Shown here: positions 1-64,000 of the stretch, one piece after another | How the letters are laid out: every line of letters starts with the position of its first letter | Numbering within the stretch: position 1 is the first letter of the stretch | NCBI GenBank assembly: GCA_022448955.1 | Contig: JAKVCU010000061.1 | Span: forward strand, 3,854 to 67,853 | Direction: 5' to 3' | From: Saprospiraceae bacterium | GTDB taxonomy: Bacteria > Bacteroidota > Bacteroidia > Chitinophagales > Saprospiraceae | Length of the DNA: 64,000 bases | The notes under the pieces: model-generated | Told to the model about the DNA's origin: nothing | Database searches by the model: none | What the model saw: the letters and a program-made list of their open reading frames with translations, nothing else | Made by a program: the position numbers and the translations under genes

Positions 1-1
1 C

Positions 2-115
2 CGCCCAAAGGCCCATTACATGGTGGTCAAAAATGCAGGCTTCATGCGTTTAGTTGCTAACTTAGCTCCCGCTACTTTTCTGGATAAGGTCACAACAAAA
101 AGATTCAAAAAATAG
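2..115 (+). CDS. 3' end of a gene entering the window (possibly short-chain dehydrogenase)
   Basis: The frame beginning at base 2 reads 37 codons into a TAG at 113-115 with no start in the window, so this is the C-terminus of a gene that begins upstream. The tail (VANLAPATFLDKV, ending KRFKK) resembles the C-terminal end of short-chain dehydrogenases, but the Rossmann part is outside the window, so this is a guess. The stop lies 6 bp before the peptidase start, which suggests co-transcription. Confidence 0.5.
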   Translation, partial: RPKAHYMVVKNAGFMRLVANLAPATFLDKVTTKRFKK

Positions 116-121
116 ACTTCT

Positions 122-1786
122 ATGCTTAATAAATTAATCAGTTTATTTGCGATTGTACTCCTATCTATGAATATGCATGCTCAAAGGGATTTTTATGCAA
201 CTTATTCCTTTGATCATGCCGATACACTCAGAGGAATGTTACGCCCAGAACGCACAGCTTTTGATGTTCATTTTTACGAATTAGATATCAAAGTAGATGT
301 AGAAGGCCAAGCCTTGGAGGGCCATGTAAATATTCACTATAATGCAGTAGAAGATTTTGATCGACTACAACTCGATTTATATCGAAATATGAAAATCTCT
401 AAGGTGGCGTTTAATGGTAAAGAATTAGAGTTTGAAAGAGATGAGGATGCTGTTTTCATCAACTTTCCTCCGCAGGAGAAAGGTACAAATGGTTCTTTTA
501 AAGTCTATTACAACGGCATTCCAAGGGTTGCAAGGCAACCGCCTTGGGATGGTGGTTTTGTTTGGACAACAGACAGCAGGGGAAAACCTTGGATCGGTGT
601 AGCATGTGAAGGTGACGGAGCTAGTTTGTGGTGGCCCAACAAGGATCATTTATCTGATGAGCCAGATAGTATGGCGATCAGAGTCAGCGTACCCAAAGGA
701 CTGACTTGTATTGCAAATGGAAACTTACAATCTGTAAACGCAGAAGGAGATTACAATCAATTCAACTGGTTTGTAGGTTACCCCATCAACAACTACAATG
801 TTACAGTGAATATTGCTGCCTATGCACATTTTACAGATACCTATATGGCAAAAGATGGAAGCAAATTGGCAATGGATTATTATGTTCTTCAAGAGAACGA
901 AGAAAAAGCCAAAAAACATTTTCAACAATCGAATGGAGTGCTAGAAGCATTTGAGCACTATTTTGGGAAATACCCCTTCTGGGAAGACGGCTTTGCATTA
1001 GTAGAGACCCCCTACTTAGGTATGGAACATCAGAGTGCTATAGCATATGGCAACCAATATAAAAGAGGTTATCTAGGAAGGATGATACCTAGAGATATGA
1101 ACTGGGATTATATCATTGTGCATGAAACAGGCCATGAATATTTTGGCAACAGCATTTCTTGCGATGACTTAGCCGAGATGTGGATTCACGAAAGTTTTAC
1201 AACTTACATGGAAGCCCTTTACGTCGAGTACCACTATTCTAAAAAAGATGCTATTCGTTATTTGATTAGTCAACGCCCATTTATCAGCAATACGCAACCT
1301 ATTATTGGCCCCAAAGATGTCAACTGGGAAGATTGGACCAGTAGTGATCATTATTTTAAGGGTTCATGGGTACTACATACACTGCGTTCAGCCATTAATG
1401 ATGACCAAAAATGGTTTGACATTTTAAAGGGTTTTTATCAAAAACATAAGATATCAAATATCCGCTCCGAAGATTTCTTTGATTATGTCAAAGAAGCAAC
1501 AGGAAAAGATTATGGTGCTTTTTTTGAGCAATACCTTTATCATCCTAGCCTTCCAACGCTACAATATAAGATCAAGGACTTAGATGACAATTCGATAGAA
1601 TTTTCTTACAAATGGCAAGCTAGTGTCAAAAACTTTGATATGCCTGTCAGAGTTGGAAACAAAGAAGAGGATAAACTTATATTTCCAACCAATGAATGGA
1701 AAAGCATAAAGTTGAATAATACCAATAAAGAAAAGTTGCGTATTAGAAAAGACCTATTTTTAATCCATTCAGAAGAAGTAATTTAA
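122..1786 (+). CDS. M1 family zinc metallopeptidase (aminopeptidase), exported
   Basis: This is a predicted zinc aminopeptidase acting in the periplasm or outside the cell. Residues 1-20 form a signal peptide ending MHAQ. The M1 signatures are present: the substrate-binding GMEHQ at 300-304 (GxMEN equivalent), the zinc motif HETGH at 334-338 with the third ligand E357 exactly 18 residues later (WIHE), and a downstream Tyr in HYFKGSW (Y411) at the place of the transition-state tyrosine. At 554 residues it is shorter than aminopeptidase N and appears to lack the long helical C-terminal domain, as do many Bacteroidota M1 proteins. It follows the preceding gene after 6 bp. The family is clear; the natural peptide substrate is not. 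Confidence 0.93.
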   Translation: MLNKLISLFAIVLLSMNMHAQRDFYATYSFDHADTLRGMLRPERTAFDVHFYELDIKVDVEGQALEGHVNIHYNAVEDFDRLQLDLYRNMKISKVAFNGKELEFERDEDAVFINFPPQEKGTNGSFKVYYNGIPRVARQPPWDGGFVWTTDSRGKPWIGVACEGDGASLWWPNKDHLSDEPDSMAIRVSVPKGLTCIANGNLQSVNAEGDYNQFNWFVGYPINNYNVTVNIAAYAHFTDTYMAKDGSKLAMDYYVLQENEEKAKKHFQQSNGVLEAFEHYFGKYPFWEDGFALVETPYLGMEHQSAIAYGNQYKRGYLGRMIPRDMNWDYIIVHETGHEYFGNSISCDDLAEMWIHESFTTYMEALYVEYHYSKKDAIRYLISQRPFISNTQPIIGPKDVNWEDWTSSDHYFKGSWVLHTLRSAINDDQKWFDILKGFYQKHKISNIRSEDFFDYVKEATGKDYGAFFEQYLYHPSLPTLQYKIKDLDDNSIEFSYKWQASVKNFDMPVRVGNKEEDKLIFPTNEWKSIKLNNTNKEKLRIRKDLFLIHSEEVI

Positions 1787-2101
1787 AGTCAATCGAATAA
1801 AAGCGGATAGTCTAATTCTTAACATCCTGCTTGTATTAGACTATTAGCATTTAAGCGATAAGTAGTCCGCAAATCAAAGATAACTTCAATTTAGAACACC
1901 TTTATTTTTTTTACTACCTGAAAACCAATGCTTTGAAAACTATACCGTCCGATTGGATCAGTCACTTATCCCGCTAAGCTCCATCACAAAGCCTTAGCCA
2001 AAACCCTACCTTTACCGGTAGTCAGGCTCAAATCATTGATTATTCCTTTGAACAAAATTTAAACAATATCTTAAAAATATTTCCCAATCGGTTCTTGATG
2101 A
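1787..2101. other. Intergenic region with a weak terminator-like hairpin
   Basis: This 315-bp gap separates convergent genes. The only structure seen is a 9-bp perfect inverted repeat (TAGTCTAAT at 1808-1816 with ATTAGACTA at 1835-1843) just after the peptidase stop. It has no T-run and could be a weak terminator. No gene or RNA was recognised. Confidence 0.4.
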
Positions 2102-2788
2102 TTATTTCAAAGTCGCTCGAATATCTTTTTCTTTAGAATAGAAGCGTACATTATCACGCCAAAAATTAAACTTAAACTTTGGCTTCACTAAAATTTCTGC
2201 TCTACTTTTATTTTTTACAACGACTACTCCAATACCGTGAACACGACAAATTCTTTCCATGCTTTTTACTTTTTCAATCGGTAAGGCAGTAAGGCTATCT
2301 TGAGAAAAAGCTAGCCATTTGACATGGGCAGGATATTGTTTCACCTGAGCAACCACATCTATTATTTTGTGTTTAAAGCTTTTGCTAGTAGCAAAAGCGT
2401 ACGCTAAAGCTCCAAGAACAAATACATTCAGAGGTAGAATAATTTGCCAAAAGCCATCATTCATTTTAAAAAATGAAAAAAAAGCACCACTTAAAATACT
2501 TATCGCTACTCCTGCTAAAAAAGCATTATAAAGGAACAAAGCGTTATCGCGCCTAGGTTTCATTGCGGGTAAGGTCTTATAAGACTTTGCTTCCATTGAA
2601 ACGACATAGGTTCCCAACAACCAATGGCGAAAAACAATCACTCCGTCAGCCCTCTTACTTCCATATTTTTTCTTCGTACGTACTTCAGTTTGAGCAAAAA
2701 TTTTTTCACTAAATGAATAATTTTGGTAATATTTTTTTAAAAAATTTAATGCAACTTCCTGAACAGTAGACTCTAATATTCGACTCAT
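2102..2788 (-). CDS. Membrane protein with PD-(D/E)XK nuclease-like signature
   Basis: Unknown function. Residues 1-70 carry a pattern typical of restriction-endonuclease-like (PD-(D/E)XK) domains: an N-terminal helix with E11, then RADGV (D48) and MEAKS (E66-x-K68). Two hydrophobic segments follow (about 84-107 and 113-133), forming a membrane hairpin, and then a soluble C-terminal part (about 140-228) with beta-strand-like stretches such as GIGVVVV that could complete the fold. The likely topology is both soluble parts in the cytoplasm around a hairpin. It is a single gene, convergent to the M1 peptidase and divergent from the next small gene. Whether it cuts DNA cannot be told from sequence; loss of activity is possible. 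Confidence 0.7.
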   Translation of the reverse strand: MSRILESTVQEVALNFLKKYYQNYSFSEKIFAQTEVRTKKKYGSKRADGVIVFRHWLLGTYVVSMEAKSYKTLPAMKPRRDNALFLYNAFLAGVAISILSGAFFSFFKMNDGFWQIILPLNVFVLGALAYAFATSKSFKHKIIDVVAQVKQYPAHVKWLAFSQDSLTALPIEKVKSMERICRVHGIGVVVVKNKSRAEILVKPKFKFNFWRDNVRFYSKEKDIRATLK

Positions 2789-3086
2789 TATAAAACTATA
2801 GTATTTTGTTATGTCACACTTTCAATAAAAAAACAATTTTTGACTTCCGAATTTAAGTATATTTGTAAGACACATACCAAAATACTACAATTTAGGTGAA
2901 CACACTCCTTAACATCATTCCACCTCAGGTAGTTAACATTTAGTTTTAATAAGACATTTATACAAAAGTTAACAAACTAGTAAGACGACATTTACAAAAC
3001 TATGACATGATGCCATATGCATTGTGAAAATGCTCCCTCATTCTAGTAAAGTATTATTATTCAAACTTTTATAAATGTTGTAGTGT

Positions 3087-3314
3087 ATGTATTACTTATT
3101 ACCAACAGGAAGCATTATTTACGCAGATAATCCACCAACAGGTGGTTACATTGATTGTGCATCCTCCAGAAAAGAATTGGAAAACCCCAATTTACCTAAG
3201 GATTCAGCTGATGCCAGAAGACGCCAGATTTCCTTTTTAAAGTCTCGCTTAACCGAAAAAGGAGAGCAATATTTAAAACGCAGAAATCAATGGAGAGATA
3301 TGGATTTAGCTTAG
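3087..3314 (+). CDS. Small hypothetical protein, 75 aa
   Basis: Not recognised. The product is hydrophilic, with a Tyr/Pro/Gly-rich start and a strongly basic C-terminal half (repeated Arg/Lys, ending RRNQWRDMDLA), and has no signal peptide or membrane helix. Support for a real gene: a Bacteroidota-type -7 element (TATATTTG at 2858-2865) about 220 bp upstream with TTG at 2840-2842 (spacing 15, shorter than usual), and a hairpin shortly after the stop (3346-3399). It could be a small nucleic-acid-binding protein, but nothing proves this. Confidence 0.45.
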   Translation: MYYLLPTGSIIYADNPPTGGYIDCASSRKELENPNLPKDSADARRRQISFLKSRLTEKGEQYLKRRNQWRDMDLA

Positions 3315-3345
3315 TCTAGCTAGCGCGCATTCAAAGATCAGACAA

Positions 3346-3399
3346 AATACTGAGAGAATAATTCAAAAATGGCCAAAATCTTATTCCTTCCTCAGTATT
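3346..3399 (+). terminator. Hairpin after the 75-aa gene
   Basis: AATACTGAG (3346-3354) pairs with CTCAGTATT (3391-3399), and inside it GAATAA (3356-3361) pairs with TTATTC (3381-3386). The structure sits 31 bp after the small gene's stop and has no clear T-run. The rest of the 3315-3632 gap shows nothing else except the hemL promoter element. Confidence 0.4.
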
Positions 3400-3602
3400 A
3401 CTATCACTTCACAACATTATGAATAACGTATTTTTAACATTAATCGATCAAGTACATTAACGTAATAGTGTCCCCCCACTTTTAATGTCCCTCGTTTTTT
3501 AATCAGTCAAAATAAGCAGTTGAGTTCCTAAATATTGGTAAGGTGCTTGTAAGTCGCTAGACTTATTTACGCCCAACTGACAGCTCGTAGTGATAAAAAT
3601 CC

Positions 3603-3610
3603 TAATTTTG
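3603..3610 (+). promoter_or_regulatory. Candidate -7 element of the hemL promoter
   Basis: TAATTTTG matches the Bacteroidota -7 consensus TAnnTTTG and ends 22 bp before the hemL start, giving a short leader. No TTG was found at the usual -33 spacing, so only half of the promoter is supported. Confidence 0.4.
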
Positions 3611-3632
3611 TGTTTTAAATTTAAATGCAAAT

Positions 3633-4940
3633 ATGGAATTAGTCAATACAGTTTCAAGAACAGAGTCTGCTTATCTTTTTGAAGAAGCAAAACACTATTT
3701 TCCCGGTGGAGTGAATTCCCCAGTCAGAGCTTTTAAGTCTGTGTCAGGGCCTCCACTATTTATCAAAGAAGGAGAGGGCTGCAGGATCACAGATGAAGAT
3801 AATAATAGTTATATCGATTTCTGCTGTTCTTGGGGCCCTCTCATCTTAGGGCATAACAATGACCAAATCCGTGAATTCGTCGTTGAAACCATTAGCAAGG
3901 GTACTTCCTTTGGAACACCTAACCGACTAGGGAATGAACTCGGCAAATTAATCGTCAACAACAATAAATATATAGAAAAAATACGTTTCGTTTCCTCTGG
4001 AACTGAAGCAGTCATGTCGGCGATTCGTTTAGCACGTGGTGTAACAGGCAAAAGTAAAGTCATCAAGTTTGATGGCTGCTATCACGGCCATGTAGATTCT
4101 CTACTAGTAAAGGCTGGTTCTGGTTTAGCAACCTTTGGAGTGAGCACTTCTGCTGGTATTCCAGAAAGTTTTGCCAAAGAAACCATCGTTTTACCCTTAG
4201 ATCATCCCCAGATACTAGATGAAACACTAGAAAAATATCATAAAGATATTGCTTGCATCATTGTCGAACCTATTCCTGCTAACAATGGGCTTTTGTTACA
4301 AAATCGTTCCTTCCTAGAATGTTTACGCTTAAAGTGTCACAAATATGGTGTGCTTCTCATCTTTGATGAAGTCATTTCTGGTTTCCGTGTGGGCTTTGAA
4401 GGAGCAGCTGGTTATTATAATATCCAGCCCGATATCATCACCTATGGCAAAATCATTGGTGGCGGCATGCCTGTAGGCGCGTACGGAGCAAGTAAAGAAA
4501 TCATGGGACATATCGCACCAGATGGACCAGTCTACCAAGCAGGTACACTTTCAGCGAACCCTGTAGCTATGTCTGCCGGTTTTGCAGCCCTTCAGCAATT
4601 GCTGGAAGATGGATTCTACGAAAGTATGGCAGCAAAAACAAAAAACTTTGTCCAGTCTATTCAATCTCATTGCGACGCTAATTCATATCCTGTCAATATA
4701 GTACAAATTGGTTCTATTTTCTGGATAGCTTTCGCAAAAAAACGAATCCTTAGAGCAGATCAAATTGACCCCCAAGGCATGGAGAAATTTAAGATACTTC
4801 ATCATGAGTTATTACAAAGAGGAGTATATTTAGGCCCGTCCGGCTATGAAGTAGGTTTTGTATCTGCAGCACATAGCCCTGAAGATTTGAATGAGGCGGC
4901 AACTCATATTAAAGCAGCAATGGATGTTGTTTTTGACTAA
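3633..4940 (+). CDS. hemL: Glutamate-1-semialdehyde 2,1-aminomutase
   Basis: This PLP enzyme converts glutamate-1-semialdehyde into 5-aminolevulinate, the precursor of haem and other tetrapyrroles, in the cytoplasm. The 435-residue length is normal for the family. Typical segments are FPGGVNSPVRAF near residue 24, the PLP phosphate-binding SSGTEA, the cofactor Asp in FDEVISGFR, and the Schiff-base lysine K273 in TYGKIIGGGMPVGAYG. It is followed after 74 bp by a two-component pair on the same strand, but a strong bulged hairpin (4956-4990) lies between, so hemL is probably mostly its own transcription unit. Confidence 0.97.
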   Translation: MELVNTVSRTESAYLFEEAKHYFPGGVNSPVRAFKSVSGPPLFIKEGEGCRITDEDNNSYIDFCCSWGPLILGHNNDQIREFVVETISKGTSFGTPNRLGNELGKLIVNNNKYIEKIRFVSSGTEAVMSAIRLARGVTGKSKVIKFDGCYHGHVDSLLVKAGSGLATFGVSTSAGIPESFAKETIVLPLDHPQILDETLEKYHKDIACIIVEPIPANNGLLLQNRSFLECLRLKCHKYGVLLIFDEVISGFRVGFEGAAGYYNIQPDIITYGKIIGGGMPVGAYGASKEIMGHIAPDGPVYQAGTLSANPVAMSAGFAALQQLLEDGFYESMAAKTKNFVQSIQSHCDANSYPVNIVQIGSIFWIAFAKKRILRADQIDPQGMEKFKILHHELLQRGVYLGPSGYEVGFVSAAHSPEDLNEAATHIKAAMDVVFD

Positions 4941-4955
4941 ATTTAATTGCTAGTT

Positions 4956-4990
4956 CTTGTTCGTTGGTACAAATACTGACCAACGACAAG
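4956..4990 (+). terminator. Hairpin between hemL and the histidine kinase gene
   Basis: CTTGT-t-CGTTGGT (4956-4968) pairs with ACCAACGACAAG (4979-4990), giving 12 base pairs around a single bulged T with a 10-nt loop. There is no T-run. It is either a terminator or a processing/attenuation structure limiting read-through into the kinase gene. Confidence 0.5.
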
Positions 4991-5014
4991 TAACTGATAA
5001 GCGTTCATAATAAT

Positions 5015-6079
5015 ATGGTAAAAGGTAAACCACAACTTCGATTACTTTCTTATGGAGTCATTGCGTATATGCTACTTGCATTTACATGGTGGTCAATATT
5101 ACTATTTACTAAAAATAGAGATGCATTTGCTGCAAAGCGAGAATATATCCATCTCATTATGGCAGCCCAGGATAACGAATTGACGGATGAAGCCTTTTAT
5201 ACCTCTCCACAGTATACAACGCTTGAAAATGCATATCGCAGACAAGAATGGATGATCCTAGGAGAGGCTCTAGTCTTTGTTGTTAGCTTAGTAATTGGGG
5301 TATGGCTTATCAATCGTGGATATAATAAAGAAATGTTAGCAGCCCAACAGCGCAGGAATTTTTTGCTTTCTATTACTCATGAGTTAAAATCACCTATTGC
5401 CTCTATTCGACTAGTTCTGGAAACATTTAGAAAGCGTAAACTAACAGATTCGCAAGTGGGGAAGCTCTCTAATAATGGACTGAAAGAGGCAGAGCGCTTA
5501 AATAAATTAGTAACAGATCTTTTGCTTTCCGCAAAATTGGAAATAGCATATGCTCCTTACATGGAACCCATTAATCTTGCCATTCTATTAGAAGAAATGG
5601 TGTATAAAGTACAAGAAAAAAGTCCTAAAACACAGATCCTCTTCCATCAAGATGGTTCCATCCCACCCATCAAAGGAGATAAACCTGGTTTGACTTCCGT
5701 TTTCATCAACTTATTAGAAAATGCGGTAAAATACTCCCATAGCCATACTGCTGTATATGCTCATATAGAAGCAAAACAAGATCAGTCAATTGTGATCGAA
5801 ATCACAGATAATGGTATTGGCATTCCAGATAAAGAAAAGAAACTCATCTTTGAAAAATTTTATAGAGTAGGCAGTGAAAATACGCGCACAACAAAGGGAA
5901 CTGGCCTTGGCTTATATATTGTAAATGAAATTATCCGAGCACATAATGGAAATATTCAAGTATTAGATAATGCGCCAAATGGTACTATTTTTAAAATCAC
6001 TTTACCCATAAAACACAGTAAACCCTCTCATAATATCACACAACAAACACAAAATATTGAAGAAAGTACAAAAATTTAA
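5015..6079 (+). CDS. Two-component sensor histidine kinase
   Basis: This inner-membrane sensor kinase has a short N-terminus, TM1 (about 9-31), a small periplasmic loop of about 48 residues, TM2 (about 80-100), a HisKA domain with the phosphoacceptor H122 (ITHELKSP), and a HATPase_c domain: N box NLLENAVKYS (N236), G1 box DNGIGIP (D265) and G2 box GTGLGLYIV. All residues needed for kinase activity are visible. The sensor loop is too small to show a known ligand domain. The C-terminal ~25 residues are Gln/Asn-rich and look disordered. Its partner is the response regulator gene 66 bp downstream; the layout resembles RprX/RprY-type pairs, but the signal is unknown. Confidence 0.93.
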   Translation: MVKGKPQLRLLSYGVIAYMLLAFTWWSILLFTKNRDAFAAKREYIHLIMAAQDNELTDEAFYTSPQYTTLENAYRRQEWMILGEALVFVVSLVIGVWLINRGYNKEMLAAQQRRNFLLSITHELKSPIASIRLVLETFRKRKLTDSQVGKLSNNGLKEAERLNKLVTDLLLSAKLEIAYAPYMEPINLAILLEEMVYKVQEKSPKTQILFHQDGSIPPIKGDKPGLTSVFINLLENAVKYSHSHTAVYAHIEAKQDQSIVIEITDNGIGIPDKEKKLIFEKFYRVGSENTRTTKGTGLGLYIVNEIIRAHNGNIQVLDNAPNGTIFKITLPIKHSKPSHNITQQTQNIEESTKI

Positions 6080-6145
6080 GCCTAATTTCAACCACATTGC
6101 TGGTGGTCTGTTTTTAAGCTAATGATTAAATAAATGTATTAAATT

Positions 6146-6829
6146 ATGATGCGAATACTGCTGGTGGAAGATGAAGAAAACATCCGAGATGTCGTAAAAT
6201 TAAATCTCGAAATGGAAGATTATGAGGTAGTAGCTACTGATAATGGTAAAGATGCTATCAAAAATTTCCATGAACAACATTTTGATTTGCTTATACTGGA
6301 TGTCATGTTGCCAGAAATTGACGGCTTCCAAATTTGTGAGCAAGTACGTTTAACAAATATGGAAGTGCCCATCATCTTCCTTACGGCTAAAGATACAGCC
6401 ATAGATAGAATCACAGGCTTAAAAAAGGGCGCGGATGATTACCTTACTAAACCTTTTAATCTAGAGGAACTACTTTTGCGGGTTCAAAATCTTATCAAGC
6501 GCACTAGCAAATCACCTGAGAATACTCCTGAAATATATAGCTTTGGCAACAACGAAATCAACTTTGTTACTTTTGAAGCAAAAGGTAATCCAGGCAACTT
6601 CACGCTTACCAAAAAAGAAGCCATGCTTCTTAAATTGTTAATCGACCGAAAAAATGAAGTAGTTTCAAGACAGCAAATCTTACAATCCGTATGGGGCTAC
6701 GATGTATATCCTTCCACTCGTACTATTGATAACTTCATCCTCTCTTTCCGTAAATATTTTGAGGAGGATCCTAAAAATCCTCAGTTTTTCCTTTCTGTGA
6801 GAGGAGTAGGTTATAAATTTCAAGAGTAA
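6146..6829 (+). CDS. OmpR/PhoB-family response regulator
   Basis: The N-terminal receiver domain (about 1-120) has the acidic pair near E8-D9, the phosphoacceptor D52 (LLILDVMLP), the switch Thr in FLTAKD and the conserved Lys in DYLTKPF. A C-terminal winged helix (about 135-227) ends with the typical SVRGVGYKF. It is a DNA-binding regulator, activated by the kinase encoded immediately upstream. Two ATGs stand side by side at the start; the second would shorten the protein by one residue. Targets are not deducible from this window. Confidence 0.95.
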   Translation: MMRILLVEDEENIRDVVKLNLEMEDYEVVATDNGKDAIKNFHEQHFDLLILDVMLPEIDGFQICEQVRLTNMEVPIIFLTAKDTAIDRITGLKKGADDYLTKPFNLEELLLRVQNLIKRTSKSPENTPEIYSFGNNEINFVTFEAKGNPGNFTLTKKEAMLLKLLIDRKNEVVSRQQILQSVWGYDVYPSTRTIDNFILSFRKYFEEDPKNPQFFLSVRGVGYKFQE

Positions 6830-6844
6830 TACCACCAAGCTAAC

Positions 6845-6882
6845 GACTTCATTACTGGACATCTCCATTTAGTAATGAAGTC
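6845..6882 (+). terminator. Terminator-like hairpin after the response regulator
   Basis: A perfect 12-bp stem (GACTTCATTACT at 6845-6856 with AGTAATGAAGTC at 6871-6882) with a 14-nt loop, followed by an AT-rich stretch (cattttattc), starts 15 bp after the stop. It probably ends the two-component operon. Confidence 0.65.
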
Positions 6883-6997
6883 CATTTTATTCTACTCCTA
6901 CTTTACTATACCTATTATGGATATTCAATACCAGCGGTAATTTTAGGTCGGCCAACCCAAAATAAACTTTAGCTAAAAGTATTTTATGAAAATTGCA

Positions 6998-7071
6998 TAA
7001 GTAGTTAGGCTACAACCTGCCTGCCAGCAGGCAAGAATTTATTATACAAGCAATTTTGACTAGCCGCTTAA
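6998..7071 (+). repeat. R1a: 74-bp deletion derivative of dispersed repeat R1
   Basis: The left part (TAAGTAGTT...CCTGCCTGCCAGCAGGCA) and the right part (ATACAAGCAATTTTG-aCTAGcCgCTTAA) match the two ends of the ~180-bp R1 repeats at 38185 and 58161, but the central hairpin region is absent. This is what an internally deleted non-autonomous element looks like. Confidence 0.65.
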
Positions 7072-7387
7072 AAGAATACTGGGCTCCAAATTTATTATCT
7101 TCTAGCTTCATTTAAGTTCTGCTTATTGTAAAATTACAATCGCAGATCAGAACTATCTTCAGAAAAAAAAGAAATTGTACGCAATTGCTTACCTTAGACA
7201 AGGAGTGAAAATAAACAGTTCAAAATAATGAATCTGATGGAAAATTGATGCTTCATATCGAGAGAATCAATAGCCTGATTAGTATCGAGAAGACCAATAA
7301 TACATCTCCACCAGAGGCTAAACGTTCACCGTATTTATAGTTCGTAGCTAGTACATTAGGAATCTTCAAAATTATCAAAGCAATTGT
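7072..7387. other. Intergenic leader before the BNR protein, with one hairpin
   Basis: There is no gene here. A two-part hairpin is visible at 7115-7154: AGTTCTG pairs with CAGAACT and, inside it, ATTGTAA pairs with TTACAAT around a 2-nt loop. Its role is unknown. No convincing TAnnTTTG promoter was found near the next start. Confidence 0.4.
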
Positions 7388-10375
7388 ATGAAAAATTTAA
7401 TAATCTTTTTAGGATTTATATGCTCCTTCTCTTTGTGTGCACAAGATGCTCAAATCTTTAAGGAATTGACCTTTCGTAATGTAGGTCCTGTAAGGGGTGG
7501 GCGAGTTACTGCGGTGTCAGGGGTGCCCACTCAAGCTAGTACTTTTTATATGGGAAGTACAGGAGGTGGCCTGTGGAAAACGAATGACTTTGGTACTTCT
7601 TGGTCTAATATTTCCGATGGTTTCTTTGCAACCCCTTCTGTAGGAGATATTAAAGTAGCTCAAAATGACCCCAATGTGATTTATGTAGGGACCGGTACCG
7701 ATGGTATGAGAAGCAATATCATTGCAGGGAAAGGGGTCTACAAATCTCTAGATGCCGGACAGACCTGGATGCATATTGGCTTGGAAAAAACTGGCCATAT
7801 TGGTGCTGTTGAAATCCATCCCGAAAACCACAATATAGCCTATATTGCTGCTATTGGCCAAGCCTTTCATCCAAATCCAGAGAGAGGGGTATTCCGTACA
7901 AAAGATGGGGGAAAAAATTGGGAAAAAGTCTTGTTTATATCAGATACAGTCGGAATCGTTGATTTAGTGTTATTACCTAATAATCCTAATGTAATTTATG
8001 CTGCGGCTTGGCGGGCAGAAAGAAAACCATGGACTATCATCAGTGGTGGAAAGGAAGGCGGTATTTACAAATCCCTTGATGGAGGAGATCATTGGGAAAA
8101 GTTAGAGAATGGCCTTCCCAAAGGATTAATCGGAAAAATAGATCTGGCTGTTTGTGCCGCAGACTCTAAGGTGGTATATGCTTTAATAGAGGCAGAAGGT
8201 AAAGAAGGCGGCTTATACAAGTCAATAGATCAGGGGCATAGTTTTCAGCAAATATCGGATAATCCATCCTTACAAATTAGGCCCTTTTATTTTAATAATG
8301 TGGATGTTGATCCCACCAACCCTGATATCGTTTATGTCAATACTTTGCGTTTTCACAAATCAGTAGATGGAGGAAAAAACTGGCAAAGTATTCCTACTCC
8401 GCATGGTGATAATCATTCAATCTGGATTAACCCCAATAATCCTCAATTGATGGTTCAAGGTAATGATGGTGGTGCAAATGTTAGTCATAATGGTGGCCAA
8501 ACTTGGTCGACTCAATTTAACCAACCGACTGCAGAACTCTATCAAGTAGAAGTGGATAACCAATATCCTTATTGGTTATATGCCGGCCAGCAAGATAACT
8601 ATACCACCATATCTGTTCCTAGTCTTCCTCCTAGTTCGCACCAAATGCCCGTAGCTGGTTATATCATGGATACTGGCGGCTGTGAGACGGGGCCTGCCGT
8701 ACCAAAGCCAGATGATCCAGACATTGTATTTGCCAATTGTAAAGGTCGATTTACCGTATTCAATAAAAGGACGGGCCAAGAACAAACCTACAATGTGGGA
8801 TCAGCTAATATGTATGGACATAATCCAATAGATTTAAAGTTTCGATTCCAAAGGGTGGCTCCCATCCATGTGTCACCACATGATCCCAATGTCGTTTATC
8901 ATACTTCACAGTTTGTACATAAAACTACAGATCACGGGAAATCATGGGAGATTATTTCACCTGATTTAACTGCTTTTGAAGCGGATAAACAGCTCATCTC
9001 AGGCACACCGATATCAAGAGATATCACAGGTGAAGAGTTCTATAGTACGATTTATGCAATTCGGGAATCCCAACTTGAAAAAGGACTTATTTGGGTAGGA
9101 GCGAATGATGGTCCTATTCATGTAAGTAGAGATGGGGGTAAAAATTGGAATAAAGTAACGCCTAAAAGTTTGCCGAAAGGCGGGCGAGTAGATGCCGTAG
9201 AACCTTCGCCTCATATAGCTAGTAAAGCTTATGCTGCTATCCTTCGTTATCAAATGGGCGATTGGAGACCTTATATTTATCGTACAACTAATTATGGTAA
9301 ATCATGGAAGTTGATCACTAAAGGTATTCCAGCAGATTATCCAGTAAGAGTAGTAAGAGAAGATCCAGATAGAGAGGGATTATTATATGCAGGCACAGAG
9401 TACGGCTTGTTCATTTCATTTGATGATGGAGAAAATTGGCAGTCTTTTCAGCAGAACTTACCCATAACGCCAATTACTGATATTAAAGTTCATCGCAAAG
9501 ATTTGGTGCTCTCCACCATGGGTCGAGGATTTTGGATTATGGATCAGCTAGGAAGTTTGCATGAATCTTTTGATATACAAAAACACCATTTATTCAAAGT
9601 TAATGATACTCATCGTTTCCGCTATCGCCCTAGAAGAACAGCACCAGAATATCCTTCTCCGGGCGTTTGGCTAGATTATTATTTGGCGAAAGCCCCTAAC
9701 AATCCTATCCAAATTGATCTATTCGATATGAGTGGAAACCGTATTCGTACATTTATTAGCAATCCCAGTCAAGAGCAAAAGGTATCTGCCTATTATAGAG
9801 ATATGGCTACTAATTTTGAGCATTATTCGGTCGATAGAAGTTTGGTGACAACAGCGGGATACCATCGATTTAAATGGGATATGTGCCATGCAGGAGTTTG
9901 GGATGCAAATGCCAAGCGTAGCTTCGCGCGAGGTCCGATGGCCAAACCGGGTAAATATACCATTCGTCTAACTATAGACGGACAACAAATGGAGCAAAGC
10001 TTCCAACTATTAGTTGACCCCAGAGTGAGCGAATTAGACGCCAGTCAAGCGGATATGGAGGCACAAGAAATGGTCAGCCTAGACTTGGTAAATTTAATTT
10101 CAAAAACCAAGAAAAAAATCCATCAACTAGAACAAGAGTATAAGAAGCTAAATAAAAAAGAAAACCCAAGTCCGGAAGACCAATCCAGAATGACTGCCTT
10201 AGAGGGGATGAAAGCAAAGTTAGTTACAGCAAAAGGTAAGTATCCTCAACCTATGCTGCTTTCACAAATGCAATACTTATATAGATTGGTACAGGGTGCA
10301 GATCAAATCCCTGGAAAGGATGTATATGAACGATTAGAAGAGTTGAAAGAGCAGTTGAAAGAGCTTGGTGATTAA
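7388..10375 (+). CDS. Exported sortilin/VPS10-type BNR (Asp-box) beta-propeller protein
   Basis: A signal peptide (about 1-19, ending SLCAQ) is followed by about eleven Asp-box repeats of the form S/T-x-D-x-G-x-x-W between about residues 60 and 690, for example KSLDAGQTW, RTKDGGKNW, KSVDGGKNW, SRDGGKNW and SFDDGENW. This is the pattern of the large glycosyl-hydrolase-like/VPS10 beta-propeller proteins frequent in Bacteroidota. A beta-rich domain follows (about 740-890), then a charged coiled-coil stretch (about 895-960). There is no T9SS sorting domain. Catalytic residues of sialidases are not recognisable, so enzyme activity should not be assumed; binding of peptides or glycans at the cell surface is equally possible. 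Confidence 0.85.
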   Translation: MKNLIIFLGFICSFSLCAQDAQIFKELTFRNVGPVRGGRVTAVSGVPTQASTFYMGSTGGGLWKTNDFGTSWSNISDGFFATPSVGDIKVAQNDPNVIYVGTGTDGMRSNIIAGKGVYKSLDAGQTWMHIGLEKTGHIGAVEIHPENHNIAYIAAIGQAFHPNPERGVFRTKDGGKNWEKVLFISDTVGIVDLVLLPNNPNVIYAAAWRAERKPWTIISGGKEGGIYKSLDGGDHWEKLENGLPKGLIGKIDLAVCAADSKVVYALIEAEGKEGGLYKSIDQGHSFQQISDNPSLQIRPFYFNNVDVDPTNPDIVYVNTLRFHKSVDGGKNWQSIPTPHGDNHSIWINPNNPQLMVQGNDGGANVSHNGGQTWSTQFNQPTAELYQVEVDNQYPYWLYAGQQDNYTTISVPSLPPSSHQMPVAGYIMDTGGCETGPAVPKPDDPDIVFANCKGRFTVFNKRTGQEQTYNVGSANMYGHNPIDLKFRFQRVAPIHVSPHDPNVVYHTSQFVHKTTDHGKSWEIISPDLTAFEADKQLISGTPISRDITGEEFYSTIYAIRESQLEKGLIWVGANDGPIHVSRDGGKNWNKVTPKSLPKGGRVDAVEPSPHIASKAYAAILRYQMGDWRPYIYRTTNYGKSWKLITKGIPADYPVRVVREDPDREGLLYAGTEYGLFISFDDGENWQSFQQNLPITPITDIKVHRKDLVLSTMGRGFWIMDQLGSLHESFDIQKHHLFKVNDTHRFRYRPRRTAPEYPSPGVWLDYYLAKAPNNPIQIDLFDMSGNRIRTFISNPSQEQKVSAYYRDMATNFEHYSVDRSLVTTAGYHRFKWDMCHAGVWDANAKRSFARGPMAKPGKYTIRLTIDGQQMEQSFQLLVDPRVSELDASQADMEAQEMVSLDLVNLISKTKKKIHQLEQEYKKLNKKENPSPEDQSRMTALEGMKAKLVTAKGKYPQPMLLSQMQYLYRLVQGADQIPGKDVYERLEELKEQLKELGD

Positions 10376-10386
10376 ATATTTGACCA

Positions 10387-10419
10387 GCAAAATGGAGCGA
10401 CGCCGCCGCTCCATTTTGC
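10387..10419. terminator. Bidirectional terminator
   Basis: A perfect 13-bp stem (GCAAAATGGAGCG with CGCTCCATTTTGC) and a 7-nt loop lie in the 50-bp gap between two convergent genes. AT tracts on both sides allow it to work in both directions. Confidence 0.8.
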
Positions 10420-10425
10420 TTTATG

Positions 10426-11199
10426 CTATAACTCATTGAGCCTTTTTAAAGTCTCTCCTGTGGCGGCAGCTGTACCTAGGGGTAAGGCTAGTAAGAAACC
10501 AACTCCAGTCAAGAGTAAGGCCATAAAGATAGTGCCATTACCAAGAGCAAAGCTCCGATTATTTCTCACAAATGTTACACTTTGACGTACATTATATCTT
10601 CTTTCCAAGGTGTAGTCCATGCTACCGAAACCTGCGTAAAAAGACTGAACCAAAAAAATGGCAATCGTTGTAAAAGGTGTAAATATTGGAATTAAGCCAA
10701 GCAAGAAAAGCAAAAATGTATAAAATAATTCGCGGATAATATTCCGTAGCGCTATTGTCAAACCTCTTAATAGATCTTGAATAGCCTTTTGCGCACTGAA
10801 AGGGACTGGCGTATAATCAGCCTTCATCCTTCGTTCAATCGTTTCGGACATAAAGCTCATAAATGGCGAAGAAAGTGCTAAAACTAGTTGTTTGAAGATA
10901 ATCAACCCCACTGCGATCACAAGAATACCTCCGAAAACATTAGCGATACTCTCTAATGTCCCCTTACCCCATTCCAGCGGATAAAACCCGATCATCCAAT
11001 CTCCAATACTGCCTGAAATACGCCATGCGAAACTAAGGATACCTCCACCAAGCAATAAACCAATTAATGCAGGTGCAAGCAGATAAGACCAAAGCCCATA
11101 TCTTGAAATGATTTTCAGGCCATCAAAATAAGTGGTAACTCCTTTAAAATATCCAGTTATCATTGTTAGTCGAGTTGATTTAATTCGAATTTGCGACAA
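10426..11199 (-). CDS. EI24/CysZ-like membrane protein
   Basis: This integral membrane protein of about 245-257 residues has four to six hydrophobic segments (among them about 38-60, 85-110, 155-185 and 225-245). The segment order and motifs such as YFKGVTTYFDGLK near the start and the long central amphipathic region fit the EI24 family (PF07264, which includes CysZ). The likely start is the internal ATG at 11163, giving MITGYFKG; the upstream ATG at 11199 adds 12 basic residues with no family counterpart. It lies 48 bp after the trehalose synthase gene on the same strand and is probably co-transcribed. CysZ imports sulfate, but this subgroup's substrate is unknown. Confidence 0.8.
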   Translation of the reverse strand: MSQIRIKSTRLTMITGYFKGVTTYFDGLKIISRYGLWSYLLAPALIGLLLGGGILSFAWRISGSIGDWMIGFYPLEWGKGTLESIANVFGGILVIAVGLIIFKQLVLALSSPFMSFMSETIERRMKADYTPVPFSAQKAIQDLLRGLTIALRNIIRELFYTFLLFLLGLIPIFTPFTTIAIFLVQSFYAGFGSMDYTLERRYNVRQSVTFVRNNRSFALGNGTIFMALLLTGVGFLLALPLGTAAATGETLKRLNEL

Positions 11200-11247
11200 G
11201 TAGGAAAAATTACCAATAGAATTCTATATGATCAACAAATTTTTCGA

Positions 11248-13425
11248 CTAAGATATATTGGTCAAATCAATCAATAGTTTTCGAATATCTTCAACAGAAA
11301 GTACTTGGTACCGAGCATTAGTTTTTTCGAGTCCTACCTTTACAGTAAATGCATCTTTGGGCATTGCTTCGAAGGTATCTTCATCTGTGCGATCATCACC
11401 TATCGCCATTGCAAAGTCCCACTCCTGCGCATTTGACCAATTCAAGGTAGCTTTGCCTTTGTTGACCCCCGCGTTTTTGATTTCCACTACTTTACTACCT
11501 TCTAAGACTTGCAAATCTAAATTTGCCGTAAGGTACATCAACACATCTCTAAACTCTCGTACTCTTTTTTCGCCGAGGTCCTTATCAATTCGGCGGTAAT
11601 GCCATGCGATAGAAAAATCTTTTTCCTCAATGAAAGAACCAGGTGTTCGTTCCACCAACTCCTTAATGACAGGGCGAATTTTACTTTTCCATTCTGAACT
11701 CACATTTGGGTTTCTGCGCCATTCGTTGTTTTCTTTAATCCATACGCCATGCTCTGCAGCCATATCCATATCCAAATGACCAAGCCATTCCTCAAGTGTT
11801 TGTTTATCTCGCCCACTATTTAAAACAACCTTTAGGCCTTTAATCGTGATCAGTTTTTGCAATAATACTAGTAGTGATTCATCAGGTACCACAGCCTGTG
11901 GATCAGGATGAAAGTTCATTAGAGTCCCGTCATAATCTAACAACAATAATTTTTGATCAGCTGCTGCGAAAGCAGTAGATAATGTTTGGTAATCATTCGC
12001 TGTAAATCGCTTTGCATCATTGTGTTTTTGTAATTCCATAAGACTTACTTGTTCTTTAATAAAAGTCGCTGCCCAGTGTTTGACGTCATAGTTCTTGAGC
12101 TTATCCTGCATTTGCTCTAGTCTCCAGCATTGTTCCTTTTCATTCATTTCCAAGGCAATAACTAGATTTTGTGCCATATCATTTCGATCTTGTGGATTGA
12201 CGATAAGTGCTTCGGTCAATTCATTGGCAGCCCCTGCCATTTCACTCAGTATCAATACTCCTTTTTTAGATTTTTCTTTACAAGCTATAAATTCTTTTGC
12301 GACCAGATTCATGCCATCTCTCAAAGGGGTAATCATAGCAATATCAGCCTGTTCATAAAGGGTGATCAATTCTCCAAAATTTAAGGAACGATAAAAATAT
12401 CGAATCGGAACCCAATCAAAAGTGCCGTAGGTGCTATTGATTCTGCCGGCTAAAGTATCGACCTCTTCCTTAAGCTCTTTATATTGATCGACATTCGCTC
12501 TTGATGGTACAACCACCATTACCAAATTAACTTTTCCGTGGTATTGTGGGTTTTTAGAAATAAAATGTTCAAAGGCTTTTAGCCTTTGTGGAATACCTTT
12601 AGTATAGTCTAATCGATCTATAGAAATGACTAGTTTGGTTTCTTTAGCCAATTGCTTAATTTTTATAGAGCCATCATCTTTATAAATGTCTAATTCTGGT
12701 TGTGCATATTTTTGATAGTTGATCCCCATTGGGAAAACATCCACACTAACTACTCTATTATCTATAGTCAGCTTTCCAAAATGATGCTCATGACCAGAAA
12801 TACGGTATACTGCGCTTAGGAAGTGTCGCATATAACCAAAGGTATGGAATCCAATCTGATCCGCACCTAATACCCCATCTAGTATTTCTTTACGCCACGG
12901 TAAGACTCTAAATATTTCGTAAGAAGGAAAAGGAATATGTAAAAAGAAGCCAATTGATATTTTTGGAAAAGCTTGTCTAATCATACTTGGCAGAAGCATC
13001 AATTGATAATCATGGACCCACACCATATCATCTTCCTCCAAAATATCGAGGACTGCATCTGCAAATTTTTGATTCACTCGGCTATAAGCTTCCCAATAAC
13101 GATCACGATAGGTAGTATACTGAGTAAAGTAATGAAAATGGGGCCAAATTGTTTTATTGCTAAAACCTTCATAGTACAGTTTGATGTCTTTCTTATTCAG
13201 AAAAACAGGGACCAATTGCCTTTCCTTTAAGTCATTTCTGATTGATTCTTGCTCCCATTCATCCTTAATTTCTTTTCCTGGCCAGCCTACCCATATGCTT
13301 TCCATATTTCCTTCTAAGGAAGCTAAGCCCGTTGCTAAGCCCCCAGCACTCGGATGGTATATCAGTTCTCCCTGCCTTTTGTTAATGGTCAGCGGTAAAC
13401 GATTTGAAATAATGATTAGCCGCAT
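11248..13425 (-). CDS. Fused trehalose-6-phosphate synthase / trehalose-6-phosphate phosphatase
   Basis: A bifunctional enzyme making trehalose in the cytoplasm in two steps: UDP-glucose (or a related donor) plus glucose-6-phosphate gives trehalose-6-phosphate, which is then dephosphorylated. Residues about 1-475 are a GT20 (OtsA) domain with [45 protein letters not shown] and [12 protein letters not shown]. Residues about 488-725 are a HAD phosphatase (OtsB) with the nucleophile motif LLLDYDGT (D497, D499), SGRD, AEHGVW and the metal motif [10 protein letters not shown]. Both sites look intact. The OtsA-OtsB fusion is common in Bacteroidota. The product is an osmo- and stress protectant. Confidence 0.95.
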
Positions 13426-13617
13426 GGATATTTATGTTTAATTCATGAAATTACCAAATGAGCTTAGCAGACTAAGCGTTGATACTACTCCTTAATTATC
13501 AAGCAAACGAATTAAACTTGGAATATAATTGATGGATGCGACCATCTTTATGGTTAGGACAATTGAATATACAACAATTCTAGAATCTAGAGGTTCGTCA
13601 CAATCTAAATAAACCTA

Positions 13618-13654
13618 AAAAAGGAGCCCCCTATTATTCATGAGGCTCCTTTTT
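13618..13654 (-). terminator. Rho-independent terminator of the 463-aa gene
   Basis: AAAAAGGAGCC (13618-13628) pairs perfectly with GGCTCCTTTTT (13644-13654) around a 15-nt loop. On the minus strand it lies 21 bp after the stop at 13675 and ends in a T-run. Confidence 0.85.
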
Positions 13655-13674
13655 CAAAAAGATAAGCTAAATAT

Positions 13675-15066
13675 TTATTCTACTTTTTTGCGTTTTCTTC
13701 TTGTCTTAAATAATTCCACTACCTCCTTTTCCTTCAAGAATCCAAAATCTATAAAGGTTGTGGAAACAAATTTCTTCACATCTTGGTAATCTTTACCCCT
13801 TTTATCTGTAAATCGTTTCAATAACTTCTTAATATAAGCCATTGAAACATCCTTTAAGTCTTGATTAAACTGCTGATTAGCAAAGATCCCCATATAAATA
13901 GGGAACTGTTTTGTGATGTCAAAGTAATCTGAATATTGCATTACCCCCAGATTATTAATAAAACGCTGGAAGTAATTGAAAATAACCATCCTTACACACT
14001 CATTGATAGTAGACAGACCTTCATTTTTATTATAGAATACCTTCACAGCTTCATGTACCTCCTCATTGATATATCCCTTATCATGAATTATATCTACAAG
14101 CATATAATAATGAGTCAAATCATCTTTCATAGTCTTATCGATAATTAAAGACATATTTTGATCTGCCTCTGGCGTCAAATCTTGCTTATCATCTTTCTGG
14201 ATAGAAAGAATAAAATCAAAGTAATGATCATTAAATTCAGGAGTTGCCTTTCGGACTTCATTAAAGATTTCACTTACGTGTATTTGCTGATCATCGTCGA
14301 GCTCAAAGTAAGAAGCATATAATAGCACAATCTTAACATACTCCTTCATATCTTGTAGCTCTTTGTTTTCAACAAATTGCTTTAAGGAAGGCATTAAACT
14401 TGCATTGTCAAACTTTGTACTAATGCGGTATAACAAAAAGTTGTATAAACCTTGGAAATGCGTGCTCAATTGAGAACGCGTTTCAGGGAAAGTCGAAGTC
14501 TGATAGTTTTCATTTTTAAACTGTCTTTTAAATCGAGCGTGCCCCGTTTTACGATCCCTAGGATCGCGGTATTTCTCAAGCTTTTGGCTTTGCAAGAAAT
14601 AACGAATGCGCTTATTGGTGATTGCGTTAATCAAGTTAGTAATCCAAATATCACTACTCATAGCAAATCCAATCTGGATGGATTGACCAATACGCTTACG
14701 TAGAATATCGAAATTCGCAGACTCACAGATCGTTAGTAATACATCTTTGAAATGATCTTGGGGAAGCGTATATTTTACCTGCTCATTGATATCACCTCTC
14801 AAAACGGAATAGCCTAATAATCTAGGTAGAAATAACCCCTCAAATGCGTCATCCAAGAGTATCGTCTCAAAAGCAATCAACTGTAACGGATCTTTGGCAG
14901 CTACTTCATTATAGACCAAAGCAATACGAGGTTCGAACATCTCTTTTAACCTAGCGTAATCCTCCTCCTCTTCTGTATCCAGATAAGTAGATAATTCTTC
15001 TGAATCTTGAATTTCTGCTGCTAATGCTTCTAATCGCTCTAAATATTTCTTATCTAAATCATACAT
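13675..15066 (-). CDS. Conserved-looking all-helical hypothetical protein, 463 aa
   Basis: Not recognised. It has no signal peptide or membrane helix; the protein is almost entirely predicted alpha-helix, acidic at the N-terminus (a TEEEEDY stretch near residue 32) and strongly basic at the C-terminus (ends FKTRRKRKKVE). The repeated helical pairs in the middle recall alpha-solenoid proteins, but no specific repeat could be assigned. It lies downstream of rpsP in the same orientation, with a terminator between them, its own candidate promoter (15160-15167) and a leader hairpin (15090-15123). A role close to translation or RNA is only suggested by the neighbour and the basic tail. Confidence 0.8.
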   Translation of the reverse strand: MYDLDKKYLERLEALAAEIQDSEELSTYLDTEEEEDYARLKEMFEPRIALVYNEVAAKDPLQLIAFETILLDDAFEGLFLPRLLGYSVLRGDINEQVKYTLPQDHFKDVLLTICESANFDILRKRIGQSIQIGFAMSSDIWITNLINAITNKRIRYFLQSQKLEKYRDPRDRKTGHARFKRQFKNENYQTSTFPETRSQLSTHFQGLYNFLLYRISTKFDNASLMPSLKQFVENKELQDMKEYVKIVLLYASYFELDDDQQIHVSEIFNEVRKATPEFNDHYFDFILSIQKDDKQDLTPEADQNMSLIIDKTMKDDLTHYYMLVDIIHDKGYINEEVHEAVKVFYNKNEGLSTINECVRMVIFNYFQRFINNLGVMQYSDYFDITKQFPIYMGIFANQQFNQDLKDVSMAYIKKLLKRFTDKRGKDYQDVKKFVSTTFIDFGFLKEKEVVELFKTRRKRKKVE

Positions 15067-15089
15067 AAACAGTCCTTATTTTAAGAGCA

Positions 15090-15123
15090 AACCTGATAGT
15101 GCAAATTAAGGCACTACCAGGTT
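15090..15123 (-). promoter_or_regulatory. Leader hairpin upstream of the 463-aa gene
   Basis: AACCTG-a-TAGTGC (15090-15102) pairs with GCACTA-c-CAGGTT (15111-15123) around an 8-nt loop, giving twelve pairs with one mismatch. It ends 23 bp before the start codon and lies inside the transcript if the promoter at 15160-15167 is used. A post-transcriptional control element is possible; a terminator is less likely because no gene ends just upstream. Confidence 0.45.
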
Positions 15124-15159
15124 CACTTATATAGAATTAAAGTATAGCTGTGTTTGTCA

Positions 15160-15167
15160 CAAATATA
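15160..15167 (-). promoter_or_regulatory. Candidate -7 element for the 463-aa gene
   Basis: On the minus strand this reads TATATTTG, matching TAnnTTTG, about 95 bp before the start codon. No clear -33 TTTG was found at the right spacing. Confidence 0.35.
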
Positions 15168-15256
15168 ATTGTTTTCAGAAGATAATGCCGCTTTTGAAGC
15201 ATTTATTTTAAAAACAGCAAGAATAGTGACCAAGCATTATTTGCCTAATGGACAAA

Positions 15257-15288
15257 AAAAGAGCCTACCTAAATTGGTAAGCTCTTTT
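15257..15288 (-). terminator. Rho-independent terminator after rpsP
   Basis: AAAAGAGC and TACC on the left pair with GGTA and GCTCTTTT on the right, with one mismatch between the two helices and a 6-nt loop. On the minus strand the stem runs into seven T residues 23 bp after the rpsP stop. Confidence 0.85.
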
Positions 15289-15311
15289 CGCGTCATGCAG
15301 AATAATTTATC

Positions 15312-15896
15312 TTATTCAGCAGGTTTTTCTTCTTCTGTAGCAGCTTCCGCTTCAGGAGCAGCTTCTTCAGTTGCTGGTGCATCTTCTGCAACAGCTTCTT
15401 CCCCTTCAGGTACTTCTACGGGTGGGATTTCATCACCACCTACTGCACCGTCTAGGCCGCCTTCTATTCCCTCTACTTCTTGAGCTACCGCTACACCATT
15501 TAACTTAGCATAAAAGGCTGCTTTTTCCTGTGCAGTTTGCTCAAAACGTGCTTGAACTTTAGCTTCTTTAGCTTCAACCCACGCTTGATACTGCTTTTCC
15601 GCTTCTTCCATCGTCAAGGCTCCTTTCTTCACACCTCTCATTAAGTGCTTTTTGAAGTAAACACCTTTGAATCGAAGAATTGCTCTAGCTGTATCAGTAG
15701 GCTGAGCACCCTTTGCCAACCAGTCAAAAGCTTTTTCACGGTCCAAATCAATGGTTGCTGGCTTCGTCATTGGGTTATAAGTACCCAATTTCTCGATGAA
15801 ACGACCATCACGCGGAGCGCGTCCGTCTGCTACTACAATGTGATAGAACGGACGTTGCTTACGTCCTTTTCTTTGCAATCTAATTTTAACAGGCAT
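15312..15896 (-). CDS. rpsP: 30S ribosomal protein S16 with long acidic C-terminal tail
   Basis: A small-subunit ribosomal protein. Residues 1-80 are classical S16: [20 protein letters not shown] at the start, then [13 protein letters not shown] and GAQPTDTAR. Family members are usually 80-100 residues; this one has 194. The extra ~110 residues are a helical linker (about 95-135) and a tail rich in Ala, Glu and Pro (about 150-194, for example [14 protein letters not shown]) that is probably disordered and very acidic. Extended S16 tails occur in Bacteroidota. The usual partners rimM and trmD are not next to it. A TATCTTTG -7 element lies at 15967-15974 upstream. Confidence 0.96.
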
Positions 15897-15966
15897 TTTT
15901 TCTATATTTTAAGTGATGCCACTCCCCACTTACCTTGAATATCAAGCGGTGGGATTTAATCGGCTG

Positions 15967-15974
15967 CAAAGATA
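15967..15974 (-). promoter_or_regulatory. Candidate -7 element of the rpsP promoter
   Basis: On the minus strand the site reads TATCTTTG, fitting TAnnTTTG, about 70 bp before the rpsP start. No convincing -33 TTTG was found. Confidence 0.4.
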
Positions 15975-16164
15975 AGCTTTTTTAGCATTACTGCTAAGTT
16001 TTTTTTATATTCTACAACACAAATAACATAAGACCTCTTCCTTTGTGCCATTTTTTTATCGATCTTACCGTTGGCAATTAATGGTTGCTGGTTTTTTGTT
16101 CTTAGTTATTACTCATTTGTTGCACTGTAAAACCATCAACTATTAAGCATTAACCTTACTCTAA

Positions 16165-19100
16165 ATGATAATCCCAAAAATGAGAAGCTACATTTTTTTC
16201 CTTCTGCTTTTATCATCAATTACTTCATTTGCACAGGATGCTGCTTTCAGTGGCGTCATTAATACCTACCATTCTATTTTCAATATCGATGAATGTACAG
16301 CAGGAGTAGTTATTGATGATGCGAGTGGCTTGTCTCTAGGTCAAAAAGTATTAATCATTCAAATGCAAGGGGCTAATATCAATGAAGATAATAATGCAGG
16401 CTTTGGGAATATCACTTCTATCGGTAGTTGTGGATTATTTGAACTGGCCGTTATTGACAGCATAGCTAATAATGAAATATTCCTTGAAAATATTTTGATT
16501 CATTCCTATGATACCAATGGGAAAGTACAACTTATTAGTATTCCAGATGCGGAAAATGCTACAGTAGCCTCCTCTCTTTCTGCACTTTCGTGGAATGGCG
16601 ATACAGGTGGTGTTATCGCGATTTGGATAGACCAGACACTTACGCTAAATGCCAATATCCAAGCGGATGGAAGTGGGTTTCGCGGTGGCAACCCACTGAT
16701 TAACGATGGAAATGATTGTACTTGGCTAATTAATCAAAATAATTATTTCTACGGCATAAATAATTGGAGAGGTGCCAGAAAAGGAGAAGGTATAGCTACA
16801 TTCATTAATGGCAAAGAAGCAGGAAGAGGCGCTCAAGCTACAGGTGGCGGTGGCGGAAATGATCACAACGCTGGCGGTGGCGGCGGTGCCAATTTAAGTA
16901 CAGGTGGAAATGGAGGTGTAAATGACGAACCTGCCTTCTTTGGTTGTGATGGTGATTTTCCAGGTATCGGAGGAAAAACCTATAGTACTATTAATCGCGC
17001 ATTCCTTGGAGGTGGTGGCGGTGCTGGACATGAAAACAATAATAGCGCTACAGCAGGTGGAAATGGGGGTGGTATCATTCTTATTAAAGCACAAAATATC
17101 ATTGCTAATGGATTTAGCCTTTCGGCAAATGGTATTGCGGCAGCAAATACCTCCGGTGAAGGTGCAGGCGGTGGTGGTGCAGCAGGGACTATCATTTTGG
17201 ATGTTGCTGATATTGGTAATTTACAACTATCCTTAAAAGGTGGAAATGGAGGCCAAATCGACAATCAAAATCAAGATCGTTGCCATGGCCCTGGTGGAGG
17301 TGGTAGCGGTGGACACTTACTTCACAATCTCTCTTTTACCCCAAACACATTGTTTAATGGCGGTAGTGCAGGCATATCATTTAATTCAAGCGATGGTGGA
17401 TGCCCTGACGCTACAAACGGTGCCCAGAATGGAAGTATAGGGCTAGTCAATACACTTGATAGTATCCCTTCTAGTAATATTGTAAATACAGCACCTTCTA
17501 TTTTACAACAAGAAGAAAACATACTCGCTTGTGAAGGTAATCCCTTAACACTTTCTGTCGAACTTAACCGCCCTGATCTACAGTTCCAATGGCAAGTAGA
17601 TACAGGTAATGGATTTGAGAATATTCAAAACAATAACATTTACAGTGGGACGAATACAAACCAACTATTTATTCAAAATGTTGATATCTTGTTTTCTACT
17701 TATTCCTTTCAGTTAATCATTACAAGTAGCTGTTTTGATCCCATTATCTCTAATCCTATCCAAATTATAGTACAAGAAGGTCCTTTGCCTGATTTCACTT
17801 TTAATAATGTAGGACTAAGCATCCAATTCGCAAACCAATCTCAAAATGCAGATAGCTACCTCTGGGATTTTGGCGACAGCCAGACTAGCACAGCTGAAAA
17901 TCCAGTTCACCTTTATGACACAGACGGACAATATGCAGTCACACTATGCGCAATCAATGATTGCGACACCCTATGTACAAGTATGATGATACAAATACTC
18001 AGTTCTCCAACTGCCAACTTCTCTGCAAATGATACAGAAGGATGTGTACCTTTTACAGTACAATTTAATAATTTGTCTTCTGATAATTCTAGCAGCTTTG
18101 AATGGACCTTCCCTGGTGGCACACCTGATTTTTCTGATCTTGAAAATCCAGTGATTACTTACACAGAAGCTGGTAGCTTTGATGTAAGCCTGCAAGTCTC
18201 AAATGGGGCTGGAAGTAATCAAATCAGCTTGGAAGACTATATCCTTGTTAAAGACATCCCTAGCGTAAATTTTAATGTATCCATCAATAATCTAAATGCA
18301 ATTTTTAATAATCTTTCCACGAATGGTAATAGCTATATTTGGAATTTTGGTGACAACCAAATCTCTACAAGCCCATCCCCCAGTCACACCTATAATGAAG
18401 AGGGCACTTACACGGTCATCTTAACTGCTTTTAATGAATGTGGTAGCAACTCCAGTGCCCAAACCATAAATGTAGGCGCCTTGCCTGTAGCAGGCTTCAC
18501 TGTCGTTACACCGAACGGATGTGATCCACATACTGCTATCTTTTCGGATCAGTCCAGTGGGAGTTTTGATACCTACTTTTGGGAGTTCCCGGGTGGTGTG
18601 CCCAATACTTCATCTGATCCAAACCCCATTATTACCTACCCAAATGTGGGCACTTATAATGTAAGTTTGACTGTTTCTGGAAGTATCGGCTCCAATACAT
18701 TCGAACTTGAAGAGGCCGTCAGTGTGGTTCCAAAACCCGAACCCGCATTTGATTTCGAAATCAATGGTTCAGAAGTCACCTTTACTAATAATTCCATGAA
18801 TGCCAGTTCCTACACCTGGGATTTTGGAGACGGCAATACCAGCTTTGATATTAACCCAATCCACAATTATCTTGAACCAGGTATGTATCTCGTTTCCCTA
18901 AATGCTCAAAATGCATTTTGCGGAAGCGTAGAAACCACTACTATTAATATCAGTACCAATAATACTTCAGAGATTGAGGACACTAATGTCCATATTTATC
19001 CAAATCCAACTAAAGATTTCTTATTCATTAATAGCCAAGAGAAAGGGCAAGGGAAAGTATTCAGTATAACTGGTCAACAAGTTCAAGAATTTACATTTGA

Positions 19101-19203
19101 CCAAAACCATCAATTAGATTTAAGTGATCTACCTTCGGGGATTTACTTCATCCAAGTAAATATAGATGGCCATCTGGTTTTACAAAAAATTACTAAGATT
19201 TAG
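16165..19203 (+). CDS. Secreted PKD-repeat protein with T9SS type A sorting domain
   Basis: A large exported surface protein. The signal peptide ends TSFAQ; the start may be the second ATG at 16180 (MRSYIFF), which gives a more standard leader. Residues about 180-420 are unusually Gly-rich (runs such as GGGGGN and GGGGGAN). After an Ig-like segment (about 445-540) come five PKD-type domains centred near residues 565, 645, 724, 803 and 883, recognised by YLWDFGD, FEWTFPGG, YIWNFGD, YFWEFPGG and YTWDFGD. The C-terminus (from about 943: IYPNPTKDFLF ... LPSGIYFIQV) is a T9SS type A sorting domain. Function is probably adhesion or matrix formation. Its stop is one base away from the stop of the opposite gene. 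Confidence 0.9.
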   Translation: MIIPKMRSYIFFLLLLSSITSFAQDAAFSGVINTYHSIFNIDECTAGVVIDDASGLSLGQKVLIIQMQGANINEDNNAGFGNITSIGSCGLFELAVIDSIANNEIFLENILIHSYDTNGKVQLISIPDAENATVASSLSALSWNGDTGGVIAIWIDQTLTLNANIQADGSGFRGGNPLINDGNDCTWLINQNNYFYGINNWRGARKGEGIATFINGKEAGRGAQATGGGGGNDHNAGGGGGANLSTGGNGGVNDEPAFFGCDGDFPGIGGKTYSTINRAFLGGGGGAGHENNNSATAGGNGGGIILIKAQNIIANGFSLSANGIAAANTSGEGAGGGGAAGTIILDVADIGNLQLSLKGGNGGQIDNQNQDRCHGPGGGGSGGHLLHNLSFTPNTLFNGGSAGISFNSSDGGCPDATNGAQNGSIGLVNTLDSIPSSNIVNTAPSILQQEENILACEGNPLTLSVELNRPDLQFQWQVDTGNGFENIQNNNIYSGTNTNQLFIQNVDILFSTYSFQLIITSSCFDPIISNPIQIIVQEGPLPDFTFNNVGLSIQFANQSQNADSYLWDFGDSQTSTAENPVHLYDTDGQYAVTLCAINDCDTLCTSMMIQILSSPTANFSANDTEGCVPFTVQFNNLSSDNSSSFEWTFPGGTPDFSDLENPVITYTEAGSFDVSLQVSNGAGSNQISLEDYILVKDIPSVNFNVSINNLNAIFNNLSTNGNSYIWNFGDNQISTSPSPSHTYNEEGTYTVILTAFNECGSNSSAQTINVGALPVAGFTVVTPNGCDPHTAIFSDQSSGSFDTYFWEFPGGVPNTSSDPNPIITYPNVGTYNVSLTVSGSIGSNTFELEEAVSVVPKPEPAFDFEINGSEVTFTNNSMNASSYTWDFGDGNTSFDINPIHNYLEPGMYLVSLNAQNAFCGSVETTTINISTNNTSEIEDTNVHIYPNPTKDFLFINSQEKGQGKVFSITGQQVQEFTFDQNHQLDLSDLPSGIYFIQVNIDGHLVLQKITKI

Positions 19204-19204
19204 G

Positions 19205-20266
19205 CTATCTGTACTTCTTGATAAATTGCGCAGGCGTAAGCTGATGCTTTTCTTTGAAGACCTTATAGAAGGTAGCTTTACTATTAAAGCCACTAGCTTC
19301 TGCCAATGCCATAATTTTGAACTGGGCATTTTCGGGATTTAGTATCATCTGCTCTAAATTTTGTAGACGATACTGATTGACAAAATGATAAAAATTAGAG
19401 TCATAATAACTTGCAAAAAGTTGGGACAAATCATTTGTATTGATACCGCTGAGCCTAGACAGCTCACTCAAAGTTAGTTTTTGATCCAAGTAAGGTTTTT
19501 CCTCCTTCATCACCTTCTCTAGTTGATGCGCCAATTGCTGTAGATTATTTTTCGAATGATGTTGATTTTCATACTTCGATAACTCAAAGAAATTTCGAAA
19601 AGGTATCATTTTAAAAACTCTATACACCAATACAAATATAAATACCTCAAACAGCATGATGAGTGTCATCTCAAAATATATTGTATAGTCCTTCCGGATA
19701 AATAAATACAGAACTAAGAAAACCAATAAAATCCAAAAATAGATTTGTGTGAACCACTTCAACTCTTTGTTTTTGGAATCTTCTCTAATGTCTAAAGCCA
19801 GCACTTTCGTAATAAAATAAAGGCCAGAACTAAAAAAAAACAGCATCCACAAGTCAAGGTATAGTTGTGTATCATTCACTATTTCATACCACCAAACATT
19901 TAAGCCTAGTGTAGTCAAAAAGCCTTCTACAAGGAATATGACAGGGATGCTGAGATAAAACCAATGATGAGCTTTTAACTCCCATTGAGCCGTTCTAATA
20001 CTTTTATTCAAAAGGTAATAAAGAGGTGCAATAGCCATCCATGAAGCCGTGCCTATAGAATCGATGTATGGAAAGATGACTGAATTTTTATTGATAATGA
20101 CTACATAATAAATCATTGTAGTCATCATTGCAAGTAATAATAAAGTGGTGATTTTCTTTCGATCGGAAAGAAGGGGTTTATTTAAATTAAGGCCAATGAT
20201 TAACAGCAATGCTTGGGCTGCTCCAAACAAATAAATCAAACTCCATACACCAAAGCTCATTTGCAT
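19205..20266 (-). CDS. AraC-family transcriptional regulator with multi-helix membrane N-terminus
   Basis: Residues about 1-225 hold roughly seven hydrophobic helices (for example FGVWSLIYLFGAAQALLLII at the start). Residues about 250-353 are an AraC-type double helix-turn-helix (LTLSELSRLSGINTNDLSQ, then IMALAEASGFNSKATFYKVF and TPAQFIKKYR). This architecture is a membrane-bound one-component regulator typical of Bacteroidota. The start could be the first ATG (20266) or the third codon (20260). Genes controlled are unknown. It converges on the PKD protein with only one base between the stops, so the two transcripts must overlap. Confidence 0.9.
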   Translation of the reverse strand: MQMSFGVWSLIYLFGAAQALLLIIGLNLNKPLLSDRKKITTLLLLAMMTTMIYYVVIINKNSVIFPYIDSIGTASWMAIAPLYYLLNKSIRTAQWELKAHHWFYLSIPVIFLVEGFLTTLGLNVWWYEIVNDTQLYLDLWMLFFFSSGLYFITKVLALDIREDSKNKELKWFTQIYFWILLVFLVLYLFIRKDYTIYFEMTLIMLFEVFIFVLVYRVFKMIPFRNFFELSKYENQHHSKNNLQQLAHQLEKVMKEEKPYLDQKLTLSELSRLSGINTNDLSQLFASYYDSNFYHFVNQYRLQNLEQMILNPENAQFKIMALAEASGFNSKATFYKVFKEKHQLTPAQFIKKYR

Positions 20267-20428
20267 CTATCTATTCTTTTTTTCCAAAGCTATACATTGC
20301 GGTGATACAATCTTGTAACTAGGCAGTGAAAAGTGTTCATCTAAGCTTAAATGAACTTCCCAGCCCCTAAAATAAAAGCTTTTCAGCAATAATCATCCTA
20401 ACATTATGGCTCACTAAACTATAACGTA

Positions 20429-21562
20429 ATGAAATCTAAATTAGCACTTATCGTACTCCTCAACTGGACACTAGCTCATTTTATTGTTGCTCAAGAAATA
20501 AGCACTCTTATTTTCGACACCTCCAAAAATTTTGAATCGATCCATTGGCATGAAGATGGTCGAATTTTTTCGGCTGATTATAATAACGGTCGTCTTTACC
20601 AAATTTCAATGGATGGCAGCCTTGAAACTCTACTTAGTGGGATTGCCAATACGGCAGGAGGAGGATTCGCTCCTGATGGACAATTTTATTATTCTGCACT
20701 GGTGAGCGGTGACATCTATCAATATAGTCCAGATGGCACCAATACACTCATCGCTGCTGGCCTGAATCAACCAACTGGCATCTTGCCTACAACATCACCC
20801 GACACCTTATTAGTATGCCAATATGGTAATAGCTCCGTAGTCAAAGTTTCAATTAGTACAGGATCGATTACTCCTTTCGCAATTGGTAATGGTATCAATG
20901 GTCCTGATGCCATTATCTATCATGAGGGAGATAGAATACTAGTAGCCAACTTTAATAATCACAAAATCCATGAGGTGAACGAAAATGGCAACGTTTCAGA
21001 ATTTGCCTCTATTCCTTCAGCTGGATATATGGGTTATATTACCTCTATTAATGGGGAAGTATTTGTCCCTTCTCTTTCTGGAAAGAAGATCTATAGAGTA
21101 GGTACAAATGGGAATGTAGTATCTATTGCAGGTAGTGGGCAAGCAGGTAGTAACGACGGAAGTGCTGCCGCTGCATCCTTTTCTGCACCTAATGGAATTA
21201 CCGCAAATCCTGCGGGTGATACCATATTAATAACAGATGGTAATAAGGTAAGAATTATGACCAATTTTAGCACCGTTACCAATATGAAAACCCAATGGCA
21301 TATTTCTGACTTACAGATTGGACCAAATCCAGTAGCCGACTGGCTCTATGTTCGCTTCGAATTAAAAGCAGCCGATTCTTTGATGTATAGAATAATCAAT
21401 AAAAATGGACGGATTGTAAGCCAGAGCCTATTTCAACCGATGGGTGCAGGTCAACAAGAAATGGAACTTTCTTTAAAAAACTTAGCAATTGGTGCCTACC
21501 ATTTACAGATCTTAAACAAGAGTGGTCAAAAAAGAAGTACTGCCTTTATTAAAATGGAATGA
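20429..21562 (+). CDS. Secreted NHL/SMP-30-like beta-propeller protein with T9SS sorting domain
   Basis: A signal peptide (1-22, ending FIVAQ) is followed by a six-bladed-propeller-like domain of NHL/gluconolactonase type (about 30-285). Recurring blade motifs include GLNQPTGILP, INGPDAIIY and FSAPNGITANPAGD. From about residue 295 (LQIGPNPVADWLYVRF to the end TAFIKME) there is a T9SS type A sorting domain. It is therefore expected to be moved across the outer membrane and attached to the surface. No catalytic residues were assigned; a binding role is as likely as lactonase activity. Confidence 0.85.
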   Translation: MKSKLALIVLLNWTLAHFIVAQEISTLIFDTSKNFESIHWHEDGRIFSADYNNGRLYQISMDGSLETLLSGIANTAGGGFAPDGQFYYSALVSGDIYQYSPDGTNTLIAAGLNQPTGILPTTSPDTLLVCQYGNSSVVKVSISTGSITPFAIGNGINGPDAIIYHEGDRILVANFNNHKIHEVNENGNVSEFASIPSAGYMGYITSINGEVFVPSLSGKKIYRVGTNGNVVSIAGSGQAGSNDGSAAAASFSAPNGITANPAGDTILITDGNKVRIMTNFSTVTNMKTQWHISDLQIGPNPVADWLYVRFELKAADSLMYRIINKNGRIVSQSLFQPMGAGQQEMELSLKNLAIGAYHLQILNKSGQKRSTAFIKME

Positions 21563-21573
21563 TAGCATAAAGT

Positions 21574-21630
21574 AAACGTCATTCAGCTCATTAGTTTGAG
21601 TAGACCTAAAGGATAAACTGAATGGCGTTT
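21574..21630 (+). terminator. Long-loop hairpin after the NHL protein gene
   Basis: AAACGTCATTCAG (21574-21586) pairs with CTGAATGGCGTTT (21618-21630) with a single G.T/mismatch position and a 31-nt loop, beginning 11 bp after the stop. It could serve both this gene and the small convergent lipoprotein gene. Confidence 0.6.
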
Positions 21631-21653
21631 ACAATCTCTGAAGTATAAAATTA

Positions 21654-21854
21654 TTAATTCACCTTCATTTTTTTCTTCATCCTTTTTGGGAAAAGACCAG
21701 ATTTGCCTCTTTTAGTAGACATCCGTCCCTTTCGATCCGTTTTTACATCCAACTCGTTAGCAGGACAGCCAGTTTTACGGCTACAAGAGGAAGTATTGAC
21801 AGTAATTGCAGAAAATAAGAACATCCAGCAAAGAGCAATTAATAGTTTACGCAT
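21654..21854 (-). CDS. Small lipoprotein, 66 aa
   Basis: The leader (MRKLLIALCWMFLFSAITV) ends in a lipobox-like NTSSC, so the mature protein would be a lipid-anchored peptide of about 43 residues. It contains a second Cys in TGCPANE and a basic end (TKRGKSGLFPKRMKKKMKVN). The arrangement S-C-S-R-K-x-G-C-P-x-N-E followed by FPKRM recalls a short lipoprotein seen repeatedly in Bacteroidota genomes; this is recollection of the pattern, not a search result. A good minus-strand promoter lies at 21896-21926. Function unknown. Confidence 0.7.
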   Translation of the reverse strand: MRKLLIALCWMFLFSAITVNTSSCSRKTGCPANELDVKTDRKGRMSTKRGKSGLFPKRMKKKMKVN

Positions 21855-21895
21855 ATAAATTTTTATTTTTTTTTCTTTTCTAGAAACGTTATTTG

Positions 21896-21926
21896 CAAAA
21901 ATATTTATATTGCAGCAAACTTCAAA
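21896..21926 (-). promoter_or_regulatory. Bacteroidota-type promoter for the small lipoprotein
   Basis: On the minus strand: TTTG (21926-21923), 19-bp spacer, TATTTTTG (21903-21896). Both elements and the spacing fit the TTTG/TAnnTTTG consensus; the start codon follows about 41 bp later. Confidence 0.6.
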
Positions 21927-21978
21927 ATAGTAAAACCCTTACTATTTGCGGCTTTAGCGACTTTTTTCTACAAAAAAC

Positions 21979-22009
21979 TTTGTATTACTAAACATAGCCT
22001 ATAAATTTG
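21979..22009 (+). promoter_or_regulatory. Bacteroidota-type promoter of the HU gene
   Basis: TTTG (21979-21982), 19-bp spacer, TAAATTTG (22002-22009); the start codon follows 32 bp later. This is one of the best consensus matches in the window. Confidence 0.75.
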
Positions 22010-22041
22010 AGGCACATTTTTAATAATCTAAAATCGTTGAG

Positions 22042-22314
22042 ATGAATAAAGGAGATTTAATCAACAAAGTTGCAGAGAATGCAAGTCTTTCTAAATCACA
22101 AGCAACAGATGCCTTGAACGCCGTTTTAGGTGCAGTAGGTGAAGCGTTAAAGGGTGGCGATAAAGTGACATTGGTTGGATTTGGAACCTTCTCCGTTTCT
22201 CACCGTGCAGAGCGTACAGGTAGAAACCCACAAACCAGTGAAAGCATCATTATTCCTGCAAAGAATGTTGTAAAATTCAAGCCAGGAAAAGAACTTACAG
22301 ATTCTGTCAACTAA
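22042..22314 (+). CDS. hup: DNA-binding protein HU
   Basis: A histone-like nucleoid protein that bends DNA as a dimer. The 90-residue length is standard. Diagnostic parts are [12 protein letters not shown] at the start, VTLVGFGTF, the arm with [12 protein letters not shown] and the end [12 protein letters not shown]. The DNA-intercalating Pro sits in the RNPQT arm. It is a single-gene unit with its own promoter and a strong terminator. Confidence 0.97.
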
Positions 22315-22347
22315 TTAGATCCTTCAAATACTAATTAGTATTCTGAT

Positions 22348-22385
22348 AAAAAGGGCGGTTCAGTCATTCTGAATCGCCCTTTTTT
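22348..22385 (+). terminator. Rho-independent terminator of the HU gene
   Basis: AAAAAGGGCGgTTCAG (22348-22363) pairs with CTGAAtCGCCCTTTTTT (22369-22385) around a 5-nt loop, with one G.T pair, and ends in six T residues. Between it and the transketolase promoter (22386-22613) nothing else was seen. Confidence 0.9.
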
Positions 22386-22613
22386 AGTAAATTTATCCCA
22401 CTCTTAAAAGTCATGACTTTTATTCAAACTAGCTGTTCAATTAAGAGATAATTTCCTCTAAAGCAAACAATCGCTCTTTTATTCAAACATGCTATACCAT
22501 CATTTGATTATATCACCAGAGTTAAATAAATAACTTTATAGCTCATTAGATGGTAACCAATACAAATCAAACCTAATTTTTACATAAGCTAGAGAAAGAA
22601 CTCCTACATTTGT

Positions 22614-22643
22614 TTTGGGTATGCTCTTGTTTAGGTATTTTTG
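22614..22643 (+). promoter_or_regulatory. Bacteroidota-type promoter of the transketolase genes
   Basis: TTTG (22614-22617), 18-bp spacer, TATTTTTG (22636-22643). A start near 22650 would leave a leader of about 65 nt before the first ATG. Confidence 0.75.
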
Positions 22644-22715
22644 CACTTTATTTTCATCACATAGAGATGAGGTCATATTTTTTAAACCTGATCTCTTCAT
22701 AATCAAACGAAACTC

Positions 22716-23579
22716 ATGGCTGACATCCAGAAATTAAAGCGTGTAGCTTCGCAGGTTCGTCGCGACATTATTCGTCAAACCCATTACTGTGCTAGTGGCC
22801 ACCCAGGTGGTTCTCTAGGCTGTACTGACTTTTTCACGGCACTCTATTTTGAAATTATGGACCACGACCCAACTTTCAATATGGATGCAAAAAATGAAGA
22901 TGTCTTCTTCCTTTCTAATGGTCATATTTCTCCAGTTTGGTATAGCATACTTGCACATTCTGGTTATTTTCCAGTAGAAGAATTAGCCACTTTTAGAAAT
23001 ATTGACTCTCGCCTTCAAGGACACCCTGCAACACACGAAGGCCTTCCTGGTGTCAGAGTAGCCTCTGGCTCACTTGGCCAAGGTCCATCTGTTGCTATTG
23101 GAGTCGCCTTAGCCAAAAAACTAAATAATGACGACAAACTTGTTTATGCATTAGTTGGTGATGGCGAATTGCAAGAAGGCCAAATATGGGAAGCGGCTAT
23201 GTTTGCAGCACACCACAAAGTAGATAATCTTATCCTAACCGTAGATTGGAATGGCCAACAAATTGATGGCCCAAATGATGAAGTTATCACACTAGGCGAC
23301 CTTCCAGCAAAATGGAAATCATTTGGCTGGGAAGTTATGCATCTAGATAATGGCAATGATATAGAGGCCGTAGTTAATGTACTAAATGCTGCTAAAGCTA
23401 AGACAGGAAATGGAAAACCTATTGTCCTCTTAATGAAAACAGAAATGGGTTATGGCGTGGATTTCATGCAGGGAACCCACAAATGGCATGGAAAAGCACC
23501 AAATGCCGAACAAACTGAAAATGCCCTTTCTCAATTAGAAGAAACATTAGGTGATTATCCATACCCTTATCAAGGATAA
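22716..23579 (+). CDS. tkt: Transketolase, N-terminal (TPP-binding) subunit
   Basis: One half of a split transketolase, which moves two-carbon units between sugar phosphates in the pentose phosphate pathway. This 287-residue subunit corresponds to the first third of the fused enzyme: the N-terminal His region (CASGHPGGSLGCTDFFTALY), the TPP-Mg motif GDGELQEGQIWEAA through DWNGQQIDG, and the ending near GTHKWHGKAP. It needs the product of the next gene to form the active site. The two genes are 32 bp apart on the same strand under one promoter. Confidence 0.94.
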   Translation: MADIQKLKRVASQVRRDIIRQTHYCASGHPGGSLGCTDFFTALYFEIMDHDPTFNMDAKNEDVFFLSNGHISPVWYSILAHSGYFPVEELATFRNIDSRLQGHPATHEGLPGVRVASGSLGQGPSVAIGVALAKKLNNDDKLVYALVGDGELQEGQIWEAAMFAAHHKVDNLILTVDWNGQQIDGPNDEVITLGDLPAKWKSFGWEVMHLDNGNDIEAVVNVLNAAKAKTGNGKPIVLLMKTEMGYGVDFMQGTHKWHGKAPNAEQTENALSQLEETLGDYPYPYQG

Positions 23580-23611
23580 ATAGCCATTTCTCAACGATCA
23601 AAACAAAAATA

Positions 23612-24568
23612 ATGCTTGATAAAATAATAGATACAGGTAAAAAATCAACCAGAGACGGCTTTGGTGCTGGCCTGGCAGCATTGGGCAAAACTCATCCGGA
23701 AGTTGTCGCACTTTGTGCTGACTTGATCGGCTCTCTTAAGATGCAAGACTTCATCGATGCGCACCCAGAACGTTTCTTCCAAGTGGGAATTGCAGAAGCC
23801 AACATGATGGGTATTGCAGCAGGTTTGGCAACCGCTGGAAAAATCCCTTTCACTGGTACCTTCGCCAATTTTTCTACAGGTCGTGTATACGATCAAATCC
23901 GTCAGTCAATTGCCTATTCACACAAAAATGTAAAGGTGTGTGCTTCACATGCTGGCTTAACCTTAGGAGAAGATGGTGCCACGCACCAAATCCTAGAGGA
24001 CATGGGGATGATGAAAATGCTTCCTGGCTTCACCGTCATTAATCCATGTGATTACAATCAAACGAAAGCAGCAACCATCGCTATTGCTGATCACCATGGC
24101 CCAGTATACCTCCGTTTTGGACGTCCTGGTTGGCCTAACTTCACAGCAGCTGACCAAAAATTCGAAATTGGCAAAGCATTACTATTGAATGAAGGGACGG
24201 ATGTCAGTATATTTGCAACTGGCCACATGGTATGGAGAGCAGTAGAAGCTGCTAAACAATTAGCAGATGAAGGTATCAGCGTTGAGTTGATCAATATCCA
24301 TACCATTAAGCCATTAGATGAAGAAGCAATTCTTGCTTCTGTCAGCAAAACAAAATGTGCAGTAAGTGCAGAAGAACACCAACGTAATGGTGGATTAGGC
24401 GACAGCATAGCCCAAGTACTTACGCAACATCTCCCAAGTCCATTAGAATACGTTGCCGTTAATGATTCGTTCGGAGAGAGTGGAAAAGCAACAGCACTAT
24501 TAGACAAATATGGCCTAGGTGTATCAGATATCATAGCTGCCGCTAAAAAAGCGATTAGCAGAAAGTAA
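23612..24568 (+). CDS. tkt: Transketolase, C-terminal (pyrimidine-binding) subunit
   Basis: The partner of the preceding subunit, 318 residues. It shows the pyrimidine-binding domain with FFQVGIAEANMMGIAAGLA (the catalytic Glu is in GIAEA), THAGL-like SHAGLTLGEDGATHQ, and the C-terminal domain with NIHTIKPLDEEA and AEEHQRNGGLGDS. Together the two proteins equal one transketolase chain cut between the first two domains; this split form is known from many bacteria and archaea. Start at ATG 23612. Confidence 0.94.
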   Translation: MLDKIIDTGKKSTRDGFGAGLAALGKTHPEVVALCADLIGSLKMQDFIDAHPERFFQVGIAEANMMGIAAGLATAGKIPFTGTFANFSTGRVYDQIRQSIAYSHKNVKVCASHAGLTLGEDGATHQILEDMGMMKMLPGFTVINPCDYNQTKAATIAIADHHGPVYLRFGRPGWPNFTAADQKFEIGKALLLNEGTDVSIFATGHMVWRAVEAAKQLADEGISVELINIHTIKPLDEEAILASVSKTKCAVSAEEHQRNGGLGDSIAQVLTQHLPSPLEYVAVNDSFGESGKATALLDKYGLGVSDIIAAAKKAISRK

Positions 24569-24664
24569 ATTGAGTAGTTCCGCACTTATTCCTACTCGTG
24601 CATGGAACGATCTTACCCATACCTAACTATCGAAGCAAAAGTGCTTCACTAAATAAAAGCAATA

Positions 24665-25831
24665 ATGAAATTTGGAACCAAAGTAATTCACGCAGGCATT
24701 GAACCAGATCCAGGTACAGGTGCCGTAATGACACCGATTTACCAAACTTCTACCTATGCCCAGGAATCTCCTGGTGTACACAAAGGATATGAGTATGCAC
24801 GTACTCAAAATCCAACGCGTTCTGTTCTAGAAAAAAATCTAGCCGCTCTAGAAAATGGAACAGATGCCATTTGTTTTAGTAGTGGTCTTGCAGCAATGGA
24901 TGCCATCTTGAAAATGCTCAAACCTGGTGACGAAATCGTTTCTACCAACGATTTGTATGGAGGTAGTTACCGCTTGATGGTTCGCATTTATGAAAAATAT
25001 GGTATCAAAGCTCACTTCGTCGGTATGAATAATCCAGCTAATGTAGAAGCCGCGATTAACGAAAACACAAAATTGCTTTGGATCGAAACACCGACCAATC
25101 CAATGCTTAATATCGTCGATATCGAAGCAGTTTGCGCTATTGCTAAAAAGCATAAAGTACTAGCTTGTGTAGATAATACTTTTGCTTCACCTTACCTTCA
25201 GAACCCGCTAGACTTAGGTGCAGATATGGTCTTACACTCTGCTACAAAATATCTTGGTGGACACTCTGATGTAGTACATGGCGCAGTAATCGTAAAAGAT
25301 GAAGCCTTAGCTTCTGAACTACGTTTTATCCAAAATGCAGCAGGCGCAGTACCAGGCCCACAGGATTGCTTCCTCATTTTAAGAGGTATCAAAACACTCC
25401 ACTTGCGTGTAGAAAGAGCTTGTCAAAATGCAGAACGGATTGCAGCTTATCTGAAAAACCACTCTAAGGTAAATAAGGTTTATTACCCTGGATTTGAAGA
25501 TCATCCAAACCACGCTATTGCGAAAAAGCAAATGCGTCATTTCGGTGGTATGGTTTCATTTGATCTGCACACAGATACGCTGGAATTTGCTACGAATGTT
25601 TTGTCAAATACACACTATTTCACATTAGCAGAATCATTAGGCGGAGTGGAATCATTAATTGGACATCCTGCAAGTATGACGCACGCTTCTATTCCAAGAG
25701 AAGAGCGTATGAAAGTCGGTTTAACAGACTCCCTAATTCGCTTAAGTGTTGGGGTGGAAGATGTAGAGGACTTAATCAATGACTTAGAAACTGCACTAGC
25801 CAAACTGCCAGAACCAGCCGTAGTGGCTTAA
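24665..25831 (+). CDS. Cystathionine gamma-synthase / gamma-lyase (Cys/Met PLP enzyme)
   Basis: A trans-sulfuration PLP enzyme in the cytoplasm. Typical features: YEYARTQNPTR near the N-terminus, SSGLAAMDA (PLP phosphate), ETPTNPMLNIVDI, DNTFASPYLQNPL, the Schiff-base lysine K195 in SATKYLGGHSDVVHG, and ESLGGVESLIGHPASMTH at the C-terminal side. Synthase (methionine route) and lyase (cysteine route) are hard to separate by eye; the gene is often annotated as cystathionine gamma-synthase in Bacteroidota. It stands 96 bp after the transketolase genes, possibly in the same transcript. Confidence 0.92.
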   Translation: MKFGTKVIHAGIEPDPGTGAVMTPIYQTSTYAQESPGVHKGYEYARTQNPTRSVLEKNLAALENGTDAICFSSGLAAMDAILKMLKPGDEIVSTNDLYGGSYRLMVRIYEKYGIKAHFVGMNNPANVEAAINENTKLLWIETPTNPMLNIVDIEAVCAIAKKHKVLACVDNTFASPYLQNPLDLGADMVLHSATKYLGGHSDVVHGAVIVKDEALASELRFIQNAAGAVPGPQDCFLILRGIKTLHLRVERACQNAERIAAYLKNHSKVNKVYYPGFEDHPNHAIAKKQMRHFGGMVSFDLHTDTLEFATNVLSNTHYFTLAESLGGVESLIGHPASMTHASIPREERMKVGLTDSLIRLSVGVEDVEDLINDLETALAKLPEPAVVA

Positions 25832-25946
25832 GCTAAAAATAAAATCTCCCTCTCGGGAAAGAATGGCTCCCCTTCGTTGTCTAAAGCATGAAGTAAGAAT
25901 AAAGTACTTCATACTGAAACTTAGAAAAGAAATCAGACTAATCTTT

Positions 25947-26118
25947 TCTAAGAACTTGTTTGGAAATTTGTTCTTTGAGGCGATTTTGTCAATAATTAGG
26001 TTAGATAAGGCCAAAGGTTACGATTTTAGCCATAGCTAAATGAGTGTTCTTTGAACGAGATATAAGCTAATTAGTGGTGAAATAAGCCCGACTAATGAAT
26101 TCCAAACAAGTTCTAAGA
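25947..26118. mobile_element. R4: MITE-like element with 19-bp terminal inverted repeats
   Basis: The left end TCTaAGAACTTGTTTGGAA (25947-25965) and the right end TTCCAAACAAGTTCTtAGA (26100-26118) are inverted repeats with one mismatch; the inner 15 bp match perfectly. The 172-bp element has no convincing ORF and fills the gap between the cystathionine enzyme gene and the TonB-receptor-like gene. Its end (GAACTTGTTTGGAAA) resembles the ends of R2 (GAAGTTGTTTGAAAA), which suggests one transposase family acts on both. Confidence 0.7.
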
Positions 26119-26176
26119 TTGATAACAAAGGTGAGCTTTTCTTTTTAGCTTACACAAACCATTAAAAATCAACCCG

Positions 26177-28987
26177 ATGAGAAGGTTTTTTCTTTTATGC
26201 TGCTTGGTATTATGTGGGGGATTCATTTGTGCTCAAACTTATAATGTTTCCGGTATAGTACGCGATCAAGATTCAGGAGATGCACTTGTTGGTGCTCATG
26301 TCGCTATAGTCCACCAAATCAGTAAAGAAGAGCAAAGTAGCATCACAAATGAAAGAGGATTATTCCGTATCAAAAGTGTAGTCCCCGGCGACTATCAAAT
26401 CACCATTACCTACCTTGGCTACGCTCCTGTTCAGCAAAATCTTACAGTGGAAAATAGCAATGTTCGTCTACAAGTAGATTCCAAAGCCACTTCAACGGAT
26501 TTAAAGGAGGTGGAAGTGACCGAGAAAATCCCATTAGCAGTACAAAAAGGAGATACCACGCAATATAATGCCAATGCCTACAAAACCAATCCCGATGCTA
26601 ATGCCGAAGACCTGATCAAAAAAATGCCAGGTATCATTGTGCAGAATGGTGCTGTACAAGCCCAAGGAGAAGATGTCAAAGAAGTACTGGTTGATGGCAA
26701 GCCATTTTTTGGAAATGATCCTACCGCAGCACTCCGCAATTTACCCGCAGCAGTCATTCAAAGAATCGAAGTTTTTGATCAAAAAAGTGAGCAGGCCCAA
26801 TTCTCTGGTGTAGAAGATGGCGAAACAACAAAAACAATAAATATTGTAACCAAACCAGGTATGCGTATCGGACAGTTTGGAAAAGTTTATGGCGGCTATG
26901 GTTACGAAGATGAAAGCGAAGCAAATAGATATCGTGCAGGAGGAAATACCAATATATTTAATGGCAATCAACGAATATCACTCATCGCACAATCCAATAA
27001 TATTAATCAGCAAAACTTTGCAGCAGAAGACTTACTAGGCGTCGTTGGTAGCTCCGGAAGAAGAGGGGGCCGTGGCGGAAGAGGTGGCGGAAGAGGCAAT
27101 AGAAGTAATGATTTCCTGATTAATCAACAAGGAGGTATTGCTCAAACCCATGCTCTTGGTCTTAATTATAATGATCAATGGGGTGAAAAAGTAGAAGTGG
27201 CTGCTAGCTACTTCTTCAATCAAACAGATACCGACCTGAATCAAGATATTTTCCAAAATTTCATTGATGATAGATCAGATTTTACGCAGACCTACCAAGA
27301 AACCACCACAAGCTCTTCTAAAAATACCAACCACAGAGCCAATCTAAGACTCAACTATAGAATTGATGATAATAATTCCATCTTAGTTCGCCCTAGACTT
27401 ACCATCCAACAAAATGATGGCCTAGAAGATACCTTCGGACAAAACTTTAGAGGAGATACGCCTGTTAGCGAAACCAATTATGATTTTGCTAGTGAACTAG
27501 AAGCCCTTAACTTCTCCAATACCCTGCTATACCGACACCGCTTCGCTAAACGTGGACGAACATTTTCCGTAAGGGTAAATACCAATTACTCCAATAATAC
27601 AGGAGAAAGTAACCTCCTAACCAACGATGTTAACCAATTCAACAACCTAAATTCAGATGGTTGGTCTTTATCCTCTAATATTGATTACACAGAACCTTTA
27701 GGAGAAAAAGGAGGCTTACAGTTTACTTACAGCACCTCTTATCGCGAAGATGATTCAGATAGAGAAACTTTCGATTTTGATGAAGTCTCCAATGATTATA
27801 CCGACCTGAACGAACCACTATCCAATATATTCAAAAGCGATTATTTGACACATAGAATTGGTGGTGGATATCGCTCATTTGACAGAGCGCGTTTCTTTAT
27901 GGTAAGAGTTAATTATCAATGGGCTGAATTGCAAAATGAGCAAATATTCCCATTCCAAGATCAATTCAAACGCACCTTTAGAAATGTTCTGCCTTTCGCC
28001 ATGGCTAGATTCCGCTTTGACAAAGAAACGAACTTAAGAATTTTCTACCGTACTAGCACCTCTCCACCCAGTATTACACAACTTGCAGAAGTAGTCGACA
28101 ACACTAACCCGCTTCAGTTGAGTGCTGGAAATCCTGACTTAGAGCAGAATTACCAACACAGCCTTTTCTTACGTTACAATAGCACTAGTTCGGAAAAAGC
28201 AACTGTCTTCTACGCATTAATTGGTGGTACATATACCAATAATTACGTCGGAAATAGCACTTTCATTGCTGCTACGGATACCTTGATCCTAAATAGCGTG
28301 GTTTTACCAAGAGGTGGCCAGCTTACCACACCTGTCAACTTAAATGGCAACTGGAGCGCAAGAACTTTTATCACCTATGGAATGCCTTTAAGAAAGTTAA
28401 AAACCAACCTAAATTTGAATATCTCCGCTAACTTCAATCGCCTACCAGGATTGATTAATGGCGAGTTGAACTACTCTAATAATACTACTCTAGGACTTGG
28501 AGTTGTACTGAGTAGTAACATCAGTGAGAAGGTAGATTTCACAATAGGCTCTACATCAACTTTTAATGATATCAACAACAGCTTGAATACCCAACTAAAT
28601 ACACAATACTTCCAGCAAAACTCTGAAGTCGCACTTAACTTCATATTCGGTAGCGGAATCGTTCTCCGAAGCAGCCTAAAAAACCAATTATTTAGTGGAT
28701 TTTCAGATGATTTGGATCAAAACTTCTGGTTGTGGAGTGCAAATATTGGTAAAAAACTATTCAAAGATCAGCTCGGGGAAATTACCTTATCGGTATTCGA
28801 CTTACTAGGACAAAATACAAGCATTCAGCGAAATATTACAGAAACCTACATCGAAGACCTTCGTACACAGGTGCTACAACGATACATCATGCTTAGCTTC
28901 ACCTACCAATTCCGTAATTTCGGAAAAATGCCAAAAGAAGAAAGCAGAGAAGAACGTCGTCGCCGATGGAGAGAAGGAAGATTCTAA
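26177..28987 (+). CDS. TonB-dependent-receptor-like outer membrane beta-barrel protein
   Basis: A signal peptide (about 1-19, ending FICAQ) is followed by a carboxypeptidase-regulatory-like domain (about 21-105: VSGIVRDQDSGDALVGAHV), a plug-like domain (about 140-235: EDLIKKMPGIIV, VLVDGKPFFGNDP, NIVTKPG) and a long barrel region to residue 936 with many alternating strands. No separate TonB box was seen. Two unusual features: an Arg/Gly-rich insert at about 294-310 (repeats of GRGG) and a C-terminus that does not end in the usual aromatic barrel signal but in a basic stretch (REERRRRWREGRF). The next gene, 22 bp on, encodes a lipoprotein, and the two probably work together. Confidence 0.88.
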   Translation: MRRFFLLCCLVLCGGFICAQTYNVSGIVRDQDSGDALVGAHVAIVHQISKEEQSSITNERGLFRIKSVVPGDYQITITYLGYAPVQQNLTVENSNVRLQVDSKATSTDLKEVEVTEKIPLAVQKGDTTQYNANAYKTNPDANAEDLIKKMPGIIVQNGAVQAQGEDVKEVLVDGKPFFGNDPTAALRNLPAAVIQRIEVFDQKSEQAQFSGVEDGETTKTINIVTKPGMRIGQFGKVYGGYGYEDESEANRYRAGGNTNIFNGNQRISLIAQSNNINQQNFAAEDLLGVVGSSGRRGGRGGRGGGRGNRSNDFLINQQGGIAQTHALGLNYNDQWGEKVEVAASYFFNQTDTDLNQDIFQNFIDDRSDFTQTYQETTTSSSKNTNHRANLRLNYRIDDNNSILVRPRLTIQQNDGLEDTFGQNFRGDTPVSETNYDFASELEALNFSNTLLYRHRFAKRGRTFSVRVNTNYSNNTGESNLLTNDVNQFNNLNSDGWSLSSNIDYTEPLGEKGGLQFTYSTSYREDDSDRETFDFDEVSNDYTDLNEPLSNIFKSDYLTHRIGGGYRSFDRARFFMVRVNYQWAELQNEQIFPFQDQFKRTFRNVLPFAMARFRFDKETNLRIFYRTSTSPPSITQLAEVVDNTNPLQLSAGNPDLEQNYQHSLFLRYNSTSSEKATVFYALIGGTYTNNYVGNSTFIAATDTLILNSVVLPRGGQLTTPVNLNGNWSARTFITYGMPLRKLKTNLNLNISANFNRLPGLINGELNYSNNTTLGLGVVLSSNISEKVDFTIGSTSTFNDINNSLNTQLNTQYFQQNSEVALNFIFGSGIVLRSSLKNQLFSGFSDDLDQNFWLWSANIGKKLFKDQLGEITLSVFDLLGQNTSIQRNITETYIEDLRTQVLQRYIMLSFTYQFRNFGKMPKEESREERRRRWREGRF

Positions 28988-29009
28988 ACTCTTAAACTCA
29001 CTAATCATA

Positions 29010-29474
29010 ATGAAGTATACCGTTTTACCTACAATCATAGCCGCTTTATTGGTACTCAGTGCTTGCAATAGCTCAAAAGAAGCACAAAAAGCACCTGAAT
29101 CGACCGCTGCTGCTGCACCTAATATTTCTCAACAAGCAGATAGAGAAAGTAGAAGAGCTCAATTTGAAGAAAGAAGAAAACAGCAAATGGCTGCTTTAGT
29201 AGAACAGTTAAATCTAACAGAAGAGCAAAAAGCAAAATTTGATGACATTAATAAGTTCTACAGAAATAAATTTCAAGAAATTAGAAATAATAACCAAGGT
29301 GACCGCCAAAGTATGCGCGAAGCAATCATGCAAATCAGAGAAGAGCAAGATATCGAACTAGAAGCTTTACTCACACCAGAGCAATATCAAACCTTTAAGA
29401 AATTTCAAGAAGAACAACGCCAAAACCGCAGAAGCCGCAGTGGACGTAGAGGAAGAGGTGGCAATCGTGGTTAA
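29010..29474 (+). CDS. Lipoprotein with Spy/CpxP-like helical domain and RG-rich tail
   Basis: The leader ends in the lipobox LSAC (C19), so the protein should be lipid-anchored. The mature part is highly charged and helical; VEQLNLTEEQKAKFDDINK and LLTPEQYQTFKKFQ are LTxxQ-like segments of the Spy/CpxP periplasmic chaperone group. The last ~20 residues are an Arg/Gly/Ser tail (RSRSGRRGRGGNRG). It is 22 bp downstream of the TonB-receptor-like gene and surely in the same operon. Both products carry RG-rich stretches, which hints at a shared partner. Confidence 0.82.
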   Translation: MKYTVLPTIIAALLVLSACNSSKEAQKAPESTAAAAPNISQQADRESRRAQFEERRKQQMAALVEQLNLTEEQKAKFDDINKFYRNKFQEIRNNNQGDRQSMREAIMQIREEQDIELEALLTPEQYQTFKKFQEEQRQNRRSRSGRRGRGGNRG

Positions 29475-29590
29475 AAAAGCTTTAAACAAATTGGTATAAT
29501 AACTTTTAAAATACACTAAAATCCAAGTACACTGTAATTTAAGTTTATTGAAATTTTGAACCAGCTGATGGTTGCTCTGATTAGGGCACT

Positions 29591-29640
29591 GCAGAGCTGA
29601 GTATACAAGGCAGAGCTGAGTATACAAGGCAGAGCTGAGT
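29591..29640 (+). repeat. Tandem repeat, 19-bp unit, 2.6 copies
   Basis: The unit GCAGAGCTGAGTATACAAG occurs at 29591-29609 and 29610-29628, followed by 12 bases of a third copy (29629-29640). The copies are identical, so the expansion is recent or under correction. It runs into repeat R3a. There are no spacers, so it is not a CRISPR array. Confidence 0.9.
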
Positions 29641-29696
29641 GAAAAAATGCCTTCATAACACTAAGTAATCCAGATTATAGTGTATTAATTAATGCT
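29629..29696 (+). repeat. R3a: small dispersed repeat (pair with 38588-38664)
   Basis: The stretch GAGCTGAGTGAAAAAATGCC, CTTCATAACACTAAGTAATC and onward to TTAATTAATGCTC aligns with the segment at 38588-38664 along about 70 bp. An internal hairpin (ACACTAAGTAATC with GATTATAGTGT) is kept in both copies with changed bases. No gene lies in the 29475-29747 gap. Confidence 0.55.
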
Positions 29697-29747
29697 CAAA
29701 AAATTAACCAAATGCCTTTTCATCGGTTATAAAAAGAAAATCGATCT

Positions 29748-30029
29748 ATGAAGGCTCTTTGGAATGGAACCGTCATCGCAGAAAGCGATCAAACTGTTGT
29801 CGTGGAAGGCAATCACTACTTCCCCGCAGACAGTATCAATAAAGAATATTTCAAAAGTTCTAATCACCAAACTACCTGTTTTTGGAAAGGTAAAGCTTCT
29901 TATTACAACATTGATGTCAATGGCTCCACCAATGAAAATGCGGCTTGGTACTATCCAGAACCATCAGAAAAAGCACAAAATATTAAAGATCATGTAGCTT
30001 TTTGGAAAGGAGTTGATGTGATTCAATAA
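29748..30029 (+). CDS. DUF427 family protein
   Basis: A 93-residue protein matching the DUF427 pattern: MKALWNGTVIAESD, VVVEGNHYFPADS, CFWKGKASYYNI and AAWYYPEPSEKAQNIKDHVAFW. It is a compact beta-fold with conserved aromatic residues; homologues bind unknown small ligands. There is no signal peptide, so it is cytoplasmic. It is followed by a repeat-like GC-richer stretch. Confidence 0.9.
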   Translation: MKALWNGTVIAESDQTVVVEGNHYFPADSINKEYFKSSNHQTTCFWKGKASYYNIDVNGSTNENAAWYYPEPSEKAQNIKDHVAFWKGVDVIQ

Positions 30030-30042
30030 ACTTTTTAGGGAG

Positions 30043-30166
30043 CTCCCTGTGAAGGCAAAGTCCTTCACAGGTCAGGCTATCCGTTCCGATGCCGATAGTC
30101 GTCGGCATCCCACTTCTATCCTTAGCTCATCTCGCCTTCGCCCTTCGGTCTCGGTCTTTTTAAAAC
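30043..30166 (+). repeat. REP-like element of the Bacteroidota intergenic type
   Basis: GC-richer than its surroundings, with GATGCCGA (30089-30096) pairing with TCGGCATC (30103-30110), the text GGTCAGGCTATCCGTTCC on the left and GCCTTCGCCCTTCGG, GTCTCGG and a T-run on the right. Very similar REP-like sequences with a variable central hairpin between a 'GGGCTATCCGTT' part and a 'TATCCCTAAC/TATCCTTAGC' part are, from general knowledge, common after genes in Bacteroidota genomes. It may also end transcription of the DUF427 gene. Confidence 0.55.
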
Positions 30167-30182
30167 AGCGCTGAAGAAACAA

Positions 30183-30214
30183 TTTGTTTTTTAAAATAAA
30201 TTGTTTTAATTTTG
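30183..30214 (+). promoter_or_regulatory. Candidate promoter with four direct TTGTTTTAA repeats
   Basis: TTTG (30183-30186), 20-bp spacer and TAATTTTG (30207-30214) fit the Bacteroidota promoter. The motif (A/T)TTGTTTTAA (first copy TTTGTTTTTTAA) is repeated at about 30183, 30200, 30211 and 30231, which could be an operator array or simple low-complexity DNA. Confidence 0.5.
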
Positions 30215-30253
30215 TTTTAAGAATACAAATTTGTTTTAAAAGAGATCGAACTT

Positions 30254-31009
30254 ATGAAATATATAAAAGAAAAAGGGATCCGTTTCCTCAAAAAAAATTG
30301 GATGAAAGTAGGACTTATTGCTATTTTACTCTTTATCCTATTTAAGAAGGACTTTAGCTTCCAAATCAACTTCAATACACCGCTCCAACAACAAGAAGAG
30401 CAGCATTTACCAGTAAAGCAAAGCAAGAAGAATAAAAAACAAGAATTATTTACAGATAATAACACGGAGCAAAGCACTTCCAACAAAAGCGCTGTTTTAG
30501 ATCATCTAAAAGTGCCATTCTGGGGTAGTAGCAAGAAAAAAACAACTCCCCAATATCTAAGTCAATTGATGAAAGTAAATGATGAAATCAAAAATACTTT
30601 TATCAAACGCTTTGCTCATGTAGCCATCACCGAGCAAAAAAAATACGGAATTCCAGCATCTATCACTATGGCCAATGCCTTGTTAAACTCTTGGGCTGGA
30701 CAAGCCCCTTGGGCAAAAGAAGGCAATAATATTTTCAAACTTACTTGCTCTGAAGATTGGTTAGGTGATAGCAATGACTATGATGGCCAATGCTTACGTC
30801 AGTACGAGAATGCATGGACGAGCTTTAGAGATCATAGCTTTTTCTTAACTACTGGTGCCTATGCTAATGATTTCTCTAGACTGGAACCAAATGACAATGA
30901 AGCTTGGGCAGAGCTTCTTGGCAAGACCGTCTTCCGTGAAAAAAACCGTTATGAGGAAAGCTTATTATTCGTTATCGAAGAATACATGCTTGGAGAGCTC
31001 AATGAATAA
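30254..31009 (+). CDS. Membrane-anchored glucosaminidase-family (GH73/FlgJ-like) protein, probably inactive
   Basis: A basic N-terminus and one membrane helix (about 17-31) are followed by a polar linker and a GH73-type domain from about residue 115: YGIPASITMANALLNSWAG, NNIFKLTC, CLRQYENAWTSFRDHSFFL. In active enzymes the third segment reads ALLESGWG/ALLESGAG, whose Glu is the general acid; here Asn145 stands in its place (ALLNSWAG). The protein is thus probably a cell-wall-binding or regulatory pseudoenzyme facing the periplasm. It has two Cys (TCSEDW, GQCLRQ) that match the disulfide-like pair of Bacteroidota homologues. Single gene ending at a strong hairpin. Confidence 0.85.
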   Translation: MKYIKEKGIRFLKKNWMKVGLIAILLFILFKKDFSFQINFNTPLQQQEEQHLPVKQSKKNKKQELFTDNNTEQSTSNKSAVLDHLKVPFWGSSKKKTTPQYLSQLMKVNDEIKNTFIKRFAHVAITEQKKYGIPASITMANALLNSWAGQAPWAKEGNNIFKLTCSEDWLGDSNDYDGQCLRQYENAWTSFRDHSFFLTTGAYANDFSRLEPNDNEAWAELLGKTVFREKNRYEESLLFVIEEYMLGELNE

Positions 31010-31077
31010 ATCATTTTAATTTCAGATAGTACTTTTAACATATCATTGAAGACTTACTACTGATCACAAAATGAAAG

Positions 31078-31129
31078 TTGTACTTTGATAAGAAATACTA
31101 TAAAGCTATTATTCCTTATCAAAGTACAA
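31078..31129. terminator. Long perfect hairpin between convergent genes
   Basis: TTGTACTTTGATAAG (31078-31092) pairs perfectly over 15 bp with CTTATCAAAGTACAA (31115-31129), with a 22-nt loop. The right arm includes the stop codon of the minus-strand gene. It probably ends transcription from both sides. Confidence 0.65.
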
Positions 31130-31691
31130 ATCTAAGGCCTAAACTAGTGACTAAACTATTAAAGTGAGAAGTATTTATGCCGTCTTCAACTTCTTCTAAA
31201 CCATAAATACTTCGATAGCCAGCCAAAAAACTTAATCGCATACTAGGGTTCAATCGGACTTCTGCACCAGCCTCCGGCCTAAATTGAAAAATTCGTTGCT
31301 CTTCTATACTTTCTATACCACTTACACTTAAAATGTCATTATCAATCAGGCCTTGTCCCAACCTAACACCTGCAATAATATTCAAGTAATACTTTACAGA
31401 AAAAACATATTCAAACCTTATCCCTCTTTCCGAATAACGCGCTTCAAGTCGCTCATATGCATCCAAATGCATAATTTGCGCACTTTGGAAATTCTGAAAA
31501 TAATAAAGAGAACAATAAAAACCTTTGTAAAAAAAACCAGCACTCAAACTCCCACCAATCTGAATTGCACTACCTATTTCATTGAATTCAACGGCTGGGT
31601 GAATTTGCAAACCCAATGGAGATTCAGCCCTTTGACCAATAATATTCGTCAGAGGAATACAAAAAATAAGAAGTAAGATGACATATTTCAT
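31119..31691 (-). CDS. Small outer membrane beta-barrel protein, unknown
   Basis: A signal peptide (1-19, ending TNIIGQ) is followed by about 170 residues of alternating hydrophobic/polar strands (IQIGGSLSAGFFYKGFYCSLYYF, so written as two strands: IQIGGSLSAGFF and GFYCSLYYF) ending in SLGLRFVL. It fits an eight-stranded outer membrane barrel of the porin-family type. No specific family was recognised. It is a single gene. Confidence 0.75.
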   Translation of the reverse strand: MKYVILLLIFCIPLTNIIGQRAESPLGLQIHPAVEFNEIGSAIQIGGSLSAGFFYKGFYCSLYYFQNFQSAQIMHLDAYERLEARYSERGIRFEYVFSVKYYLNIIAGVRLGQGLIDNDILSVSGIESIEEQRIFQFRPEAGAEVRLNPSMRLSFLAGYRSIYGLEEVEDGINTSHFNSLVTSLGLRFVL

Positions 31692-32177
31692 GGCTATTTC
31701 TACAAAATAAATAAAGAATTTGAATCATGTAGTAAAACGCTAGAACTCGATCTGTAGTAAGGCAAATTCTTAAATTCGCTTTTCCTCAAATTGATCAAAG
31801 CTTACGATTCTACTCTCCTTCAACAAATTGATGAATCCTTTCGTTGAATCAAGGGCTGTTCCAATCACAATGAATAGCAAGTTTTCTGCTATACAATTCT
31901 TGAATCTATATCTCTTGGCAGAAAATATAGCAACCTATTTCTTTTAACACCATCCGAAGCTGATATAATGAAATTTACACCACCTTTAAAAAACTTATCA
32001 GCCCCTAATTCTAAATGCTACATGATAGCTTCAAAAAGTTAATAGGTGCCAAACCGCAGCTATCATATCAAATAATTAAAATAAAAGAAGTGATAGAAAG
32101 TGAGCTATCCCATTCAAGCAGAAAAAAAAGTACCCTTGGGAAAATAACAAATTCTCCCAACCGCTGGTGGTATCCTA
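31692..32177. other. Intergenic region without recognised features
   Basis: 486 bp between two minus-strand genes. Only short spurious frames are present, and no repeat of the R1-R4 families, promoter consensus or RNA was seen. A short inverted pair near the end (CCCTTGGGA and TCTCCCAA) lies just after the YebC stop and may help end that transcript. Confidence 0.35.
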
Positions 32178-32912
32178 CTATTCCATATCCATATTGTGGA
32201 ATACATTGATGACATCATCATCATCTTCCATTTTATCAATCAGCTTAATCACATCCTCTACTTGATCCTCTTCTAACTTCTTGGTATGCGTAGGAATACG
32301 AACCAGCTCAGATTCCTTAACTTCTAGCTCATTTTCTTCCAGACCTCTTTGAAGATTCCCAAAATCTTCAAAAGAACAAGAAAAGACAACAAAATCAACA
32401 TCTTTCTCTTCATCTTTCTCGGTTTTGATTTCTTCCAAACCAAAATCGATCAACTCCAATTCCAGTTCTTCAATATCAAAACTATCAGAAGCCTCCACTT
32501 TAAAGTTAGCCTTGCGTTCAAACATATAGTCAACTGAACCCGATACACCTAATGAACCATTCATTTTTGAAAAATGGTGTCTTACATTAGCCACGGTACG
32601 TTGCTTATTATTTGTGGCAGTCTCCACAATAACTGCAACGCCATGTGGAGCATACCCTTCATAAACCACCTCGTCAAATGCCTCTGCATCTTTAGAGGAG
32701 GCCTTTTTGATGGCATTCTCCACATTAGACTTAGGCATATTGGATGCTTTGGCATTTTGGATAGCCATACGCAAACGAGAGTTATAGGCCGGATCAGGGC
32801 CACCTTCTTTTACAGCAATACTAATTTCACGGCCAATCTTAGTAAAAGTTTTTGCCATATTGGCCCAGCGTTTCATCTTACGCTCTTTACGAAATTCAAA
32901 TGCGCGTCCCAT
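32178..32912 (-). CDS. yebC: YebC/PmpR family protein
   Basis: A 244-residue cytoplasmic protein of the YebC family, whose members act as transcription regulators or, as shown for some, help ribosomes on proline-rich stretches. The three-domain pattern is visible: helical N-terminus with KMKRWANMAKTFTKIGREI, then MAIQNAKASNMPKSNVENAI, GYAPHGVAVIVE, GSLGVSGSVDYMF, and the acidic C-terminus (KMEDDDDV). The first residues read GRAFEFRKERK instead of the usual AGHSKW; this variant is frequent in Bacteroidota. A minus-strand promoter candidate is at 32938-32971. Confidence 0.95.
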   Translation of the reverse strand: MGRAFEFRKERKMKRWANMAKTFTKIGREISIAVKEGGPDPAYNSRLRMAIQNAKASNMPKSNVENAIKKASSKDAEAFDEVVYEGYAPHGVAVIVETATNNKQRTVANVRHHFSKMNGSLGVSGSVDYMFERKANFKVEASDSFDIEELELELIDFGLEEIKTEKDEEKDVDFVVFSCSFEDFGNLQRGLEENELEVKESELVRIPTHTKKLEEDQVEDVIKLIDKMEDDDDVINVFHNMDME

Positions 32913-32937
32913 AACTATTTTTTTATTTTTTGCGCTG

Positions 32938-32971
32938 CAAAAATACTAGTATTTCCTAAAAGAAAAAACAA
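32938..32971 (-). promoter_or_regulatory. Candidate promoter of the yebC gene
   Basis: On the minus strand TTG (32971-32969), a 23-bp spacer and TATTTTTG (32945-32938), 25 bp before the start codon. The -7 element is good; the spacing is at the long end. Confidence 0.45.
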
Positions 32972-33109
32972 GATCCTTTATTAGTATCAGGCAGAAATTT
33001 ACTTTTTGCTTCCTTGAAGTATTTCAAACAAATGACCCACACAATAAATTTCTACTATCTAAAAATAATAAATAACCCAAATAGGAAAGTATCTTACGAT
33101 TTTTTAGAA

Positions 33110-33490
33110 GAAGTTGTTTAAGCGGCTAGTCAAAATTGCTTGTATATAGATTCCTGCCAGCCGGCAGGCACGGCGTCAGCTCAAAAATAGTAAGTAACTG
33201 ACGATAGGAAAGTTACGCACGATTTTTGAGCGAATATAAAGCTGTCAACCTGTGGCTGAAATTTCATTGTACCAATTTCAGCCTGCCAGCAGGCAGGATT
33301 TAGAGCAAACTTATAAGCAATATGGTCATTCAAGGATTATAGTTGGAGTACCAAGGCAAAGCTCTTTTTGAGTTTTATAGCCCCCTTATTTATAGGGGTT
33401 GAAAAACTTGCCTCTCCAGTAGGCGAGGCTGAAGCATATGGTTCTCAAAATATTATTCGTGGATAGCAAAATCTATTTTTAAACAACTCC
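33110..33490. mobile_element. R2A: copy of repeat R2 interrupted by R1b
   Basis: The left end GAAGTTGTTTAA (33110-33121) and the right end TTAAACAACTCC (to 33490) are inverted repeats of the R2 type. The part 33342-33490 aligns with the intact copy R2B (TACCAAGGCaAAGCTC, TTTTTGAGTTT, AGGCgaGGCTGAAGCAT). Between the left end and this part lies a complete R1 element, so R1 jumped into R2. Confidence 0.65.
33118..33316 (-). repeat. R1b: full-length copy of dispersed repeat R1, inverted
   Basis: The reverse complement aligns with R1d (58161-58340) and R1c (38185-38364): the CCTGCC palindrome, AATTGGTACAATGAAATTTC, AGCCACAGGTTGACAGC, a central hairpin and the end ATACAAGCAATTTTGACTAG. Its hairpin arms are GCTCAAAAAT (33179-33188) and ATTTTTGAGC (33222-33231), with inner GTAACT/AGTTAC pairs; the outer arms are a perfect 10-bp match. 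Confidence 0.8.
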
Positions 33491-33562
33491 GAAAAGTACT
33501 AAAAGGTTTTTGAAGAAAAAATCAGATTTTAAAATTGACTGATTGCCTAACTTTGTCCCACT

Positions 33563-35848
33563 ATGAAAAAGTCCATTTACCAAATTTATTCTTACATCTT
33601 GCTCATTGGAGCCAGCTTATTCACAACATTTTCTGCTGCTCAGCAGCAAATCACATTCCCCCCCGATCAGACTTCAAAAAAAATCTATCTCCATCATATT
33701 AATGGAAAAATCCAATTAGATGGAAAACTTGATGAGCCTGAATGGCAAAAAGGGAAACAAGCATATAGCTTCTGGCAATATTTCCCAACAGATACTACTA
33801 CTGCCAATGGTCAGACGGAATTGTATATACTCTATGATGATGAAAACATTTATGTCGCTCTGAAATGCTATTCAGCAGGTGATCAATACGTTGTTCAATC
33901 TTTACGTAGAGATTATAGCTTTCCTGGAAGTGATAATATATCCATTCTATTTGACACCTTTAATGATAAAAATAATGCCTTCCTATTTGGAATGAATGCA
34001 TCTGGTGCAAGACGCGAAGCACTTATCGCTAATGGAGGTCGTACCATTAGCGATTTCACCCCTTCTTGGGATAATAAATGGTATGGTGACGCCCAAATTC
34101 ATGGTGATTATTGGATAGCTGAATTCGCAATTCCTTTCAAAACACTGCGCTTTCAAAAAGGAAGTACCCAATGGCGATTTAATTGTTATAGAAATGATAC
34201 CCAACATAATGAATGGTCATCTTTTACCCCTATTCCACGTAACTTCCTTATCATGGATGTTAACTTCATGAGTAACATTATTTGGGATAAACCACTTCAA
34301 AAATCTGGGAAAAATATCTCTGTCATCCCTTATTCAACAGGTGGATTTAATCGGGATTACGAAAATGACCAACAAAATAGTACAAATTGGAACGGCAATA
34401 TCGGTGGCGATGCTAAAATAGCCATTACTTCTGGACTAAACTTGGATCTTACAGTCAACCCAGACTTCTCGCAAGTAGAAGTAGACCAACAAGTCACTAA
34501 CCTTAATAGATTCGAAATTTTCTTCCCTGAGAGAAGACAATTCTTCCTCGAAAACGCAGACCTTTTTGGAACATTTGGTTTGAGAAGAGTCAATCCCTTT
34601 TTCTCCAGAAGAATCGGTGTAGCTAGAGATACTGCCACAGGTGTCAATATTCAAAATACCATTTTCTATGGTGCCCGGCTGAATGGAAAATTAAATGAAA
34701 ATCTTCGGCTTGGTTTACTCAATATGCAAACCGCAGCAGAGCAAGAAAATGGTTTGCCCAGTTTCAATTACTCGGTCTTCACCATGCAACATAAAATGTT
34801 TAGCCGATCCAACCTTTCTGGAATTTTTGTCAATAAACAGGCCATTGATTCTAAAGATTTTGAAGGTGATTTTAACGAATTTAATCGAGTCGTAGGCCTA
34901 GAATATCGCATTGCATCCGCTGATAATCGCTGGACAGGGAAAGTATTTTATCAACATGCTTTTACCCCTTACGACAAACCGGATCCCTTCTCACAAGGTC
35001 TTCAGGTCGAATATCTAAGGAGAAACTATCGTTTGGAATGGGCACATGTGTTTGTTGGAGAAGGTTTTGATGCAGAAGTAGGTTTTGTTCCTCGTGATGA
35101 CTACATGCTCCTGAGCCCAGAAGCCGAACTGATCTTCTTCCCGGAAAATAGTGTGTTCAATCGCCATAGTCTTAACCTCGATTTACGCTTCTTTATGGCT
35201 ATTGGTAAGGACCAAAATGCCTTCTTACCCGATTGGACAATGTCCGAACAACAAACAGAATTAGAATGGGGCTTTCAATTAAAAAATAATACCCGTGGTA
35301 GTCTTACACTAACCAATAATAACCTAACCCTTCTGAATAACTTCGATCCAACAAGATTACAAGATGATGATATTTTTTTAACCAAAGGTAGTAAATTCAA
35401 ATTCTTAGAGTTTGAAGGAAAGTATACTTCCGATCAAAGAAAATTATTTGCATGGAGTGTCAATCCAAGCCTTGGCCAGTTCTTTAATGGATATCGACTT
35501 GGATTTGGGGGTAACTTTACCTACAGAATTCAACCTTATGGTTCTATTGGAATTCGTTATAACTACAACTATATTGAACTAGAGAAGCCATTTCGTCCAG
35601 TAAATATTTGGCTAGTAGGCCCTCGCTTCGATCTAACCTTTAGCAAATCACTGTTCTTTAGTACAGCTATTCAGTACAACAACCAATTGGATAACCTTAA
35701 TATTAATGCTCGTTTTCAATGGCGCTTTGCACCAGTTTCAGACTTCTTCTTAGTCTATACAGATAACTACCTTGTGGAGGAATTCAGCCAATTTGGACAA
35801 CGAAATAGGGCTTTGGTTGCTAAAATTACTTATTGGCTGAATCTTTAA
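33563..35848 (+). CDS. DUF5916 outer membrane protein with CBM9-like N-terminal domain
   Basis: A signal peptide (about 1-26, ending SAAQQ) is followed by a carbohydrate-binding-module-9-like beta-sandwich (about 45-235: GKLDEPEWQKG, LYILYDDENIYVAL, YWIAEFAIPFKTLRF) and a DUF5916 region (about 240-761) that begins with DLTVNPDFSQVEVDQQ and FFPERRQFFLENADLF and continues as a beta-barrel-like domain. Such proteins are frequent in Bacteroidota; a surface role linked to proteins or glycans is assumed, but no substrate is proven. A TAACTTTG element at 33548-33555 is only 7 bp before the start, which would give an almost leaderless message. Confidence 0.9.
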   Translation: MKKSIYQIYSYILLIGASLFTTFSAAQQQITFPPDQTSKKIYLHHINGKIQLDGKLDEPEWQKGKQAYSFWQYFPTDTTTANGQTELYILYDDENIYVALKCYSAGDQYVVQSLRRDYSFPGSDNISILFDTFNDKNNAFLFGMNASGARREALIANGGRTISDFTPSWDNKWYGDAQIHGDYWIAEFAIPFKTLRFQKGSTQWRFNCYRNDTQHNEWSSFTPIPRNFLIMDVNFMSNIIWDKPLQKSGKNISVIPYSTGGFNRDYENDQQNSTNWNGNIGGDAKIAITSGLNLDLTVNPDFSQVEVDQQVTNLNRFEIFFPERRQFFLENADLFGTFGLRRVNPFFSRRIGVARDTATGVNIQNTIFYGARLNGKLNENLRLGLLNMQTAAEQENGLPSFNYSVFTMQHKMFSRSNLSGIFVNKQAIDSKDFEGDFNEFNRVVGLEYRIASADNRWTGKVFYQHAFTPYDKPDPFSQGLQVEYLRRNYRLEWAHVFVGEGFDAEVGFVPRDDYMLLSPEAELIFFPENSVFNRHSLNLDLRFFMAIGKDQNAFLPDWTMSEQQTELEWGFQLKNNTRGSLTLTNNNLTLLNNFDPTRLQDDDIFLTKGSKFKFLEFEGKYTSDQRKLFAWSVNPSLGQFFNGYRLGFGGNFTYRIQPYGSIGIRYNYNYIELEKPFRPVNIWLVGPRFDLTFSKSLFFSTAIQYNNQLDNLNINARFQWRFAPVSDFFLVYTDNYLVEEFSQFGQRNRALVAKITYWLNL

Positions 35849-35898
35849 GATATGATATAAAAATAATGAAATGAGTAAAAAACAGCTGAGCAAACGAA

Positions 35899-36082
35899 GA
35901 AGTTGTTTAAAAGTATGTTGCCAATCGAGAATAATGGCTTGATTACCAAGGCGAAGCTCTTTTTGAGTTTCCTAGCCTTAGCTATGGGACGAAAAAAACC
36001 TGCCCGTCCGGCAGGCGGGGCTGAAGCATTTGGTGCTCAATGCATTGTTTGTAGGTGGTAAGATATATTTTCAAACAACTTC
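35899..36082. mobile_element. R2B: intact MITE-like element with terminal inverted repeats
   Basis: The left end GAAGTTGTTTAAAAGTAT (35899-35916) and the right end ATATTTTCAAACAACTTC (36065-36082) are inverted repeats matching at 16 of 18 positions; the element is 184 bp long. It includes a GC-rich hairpin (CCTGCCcgtccGGCAGG at about 35999-36015) where copy R2A has GCCTC...GAGGC instead, so pairing is kept though bases differ. No ORF of its own. It fills the 397-bp gap 35849-36245. Confidence 0.75.
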
Positions 36083-36245
36083 GAACATAAGAACTGGAGT
36101 ACCAAATCTATTTCTAGGTATCATCTGCATGAATGGAATGAAACGCTTTTCTATATTGCAGGCAGTACGAAAGGATTTGGTACCATATATATCGTTTGCC
36201 AATTACAATATATATTTAACCACTTCTGTAAAGTATCTAAATTTT

Positions 36246-37121
36246 TCACCTCATGCCGAGCCAGCGCCGAATATTGGCTTGATTCATCCTCACAAATTCA
36301 TCTTTGCCCAACTCCTCTGCAATCTGCTTAGACTGCTGAGCATGCTGAATAGCTAAAGAGTAATTCCCTAGCTTTGCCTCCACTAAAGAGCGCACTCGAT
36401 GGATGTAATATTTGTCTCCAGCCAATTCATGTGCCTTTTGTAGCCATGCTTGGGCTTGCTCGAGCTCCAAGCCCTGTTCTTGCAAATACCTTGCGGATTG
36501 ATAGAAGGTATTAGCAGTAGGATTCGCCCCGATTTGTGCTTCTATCTCTTGCATCACCTTTGCATGCGTATCAAAAACGATAGTGAAGGCAATTTGTGTG
36601 TACTCCCATTGCCACTGCATAGACACACTTTGATGAGTAAAATGATCAAAATCTATTTGAAAACTCTCTTGACGTACTTTTAGTCGAGTTGGTTTTACTT
36701 GAATTCTAAGTGCATCTTCTTCTGGCTGATATTTATCCCTCCCATCTCCCCAATGGTTCGTATTTTTATGAAAAACAATCGTCCATTCTTCTTTTTCAGG
36801 AAATGCGTACAAGGCATATTCACCTTTCGGCAAAAAAGCACCATTAATCATGGCATCATCACTGATCCTAAATTTAGTAGATTCGTTCGCTCCTACCCGC
36901 CAAATTCTTCCATAAGGAACGATATTCCCCATGATCACTCGTCCTCGCATACTTGGACGACTATATATAAGTTCAATTTCAGATAAACCAACTTGCTGCT
37001 TCAGCATACATTTTGGACTGATCTTAGGAAAATTGATTTGTCCCTCTAATTTGGTAATCTTACCCACTACAAAAAGAGCAATTAAAAAACAAATGACTAA
37101 AAATAAATCTCTTGAACTCAT
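36246..37121 (-). CDS. DUF2911 protein with C-terminal helical repeats
   Basis: One N-terminal hydrophobic segment (about 5-21, signal anchor or signal peptide) is followed by a DUF2911 beta-domain (about 40-185: IELIYSRPSMRGRVIMG, VPYGRIWRVGANESTKF, GEYALYAFP, WTIVFHKNTNHWG) and a TPR-like helical region (about 205-285: YQSARYLQEQGLELEQAQ and YSLAIQHAQQSKQIAEELG). DUF2911 proteins are exported in Bacteroidota and have no known activity. A second DUF2911 gene lies two genes upstream in the same orientation; the 37128 gene ends 6 bp before this one starts. Confidence 0.9.
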   Translation of the reverse strand: MSSRDLFLVICFLIALFVVGKITKLEGQINFPKISPKCMLKQQVGLSEIELIYSRPSMRGRVIMGNIVPYGRIWRVGANESTKFRISDDAMINGAFLPKGEYALYAFPEKEEWTIVFHKNTNHWGDGRDKYQPEEDALRIQVKPTRLKVRQESFQIDFDHFTHQSVSMQWQWEYTQIAFTIVFDTHAKVMQEIEAQIGANPTANTFYQSARYLQEQGLELEQAQAWLQKAHELAGDKYYIHRVRSLVEAKLGNYSLAIQHAQQSKQIAEELGKDEFVRMNQANIRRWLGMR

Positions 37122-37127
37122 AAGAAT

Positions 37128-37421
37128 CTACTTTTTTAATTTTCTATGAAAATACCCTTGCCGCATTCGGAAAGCCCATTTTCCTCCCTTATGCTCTACT
37201 GCAGAACCCAACAATTCTTCACAATTAGGGCATCTTAAATGCGGTACATCCTTTACTTTGTTAAAATTAGTCTGCTTCAATGCTGCTAATGCTGATGGTG
37301 ATTCAATACGATGAAAATATAATCTTAAAATTCCTTTCCCTGCGCCATACTTATGATAAGTTAGCACGAATGCTGAACATTTTCCACAATGAATATCAAA
37401 AACCTTATACTTCTGCCCCAT
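37128..37421 (-). CDS. Small zinc-ribbon-like protein, about 97 aa
   Basis: Two Cys pairs (HCGKCSAF near the N-terminus and LRCPNCEELL in the middle) suggest one zinc site; the C-terminus is basic (MRQGYFHRKLKK). I place the start at the ATG at 37421 (MGQKYKVFDIHC). The open frame reaches an ATG at 37463, but a terminator hairpin of the upstream gene occupies 37456-37481, and the extra 14 residues would overlap it. Cytoplasmic. Function unknown; it lies between two DUF2911 genes. Confidence 0.75.
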   Translation of the reverse strand: MGQKYKVFDIHCGKCSAFVLTYHKYGAGKGILRLYFHRIESPSALAALKQTNFNKVKDVPHLRCPNCEELLGSAVEHKGGKWAFRMRQGYFHRKLKK

Positions 37422-37455
37422 TCTTAATTTTTCTAATTGGCTTGAATATAAAAAA

Positions 37456-37481
37456 CCTATCACTCTTAATAGAATGATAGG
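37456..37481 (-). terminator. Rho-independent terminator of the DUF2911 lipoprotein gene
   Basis: CCTATCAcTC (37456-37465) pairs with GAaTGATAGG (37472-37481), with one mismatch and a 6-nt loop. On the minus strand the stem is followed by a T-run, 33 bp after the stop at 37514. Confidence 0.7.
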
Positions 37482-37513
37482 TCCTGAGCCATCAAAACGC
37501 TCTTATTTACATC

Positions 37514-38146
37514 TTAGACTGAAATACCAATAGGAATCGCTCTATCTGCCCAGCGAAGAATCAGTTGATTACCTTCAATAACGAAATCCATTTTTTCAAT
37601 AGACTCTTCCAATATCTTGGGAGCTACCTCCACTCTAATAGCATCTTTCTCTTCATCATAATCATATGCTCCCCATTGCTCGTATTCCTTATTAAAGATA
37701 ACCGTAGACTGCTCTTTTTTATTTAGGGTAAATAGAGCATATGTACCAGCAGCTAATGGTTGACCTTCAATGACTACATCGCCACCTAGAGTTATAGTTG
37801 TAGCCTCATTTGCTCCTGTACGCCATACTTTCCCATAAGGTACTAATCCTCCCCAGATAACTCTGTCTTTTACAGAAGGACTTCCATAAACTAGGCTTAT
37901 ATCCACTCCACTTATTTGTCCTTTTAATTCGACTCTTGGACTTGGAATACCATCTTTTACCACAGTATAGCTGGGTTCAGAAGAAGAGTCGGTACTTTGT
38001 ACTTCCCCCACATTATCGGCTGGCGCTTCTTGTTCTTGGGTTTGAACTGTTTCTGCACTTTCAGTTGTAGCTGTATTGCCTCCCCCACATGCAGTTATCA
38101 AGACCATTAAAACTAAAAGAAAGGGCAAAAAATAATTTTTCATCAT
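37514..38146 (-). CDS. DUF2911 lipoprotein
   Basis: The leader ends in ITAC, so the protein is a predicted lipoprotein. An acidic, Thr/Glu-rich linker follows (about 21-65), then a DUF2911 domain (about 70-205: ISGVDISLVYGSPSVKDRVI, VPYGKVWRTGANEATTI, AGTYALFTLN, STVIFNKEYEQWG). It is clearly a paralogue of the DUF2911 domain encoded at 36246-37121 but has no TPR part. Function unknown; position in the inner or outer membrane cannot be decided. Confidence 0.9.
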   Translation of the reverse strand: MMKNYFLPFLLVLMVLITACGGGNTATTESAETVQTQEQEAPADNVGEVQSTDSSSEPSYTVVKDGIPSPRVELKGQISGVDISLVYGSPSVKDRVIWGGLVPYGKVWRTGANEATTITLGGDVVIEGQPLAAGTYALFTLNKKEQSTVIFNKEYEQWGAYDYDEEKDAIRVEVAPKILEESIEKMDFVIEGNQLILRWADRAIPIGISV

Positions 38147-38184
38147 AACAATTGGTTTTGTGTGAATCAGAGTATATTTTAACT

Positions 38185-38364
38185 TTAAGTAGTTTGCCCG
38201 AAACCGTGCCTGCCAGCAGGCAGGAATTGGTACAATAAAAATTAGCCAAAGGCAAACAAATCTTTAAGTTTGTTCAAAAATCATTCGTAACCCTCTTATT
38301 GTCAATTACTTATAATTTTCAAACAAACATTTTCATTGTACAAGCAATTTTGTCTAGGCACTTA
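38185..38364 (+). repeat. R1c: full-length copy of dispersed repeat R1
   Basis: It begins TTAAGTAGTTTGCCCGAAAC and ends CAATTTTGTCTAGGCACTTA, with the palindromic CCTGCCAGCAGGCAGG at 38209-38224. The central hairpin has arms GTTTGTTCAAAAAT (38268-38281) and ATTTTCAAACAAAC (38315-38328). The outer five pairs differ from those of R1b and R1d, yet pairing is kept. Confidence 0.8.
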
Positions 38365-38523
38365 TTCTTAGATATACTCTAAGAATACTACTATAAAAAA
38401 CCAAACTTTACTAATAATTGTTGAGCATTGACCGTCCTTTCTCTTACTTCTACTGAATAGTTAGATCTAATTTCTTGACTTAGAAAAATATAAAATCATA
38501 GCCAATATTACCTACAAATAGAA

Positions 38524-38567
38524 AGCCCGAAAATTAGTACAATAAAATTTTAGCCATAGGCTGAGCT
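38524..38567 (+). repeat. R1e: fragment of the left half of R1
   Basis: AGCCCGAAAATTAGTACAAT and AAAATTTTAGCCATAGGCTGAG align with the R1d stretch GCCCGAAAC...AATTGGTACAATGAAATTTCAGCCACAGGCTGA, without the CCTGCC palindrome. It is a truncated copy directly before R3b. Confidence 0.55.
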
Positions 38568-38587
38568 ATTAATGCAAGTACGCAATA

Positions 38588-38664
38588 TAGAGCCAAGTAA
38601 AAAGACGCCTTCACAATACTAAGCAATTTAGATTACATTGTATTGCAATTAAATTCTTATGCTT
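38588..38664 (+). repeat. R3b: second copy of repeat R3
   Basis: ATAGAGCCAAGTAAAAAGAC, GCCTTCACAATACTAAGCAA and the following bases to TTATGCTTG align with R3a at 29629-29696. Both copies keep a hairpin (here AATACTAAG with a partner in ACATTGTATT). The rest of the gap up to 38909 holds one more 10-bp inverted pair (GCGTATTTTT at 38733-38742 with AAAAATACGC at 38793-38802) and no gene. Confidence 0.55.
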
Positions 38665-38909
38665 GAGCGAGCCTTAGTATATTGAATAATAAAGGAGGCA
38701 GAAAACTTAGGCAAGTTCTCGGCATCATCAGTGCGTATTTTTAAAGAAATACAGGAGAATATCTGTCACAACTAACCAATTAATAGAATTTCAAAAATAC
38801 GCTTCGCTATAATAGTGGACCTAATCAGGCTTAATTGCATTACTAGACAACAATGTATCCTTCTGCCATTTAGCAAATAGACGCATACTGTAAAATCTGT
38901 TGATCTCGT

Positions 38910-39095
38910 TTAAGCAGCAATCAATTGAAGTGCCGTTTGCTTTTTGTTTCTTGGGATGTAAAGCCTAGTCAAAATAAATGGCTGACGGCCTCTTAATAAA
39001 AAACTTTCAATACCATTATTCCTCAACATCTTTCTAAGAAAGTCCACCTTTGATTTTTCTAGACTTGAAACAATAATAATCCAATCCTCTTTCAT
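38910..39095 (-). CDS. DUF2007 (putative signal-transducing) small protein
   Basis: A 61-residue cytoplasmic protein. KEDWIIIVSSLEKSKVDFLR, then KMLRNNGIESFLLR and LTRLYIPRNKKQTALQLI follow the DUF2007 pattern: a beta-alpha-beta-beta-alpha fold, as in small ACT-like or PII-like ligand-binding proteins. The length is at the family's normal size. A damaged paralogue lies 160 bp upstream. Ligand unknown. Confidence 0.75.
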   Translation of the reverse strand: MKEDWIIIVSSLEKSKVDFLRKMLRNNGIESFLLRGRQPFILTRLYIPRNKKQTALQLIAA

Positions 39096-39258
39096 TTGAA
39101 CATAGTTTTTGCTTGAAATAAGAGAACTAAGAGTCTATGTTAGATGCTATTAACTTGATAAAATAATAGCTGTAAGGCTAAATGATTATAAAATAGCCAA
39201 ACTGCCTTTTCCACTAGCTGCTAACTAGTAAAAAAGAGATAGAACATAGGTATTAAAA

Positions 39259-39441
39259 CTACCTTAACAATGAGGTAGTGTTGAGTGAGTTTGTTCTTGA
39301 TACATTGTGGCTAAATCGTCTTTGTTGAGACTTATTTTTTATCAAGAAACTTTCAATGCTATTTATACTTAATAAACTCTTAAAGGAAAGGCCATGTGAA
39401 CCTTCTTGGGATGCCATTATGATTGCCCAATCTTCTTTCAT
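39259..39441 (-). pseudogene. Decayed DUF2007 paralogue
   Basis: From the ATG at 39441 the frame reads KEDWAIIMASQEGSHGLSFK and SLLSINSIESFLIKNK, matching the intact neighbour at 38910 (KEDWIIIVSS..., LRNNGIESFLL). After about residue 36 the similarity stops in this frame and weakly continues in another (IKNKLTQHYLIV), interrupted by a stop, so at least one frameshift has occurred. The open frame extends upstream to 39513, but that part has no family counterpart. Confidence 0.6.
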
Positions 39442-39646
39442 GGTGCTAATATTTTGGGAAGATGAAAATCTCCCTGGATTGTATAATTTTGGTATAGTAT
39501 CTTGCCTGACCATTGCAATTTATTTAAAAACTTACAACTAAACAATCCAAATACGAAATTTTTATCAACATATTTAATTGTAAAACAAGCAATTAAATAA
39601 TTATTTTTTATAATATCATTAACTTCTTGACTAACTTTTCTTTCTT

Positions 39647-40465
39647 ATGATTATTTTTCAAAATACATCACTAACGGTATATCAAAGCGTATTGTACCAG
39701 ACGAATAGCAGCATCATCTCTCTGGAGCAGTCTGTAATCCTAGTTGACCCGACCTGGCTACCTTCAGAAATTCAAAAAATCAAGCACTACATTGCTACTG
39801 AACAGGCCAATAAGGAATTATATATTTTTTTTACTCATTCTGACTATGACCATATCCTAGCTTACAATGCTTTTCCTAATGCAACTACTATAGCGTCTAA
39901 AGCTTTTGTTGAAAGAACAGATCAAGAGAAAATTCTAGAACAAATCAAAAAATTTGATGATGAATATTATATCCAGCGTCCTTACCCTATCACTTATCCA
40001 TCTATAGATATCGTGATTGATCAACCCACTCAAAGGATCACTATTGATAATGTACAACTCCACTTTTATAAAGCAGCAGGGCACACTTCTTGTGGATTAT
40101 TCTTAGTCCTACCCGAACAAGGAGTATGGATTGCAGGAGATTATCTAAGTGATATTGAGTTTCCTTTTATATATGATTCACTAGAAGCTTATAAAGATAG
40201 CATGCACACTGCTCATTACTTATCAGAAAAATACGATATCAAGCTACTCATTCCCGGACATGGCAGGCCTTGTTATAATAATGAAGAAATCAAGAAAAGG
40301 ATTTACGAAAGTGAAGCCTATCTGAACGATTTAACAGAAGTGAAAGAAGGAGACCTAAGCAAAAACACTGAGAAATGGACGAATCGCTATCCATTTCCAA
40401 AGGGCCTAGTAAAAAGTCATTTGGATAACTGGAAACTCATTCATCACCATTCATCCAGCAGTTGA
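39647..40465 (+). CDS. Metallo-beta-lactamase-fold hydrolase
   Basis: A cytoplasmic MBL-fold enzyme of 272 residues. Metal ligands are visible: HSDYDH (H64, D66, D68, H69), AAGHTSCG (third metal His), AGDYLSD (bridging Asp) and LIPGHGRPC (last His). This is the general hydrolase/glyoxalase-II-like type; the substrate is unknown. Its last 22 bp overlap the end of the opposite gene (40444-40465), an unusual convergent overlap. Confidence 0.88.
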   Translation: MIIFQNTSLTVYQSVLYQTNSSIISLEQSVILVDPTWLPSEIQKIKHYIATEQANKELYIFFTHSDYDHILAYNAFPNATTIASKAFVERTDQEKILEQIKKFDDEYYIQRPYPITYPSIDIVIDQPTQRITIDNVQLHFYKAAGHTSCGLFLVLPEQGVWIAGDYLSDIEFPFIYDSLEAYKDSMHTAHYLSEKYDIKLLIPGHGRPCYNNEEIKKRIYESEAYLNDLTEVKEGDLSKNTEKWTNRYPFPKGLVKSHLDNWKLIHHHSSSS

Positions 40466-41163
40466 ATAGCTAATTGCTGAAACTTAGACGACTTTTTAGT
40501 TATTTCCATGAGTTGTTCTCTTGCACTATCTTTTTGACCATCTTGTAAAAAAGCCATAGCTATATACCACTCAGCTGGATCATGTAGGTCAGACTGTTCC
40601 GAGTTTAGCACCTCTTTTAGAAAAGGCAATGCCTTTGTAGATTCTAAATTGCCAATATAGGATATGGCCAAATAAAAATTATAATATTGATTAGTCTTAT
40701 CTATCGTACTTAATCCTTCAAAAGCCTTAGCCGCCTCTTCAAAATTTTGGTTGGCATAATGATAATTAGCTTCTTCTATCACTGAATCATTAGCTTCTCC
40801 CCGATCAACAAAACCTAACTTATAGGGTTCAAAGTAATTAGCAAACAATTCTTCTGTACTGGGAGCAGCAAACCATTGCAAGTTATAAAGAGTAACGACC
40901 AATAATGCTACAGTCGCAGCCACCAACAATAGCGGTCTTAGTCTTAATGTTTTCTTTTTTGGGAATAGCTCTTTTTCTACTTCATCAAAAAGCGATTCCA
41001 TGGCCATAGCCTTCTTATCATTGATAGCTATTTTCAATCCTTTATATAGATTTACATCCTTTGCAAAACTTTCATCCTCTTGAAACTTTCGTTTCAACTC
41101 GGCATGTTCTCCTTGCTGCAAAAATGCTTCTATTTCGTCATACTTATCTTTTTCCTCCATCAT
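40444..41163 (-). CDS. Membrane TPR protein coupled to an ECF sigma factor (putative anti-sigma)
   Basis: The cytoplasmic N-terminus (about 1-72) is acidic and helical (DKYDEIEAFLQQGEHAELKR, EDESFAKDV), one membrane helix spans about 77-97, and the periplasmic part (about 105-239) contains TPR-like helices (ANYHYANQNFEEAAKAFEGL, YNFYLAISYIGNLESTKALP, AEWYIAMAFLQDGQKDSARE). The gene overlaps the sigma factor gene by 4 bp (ATGA), so translation is coupled. This is the position and topology of an anti-sigma factor; the N-terminal sequence fits the Bacteroidota type that lacks a zinc motif. The role is inferred from context. Confidence 0.8.
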   Translation of the reverse strand: MMEEKDKYDEIEAFLQQGEHAELKRKFQEDESFAKDVNLYKGLKIAINDKKAMAMESLFDEVEKELFPKKKTLRLRPLLLVAATVALLVVTLYNLQWFAAPSTEELFANYFEPYKLGFVDRGEANDSVIEEANYHYANQNFEEAAKAFEGLSTIDKTNQYYNFYLAISYIGNLESTKALPFLKEVLNSEQSDLHDPAEWYIAMAFLQDGQKDSAREQLMEITKKSSKFQQLAIQLLDEW

Positions 41164-41753
41164 AATAATTCATTGTAAAGCTCATCCGATCGTATTAAGG
41201 AAATTAATTTTTCTTTGCACTGAAATTTTCTTTTTTTAGCATATTGCACGCTACCAAAATTTAATTTTTGGGCGATTTCTTTCATAGGTGTACCATTAAA
41301 AAATAACTCTAGAACTTCTTGGCATCCAGTACTTAACTCTCCAAATTTCTTCCTAAATAATCGGTATTGGCTTTCACGATTAATGTCACTAGCCAATTCA
41401 TCAACGATCATTAGTTCTTCTTTTTCTAAAAAGGTAACCCTCAATTTCCTTTTTTTCTCTAATCGCTTTAACCATAGGTTTTTGCTTATAGCAAAAAGGT
41501 AAGTATAAAAAGACGATGAAAGATTAAATAAAGGGTTCTTAGCTTTTTGATATAAAATGAGTAATGATTCCTGAAAGATATCACGCCCATCTTCTTCGGA
41601 GCCTTTATTATTTTGAATAAAAAAAGAAATGCCTGGAAAGTAATTGGTATAAATATATTTTATGACATTTCGATCCCCTTCGCGGAGACCGGTCAGCAAC
41701 TCCTCCTCTGATAGCATAAATTGGTTAGACTGATGTGTAATAATTTTTTCCAT
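41160..41753 (-). CDS. ECF-type RNA polymerase sigma factor
   Basis: A 197-residue sigma-70 family protein with region 2 (about 25-95: YTNYFPGISFFIQNNKG, DGRDIFQESLLILYQKAKNP, YLFAISKNLWLKRLEK) and region 4 (about 135-190: TGCQEVLELFFNGTPMKEIA, LNFGSVQYAKKRKFQCKEKL). It is the first gene of a two-gene unit with the TPR membrane protein and is divergent from the secreted protein/CHAT genes, which are candidates for its regulon. Confidence 0.9.
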   Translation of the reverse strand: MEKIITHQSNQFMLSEEELLTGLREGDRNVIKYIYTNYFPGISFFIQNNKGSEEDGRDIFQESLLILYQKAKNPLFNLSSSFYTYLFAISKNLWLKRLEKKRKLRVTFLEKEELMIVDELASDINRESQYRLFRKKFGELSTGCQEVLELFFNGTPMKEIAQKLNFGSVQYAKKRKFQCKEKLISLIRSDELYNELL

Positions 41754-41982
41754 GTGGTTAAGAAAAGCATTACAATAATAGGCAAGAAATCAAACATTTT
41801 TACCAAAATTTTGACTTTGATCTTAAAAATTTCATTTTTCACCCATTTTCAGGGTAACCTTTTAAAAAAAAACAGAATAAAGGAAAGAATTCAGTAAACA
41901 CCTGAAATCCATAATAATCACAAAATTAAATCTCAGTCAGCATAAGTTGGTTCTGAAAAAGATTAAAACCTATTATTTCGTA

Positions 41983-42043
41983 TCGGGACTTTGTTAATTC
42001 ATCAAAAGAAAACAGTATAACACCTAAAACTACAAAGTCCCGA
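41983..42043. promoter_or_regulatory. Perfect 12-bp inverted repeat between sigma factor and CHAT operons
   Basis: TCGGGACTTTGT (41983-41994) and ACAAAGTCCCGA (42032-42043) are perfect inverted repeats separated by 37 bp. The repeats are GC-richer than the surroundings and both are flanked by TTTCGTA-like text. The pair may be two operator half-sites or a long-loop transcript hairpin controlling the secreted protein/CHAT genes or the sigma factor. Confidence 0.55.
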
Positions 42044-42097
42044 ACTTTTTCGTATTAAACCGTAATATTATTCAACTGAAGAAACCCATTTCTTTAT

Positions 42098-42105
42098 TAT
42101 TTTTG
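42098..42105 (+). promoter_or_regulatory. Candidate -7 element before the secreted protein/CHAT genes
   Basis: TATTTTTG fits TAnnTTTG and ends 42 bp before the start codon. No TTTG was seen at -33, so use of an alternative sigma factor or an activator bound at the inverted repeat is possible. Confidence 0.4.
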
Positions 42106-42147
42106 TTTCGGTTTATCTACTCTCATACATTATTAAACTAACTTTTC

Positions 42148-42705
42148 ATGAAAACCACTATGATTTTGCCTTTATTGCTATCACTCATAATTATTACTTC
42201 TGCTTCAAAAGATAAAGCAAAAGAATTATCTAGTGATAGGGAAGAAATCGCAGAAACTGCACATAAAACACCTCCTTTCATAGAATTAAGCGGCCCCAAG
42301 GCCTATAAAGTCAAAGTAAAGAAAAAATCTGTGGGATATAGTGGTGAGCAAACCAAAACATGTATTCCTTCTAACGACTGTTTCTGTACAGAGCAAGCAG
42401 CAGCCCCTTCTCCAGGCATGTATATCCAAGCAGAGTTGGAACTTCAAAATACAGTGTCCACTAATGCTACAGATGTAACCTTTACTTTTTTCTATAAACA
42501 AAATGGTCTTTGGGTAAGACAAATGAGCGATCCAAAAACATTTACGCTCCCTGCCGTAGGTACAGAAAAAATAGAGGATACAGGAGATATGTTACTATAT
42601 GATAGCCTAGTTTTCCCTGATTCTATAAAGATGCAAGTTAATTCGCCTAATACCATAGGTAATACGGGACTTGACACATTAATACTCACTAAATGCTCTA
42701 ACTAA
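42148..42705 (+). CDS. Secreted Cys-containing protein upstream of a TPR-CHAT gene
   Basis: Not recognised. A signal peptide (about 1-19, ending ITSA) leads to a mature protein of about 166 residues. A basic stretch (KAYKVKVKKKSVGYSGE) and a Cys cluster (CIPSNDCFC) are followed by a beta-rich part (MYIQAELELQNTVS, VTFTFFYKQNGLWV, SIKMQVNSPNTIGNT) that resembles one immunoglobulin-like or CARDB-like sandwich, and a last Cys in TKCSN. It is 46 bp before the CHAT gene and almost certainly in its operon, so it may be a substrate, inhibitor or ligand of that protein. Confidence 0.75.
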   Translation: MKTTMILPLLLSLIIITSASKDKAKELSSDREEIAETAHKTPPFIELSGPKAYKVKVKKKSVGYSGEQTKTCIPSNDCFCTEQAAAPSPGMYIQAELELQNTVSTNATDVTFTFFYKQNGLWVRQMSDPKTFTLPAVGTEKIEDTGDMLLYDSLVFPDSIKMQVNSPNTIGNTGLDTLILTKCSN

Positions 42706-42751
42706 AGAATACTGACCATAGCCATCAAAACTTAAACTTAAATAGCAGAAA

Positions 42752-45700
42752 ATGATGCTATTCATTAATAAAAGACTATTTTCAAGAGGTTTGCAAAAAT
42801 GCAAATCTCTTGTTTTATTATTAGTCTTTTTTATAGTTATTCCTACCCTTTGGGGGCAAACACCCTTGCAAGAAAAAATTGATTCTCTCATCAAATTAGA
42901 AGATACCGCCCAGGTACTTGAGCTCTTGAATCAATTACCTACTCATGCGCCATTTGACCTTTGGATAGAGCACCGAAAAGCGATGGTTGATTATATTCAA
43001 CAAGATTATGATGCAGCACTGAAAACACTAGACAAATTAGAAATAATAGCACCTCAACAGCTTTTGCCTAATGATAAACAGATAGGAGAAATTTATAAAG
43101 CCAAAGCTGAAAACTATCTCAATAAAGGCGCATTTGAAAAGAGTACTACCTATTTTCAAAAGTCAATCAACTTTAATAAAAACATAAAAAACTGGGAAGA
43201 TATATGTTATGCATATGCAGGTCTTAGCATTATTGCGCTACAAAAAGAGAATTGGTCGCTTATGGAAGAATACTTGAATCAAGTAAGTCCGATCGCGAAT
43301 AAAAATCTAGCTACAAACCATGATTTTTTCTCTGTCCTATATTCTTTATATATTAATATTTACGATGCAAATGGCGATTATGAAAAAGCATTACTCTATG
43401 CTCAAAATGCAGTGGACTTTCAAACCAATAAGGGTCTCTCCAATTCGTTAGATTCGTTTCTTTTTGCCTATGACCTCAATAACTTAGGTGGTATCTTAGC
43501 ATCTATGGGAGAATTTGAGAGAGCAGTACAATTATTTCGTCAATCCTATACACTTGAAACAGCCACCTCAGAAGCATCCCCTGATTGGTCAATAACACAC
43601 CTCAATATTATATATTGTTACATGGAACTAGGGAATTGGGAAAAAGCACTCTTCCATGTCAATGAAGTCGAAGAATTCCTCAAAGATTTCCCATCTGAAA
43701 TAACAGCAGAACCTTACTTTCAAAACATTACCCATAAGGCAACCATCTATAAAGAAATGGGTAGATACCAAGATGCTATTAGCACTGCCAAAATCACTGC
43801 AAAAAAGGCAGCACCAAGTCTACAAAAAACAGCTAAACTAATCATTGCGGAGACCTATTTGCTCATGGGTAAATACCAAACGAGTCTTGAAGTATTTAAA
43901 TCGCTCCCCCTAAATGAAAGCTTTCGTATGAAAGAACGAAGTTTCTATCTCAGAAACTTAGGACTAGTCTACACCCAATTAAATGATTTTGAAAAAGCAG
44001 ACAGTGTTTTTCATTTACTAAAAAACTTAGTTCTTCCAAATGAGCAGGATCCCTCCCCTGCACCTGGAGACTATCTAAAATATGTATGGGCAAAGGCAGA
44101 CTGTGCATTCAAAAAATGGGAACAAAATCCCAACGCCCTCCAAGAACTGATATCTTCGAATGCATTTTACGAAGAAGCCACAAATATCATCTATCAGATC
44201 CAAAGTGGTTACTCATCAGCTAAAGACAAGCAATTTTTGCTTAAAGAAACTCGCAACAGATTTGAAAAAGCAATACAAATTGCTTCTAAACTACATGAAA
44301 TAACCCAAGAGTCAAAATACTTATTAGCAGCCTTTCAACTTTCAGATCAAGCAAAAACCATCCTTTTACAAGAAAGAATACAGAGTAGAAATATCAGAAA
44401 TAAAAGCCACATTCCCCTCAAACTTGTAAAAAAGGAGCAAGCACTAAAAAGAAGACTTATTTTTTATGAAAAAAAATACTACGAAGAACAACTTAAAGCG
44501 ACCTCTGACTTACTAAAAACCTCAAAATGGGAAGAAAAAATTTATGCCATAAACGCTGAGCTTGAAATACTCCATCAAGCATTAGCCCCTTATCTTGATC
44601 CTTCTTCCATGGAAACCATTCAAACCTTTTCAGAACGTGAAATCGACCAATTAAAAAAACAAAAAACGAATTTAGTCAGTTACTTCTGGGGACAAGAACA
44701 ACTATATATTTTTCAAATTAAAGAAAATATAAAGCTTGACATCTTACCTTTAACAGCATCTTTTAAGGCAAATCTCACCCAACTTATTTTTTTATGCCAT
44801 AGCGTTCCTGATACGGATATTGCTTCCAGTTTTGAGCAATTTACAAGCCTTAGCCATCGGTTTTATCAACACCTTTTTCCCGAGCTTTCTTCACAAAGAG
44901 AAAACCTAATTGTTATTCCAGACGGATGGCTAAACCAACTACCTTTTGAAGTTTTACTTACTGCTCCTTACAATCATGCCGAAGTTAGATATGACCAGTT
45001 GAATTATTTATTAAAGCAAACAGCTATTTATTATCTATATTCAACTGCATTTTTGAATAAACCTAGTACGCAGTCGTTATCTTCCGTTCAATGCCTAGCT
45101 ATGGCACCTTTTTCTATATCAGATAAAAAATCTGCAGACCATTTTTCCCAACTTAAATTAAAGTCCACCAGTCTTCCTGGTACACAAAAAGAATTAAAAG
45201 GTATTGCTCAATATTTTGATGGAAAATTCCAATTTGGAAATACAGCGACGGAAGCTTTTTTTAAAGAAAATGCTGGCCAATATGATTTATTACATTTGGC
45301 AATGCATGCAAAAGCAAACCTGAGCAATCCCATGTTTGGCCAAATGTATTTTTCTACAACAGAGAATACCGATGAGAATGATACCCTTTACAGTCACGAA
45401 CTCCAAAATATTCAATTAAAAGCAAAGTTAGCAGTTCTTAGTGCGTGCGAAACAGGTCTAGGAATTGCGACAGAAGGTAATGGTATCGTCAGCATAGCTA
45501 GCCATTTTTTTGAAGCAGGCTGCGAGAGCGTAACCATGAGTTTGTGGGAGGCGCAAGATGATGCCACTAGTCAGATTATGCTGAATTATTATCATTATTT
45601 AGCGAAAGGAATGCCTAAGAATAAGGCTATTCAAAAGGCAAAACTAGAGTATCTAGCACATCCTTTTCATCAACAGCATCCATTTTTCTGGTCTAGCTTT

Positions 45701-45814
45701 GTTCATTTAGGTGACGCCAGCCCTCTCACTTCTTCATTCCCCAGTAATTGGATGATCATTTGTATAGGGTTATCAGTAATCGCTAGCCTATTTATGTTTT
45801 ATTACAAAAAATAA
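42752..45814 (+). CDS. Exported TPR-CHAT protein (predicted caspase-like protease), membrane-anchored
   Basis: A 1020-residue protein. The N-terminal hydrophobic segment (about 20-35, then LWGQ) is a signal peptide. Residues about 36-420 are TPR repeats (for example GAFEKSTTYFQKSINFNK, YEKALLYAQNAVDFQTNKG, WEKALFHVNEVEEFLKDF). A helical linker is followed by a CHAT domain (about 690-990) with the catalytic pair H852 (LLHLAMHA) and C899 (LSACETG), and typical EGNGIVSIASHFFEAG and SLWEAQDDAT. One membrane helix (about 998-1016) and a YYKK end anchor it. Topology predicts the TPR and CHAT parts in the periplasm. CHAT proteins are caspase/separase-related peptidases; here the partner is probably the secreted protein encoded upstream. 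Confidence 0.88.
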   Translation: MMLFINKRLFSRGLQKCKSLVLLLVFFIVIPTLWGQTPLQEKIDSLIKLEDTAQVLELLNQLPTHAPFDLWIEHRKAMVDYIQQDYDAALKTLDKLEIIAPQQLLPNDKQIGEIYKAKAENYLNKGAFEKSTTYFQKSINFNKNIKNWEDICYAYAGLSIIALQKENWSLMEEYLNQVSPIANKNLATNHDFFSVLYSLYINIYDANGDYEKALLYAQNAVDFQTNKGLSNSLDSFLFAYDLNNLGGILASMGEFERAVQLFRQSYTLETATSEASPDWSITHLNIIYCYMELGNWEKALFHVNEVEEFLKDFPSEITAEPYFQNITHKATIYKEMGRYQDAISTAKITAKKAAPSLQKTAKLIIAETYLLMGKYQTSLEVFKSLPLNESFRMKERSFYLRNLGLVYTQLNDFEKADSVFHLLKNLVLPNEQDPSPAPGDYLKYVWAKADCAFKKWEQNPNALQELISSNAFYEEATNIIYQIQSGYSSAKDKQFLLKETRNRFEKAIQIASKLHEITQESKYLLAAFQLSDQAKTILLQERIQSRNIRNKSHIPLKLVKKEQALKRRLIFYEKKYYEEQLKATSDLLKTSKWEEKIYAINAELEILHQALAPYLDPSSMETIQTFSEREIDQLKKQKTNLVSYFWGQEQLYIFQIKENIKLDILPLTASFKANLTQLIFLCHSVPDTDIASSFEQFTSLSHRFYQHLFPELSSQRENLIVIPDGWLNQLPFEVLLTAPYNHAEVRYDQLNYLLKQTAIYYLYSTAFLNKPSTQSLSSVQCLAMAPFSISDKKSADHFSQLKLKSTSLPGTQKELKGIAQYFDGKFQFGNTATEAFFKENAGQYDLLHLAMHAKANLSNPMFGQMYFSTTENTDENDTLYSHELQNIQLKAKLAVLSACETGLGIATEGNGIVSIASHFFEAGCESVTMSLWEAQDDATSQIMLNYYHYLAKGMPKNKAIQKAKLEYLAHPFHQQHPFFWSSFVHLGDASPLTSSFPSNWMIICIGLSVIASLFMFYYKK

Positions 45815-45839
45815 GTGGTTAGCTGTATAGCCAACCACT
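45814..45839 (+). terminator. Hairpin at the end of the CHAT operon
   Basis: AGTGGTTaGCT pairs with AGCcAACCACT around GTAT, ten pairs with one mismatch, directly after the stop codon. No T-run follows, so termination efficiency is uncertain. Nothing else was seen up to 45982. Confidence 0.5.
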
Positions 45840-45982
45840 GAAGAGATGTTGTTTGAAGACTTCAACGTCTTTTATTTTCTGGCATTTTCTAATCTATCTG
45901 ATAAATCTTATCATCTACATTATATAAAAAACACCAAATTGTGAGAGAGTAGTAAGGTCCTTTTTATAAAGGACTACTAAAA

Positions 45983-46999
45983 CTAAAAATTATCAATCAG
46001 CTCAAGTATTTCATTTAATTCATAAGTAATGGGCTCAAGGTTCTTTAATTGAAAACCAGGTGAAGTTTGAATAGGCTGGGTAGCTGCTCTATATGTTCCA
46101 TCCCCACTTACTGCTATTACTAATAAGTTTCCAGAAACGTTTGTTGGTACCCATTCATCACAAAAATACCCTCCTTGCCAATCCAGTCCTATTAAGGTTT
46201 TCTGATCTTCCAGAGCCAAATAAACTCGTGTGTTATTACTATCATAGCCTTCTGGCAATGAAATGCACAAATTGGTCACCTCTTCTTCGGGACTCATTTC
46301 AAGTCCACATACAAATTGGCCCAAATGATCAACTTGAAAATAATATGCAGGCTTCCAATCTTCAGTGCTTTCATCCAAATAAGCCGTAACTGAAATAGGC
46401 AACTGAAGAGGCATCCAAACCCTAACAGAAGTACTATCCTCTAATAATTCATATACGCCAATATTAGGATCTGCTTCTCCTTCAAAAGGAATTAATACAC
46501 CAATGCTTTGATCTCCGGCGAGAGAAACGGCCTCTCCATTACGCGATGCATTAAATCCGAAAGCCCCCAATATACTGATATAAGCATCTCCCTGATCAAG
46601 GGTAATATTTTGCGAAAGCAAGCCTTTAGTATCACTTAAATTGCTTAGCTCAATGACCAATGTATCATTTATGGGATTACCATCTTCTCCCAAAAAGGCG
46701 TCAGTGGGTAAATCTATAAGGGTATTCCCAATACTTATCCGGCCACTATCTTGTGAACTAAACTGGAAGATGGAAGTTTCCGGCTCAATTTCGCCAAGAA
46801 ATGCTTCCAAAGCTTCCTGGTCGTTCAATGGGATTATAGACAGTGTCTGATTGGGAATAAATATATCTTTATCTCTTCCACAGCTACTGAAGAAGAGGCA
46901 TATTACAAAGACATGCAATAGATGAGGTACGAAAGATACTCGCGCGTTCGAAGCAGCATTGGAGCATTCTATTTTCGTTGAACTACTATATCTCATCAA
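45983..46999 (-). CDS. Lipoprotein of unknown function in an ECF sigma factor cluster
   Basis: After an unusually long polar N-terminus the hydrophobic stretch FVICLFFSSC ends in a lipobox (C40), so the mature protein is a lipid-anchored, beta-rich, acidic protein (for example SGRISIGNTLIDLPTDAFLG, TLVIELSNLSDTKGLL, SVRVWMPLQLPISVTAYLD). The real start could be an internal codon closer to the hydrophobic part, but no nearer ATG gives a standard leader. It is third in line after a sigma factor and an anti-sigma/barrel protein, 120 bp downstream. Function unknown; it may be a surface part of that signalling unit. Confidence 0.75.
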   Translation of the reverse strand: MMRYSSSTKIECSNAASNARVSFVPHLLHVFVICLFFSSCGRDKDIFIPNQTLSIIPLNDQEALEAFLGEIEPETSIFQFSSQDSGRISIGNTLIDLPTDAFLGEDGNPINDTLVIELSNLSDTKGLLSQNITLDQGDAYISILGAFGFNASRNGEAVSLAGDQSIGVLIPFEGEADPNIGVYELLEDSTSVRVWMPLQLPISVTAYLDESTEDWKPAYYFQVDHLGQFVCGLEMSPEEEVTNLCISLPEGYDSNNTRVYLALEDQKTLIGLDWQGGYFCDEWVPTNVSGNLLVIAVSGDGTYRAATQPIQTSPGFQLKNLEPITYELNEILELIDNF

Positions 47000-47119
47000 G
47001 GCAAAATATTTTCTCTAACATATTTAATCATATAAACATCCTATCAATCTGGATGCTTTTCAGTAACTAGATACTGCTGATTTTGAAAACGCTGCCTTGG
47101 GATTTTTTTTTTAAAAGAT

Positions 47120-48523
47120 TTATAATTGTCTACGAATACCTAAGGAAAGTCCAGTGGTGAAATATCGCTGCCTTACCGCAAAATTTTCGTTGGTGAATGA
47201 TTTTGGATAAATTTTAAAATAAGGTTCGATCAATAATGAAACCTTATTATCTAAGCGGTATTGAAAGCCCAAACTTCCATACCATCCCAAGCCCAGTTGT
47301 TTTTTGAACGCTTTTATTCCATCAGGATCATTTGATGAAAAACTAATTGGTTGTAAATTTGTAGGGGATAGAAAAGATCCTTTTTGTCTAAAACTTAGGT
47401 TGAAATAAGGCCCTGCATTAATAGAAAATGCAAATTTATCATAATACAACTCATAACCTACGATAAGGGGTAGATCTAAGGTTTGGAATCTATTGTGTGT
47501 CGTACGAATTCTGGTTCCATATTCGGTTACTGTATCCATCCCAATAACCTCTCCTAAAGAATTGGTGATTTTTATAATTTCAGTACGCTCGTAATTTTCA
47601 TCAATATGTTCAAATTTTTCATTGATTTGAGAATAACTTATACCGCTTCTCATGACAAATCCCATTCCCGAAACTACAGACATACGGAGTGCCGCACTAT
47701 ATGCAAATACGGATTTTTCAGATACCTCCCTTGCCCAAACATAATCATTGTACTCCGCATTTTTAGGGCTCATTTCGCGTAAAGCGATATCGGGAGATAG
47801 TATAAAGTCAATAAATAATTGGCCTTTTTTAGGGCCAAATTTCGCACACTCTGTATCTGTAATTCTTAACTCATCCCCTAAAGTGTAATTCGTTTCTAAG
47901 CCCTTCCAATCATTAGACAATAATTCTACGGCAAGTGTATTTTCTTTTTGAACATTAAGAGATATAGATTCATTTGATTCTGAGGAACTAGTAGAACCTT
48001 CTATAATTACAATTTCCTCCTGCGCCAAATTAGGATACACCGTAGTTGCCAAGTCATCCTCATCGATGCGGATAGTTGGAGCAATCAATAGGATTTCTTC
48101 TTGCTGAGTGGAAGTAATAGTAGTTGGTATTGGAGAAGTTGGTATGCTTGTTGAAGTAAATACTCCGGTTGTTGATGCAGTATTTACTTCTTTTGGATGA
48201 TTTGAAAAAGTCGGAGCTGGGATTTCCAGATTAGCTTTCTCTGGTTGATCAGCAACTAATTGGGCCCTTTCAGCTTTTGCTAAGGGGATTGGAAAATGAT
48301 TAATACTTTTGGATAAATCGGAAAATAAGCTGACTAAAGTAACCAAACAAATAGCGAAAGTAGATACAGTATAGACGAGCCATTTTAGCCTTAAATGATT
48401 AGACAGCTTATGCCTCCAATCTCTTTTTTGATCGATACGATTCCATATATCCATTGGTGGTTCCAGACTGTAGTGTTCCAGTCTTTCACTAAACGCTTTA
48501 TCTGTAGGGTGTCGTCGATTCAT
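47120..48523 (-). CDS. Anti-sigma-like N-terminus, one membrane helix and C-terminal beta-barrel in one protein
   Basis: Residues 1-45 are a soluble N-terminus with EPPMDIWNRIDQKRDWR, the short motif typical of proteins encoded directly after Bacteroidota sigma factors. A membrane helix spans about 47-67. Then comes a low-complexity Thr/Ser/Pro/Ile linker (about 85-215) and a beta-rich C-terminal part (about 225-467) with alternating strands (YSAALRMSVVSGMGFVMRSG, FAFSINAGPYFNLSFRQKG, YGSLGFQYRLDNKVSLLIEP, YFTTGLSLGIRRQL) like outer membrane porin-family barrels. If both parts work, the chain spans from cytoplasm to outer membrane. The gene overlaps the sigma factor gene by 4 bp. Confidence 0.85.
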   Translation of the reverse strand: MNRRHPTDKAFSERLEHYSLEPPMDIWNRIDQKRDWRHKLSNHLRLKWLVYTVSTFAICLVTLVSLFSDLSKSINHFPIPLAKAERAQLVADQPEKANLEIPAPTFSNHPKEVNTASTTGVFTSTSIPTSPIPTTITSTQQEEILLIAPTIRIDEDDLATTVYPNLAQEEIVIIEGSTSSSESNESISLNVQKENTLAVELLSNDWKGLETNYTLGDELRITDTECAKFGPKKGQLFIDFILSPDIALREMSPKNAEYNDYVWAREVSEKSVFAYSAALRMSVVSGMGFVMRSGISYSQINEKFEHIDENYERTEIIKITNSLGEVIGMDTVTEYGTRIRTTHNRFQTLDLPLIVGYELYYDKFAFSINAGPYFNLSFRQKGSFLSPTNLQPISFSSNDPDGIKAFKKQLGLGWYGSLGFQYRLDNKVSLLIEPYFKIYPKSFTNENFAVRQRYFTTGLSLGIRRQL

Positions 48524-49056
48524 ACTGCCACCTTTTGTAGTTCTATGATTTTTTGCTGCAACAATTTTCTAGCTTTCACCAATTGAGAACGAGAAGTACT
48601 TTCTTGAATACCGATCATATCTGCAATTTCTCTATGAGAATAGCCCTCCACAGCATATAAATTGAATACCAAGCGGTATCCATCTGGAAGTTGAAGGATC
48701 AAATTCATCAACTCCTCTTCATGCAAGTGCCCATATATACTAGGCTCAAGTGCTTTTTCAGGGACATGCTCTACTCCGATTTGTTCGTTCTTAAAACTTT
48801 TTTTACTGTAATTTTTGAGTGCGGTGTTAATCACAATTCTACGAATCCAACCTTCGAATGAACCTTTGGATTCAAACTTAGAAATGTTATCAAAAATTTT
48901 GATAAAAGCATCCTGTAGAATATCTTCAGCTTCCATCTGATGCCTAGCATAACGTTGACATACCACCAACATTTTTCCTGCGTAACGCCGGAAAAGCTCT
49001 TGCTGGCATTTTCGATTTTCTCGCAAACAGCCCTTAATGAGTTCTTTTTCTGTCAC
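48520..49056 (-). CDS. ECF-type RNA polymerase sigma factor
   Basis: A 178-residue sigma-70 protein with region 2 (about 20-90: YAGKMLVVCQRYARHQMEAE, ILQDAFIKIFDNISKF, FEGWIRRIVINTALKNY) and region 4 (about 120-172: LPDGYRLVFNLYAVEGYSHR, IADMIGIQESTSRSQLVKAR). It is the first gene of an operon with the membrane/barrel protein and probably the lipoprotein. Its sequence is distinct from the other sigma factor at 41160, so the two systems are independent. Confidence 0.94.
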   Translation of the reverse strand: MTEKELIKGCLRENRKCQQELFRRYAGKMLVVCQRYARHQMEAEDILQDAFIKIFDNISKFESKGSFEGWIRRIVINTALKNYSKKSFKNEQIGVEHVPEKALEPSIYGHLHEEELMNLILQLPDGYRLVFNLYAVEGYSHREIADMIGIQESTSRSQLVKARKLLQQKIIELQKVAV

Positions 49057-49316
49057 TTGCTGGCATGGTTTCAGAGCCTGTAAAAGCTCAATTGCTAATT
49101 AGATGCTTTTAATAAGCGATTTGCTGCCTTTGCATACACAAAAGAAGGGAATTAAACTTTAAATGTAGCGTTCCCAAACACAATTTAGGCTTTTAAAAGC
49201 AAAACTTCACCCTATATGAATAGGCAAGTATTGTAATATGAACGTTCTTTTAACGATTTTTTAATACAACACATTATATTTCTACTATATTTCTGTACAA
49301 AAAGATTGTTATAAAT

Positions 49317-49868
49317 ATGGAAATCGATATCCTTAAAAGTGATCAAGACATCCATCAAATGCTGGCGCTTCAGTCTGCTAATTTGGAGGCTAGTATTCAG
49401 CCCCAAGCTGCTTTAAAAGAAGGCTTCCTAACCGTTCAGCATGATTATAACCTTATTGCTGAAATGTTGGCTAAAGAGCCCCAAGTTGTTATCAGAGACC
49501 AAGGTCAAATTGTCGCCTATCTTCTGGCTATGCCTAAATCCATGCGGAATAGCATTCCTATTTTAGTGCCATTCTTTGACCAACTGGATAGGATACATTA
49601 TAATGGACGCTGCCTAAAAGATATCAATTATATTCTGAATGGTCAGGTTTGTGTTGCAAAAAGTCATCGTGGGAAAGGAACATTTGACCTTCTATTTAAA
49701 GGGATGAAGCAACATCTTTGCAAAAAGTATACCTATGTAGTCACAGAAATTGCCCAAAGGAATACAAGATCGCTTAAAGCACACCAAAGAGTTGGATTTC
49801 AAGTTCTCAACAATTATATTTCACCACAAGGAGAAGATTGGGCTGTTGTATTATGGGACTGGTCTTAA
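49317..49868 (+). CDS. GNAT-family N-acetyltransferase
   Basis: A 183-residue acetyl-CoA-dependent acetyltransferase. The cofactor motif A is visible as NGQVCVAKSHRGKGTFDLLF (the R-G-K-G-T loop), with motif B in TRSLKAHQRVGFQVL. The N-terminal half is helical, as in the family. Substrate unknown. Single gene between the sigma operon and the haloperoxidase gene. Confidence 0.88.
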   Translation: MEIDILKSDQDIHQMLALQSANLEASIQPQAALKEGFLTVQHDYNLIAEMLAKEPQVVIRDQGQIVAYLLAMPKSMRNSIPILVPFFDQLDRIHYNGRCLKDINYILNGQVCVAKSHRGKGTFDLLFKGMKQHLCKKYTYVVTEIAQRNTRSLKAHQRVGFQVLNNYISPQGEDWAVVLWDWS

Positions 49869-49887
49869 ATTTCCCAAATGACGTAAT

Positions 49888-49922
49888 TTTGAACTTTCAA
49901 AGCAATTTAATATTTACTTTTG
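49888..49922 (+). promoter_or_regulatory. Candidate promoter of the haloperoxidase-like gene
   Basis: TTTG (49888-49891), 23-bp spacer and TACTTTTG (49915-49922), 29 bp before the start codon. The -7 element fits well; the spacing is long. Confidence 0.5.
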
Positions 49923-49951
49923 CATAATATATAAATCTAAATAAGGTACTC

Positions 49952-52900
49952 ATGAACAAGTTTCTTTGTATACTAATTTTTGTTTTATCCCTATTCAGAA
50001 TTTCGCTGAATGCGCAAGAGCATTCAGTTGCAAGAGAATGGAATGAAGTCCTTTTAGAAGCCATTCGTGGTGACTTTGCAAGGCCAACGGTACATGCTCG
50101 CAACTTATTTCATACTTCTATCGCACTTTATGATGCATGGGCAGTGTATGATGCTGGTGCAAAACCATATTTTCTTGGAAATACTCTAGGTGCTTATGAA
50201 GTACCATTTGAGGAATTCATCTACTCTGGTGATGACATCAAAGCTGCTCAAGAAGAGGCAATGAGCTACGCAGCCTACCGCATTCTTTCTCACCGTTTTT
50301 CAGAATCTCCACAAGGTTTTATTTCTCAGCAAAGGTTCAATCTTTTGATGAGCCAGTTGGGATATGATATCAATAATACTTCTACCAGTTATCAAGATGG
50401 CGATCCAGCTCATTTAGGTAATTATATTGCTGAACAAATGATTCAGTTTGGTATGCAAGATGGTTCTAATGAAGTTAACGAGTACAGCAATCAATATTAT
50501 ACTCCGATTAATCCAGATCTAGAAATGGATGCACCTGGCAATCCAGATATTATTGATCCCAATCGCTGGCAACCCCTTTCCCTAACTACATTTATTGACC
50601 AAAGTGGTAATCCATTAGTCGAAACACCTGAGTTTTTAAGTCCAGAATGGGGGAATGTCATTCCTTTTGCACTAGCAGATTCTGTTCTTACAACCTACAA
50701 TAGGAACGATAATGATTACTTAGTTTTCCATGATCCAGGTATGCCTCCACTATTAGATCCTAATGTCGCTAGTGATATCGAAAATGCATATAAATGGGGA
50801 TTCGCTATGGTCGTCACATGGTCCGCTCATTGTGATCCTTCAGATGGTGTCCTATGGGATATTTCTCCTGCATCTATTGGTAAAAACCCTGCCTTCCCTG
50901 ACAACTTTGATGATTACCCACAATTCTATGATTTATTTAACGGTGGTGATGTTGGCGAGGGTCATGATATCAATCCATACACGGGGCAAGCTTACGAACC
51001 ACAAATGGTTCCTCGTGGTGATTATGCAAGAGTTTTAGCAGAGTTCTGGGCAGATGGACCAGATTCAGAAACTCCCCCAGGCCATTGGTATACAATTCTT
51101 AACTACGTAAATGATAATCCTCTTTTAGAAAAAAAGTGGCAGGGTGAAGGTGAAGTCCTTGATGATTTGGAATGGGATGTAAAAGGCTATCTTGTTTTAG
51201 GTGGAGCAATGCACGACTGTGCCATCAGCGCATGGGGTCTTAAAGGGTGGTATGATTACATTCGACCAGTCTCTGCTATTCGGTATATGGCTGGTTTAGG
51301 CCAAAGTACCTCGCCAAATCTTCCTAGCTATCACCCTGGTGGTATCCCATACCTTCCTGGTTTCATTGAGGTAGTAGAAGATGGTGACCCATTAGCAGGT
51401 ATTAATGGCGAACATATTGGAAAAATAAAATTCCGTGCATGGAAAGGACCCGACTATATACAAAACCCTGCATCAGATGTTGCAGGTGTTGGTTGGATTT
51501 TGGGAGAAAACTGGTGGCCTTATCAGCGTCCCACATTCGTTACACCTCCTTTTGCAGGTTATGTTTCCGGACACTCAACATACTCTAGAGCAGCTGCTGA
51601 AGTACTAACCCTAATGACTGGAGATCCATTCTTCCCTGGCGGCATGGGAGAATTTGAAGCTCCTCAAAATCAATTTCTCGTATTCGAAGATGGCCCTAGC
51701 GTTGATTTGACCTTACAGTGGGCAACTTATAGAGATGCTTCTGACCAATGTAGCCTATCCAGAATTTGGGGTGGCATCCATCCACCAGCTGATGATATTC
51801 CTGGTCGTTTAATTGGTGAAAAAATTGGTGTTAATGCTTTCCATTTTGCCCAATCATTCATTATTGATCGCTCGCCAGTAGTTACGCAACTAACAGCCAA
51901 TCAACCCATAGTCAATAGCAATGATGCAGGAGAAAAACTTGAACTAAGCATTACTTACTCTCAACCAATGGATCTCACTATCGCACCTACGGTTAGCTTT
52001 ACAGAAAATGATCCAACAATCAATTCGCTCACACAGGATACGACTTCTTGGCTCAATGATACCACTTTCATTTTGAGCTTCGATATCGCTGATGTAGAAG
52101 AAACCTTAAGAGACATTCAAATCGTCATCGAAAATGCTGTTGATCTAGAAGGGAATACTCAAATTACTTTCGTAGGCCAAAACATTTTCGAAATCGATAC
52201 AGAAGACCCCATGGTCAGTACTTCTGCTTTTAGTACATCCTTAATTGCAGACAATAATGCAGGGAATCAACTAAGTATTCAAATTACTTTTAATGAAACA
52301 ATGAATACAGATAGCCTACCAGATATCCAGCTCAATAGTACCTTTCTGCTTGATAATAGTCTACTATTAGATGAACTTAATAGCCTTTGGTTGGATGAAA
52401 ATACCTACTTGGCCAATTATTTTACTTTTGATGCTGATGAAGAAATCACATCAATCGATATACTCATTACAGATGCATTAGATGCAGCAGGAAATACTTT
52501 AGTTACTTTTGAATTAGCTAATGTAATCACCATCGACACAAAAGAACCAGCCGTTGATACACTTGCCATTAATGACGTTATATTTAATGAATCTAATATT
52601 GGCGAAACGGCTATTGTAATGGAAATTACCTTCTCTGAAGAAATGAATACCGCCCTTATTCCTGCATTTAATTTCCCAAATCAAGCTACTATCTTTAACG
52701 CTATCAGCTTGAATCCAGATACTAGTGAATGGATAAGTGCTAGTCAATATAGAGCAGTTTATGAGTTAGTCGATGCAGATACAGAATTAGATGCCATTAA
52801 TGTTTTAATCACTAATGCTGTTGATCTTGCAGGAAATAATATCACGATGGAGCAAGAGATTGATTTATTCAGTATTGATACAAAGAAGCCAGTCATTGAA

Positions 52901-53839
52901 GAGGTCATAATGAGTGATTTTGTGCTAAGTGACGACGAAGTAGGTACCTCATCAGTATTCATCAATTTAATCTTTGATGAAGATATGGATATCTCTCAAG
53001 TTCCTGCTTTAAGCTTCCCTGTAGAAGATCCGTCCTCTTCGCTTTCGCTAAATGAAGAGAGTAGCCAATGGCTAACTCCGTCAACCTATCGTGCAAGATT
53101 TGACTTAGCAGATGAAAATATTGAATTAGAAGATATAGATGTCTTATTTGCTGGTACTACAGACGAGGCAGGTAATATGCTTACAGCATTTACAGCTACC
53201 GACCTATTTGATATTGATACTCGTAATCCTGAGCTCATTATCTTCTCTGCAAACACCTATGATGTTTCAAATGAAAATATTGGTGAAGATGGATTCAATT
53301 TACTAACTATTCTAGATGAAGATTTAAACACTAATATCATACCCGACATTAATTTTCCTATTGAAATGCCCCTTGGGCTAAGTTTAAATACAGATAATTC
53401 TTATTGGATTAATAGTACCACCTACTTAGCAAGTTATGATGTGGCTAATGCAATTGAATTATTGGAAGATATTGATGTAGAAATTAATGCCCTAGAAGAT
53501 TTAGCTGGAAACCCTGCTGAAAATATTTACTTTGAAAATTATTTCAACATCAACATTCCTGTTGGAACCAATGAAATTCCAGAGGAATTTGAAAACATCC
53601 TAGTTTTCCCTAATCCTACTAATATTGGCAATGATTTGAATATTCATTTCCAAGCAGTTCCAAAAGATGTGCAAATTAGAATGTATGATCTCACCGGAAA
53701 GCTCATTAAAGCTTTAGAGAATATTACGGATTCGAAAGTAGAATGGCCAACAAAAGATTTAAATTCAGGCATTTACTTCTTGCATTTCATCAGCCCTAGT
53801 GGGCAAATGGCTATAAAAGTCAACTTGATTCGATCATAA
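49952..53839 (+). CDS. Vanadium-dependent haloperoxidase/PAP2-superfamily enzyme with Ig-like repeats and T9SS sorting domain
   Basis: A signal peptide (1-21, ending SLNAQ) leads to an enzyme domain (about 25-640) that holds all three PAP2/vanadium-haloperoxidase motifs: K431-x6-R438-P, S539-G540-H541 and S603-R604-x5-H610-x3-D614 (SRIWGGIHPPADD). H610 would be the vanadate or phosphate ligand and H541 the acid-base. Five tandem Ig-like repeats of about 110-115 residues follow (about 645-1200), each ending in IDT followed by a Pro-containing turn (IDTEDP, IDTKEP, IDTKKP, IDTRNP). A T9SS type A sorting domain (from about 1213: ILVFPNPTNIG ... LNSGIYFLHF) ends the protein. Expected at the cell surface; haloperoxidase versus phosphatase cannot be decided here. 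Confidence 0.9.
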   Translation: MNKFLCILIFVLSLFRISLNAQEHSVAREWNEVLLEAIRGDFARPTVHARNLFHTSIALYDAWAVYDAGAKPYFLGNTLGAYEVPFEEFIYSGDDIKAAQEEAMSYAAYRILSHRFSESPQGFISQQRFNLLMSQLGYDINNTSTSYQDGDPAHLGNYIAEQMIQFGMQDGSNEVNEYSNQYYTPINPDLEMDAPGNPDIIDPNRWQPLSLTTFIDQSGNPLVETPEFLSPEWGNVIPFALADSVLTTYNRNDNDYLVFHDPGMPPLLDPNVASDIENAYKWGFAMVVTWSAHCDPSDGVLWDISPASIGKNPAFPDNFDDYPQFYDLFNGGDVGEGHDINPYTGQAYEPQMVPRGDYARVLAEFWADGPDSETPPGHWYTILNYVNDNPLLEKKWQGEGEVLDDLEWDVKGYLVLGGAMHDCAISAWGLKGWYDYIRPVSAIRYMAGLGQSTSPNLPSYHPGGIPYLPGFIEVVEDGDPLAGINGEHIGKIKFRAWKGPDYIQNPASDVAGVGWILGENWWPYQRPTFVTPPFAGYVSGHSTYSRAAAEVLTLMTGDPFFPGGMGEFEAPQNQFLVFEDGPSVDLTLQWATYRDASDQCSLSRIWGGIHPPADDIPGRLIGEKIGVNAFHFAQSFIIDRSPVVTQLTANQPIVNSNDAGEKLELSITYSQPMDLTIAPTVSFTENDPTINSLTQDTTSWLNDTTFILSFDIADVEETLRDIQIVIENAVDLEGNTQITFVGQNIFEIDTEDPMVSTSAFSTSLIADNNAGNQLSIQITFNETMNTDSLPDIQLNSTFLLDNSLLLDELNSLWLDENTYLANYFTFDADEEITSIDILITDALDAAGNTLVTFELANVITIDTKEPAVDTLAINDVIFNESNIGETAIVMEITFSEEMNTALIPAFNFPNQATIFNAISLNPDTSEWISASQYRAVYELVDADTELDAINVLITNAVDLAGNNITMEQEIDLFSIDTKKPVIEEVIMSDFVLSDDEVGTSSVFINLIFDEDMDISQVPALSFPVEDPSSSLSLNEESSQWLTPSTYRARFDLADENIELEDIDVLFAGTTDEAGNMLTAFTATDLFDIDTRNPELIIFSANTYDVSNENIGEDGFNLLTILDEDLNTNIIPDINFPIEMPLGLSLNTDNSYWINSTTYLASYDVANAIELLEDIDVEINALEDLAGNPAENIYFENYFNINIPVGTNEIPEEFENILVFPNPTNIGNDLNIHFQAVPKDVQIRMYDLTGKLIKALENITDSKVEWPTKDLNSGIYFLHFISPSGQMAIKVNLIRS

Positions 53840-53841
53840 AG

Positions 53842-53881
53842 AATAGGGGCAATGAATTAACTTTTGTTGCCCCTATTTTTT
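53842..53881 (+). terminator. Rho-independent terminator of the haloperoxidase-like gene
   Basis: AATAGGGGCAA (53842-53852) pairs perfectly with TTGCCCCTATT (53867-53877) around a 14-nt loop and runs into a T-run, 3 bp after the stop. Confidence 0.9.
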
Positions 53882-54037
53882 TCCATTGAGGTTTTATATC
53901 TTATTGTATACAATCAGACAATAGTATTTGCTAGATGAATCACCTCTCAATTGCTCCCACCATATAGTAAGAATAGCAATTCATAAATACAAAATTTGCG
54001 TTCCCTTAATCCATTCTTGAAATAGTTTGTTTATCAA

Positions 54038-54697
54038 ATGCCTATTTTATCATCAAAAATTAAAATCCATTACATGATGTTAGAAAGAGTTGACCATATC
54101 GTTTACGTGTGTGATCACCTCCCAACAGGTATCCAACATATTACTCATCTATTTGGTATTTCGCCAGTTTTTAGCGGTAGACACATGGCATGGGGCACAC
54201 ACAATGCCTTACTCTCATTGGGAGGTGAATGTTATTTCGAAATTATTGCCCCTGACCCTGAGAATCCAATTGAAGCTACCATATTTGACTTTCAAAATAA
54301 AGAAGAGGATCGTTTACTTACTTGGGTTTATCGACCAGAAAGTATTCAAACTTGCTACGAGTATGGCCATACAATAGGTATCCCTTTCGGGAAAATCCAA
54401 TCAGGCAGCCGTAAAAAAGTAGATGGAAGTATATTAGAGTGGAATATAAGTGATTTAAGTGTTACACTAGGCAATGGCCTCATTCCATCTTTAATAGATT
54501 GGAAAGATACTCCTCATCCTGCGCCCAATTTGCCGCAAGGCTGCACCCTAAAAAGCTTAAAAGGGATACATCCAGATGCACAAAGCATCAAAACAAAGAT
54601 GACAAAATTAGCAATAGAATTTGAGCTTGAAAAAGGCAAGACACCTATGCTATTAGCAGAAATAGAGACCCCTAATGGATTAGTACAATTACAATAA
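54038..54697 (+). CDS. VOC-superfamily (glyoxalase-like) protein
   Basis: A cytoplasmic protein of the glyoxalase/bleomycin-resistance fold, Glyoxalase_3-like subtype: LERVDHIVYVCDHLPTGIQH at the start, HNALLSLGGECYFEIIAPDP in the middle and a helical C-terminal extension (LKGIHPDAQSIKTKMTKL). The likely start is the ATG at 54074 or 54077, since LERVDHI normally begins the family; the annotated ATG adds 12 residues. Substrate unknown. The gene ends in a shared bidirectional terminator. Confidence 0.85.
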   Translation: MPILSSKIKIHYMMLERVDHIVYVCDHLPTGIQHITHLFGISPVFSGRHMAWGTHNALLSLGGECYFEIIAPDPENPIEATIFDFQNKEEDRLLTWVYRPESIQTCYEYGHTIGIPFGKIQSGSRKKVDGSILEWNISDLSVTLGNGLIPSLIDWKDTPHPAPNLPQGCTLKSLKGIHPDAQSIKTKMTKLAIEFELEKGKTPMLLAEIETPNGLVQLQ

Positions 54698-54733
54698 AAA
54701 GCGGTGATGATGTGTACATCACCACCGCTTTTT
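54696..54733. terminator. Bidirectional terminator
   Basis: AAAAAGCGGTG (54696-54706) pairs with CACCGCTTTTT (54723-54733), and inside TGATGT pairs with ACATCA, giving a 17-pair stem with a tiny loop. A/T runs at both sides serve the two convergent genes. Confidence 0.9.
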
Positions 54734-54734
54734 A

Positions 54735-57551
54735 CTATTGCTTGATCACTTTATTAGAATAAAGCCGCTTTCCTTCTTGGACCTTAATCCAATACATACC
54801 AGCTGGCCAATCGGTCATATCGATGAAGGTAGTATTATCTTGAACTCGATCTTCATGTAATAGCTGACCAGTATAATCAAATACTTGGACGACAGACCAT
54901 TTTGTATTTGTACTAGGCCAATCTATACGTACTTGCCCAATTGTCGGATTAGGTGCAATATCTACTTTATTTACCAATTCTATCTCCTCAACATTATCGA
55001 TCAAAATAGGAATTTCTACTCGTTCACTTACACACTCATTACCATCCAGCTGAATTTGCCAATCGTAGAAATAATAATATCGTGAGCCTCCAAAATTGGA
55101 AGAATTCATAGATAATATATCTTCAACTATATAGGGATAGTTAACATTTTGGCTGGACCGCTGAAGACGAGCACTTTCAAAATTGAAATGCTCTAAATTG
55201 CTTGCCTCATTGGTAGTCAGTAATAAATCCTCGGCAGGTTCTACTGAGAAATCAAGCGAAATAATATGCTCCCCTATAGGAATAAACACCTCCAAGGATT
55301 GTAATACATTACCATCCGAGTCTTGTAATTCAATAATTCTTGGGCCTTCTGTATCTGTAATTACTTTCACATTTTGAAGCGTAAATGGCATAAAGCAATC
55401 AAATTCTATACCTCCATTATATTGGTTACCACTATAATTACTTCCTGCATGATTCTCTTTCCCAGCAGAAAGAACTGGCCCTGCATAAATGGAGATATTT
55501 TCAGCAAAGTAGCTCAGGGTAGTATCATCTTCTACCATAATGGATAGCTGATTGCCATAAGCAATGACTTCATCACTTTGCTCATCAGCATACCAATGAA
55601 TACTATCTCCTATAAGATGGATAGTGACATCCCCCCCCACTATTTCTACTCCATCAAAAATTGGTTCTACTGCATCTAAGACGGTAATCCCAATAGACTC
55701 AGAATCAAATTCATCACATAAGCCTTGTATTGTAACGAAGTACGCACCAGACTCACTTACTTCAATTTCTTGGGTGGTTTCACCTGTATTCCACTCGTAG
55801 GAATCTGCCTCCGAGGAAGTCAAAACGACTGTTCCTCCTTCACAAAATTCCGTTTCACCAAATACTTCTACGATAGGTATTTCGATTGGATCCACTTCCA
55901 ACTCAATGATAGGGGAAACACTCTCACAAGCTGTTCCAGCTGATACCGTTACATTATAGCTTCCAGCTGCAATCGCTTGAATGGAGACCGTACTATCGCC
56001 AGTACTCCAATGATAATCATAGCCATCCGATACAGATAAAGTTACAGAAGAGCCTGTACAAAAAACAGTTTCTCCTTCTAAAACTAATTCTATAACAGGC
56101 GATACACAAGTATTTTCAATTACTTCTACAAATTGATTAGCTGCCAAATTTGTATGCGTATCTACGTGGCCACTTGGCCAGCGAACAATTAAGGAATCAA
56201 CGGTTTCACTTTGTCCCAAGCCAAAATGCTGTTGCATACTATTCATAATACCATAACTTTCTCCAGCACGAACTTCTCTAACTTGAATCCCCCAGTTTCC
56301 ATAAATCTCTACACGAGCACCAATCCCATTACGATTACTCAAAGTACCTTCCAGACGAACGCTAAAGAAGTTATTTTCACCACCAGTATTTAGCCATAAA
56401 ATATCATCAATGTTAGAAGGATTGGTATAAAGGTTGGCATATCCTGCATAAATATCTAGGTAGCCGTCATGATTGAGATCACCGATGGCGTATGATTCCA
56501 TATTATTCTGATCAAATAAACCATCTATTCTTGTGAAGGTATTATCCCCATTATTTTTGTAAAGATATTGTTGCGTTCCTGCGACAATGATATCTACAAA
56601 CCCATCATTATCAAAGTCACGCATAACTCCTTGAATAGCTATACCTCCAATAATCACCCCACTTTGCTCTGTAATATCTGTAAAAACACCAGTACCATCA
56701 TTTTCTAACAACATGCTAGGAAGGTCATGATTAGTAATAAAACAATCATAATCACCATCGTTGTCAATATCTTGAAAATCTGCTGTCCACGATTGTGCTC
56801 CAATTTTTAAATTAAACGAATCGGCTTGCTCTGTGAAATGACCATTCCCATCATTTAGATATAAAGCATTGATACGCCTTGGATCAGTGGGGTCATCCAC
56901 ATTCAAGCGACACTTGGCGATATATAGGTCGATATCTCCATCATTATCAAAGTCAGTCCAAATACTACCATAGTTACCTGAATTATCTGAGGCCGGCGTA
57001 GTTTGCATATCGATCCAATCATCTGCGGGGATAAAATTACCATTTCCGTCATTTTGCCAAATTCTACTTTCTGCATCATCGTGGCAACCAAAATAGTCTA
57101 CAAATCCATCATTATTAATATCAACTAAATTAGATCCCTGCAAAAATAAACCAGGGCCAGGTAAGTCTTCTAGCGTGTATTCAGTACCTTCTTCATTCGC
57201 TTTCGCTAAATGTACCCCATCATAGGCTCCTCCAGTAATGATATCATTAAGGCCATTATTATCGACATCTGCAGCACACATACTCCACTGATTGTTGTCC
57301 GAAACCGTACCAATAAGTTTCGTTTCAAAGGAAGTAGCCCCCATAGTTTGATATTCCACTAGTAAAAATTTAGCATCTGCTAATCGTATGATATCATCCA
57401 ATCCATCATTATTCACATCTAATACACCAATGGCTACACCACTATGCACGCCATCCGTTGCCAATCGTTCATTCGCATTTCGGAAGCCTATTTGCCCGTA
57501 ACAAATTTGTAACCCACAAACTAAACTCAAAAAAATGTAAAATTTCTTCAT
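54735..57551 (-). CDS. Secreted FG-GAP/UnbV protein with Ig-like domains and T9SS sorting domain
   Basis: A signal peptide (1-19, ending QICYGQ) is followed by an FG-GAP/VCBS beta-propeller (about 25-395) with repeated Ca-binding loops such as DVNNDGLDD, DFDNDGDID, DIDNDGDYD and DLNHDGYLD. An ASPIC/UnbV domain spans about 405-475 (GIGARVEIYG, QQHFGLGQSETVDSLIVRWP). Ig-like domains (about 485-640) and a beta-rich part (about 660-850) follow, and a T9SS type A sorting domain starts near 867 (VDIAPNPTIGQVRIDW ... WPAGMYWIKV). The protein should be placed on the surface. Related proteins bind ligands or act in adhesion; no enzyme activity is visible. Confidence 0.9.
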   Translation of the reverse strand: MKKFYIFLSLVCGLQICYGQIGFRNANERLATDGVHSGVAIGVLDVNNDGLDDIIRLADAKFLLVEYQTMGATSFETKLIGTVSDNNQWSMCAADVDNNGLNDIITGGAYDGVHLAKANEEGTEYTLEDLPGPGLFLQGSNLVDINNDGFVDYFGCHDDAESRIWQNDGNGNFIPADDWIDMQTTPASDNSGNYGSIWTDFDNDGDIDLYIAKCRLNVDDPTDPRRINALYLNDGNGHFTEQADSFNLKIGAQSWTADFQDIDNDGDYDCFITNHDLPSMLLENDGTGVFTDITEQSGVIIGGIAIQGVMRDFDNDGFVDIIVAGTQQYLYKNNGDNTFTRIDGLFDQNNMESYAIGDLNHDGYLDIYAGYANLYTNPSNIDDILWLNTGGENNFFSVRLEGTLSNRNGIGARVEIYGNWGIQVREVRAGESYGIMNSMQQHFGLGQSETVDSLIVRWPSGHVDTHTNLAANQFVEVIENTCVSPVIELVLEGETVFCTGSSVTLSVSDGYDYHWSTGDSTVSIQAIAAGSYNVTVSAGTACESVSPIIELEVDPIEIPIVEVFGETEFCEGGTVVLTSSEADSYEWNTGETTQEIEVSESGAYFVTIQGLCDEFDSESIGITVLDAVEPIFDGVEIVGGDVTIHLIGDSIHWYADEQSDEVIAYGNQLSIMVEDDTTLSYFAENISIYAGPVLSAGKENHAGSNYSGNQYNGGIEFDCFMPFTLQNVKVITDTEGPRIIELQDSDGNVLQSLEVFIPIGEHIISLDFSVEPAEDLLLTTNEASNLEHFNFESARLQRSSQNVNYPYIVEDILSMNSSNFGGSRYYYFYDWQIQLDGNECVSERVEIPILIDNVEEIELVNKVDIAPNPTIGQVRIDWPSTNTKWSVVQVFDYTGQLLHEDRVQDNTTFIDMTDWPAGMYWIKVQEGKRLYSNKVIKQ

Positions 57552-58160
57552 GAATATTTACTTGATTTCAAAAAATTAAAGGCCATGAAACGAGCATAAT
57601 TTTTACAGATATCCTATCCACGTCCTTATTAGCTATAAAATTATCTTAAAATACCTACTTCTCACGAATTGGAAAAACAGAACTTAGGAAAAGAAATACA
57701 GCTTACAAAAAATCAAGAAAATCTGTTTGTAGTTAAAAATTCCAATTTTGCTCTAAAATTTAATTACAATTAATTTTTCATTTCATTTATAATTCACTAA
57801 ATTTAATAGGCTCTCAGATGTAATTGGATTTTTTAATCACCCTTAGCAACAATTTTGCAAAAAAAATCTTCTTTAATGATTACCTTTTTTTCACAAAAGG
57901 TATTAATAAGTGTATTTCATTATTATTAATAGATGAAGTTAATATGTTTATTAAATTAAAAATCATTTTCGTGAGGGTATTCTTTTTTGCGCTTAGCTGT
58001 TCAAATTAGATGTTCAAACAACGGAACTTTGATGATAAAATGGGAGCATACGCTATTTCATTGGTTAATGATATTACTGATCATGTCAATACCTGTGAAA
58101 TACTATCGACTTGTCATCAATGATGAATGAAACATTCAATAAACATTCCTCAAATTGATT
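57552..58160. other. Long AT-rich intergenic region
   Basis: The 57552-58729 gap is the longest in the window (1178 bp). The part before R1d is strongly AT-rich with homopolymer runs and only chance frames; no promoter or RNA was recognised. The text TTCAAACAACGGAACTTTG near 58012 faintly recalls R2 ends but has no partner. Confidence 0.35.
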
Positions 58161-58340
58161 TTAAGTATTTTGCCCGAAACCGTGCCTGACGGTAGGCTGG
58201 AATTGGTACAATGAAATTTCAGCCACAGGCTGACAGCTTTACATTCGCTCATAAATCATGCGTAACTTACCTGTCCTCAGTTACCTACAATTTTCGAGTG
58301 AACAATCTTATTGTACATGCAATTTTGTCTAGGCACTTAA
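58161..58340 (+). repeat. R1d: full-length copy of dispersed repeat R1 (best-defined ends)
   Basis: A 180-bp copy that begins TTAAGTATTTTGCCCGAAAC and ends TTTTGTCTAGGCACTTAA, so its ends are TTAAGT/ACTTAA inverted. Inside are a CCTGAC...GTAGGC version of the GC-rich palindrome, TCAGCC-aca-GGCTGA, and the central hairpin TTCGCTC (58244-58250) with GAGTGAA (58296-58302) plus GTAAC/GTTAC. Confidence 0.8.
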
Positions 58341-58729
58341 GCCACTACACGATATACTTTATATATACATCTATAAACAAACTAATTACTGCCACCTTAT
58401 AAATGCATCAGCCTTCGGCTGTAACATCATCTTTTATGTGTTACAGGAAAAATTGGGTTAATTCATCTGCGCTTAAGCAAGGTTCTTACAACATAATAAT
58501 GTGATATAAAAAATAACACACCGTTCTTTCCAAAAGGTTAATCAAGATTTAGATCGTGTTTGGGAATTCATTCTTTCAGTTGATTTGGTCATTAATCAGC
58601 CTGATAATGGCATGCTGCGCTTATCAATAACTGGCAAGGCAAAAGCATCAGCCTGAACTGACTATTACGTGTGGCCTGAGTGCTGAACCACATTCAGAAC
58701 AGTATTTGATCATATTATGATGATTTATT
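58341..58729. other. Intergenic region before the second CHAT gene
   Basis: There is no gene with a start codon. A 49-codon open stretch without ATG start (58510-58656) has more ordinary base composition than its surroundings and may be a gene remnant, but no family could be named. A small hairpin, CAGCCttcgGGCTG (about 58409-58420), is also present. Confidence 0.35.
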
Positions 58730-61648
58730 ATGAAAAACGAAAACTTAACAAAAAAAGGGGTAGGAATAATATGGATAATAATATTAGTTATGCATAACTC
58801 CTTTGCTCGGATCAATTGTCATGGCGACAAGTTTTATTCGAAAGGTCAGAAATTCGAACATCAAAATCTAGATAGTGCAATTTTCTATTACAAATTAGCA
58901 TTAAGAGATTTCATTAGATGTACAATAATTGGTGGACAACAAAAAGCACTCACTCAATTATACTGGCAGTACTATCAGCACGGTGATTTTGAAAAGGCAG
59001 GTGTATATCTAGAAAAAAATATAAACCTTCACAATAAAAATACTTTTGAAAAAGATTTACATTATGCTAACTACCTAGAAACTATTGCTTCAAAACTTCA
59101 GTTGGAAGGCAATCTCTCCAAAGCTCAATATTATTACAAAAAAGCTATCGCGATGAAGGAAGATATTGTGGTCAAACAGTCGGACTTAGTACATTCTTAT
59201 TTCAATTTAGCTTTATTGTATTTCAGCTTGGGTGAGTTTAAACTTGGATTGGAATTATTGGAAAAAACTATTCTAATCATTGAAGAAGAGCCAAATAACG
59301 ATTTGGGAGAATTAGACTTGGCTTATATTTTGAATACTTATGCCACTTATTTAAATCATTTAAAAAAAGAAAATGCATTTTCATTTTTTAAAAAAGCTGA
59401 GAAGATATATGATAGTTTAAAAAGTAATGAGTACGTCGCAGGAGATAAACTTGATTTTTATGCTTCTTTTATCCCTTGCTTGATTAAACGAAAAGACTTT
59501 AATGAAATAAATAAAATTATTGACAAAGCCAATGATTTGATCCGTAGCTATCCGGATGCCCCATATAAGTTTTACTACTATAACTCTTTAGGTAAAGCCT
59601 TTGCTGAAAAAAAAGAACTTAACTTGGCTCGGCAATACTTCACAAAGTCAAAAATAGATGTATTAGCTCAGCATAAGGAAATAGAAAAATACTTTATCAC
59701 GGCTATGCACATCTATGACCTTGCGAAATTTGAATTTCTGCATGGAGATATCATCGCTGCAAAACAAGAAGTACAAGAGGCCTTAATAAAATTATCCTTT
59801 GATTATTACAATTCTAATCTTTTCAGTAACCCAGCGGTAGGGAAAATTATTAAAAATATTGAATCATTAAAAATACTAACGCTTAAAGCCCAAATTCTTC
59901 AAGCACTCTATCAATCATCCAATAACGTAAAAGAGCTTCAAGCAGCCTATGATACTTACCAATTGGCTGCAGACTTAGCGAAGCTAATCCGTCAGGATAT
60001 TATGACACAGGGTTCCAAACAGAAGCTAGCCGGGGAAGTATTGCCAATCTACGAAGGTGGAATAGAAACAGCTCTAGCTTTATACAAATTGACCCAAAAA
60101 GATCAATACAAAAATATGGCCTTTCAATATGCAGAAAGTAATAAAGCGATTTTATTATTAGAGTCTATGAACGACAATGACGCGAAGAACTACTCTAATA
60201 TCCCCGATTCTTTATTGGAGAAGGAAAATGAATTGAAAATTGAAATCACATTTTATGAAAAAAAGATCAATCAGAAAAGATCAAAAAAAGAAAACATTGA
60301 TGAGGAGAAAATCAAAAATTGGGAAAGTATACTTTTTGACCTCAACACCAAATATCAAGCACTTATCACACTGTTAGAGGAACAATACCCCAAATACTAT
60401 GAGTTAAAACATAATACTAAGCTGACTACACCACAGGCATTACAGTACGAGTTGTTCAATTCAAGCGATGCCTTAATCGAGTACTTTGTAGGAGAAAAGA
60501 ACATTTATGCTTTTATTATTTCAAAGAATGATTTTCTTATTACAACTATTCAAAAGCCCAAAAACTTCCAAGAAGATATTGATCTTTTCCTTTACCATAT
60601 TAAAAGACCTGGTAAGACAGATACCGATTTTCGCTTAAGCCTAGAGATGCAGCATGACTATTATCTGAAATACCTGCAGCCAGCTATACATTTGTTACCC
60701 TCTTCCATTAGCCGATTAATTATCATCCCTGATGATAAATTCAATTATATCCCTTTCGAACTATTGATTACCTCTCCTATCCCTGCAGAGGAAACCCGCT
60801 TTAGTCCTAAAGAACATGATTATCTTTTTGAACGCTACATCATGACTTATGACTATTCTGCAACATTACTCCAGAAAAGTTATGAACAAAAGAAAAAAAG
60901 AAAAGCAAAAAATATACTATTAGCTATGGCTCCCAACTTCAATAAAAACACTATTGCTTCCCATCAACATCAAGAGAGGGCCTGTACTATTTTTGACATC
61001 TATGATCTTGCTTGCTCGGATAAGGAGGTACAAGAGATTGCAGCGCTTATGGGAGGTGATTATTTTATCGGCCAAGATGCAGATAAGGCAACTTTTGAGA
61101 AGATTGCCAAAGATTATCGCATACTCCATTTAGCTACCCATTCCTGCCCAGATGAGGAAGATCCCAACTTCAGCAAAATATTCTTAGCAGACGAAGCAAT
61201 AACCAATTATGATTTATTTAACTACGAATTTAATGCCGATTTGGCTGTGCTGAGCGCATGTAATACTGGTTTTGGAAAACTGGTCAAAGGGGAAGGTATC
61301 ATGCCGCTTTCTAAAGGTTTTATACAAGCAGGTATACCAAGTACCGTGATGAGTCTTTGGCCAGTAGATGATTGTGGTACATCAAGGATGATGAAATTGC
61401 TCTACTATTATTTAGATGAAGGATTTTCGAAAGACGAAGCTTTACAAAAGGCAAAACTGGATTTCGTCCAAAATGCAAACGCCGTTTATCAGCACCCTTA
61501 CTATTGGTCTGCATTCATCCATATGGGAAACTTTGAACCTATTCATGAAAAATCAGGCATACCGCCTGTAGTTTGGTGGATAACTGGTGGACTTGCCATT
61601 CTTGGCCTATTTGGCGTAAGCAGAAAAAGAAGGAAGCAGGCTGCCTAA
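58730..61648 (+). CDS. Second exported TPR-CHAT protein (predicted caspase-like protease)
   Basis: A 972-residue paralogue of the protein at 42752. The signal peptide is about 1-27 (GIIWIIILVMHNSFA). TPR-like repeats fill about 35-420 (YYKLALRDFIRCTIIGGQQK, LEGNLSKAQYYYKKAIAMK, LNLARQYFTKSKIDVL). A charged helical linker (about 500-560) is followed by the CHAT domain (about 580-930) with H804 (LHLATHS) and C844 (LSACNTG), EGIMPLSKGFIQAGIPSTV and SLWPVDDCGT. The C-terminus has a membrane helix (about 946-962: WWITGGLAILGLFGV) and a basic end (SRKRRKQAA), like short envelope-sorting tails. No small partner gene is adjacent. It overlaps the convergent gene by 4 bp. Confidence 0.88.
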   Translation: MKNENLTKKGVGIIWIIILVMHNSFARINCHGDKFYSKGQKFEHQNLDSAIFYYKLALRDFIRCTIIGGQQKALTQLYWQYYQHGDFEKAGVYLEKNINLHNKNTFEKDLHYANYLETIASKLQLEGNLSKAQYYYKKAIAMKEDIVVKQSDLVHSYFNLALLYFSLGEFKLGLELLEKTILIIEEEPNNDLGELDLAYILNTYATYLNHLKKENAFSFFKKAEKIYDSLKSNEYVAGDKLDFYASFIPCLIKRKDFNEINKIIDKANDLIRSYPDAPYKFYYYNSLGKAFAEKKELNLARQYFTKSKIDVLAQHKEIEKYFITAMHIYDLAKFEFLHGDIIAAKQEVQEALIKLSFDYYNSNLFSNPAVGKIIKNIESLKILTLKAQILQALYQSSNNVKELQAAYDTYQLAADLAKLIRQDIMTQGSKQKLAGEVLPIYEGGIETALALYKLTQKDQYKNMAFQYAESNKAILLLESMNDNDAKNYSNIPDSLLEKENELKIEITFYEKKINQKRSKKENIDEEKIKNWESILFDLNTKYQALITLLEEQYPKYYELKHNTKLTTPQALQYELFNSSDALIEYFVGEKNIYAFIISKNDFLITTIQKPKNFQEDIDLFLYHIKRPGKTDTDFRLSLEMQHDYYLKYLQPAIHLLPSSISRLIIIPDDKFNYIPFELLITSPIPAEETRFSPKEHDYLFERYIMTYDYSATLLQKSYEQKKKRKAKNILLAMAPNFNKNTIASHQHQERACTIFDIYDLACSDKEVQEIAALMGGDYFIGQDADKATFEKIAKDYRILHLATHSCPDEEDPNFSKIFLADEAITNYDLFNYEFNADLAVLSACNTGFGKLVKGEGIMPLSKGFIQAGIPSTVMSLWPVDDCGTSRMMKLLYYYLDEGFSKDEALQKAKLDFVQNANAVYQHPYYWSAFIHMGNFEPIHEKSGIPPVVWWITGGLAILGLFGVSRKRRKQAA

Positions 61649-62370
61649 AAATAATAAGGTAACTCTCTCGTACTATACCATACAAAGTCGAATACCAAAA
61701 GTAAGCTATCAGGTACTTGGTGTTCGACTTTTTGCATTCTTTTATAGTGTGCTTCTAGTAATGATTCTTCTTTTACGACTAACTTCTTTATCGTACGCAT
61801 CACCTTAAAATACCGCTCAATATCATGTGCTAATGGAATATCGTGGCTCCCTACCTTTTTTAGAAATAATTGGAAACGTTCCATCTGATAAGGAATATAC
61901 TGTTCAGGGTAACGGAAAGTTAGGTAGTAAGAAGTTATTTCATAACCATCATTGTGGTAGTGCTCATTCAATTTAGTCCCCTTATTCTGCTCTCTATATT
62001 CTACTAGCAACTGCTCCCAGTAAAATCCAAATCGTTGTACTCTACTCTCCATACTCTTCTCTTCATTGTACAAATCATTAAACATCTGAATCAAAAAATC
62101 TGGGAATAATTCTGCAAATAGCAACAAAATACGTTTGGGCTCATAGGCTTGGCGATTCCAAATACGCTGTGTACGATCATTTTGAAGAGATCGATCAAAC
62201 ATCTCTGCCAAATCGCGCTCCTCTAAATCCCAATGCGCTAGAAAGTTAGACTGGGTTTCCCATAAGTGGGTATAGGTCTGGGCTGCTTCGGTTTGTAAAA
62301 AAGCAGTATACTGAGCAAAAAGCTCTTTTAATTTCTTTACTTGCATCACACAAAAAAAAGACAAACTCAT
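61645..62370 (-). CDS. Hypothetical protein, weakly like the N-terminus of McrB-type ATPases
   Basis: Not recognised with certainty. About 233-241 residues, helical, cytoplasmic. The central part (YEITSYYLTFRYPEQYIPYQ, MERFQLFLKKVG) resembles the region found before the AAA domain in McrB-like restriction proteins (a YLxLRYPxKYYxYK pattern), but no ATPase follows. The start is more likely the ATG at 62346 (MQVKKLKELF) than at 62370, since the extra MSLSFFCV is hydrophobic and not typical. It converges on the CHAT gene with a 4-bp overlap of stops. Confidence 0.7.
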   Translation of the reverse strand: MSLSFFCVMQVKKLKELFAQYTAFLQTEAAQTYTHLWETQSNFLAHWDLEERDLAEMFDRSLQNDRTQRIWNRQAYEPKRILLLFAELFPDFLIQMFNDLYNEEKSMESRVQRFGFYWEQLLVEYREQNKGTKLNEHYHNDGYEITSYYLTFRYPEQYIPYQMERFQLFLKKVGSHDIPLAHDIERYFKVMRTIKKLVVKEESLLEAHYKRMQKVEHQVPDSLLLVFDFVWYSTRELPYYF

Positions 62371-62399
62371 TGATAAAAAAAATTCTACCTTTACTTTTG
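62370..62399 (+). promoter_or_regulatory. Bacteroidota-type promoter of the last gene
   Basis: TTG (62370-62372), 19-bp spacer and TACTTTTG (62392-62399), with the start codon 70 bp downstream. Confidence 0.6.
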
Positions 62400-62468
62400 T
62401 TGCCCATTTGCTATTGACTCAATCAAAAAACGCTCACCTACCTTTTTCTCATTCGTAAATCGAACATC

Positions 62469-64000
62469 ATGACGCGTGTATTATTTTGCTTATTATTTTC
62501 ACTAATATCTCCTTTCATATTTGCTCAAGGTACAGGTGTACCTTTAGGAAACCCAACCTATGATATCGTCAACCGACTAGAAATAAAAACAGGGATTACT
62601 CCTCATTTTCATTCTGGTCTTCGCTATTATACTAGAGGAGATGTAACTCGATATGCCTTAGCATTAGATACGGCGAGTATTCGGCTGAGTATCAAAGATA
62701 GACGTGACTTATACTACATTTTCAAAGATAATAATGAGTGGCTAGGTGAAGCAGATGAAAAAACAACTATCGCAGGAATAAGAGTAAATGCCATGCCTGG
62801 AACTGAACTAAGCATGATTGAAGCCAGTATGGATAATGCACGTTATACGACTAATGAAAAGCCCCTACTCAAGCACCTTTATAAAACACCTGCCAATCTC
62901 TTTGAAGTAAATGAAAAATACTTTCACTTACGTGTAAATCCTCTTCTGGATTTGCGATTTGGGCTGATTGGTGATCGAGAAAACGATCAAAGTTATCTAT
63001 TCAACCGAAGAGGGATTGAACTTCGAGGTGGAGTTGATGACCGTATCTTTTTCTATTTCAACATTGTAGAGACACAAGCACAGTTCCCTCAATATATTGT
63101 AGATTATATAGATCGTACAGGAGCCGTGCCTGGAAATGGATTTCTAAAAACCTATACCAGTGATATCTTCGGCGTAGAAGATGGTTATGATTTTCTGAAT
63201 GGACAAGGTTATCTTGGATTTAATGTCACTAAGCATGTAGGCGTCCAATTTGGCTATGGCCAAAATTTTATTGGCAATGGCTACCGATCCCTTATTTTAT
63301 CCGATTTTGCACATAATTACTTGTACCTAAAATTGAACTGGAATGTCTGGAAATTCCATTACCAAAATATCTTTGCGGAACTTAGTCTACAATCAGATCG
63401 CCGCAAAACAGTCAATCCTATTCCCAATAAATACATGGCTGCTCATCATTTGAGCATCAATATATTGCCCAACCTGAATATAGGTGTTTTTGAAACCGTC
63501 ATCTTTAGTCGGCCAAATAATTTTGAATTTAAATACCTTAACCCTGTTATTCTTTATCGTACAATAGAACAAGGATTAGGAAGTCCTGATAATGTTTTAA
63601 TTGGTATGGATGCCAAATGGAATTTTCTCAAAAGATTCCAGCTGTACGGTCAGTTAATGCTTGATGAATTTGTATTTAGTGAGCTGGTTACCAACAATCA
63701 AGGTTGGTGGGCTAATAAATATGGTATCCAAGCAGGACTGAAATACATTAATGCTTTTGGGGTTGATCATCTTGATTTACAAGCAGAGTATAATCAAGTA
63801 CGCCCATACACTTACACGCATAGAGATAGTAGCGCTTATTATGCACATTATGATACGCCTTTGGCGCATCCGCTTGGTGCAAATTTTAAGGAGATGATTT
63901 TCAAATTAAGATATCAACCAAGTAAGCGATGGTTATTTGAAAGTAGAGTCATTTCTGCTCAGTTGGGAGAGGATACACCAGACAGCAATTGGGGAGGTAA
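62469..64000 (+). CDS. Outer membrane beta-barrel protein, Wzi/RemB-like (5' part)
   Basis: The open frame starts at ATG 62469 and runs off the window after 510 codons. A signal peptide (about 1-20, ending FIFAQ) is followed by a region with an FNRRGIELRGG segment, VGVQFGYGQNFIGNGYRSL and NYLYLKLNWNVWKFHYQNIF, a pattern of alternating strands like the capsule-assembly Wzi family and the Bacteroidota protein RemB, which is involved in gliding. The G-x-N-F-I-G-N-G-Y-R-S-L part is the most typical. The C-terminus is not visible, so domain composition beyond residue 510 is unknown. Confidence 0.75.
   Translation, partial: MTRVLFCLLFSLISPFIFAQGTGVPLGNPTYDIVNRLEIKTGITPHFHSGLRYYTRGDVTRYALALDTASIRLSIKDRRDLYYIFKDNNEWLGEADEKTTIAGIRVNAMPGTELSMIEASMDNARYTTNEKPLLKHLYKTPANLFEVNEKYFHLRVNPLLDLRFGLIGDRENDQSYLFNRRGIELRGGVDDRIFFYFNIVETQAQFPQYIVDYIDRTGAVPGNGFLKTYTSDIFGVEDGYDFLNGQGYLGFNVTKHVGVQFGYGQNFIGNGYRSLILSDFAHNYLYLKLNWNVWKFHYQNIFAELSLQSDRRKTVNPIPNKYMAAHHLSINILPNLNIGVFETVIFSRPNNFEFKYLNPVILYRTIEQGLGSPDNVLIGMDAKWNFLKRFQLYGQLMLDEFVFSELVTNNQGWWANKYGIQAGLKYINAFGVDHLDLQAEYNQVRPYTYTHRDSSAYYAHYDTPLAHPLGANFKEMIFKLRYQPSKRWLFESRVISAQLGEDTPDSNWGG

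Follow-up and report, generated by a model that had tools for sequence, protein, structure and literature searches.

The window (the whole 64,000-nucleotide stretch of a Saprospiraceae bacterium genome that was analyzed) carries a locus in which an ECF-type sigma factor gene and the gene of a one-helix TPR membrane protein overlap by 4 bp (ATGA), and lie across a divergent region from genes for a small secreted protein and a large TPR-CHAT protein. These four genes and their features had been described in an earlier note on this DNA, and all of them are present where it placed them:

40444-41163 (-): TPR membrane protein gene, anti-sigma-like, 239 aa (alignment, zf-HC2 in two family members, model)
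40450-40788 (-): predicted periplasmic TPR domain, residues 126-238 (domain searches, model)
40801-40848 (-): juxtamembrane periplasmic element LFANYFEPY...R121, residues 106-121, candidate cleavage region (family alignment)
40879-40935 (-): single TM helix, residues 77-95 (hydropathy; modelled helix 73-97)
40936-41163 (-): cytoplasmic putative sigma-binding (ASD-like) part, residues 1-76 (alignment, co-variation with sigma)
41160-41753 (-): ECF-type sigma factor gene, 197 aa (TIGR02937 above cut-off; adjoins the anti-sigma gene in most modules)
41754-42147: divergent intergenic region, 394 bp, partly kept in the congener
41853-41863 (-): AAAAGGTTACC motif upstream of the sigma gene, a lead only
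42148-42705 (+): small secreted protein gene, 185 aa, clustered Cys, lineage-specific accessory
42752-45814 (+): TPR-CHAT gene, 1020 aa, product predicted to be exported and membrane-anchored
42752-42859 (+): signal peptide-like N terminus, residues 1-36 (hydropathy; likewise in 37/41 module CHATs)
44855-45715 (+): CHAT domain, residues 702-988 (Pfam PF12770)
45305-45307 (+): catalytic His852 (LHLAMHA)
45446-45448 (+): catalytic Cys899 (LSACETG)
45749-45805 (+): C-terminal membrane helix, residues 1000-1018, tail KK (hydropathy)

The sigma protein has sigma-70 region 2 and region 4 only, as is characteristic of ECF sigma factors, and passes the NCBIfam model TIGR02937 (sigma70-ECF; 48.3 bits, cut-off of 42.9), while its scores for Pfam sigma-70 r2 and r4_2 fall under the Pfam cut-offs. 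The TPR membrane protein looks like a putative anti-sigma factor of the ASD/zf-HC2 type, with an N-terminal domain of the sigma-binding type, one TM helix, a predicted periplasmic part and an ECF sigma gene next to its own. Alignment of the family gave a helical N-terminal part with the pattern IExYLxxxLxxxExxxFExxLxxD, one TM helix, an LFAxxFxPY...R element and TPRs, and two family members matched the zf-HC2 anti-sigma zinc finger. The structure predicted from two sequences has confident TPRs (pLDDT ~90), the TM helix and a low-confidence helical N terminus. R121 is near-invariant among 27 aligned homologues, and LFANYFEPY is identical in the Winogradskyella protein (locus L101), the overall identity of which to the window protein is 27%. 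R121 is no more than a candidate for a fixed cleavage site, because the element is also found in anti-sigma homologues without a CHAT gene nearby and because Craspase orthologues cut at non-conserved sites (PMC11106740).

The TPR-CHAT protein matches PF12770 with E=3.6e-51 (174.8 bits, curated cut-off of 24), together with several TPRs, and a CHAT profile made from these loci matches the solved Craspase Csx29/TPR-CHAT chains as well as 8rot, another CHAT protein. The His852/Cys899 pair is invariant across 37/37 linked CHAT proteins. Two hydrophobic segments were found, at residues 17-35 (then LWG-QTP) and 1000-1018. By hydropathy and signal-peptide shape, an N-terminal export segment was scored in 37 of the 41 module CHATs (exceptions include contig-edge fragments) and a C-terminal helix in 27 of the 41. 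Linked CHAT proteins are therefore nearly all predicted to be exported, and the possibility raised by the earlier note that the CHAT protein stays in the cytoplasm was not borne out. The AlphaFold model of the CHAT protein, made from two sequences, has a pLDDT of 38, too low for use. No CHAT-anti-sigma fusions were found among the long CHAT proteins inspected, and exported CHAT proteins without a sigma/anti-sigma pair also occur. PADLOC defence models returned only a generic TPR model (4e-5) for the TPR-CHAT protein and no match for the other three, and no Cas7-11 effector gene was seen among the genes flanking the locus.

The small secreted protein (Cys72/78/80/183) has no match in Pfam, NCBIfam or PADLOC, and among the relatives searched the congener alone has counterparts, two copies in tandem at the equivalent position, one of which starts like a lipoprotein. 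Other modules either encode an unrelated protein ahead of CHAT or lack such a gene; the unrelated proteins comprise a thiol-activated-cytolysin-like lipoprotein (two genera), type IX sorting domain proteins and an M43 peptidase with SprB repeats, and about ten of the 41 modules have an accessory secreted gene at all. The secreted protein was for this reason rejected as a core part of the module and is regarded as accessory, and the proposal that it is the substrate or inhibitor of the protease found no support. The two cytolysin-like proteins (L043:11647-13473 (+) and L045:4961-6763 (-), in two related genera) are 55% identical to each other and lie directly before the TPR-CHAT gene, so that a pore-former-like gene adjoins a caspase-like protease gene; the cytolysin domain PF01289 matches the L043 protein with E=3.4e-36.

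Genomes across Bacteroidota were compared. The window's genome has eight CHAT matches, six of them strong, and for five of these six an ECF sigma/TPR anti-sigma pair is encoded at most a few kb away. Among the relatives searched, anti-sigma matches repeatedly adjoin CHAT matches, the number of which reaches 27 per genome. When 40 loci were picked on CHAT score alone and then checked for the pair, 18 had it at a distance of <=6 kb. A profile of the anti-sigma family recovered homologues across the phylum, and in 37 genomes selected for clear homologues a CHAT gene lies within 8 kb of 53 of the 69 anti-sigma homologues, as compared to ~0.75 expected by chance, by which a chance neighbourhood was rejected. 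CHAT is encoded in 34/37 of these genomes versus 97/198 in the phylum sample. Winogradskyella (L101) is a named case of the module. CHAT is not always needed, as three genomes have the anti-sigma protein and no CHAT. On the CHAT-domain tree, linkage takes 11 changes versus 22.5 in shuffles (0/500 as low), which marks the pairing as long-lived, with several losses or regains. Judged by sequence, the ECF sigma factor, the one-helix TPR anti-sigma protein and the exported, anchored TPR-CHAT protein are a unit widespread in Bacteroidota. The four-gene neighbourhood that the earlier note had put forward is thus kept far beyond close relatives in its sigma, anti-sigma and CHAT genes, rather than lacking conservation, and is genus-specific in its secreted gene.

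In 40 of the 41 modules from relatives, CHAT is encoded on the strand opposite to anti-sigma, either head-to-head (22) or tail-to-tail (18), and in the latter the gene ends often touch or overlap; same-strand layouts occur elsewhere in the phylum. The pair is split in some family-f37 genomes, in which the CHAT gene lies between anti-sigma and sigma (L113:8741-14184 and L121:8491-13531). For roughly one in four anti-sigma homologues there is no CHAT gene nearby, and some of these homologues adjoin TonB-dependent receptor, efflux or OmpA-type genes. Four pairs without CHAT (L106:9378-13358, L110:8144-12071, L050:9533-14811 and L111:9456-12919) have as their divergent neighbours a TonB-dependent-receptor-like barrel gene, HlyD/OEP efflux genes or the gene of a TPR-PD40-OmpA protein.

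Within the locus itself, two AAAAGGTWACC sites lie in opposite orientation, at 41429-41439 (+) inside the sigma gene and at 41853-41863 (-) before it, and AAARGGTWACC has only 16 matches in the whole genome. The shorter GGTWAC was found upstream of 17/65 sigma genes versus 5/76 CHAT genes, several of the latter five matches probably being within the preceding gene. GGTWAC was rejected as a regulon signature, its matches in the genome being mostly intragenic. The divergent gap also holds a perfect 11-bp inverted repeat (CGGGACTTTGT at 41984-41994 and ACAAAGTCCCG at 42032-42042); as a sigma promoter this palindrome (41984-42042) was rejected, since it is unique in the genome and is not kept in the congener.

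Co-variation between the parts was estimated from distance matrices of 42 modules as partial correlations in which the other three parts were controlled for. The strongest between-protein edge, sigma with the ASD (partial r=0.53), is as expected for a sigma factor and its inhibitor. The anti-sigma periplasmic part had a partial r of 0.24 with the CHAT catalytic domain (p=0.012) and of 0.02 with the CHAT TPRs, and the ASD had a partial r of -0.05 with the periplasmic part of its own protein. Raw correlations and within-genome permutations gave the same direction. Shared inheritance is not fully removed, as the effect is modest and other edges are similar in size (sigma-periplasmic part 0.23, sigma-CHAT domain 0.19). 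The co-variation therefore supports, short of proof, a tie between the periplasmic part of the anti-sigma protein and the catalytic domain of CHAT, and none with the CHAT TPRs.

We suggest, at about even chances, that the sigma factor is freed when the CHAT protein cleaves its anti-sigma protein in the periplasm. With its cytoplasmic N-terminal domain, the anti-sigma protein would tether the ECF sigma to the inner membrane, and it would display the juxtamembrane LFAxxFxPY...R element and its TPRs to the periplasm, while the exported TPR-CHAT protein, anchored in the same membrane by its C-terminal helix, would face the same compartment as these TPRs. An envelope signal would be received by CHAT's own TPR region, and the activated cysteine protease would cut the periplasmic part of the anti-sigma protein in a site-1-type cleavage, as DegS does on RseA. 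General intramembrane and cytoplasmic proteases would then complete its degradation and free the sigma factor. The parts, their topology pattern, the linkage, the invariant catalytic pair and the co-variation are read from sequence, and from them we infer the cleavage, the direction of its effect, the signal and the regulon. Support for cleavage comes from the linkage, the predicted shared compartment, the invariant His/Cys pair, the co-variation, the clustering on the CHAT tree, the match of the CHAT profile to the Craspase TPR-CHAT structures and the precedents of Csx29 and CalpL; against it stand the modest size of the co-variation, the unlinked anti-sigma homologues, the three genomes that have the anti-sigma protein and no CHAT, the presence of the juxtamembrane element in unlinked homologues, and the exported CHATs without the pair. 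The more general proposal of the earlier note, a periplasmic protease circuit around the ECF sigma/anti-sigma pair, gains support from the wide linkage and the predicted export of CHAT.

The main rival to cleavage of the anti-sigma protein by CHAT is that CHAT is instead an output, which we consider possible but rather doubtful. The anti-sigma TPRs would then sense the envelope signal themselves, and the freed sigma would transcribe the TPR-CHAT gene (and accessory secreted genes), the protease having other targets. This would agree with the shared divergent promoter regions in about half of the modules, with the genomes that have a sigma/anti-sigma pair and no CHAT, and with the homologous pairs beside a TonB-dependent receptor or HlyD/OEP efflux operon, which resemble a sigma factor beside its targets. 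However, GGTWAC is enriched before sigma genes and not before CHAT genes, and a purely transcriptional link does not require the periplasmic part and the CHAT catalytic domain to co-vary. That co-variation would fit any contact between the two, including one in which CHAT is inhibited or anchored by the anti-sigma TPR domain instead of cutting it; the real target of the protease would then be elsewhere (e.g., a secreted or pore-forming partner specific to the lineage), and sigma would report CHAT release. The cytolysin-like lipoprotein gene before CHAT in two genera points in this direction, but so few modules carry an accessory secreted gene, and the known protease/anti-sigma/ECF trios are protease-substrate pairs (PMC10028731, PMC11417357), that we regard this as unlikely.

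The earlier note had suggested that the TPR parts of the two proteins sense one partner. In such a shared-sensor model this partner, perhaps the secreted protein, would set both sigma release and protease activity. Both proteins do carry TPRs in what is predicted to be one compartment, and the secreted gene lies between the two here and in the congener. The near-zero correlation between the two TPR-bearing parts, set against that with the catalytic domain, does not support this idea, and elsewhere the genus-specific secreted gene is absent or replaced by unrelated proteins, which makes a shared sensor very improbable.

Proteolysis of anti-sigma factors at site 1 and site 2, to which PMC10028731 refers, is established for RseA-DegS-RseP and RsiW. 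DegS is a PDZ serine protease. The module resembles RseA-DegS-RseP in its layout: the anti-sigma protein has one helix and a domain in the periplasm, and the protease (a putative role here) is periplasmic and anchored in the inner membrane. It differs in that the protease candidate is caspase-like, with a catalytic cysteine and TPRs, and is linked genetically to a sigma/anti-sigma pair of its own. Bacterial gasdermin-associated CHAT proteases are cytoplasmic defence systems. As in these, CHAT adjoins a substrate candidate, and a gene for a cytolysin-like pore-former is present in two related modules, whereas no gasdermin was seen here. In type III-E CRISPR systems, the TPR-CHAT protease Csx29 cuts Csx30, the inhibitor of the ECF factor CASP-sigma (PMC10028731), and in both cases TPR-CHAT, sigma inhibitor and ECF sigma are co-encoded. 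In the cytoplasm, Cas7-11 together with target RNA activates Csx29 (PMC10028731), whereas here CHAT is predicted to be exported and anchored and is encoded with a membrane-spanning anti-sigma protein that carries TPRs; no adjoining CRISPR partner was seen. The statement of the earlier note that known TPR-CHAT proteases are cytoplasmic and sensor-activated was imprecise, in that an anti-sigma protein is already the target of Csx29, the closest precedent (PMC10028731). A protease likewise cuts the inhibitor of an ECF sigma in CalpL/CalpT/CalpS, with all three in one genetic unit as here; CalpL, however, is a Lon-type protease with a SAVED domain, is triggered by cA4, and has no membrane anchoring described in the accessible part of its report (PMC11417357).

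The sigma/anti-sigma/exported-CHAT pairing is apparently undescribed: a search of open-licence full texts on CHAT found the CRISPR systems and no earlier description of the module, a mention in ECF classification tables being possible, and no stated function for exported Bacteroidota CHAT proteins was found in the open-licence literature. Exported CHAT proteins are abundant in this phylum, and linking many of them to a sigma/anti-sigma pair gives each a predicted substrate and a predicted output. More tentatively, at somewhat below even chances, this could be phylum-wide envelope signalling, in which the exported, anchored CHAT would serve as a dedicated site-1 protease for its co-encoded TPR anti-sigma, in several paralogous copies per genome, and the Csx29/Csx30/sigma trio would apply the same logic in derived or parallel form. 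If true, caspase-like control of transcription would reach from CRISPR to the cell envelope.

Elsewhere in the window, a second exported TPR-CHAT gene (58730-61648 (+), 972 aa) has no sigma/anti-sigma pair adjoining, and a 241-aa gene with no Pfam match overlaps its end on the opposite strand. At 47120-49056 (-), another ECF sigma gene overlaps that of a 467-aa protein in which an internal hydrophobic helix is combined with a domain resembling an outer-membrane beta-barrel, and the two may be a sigma/anti-sigma-barrel pair. Two DUF2911 proteins are encoded near each other at 36246-38146 (-), one of them with a C-terminal TPR extension.
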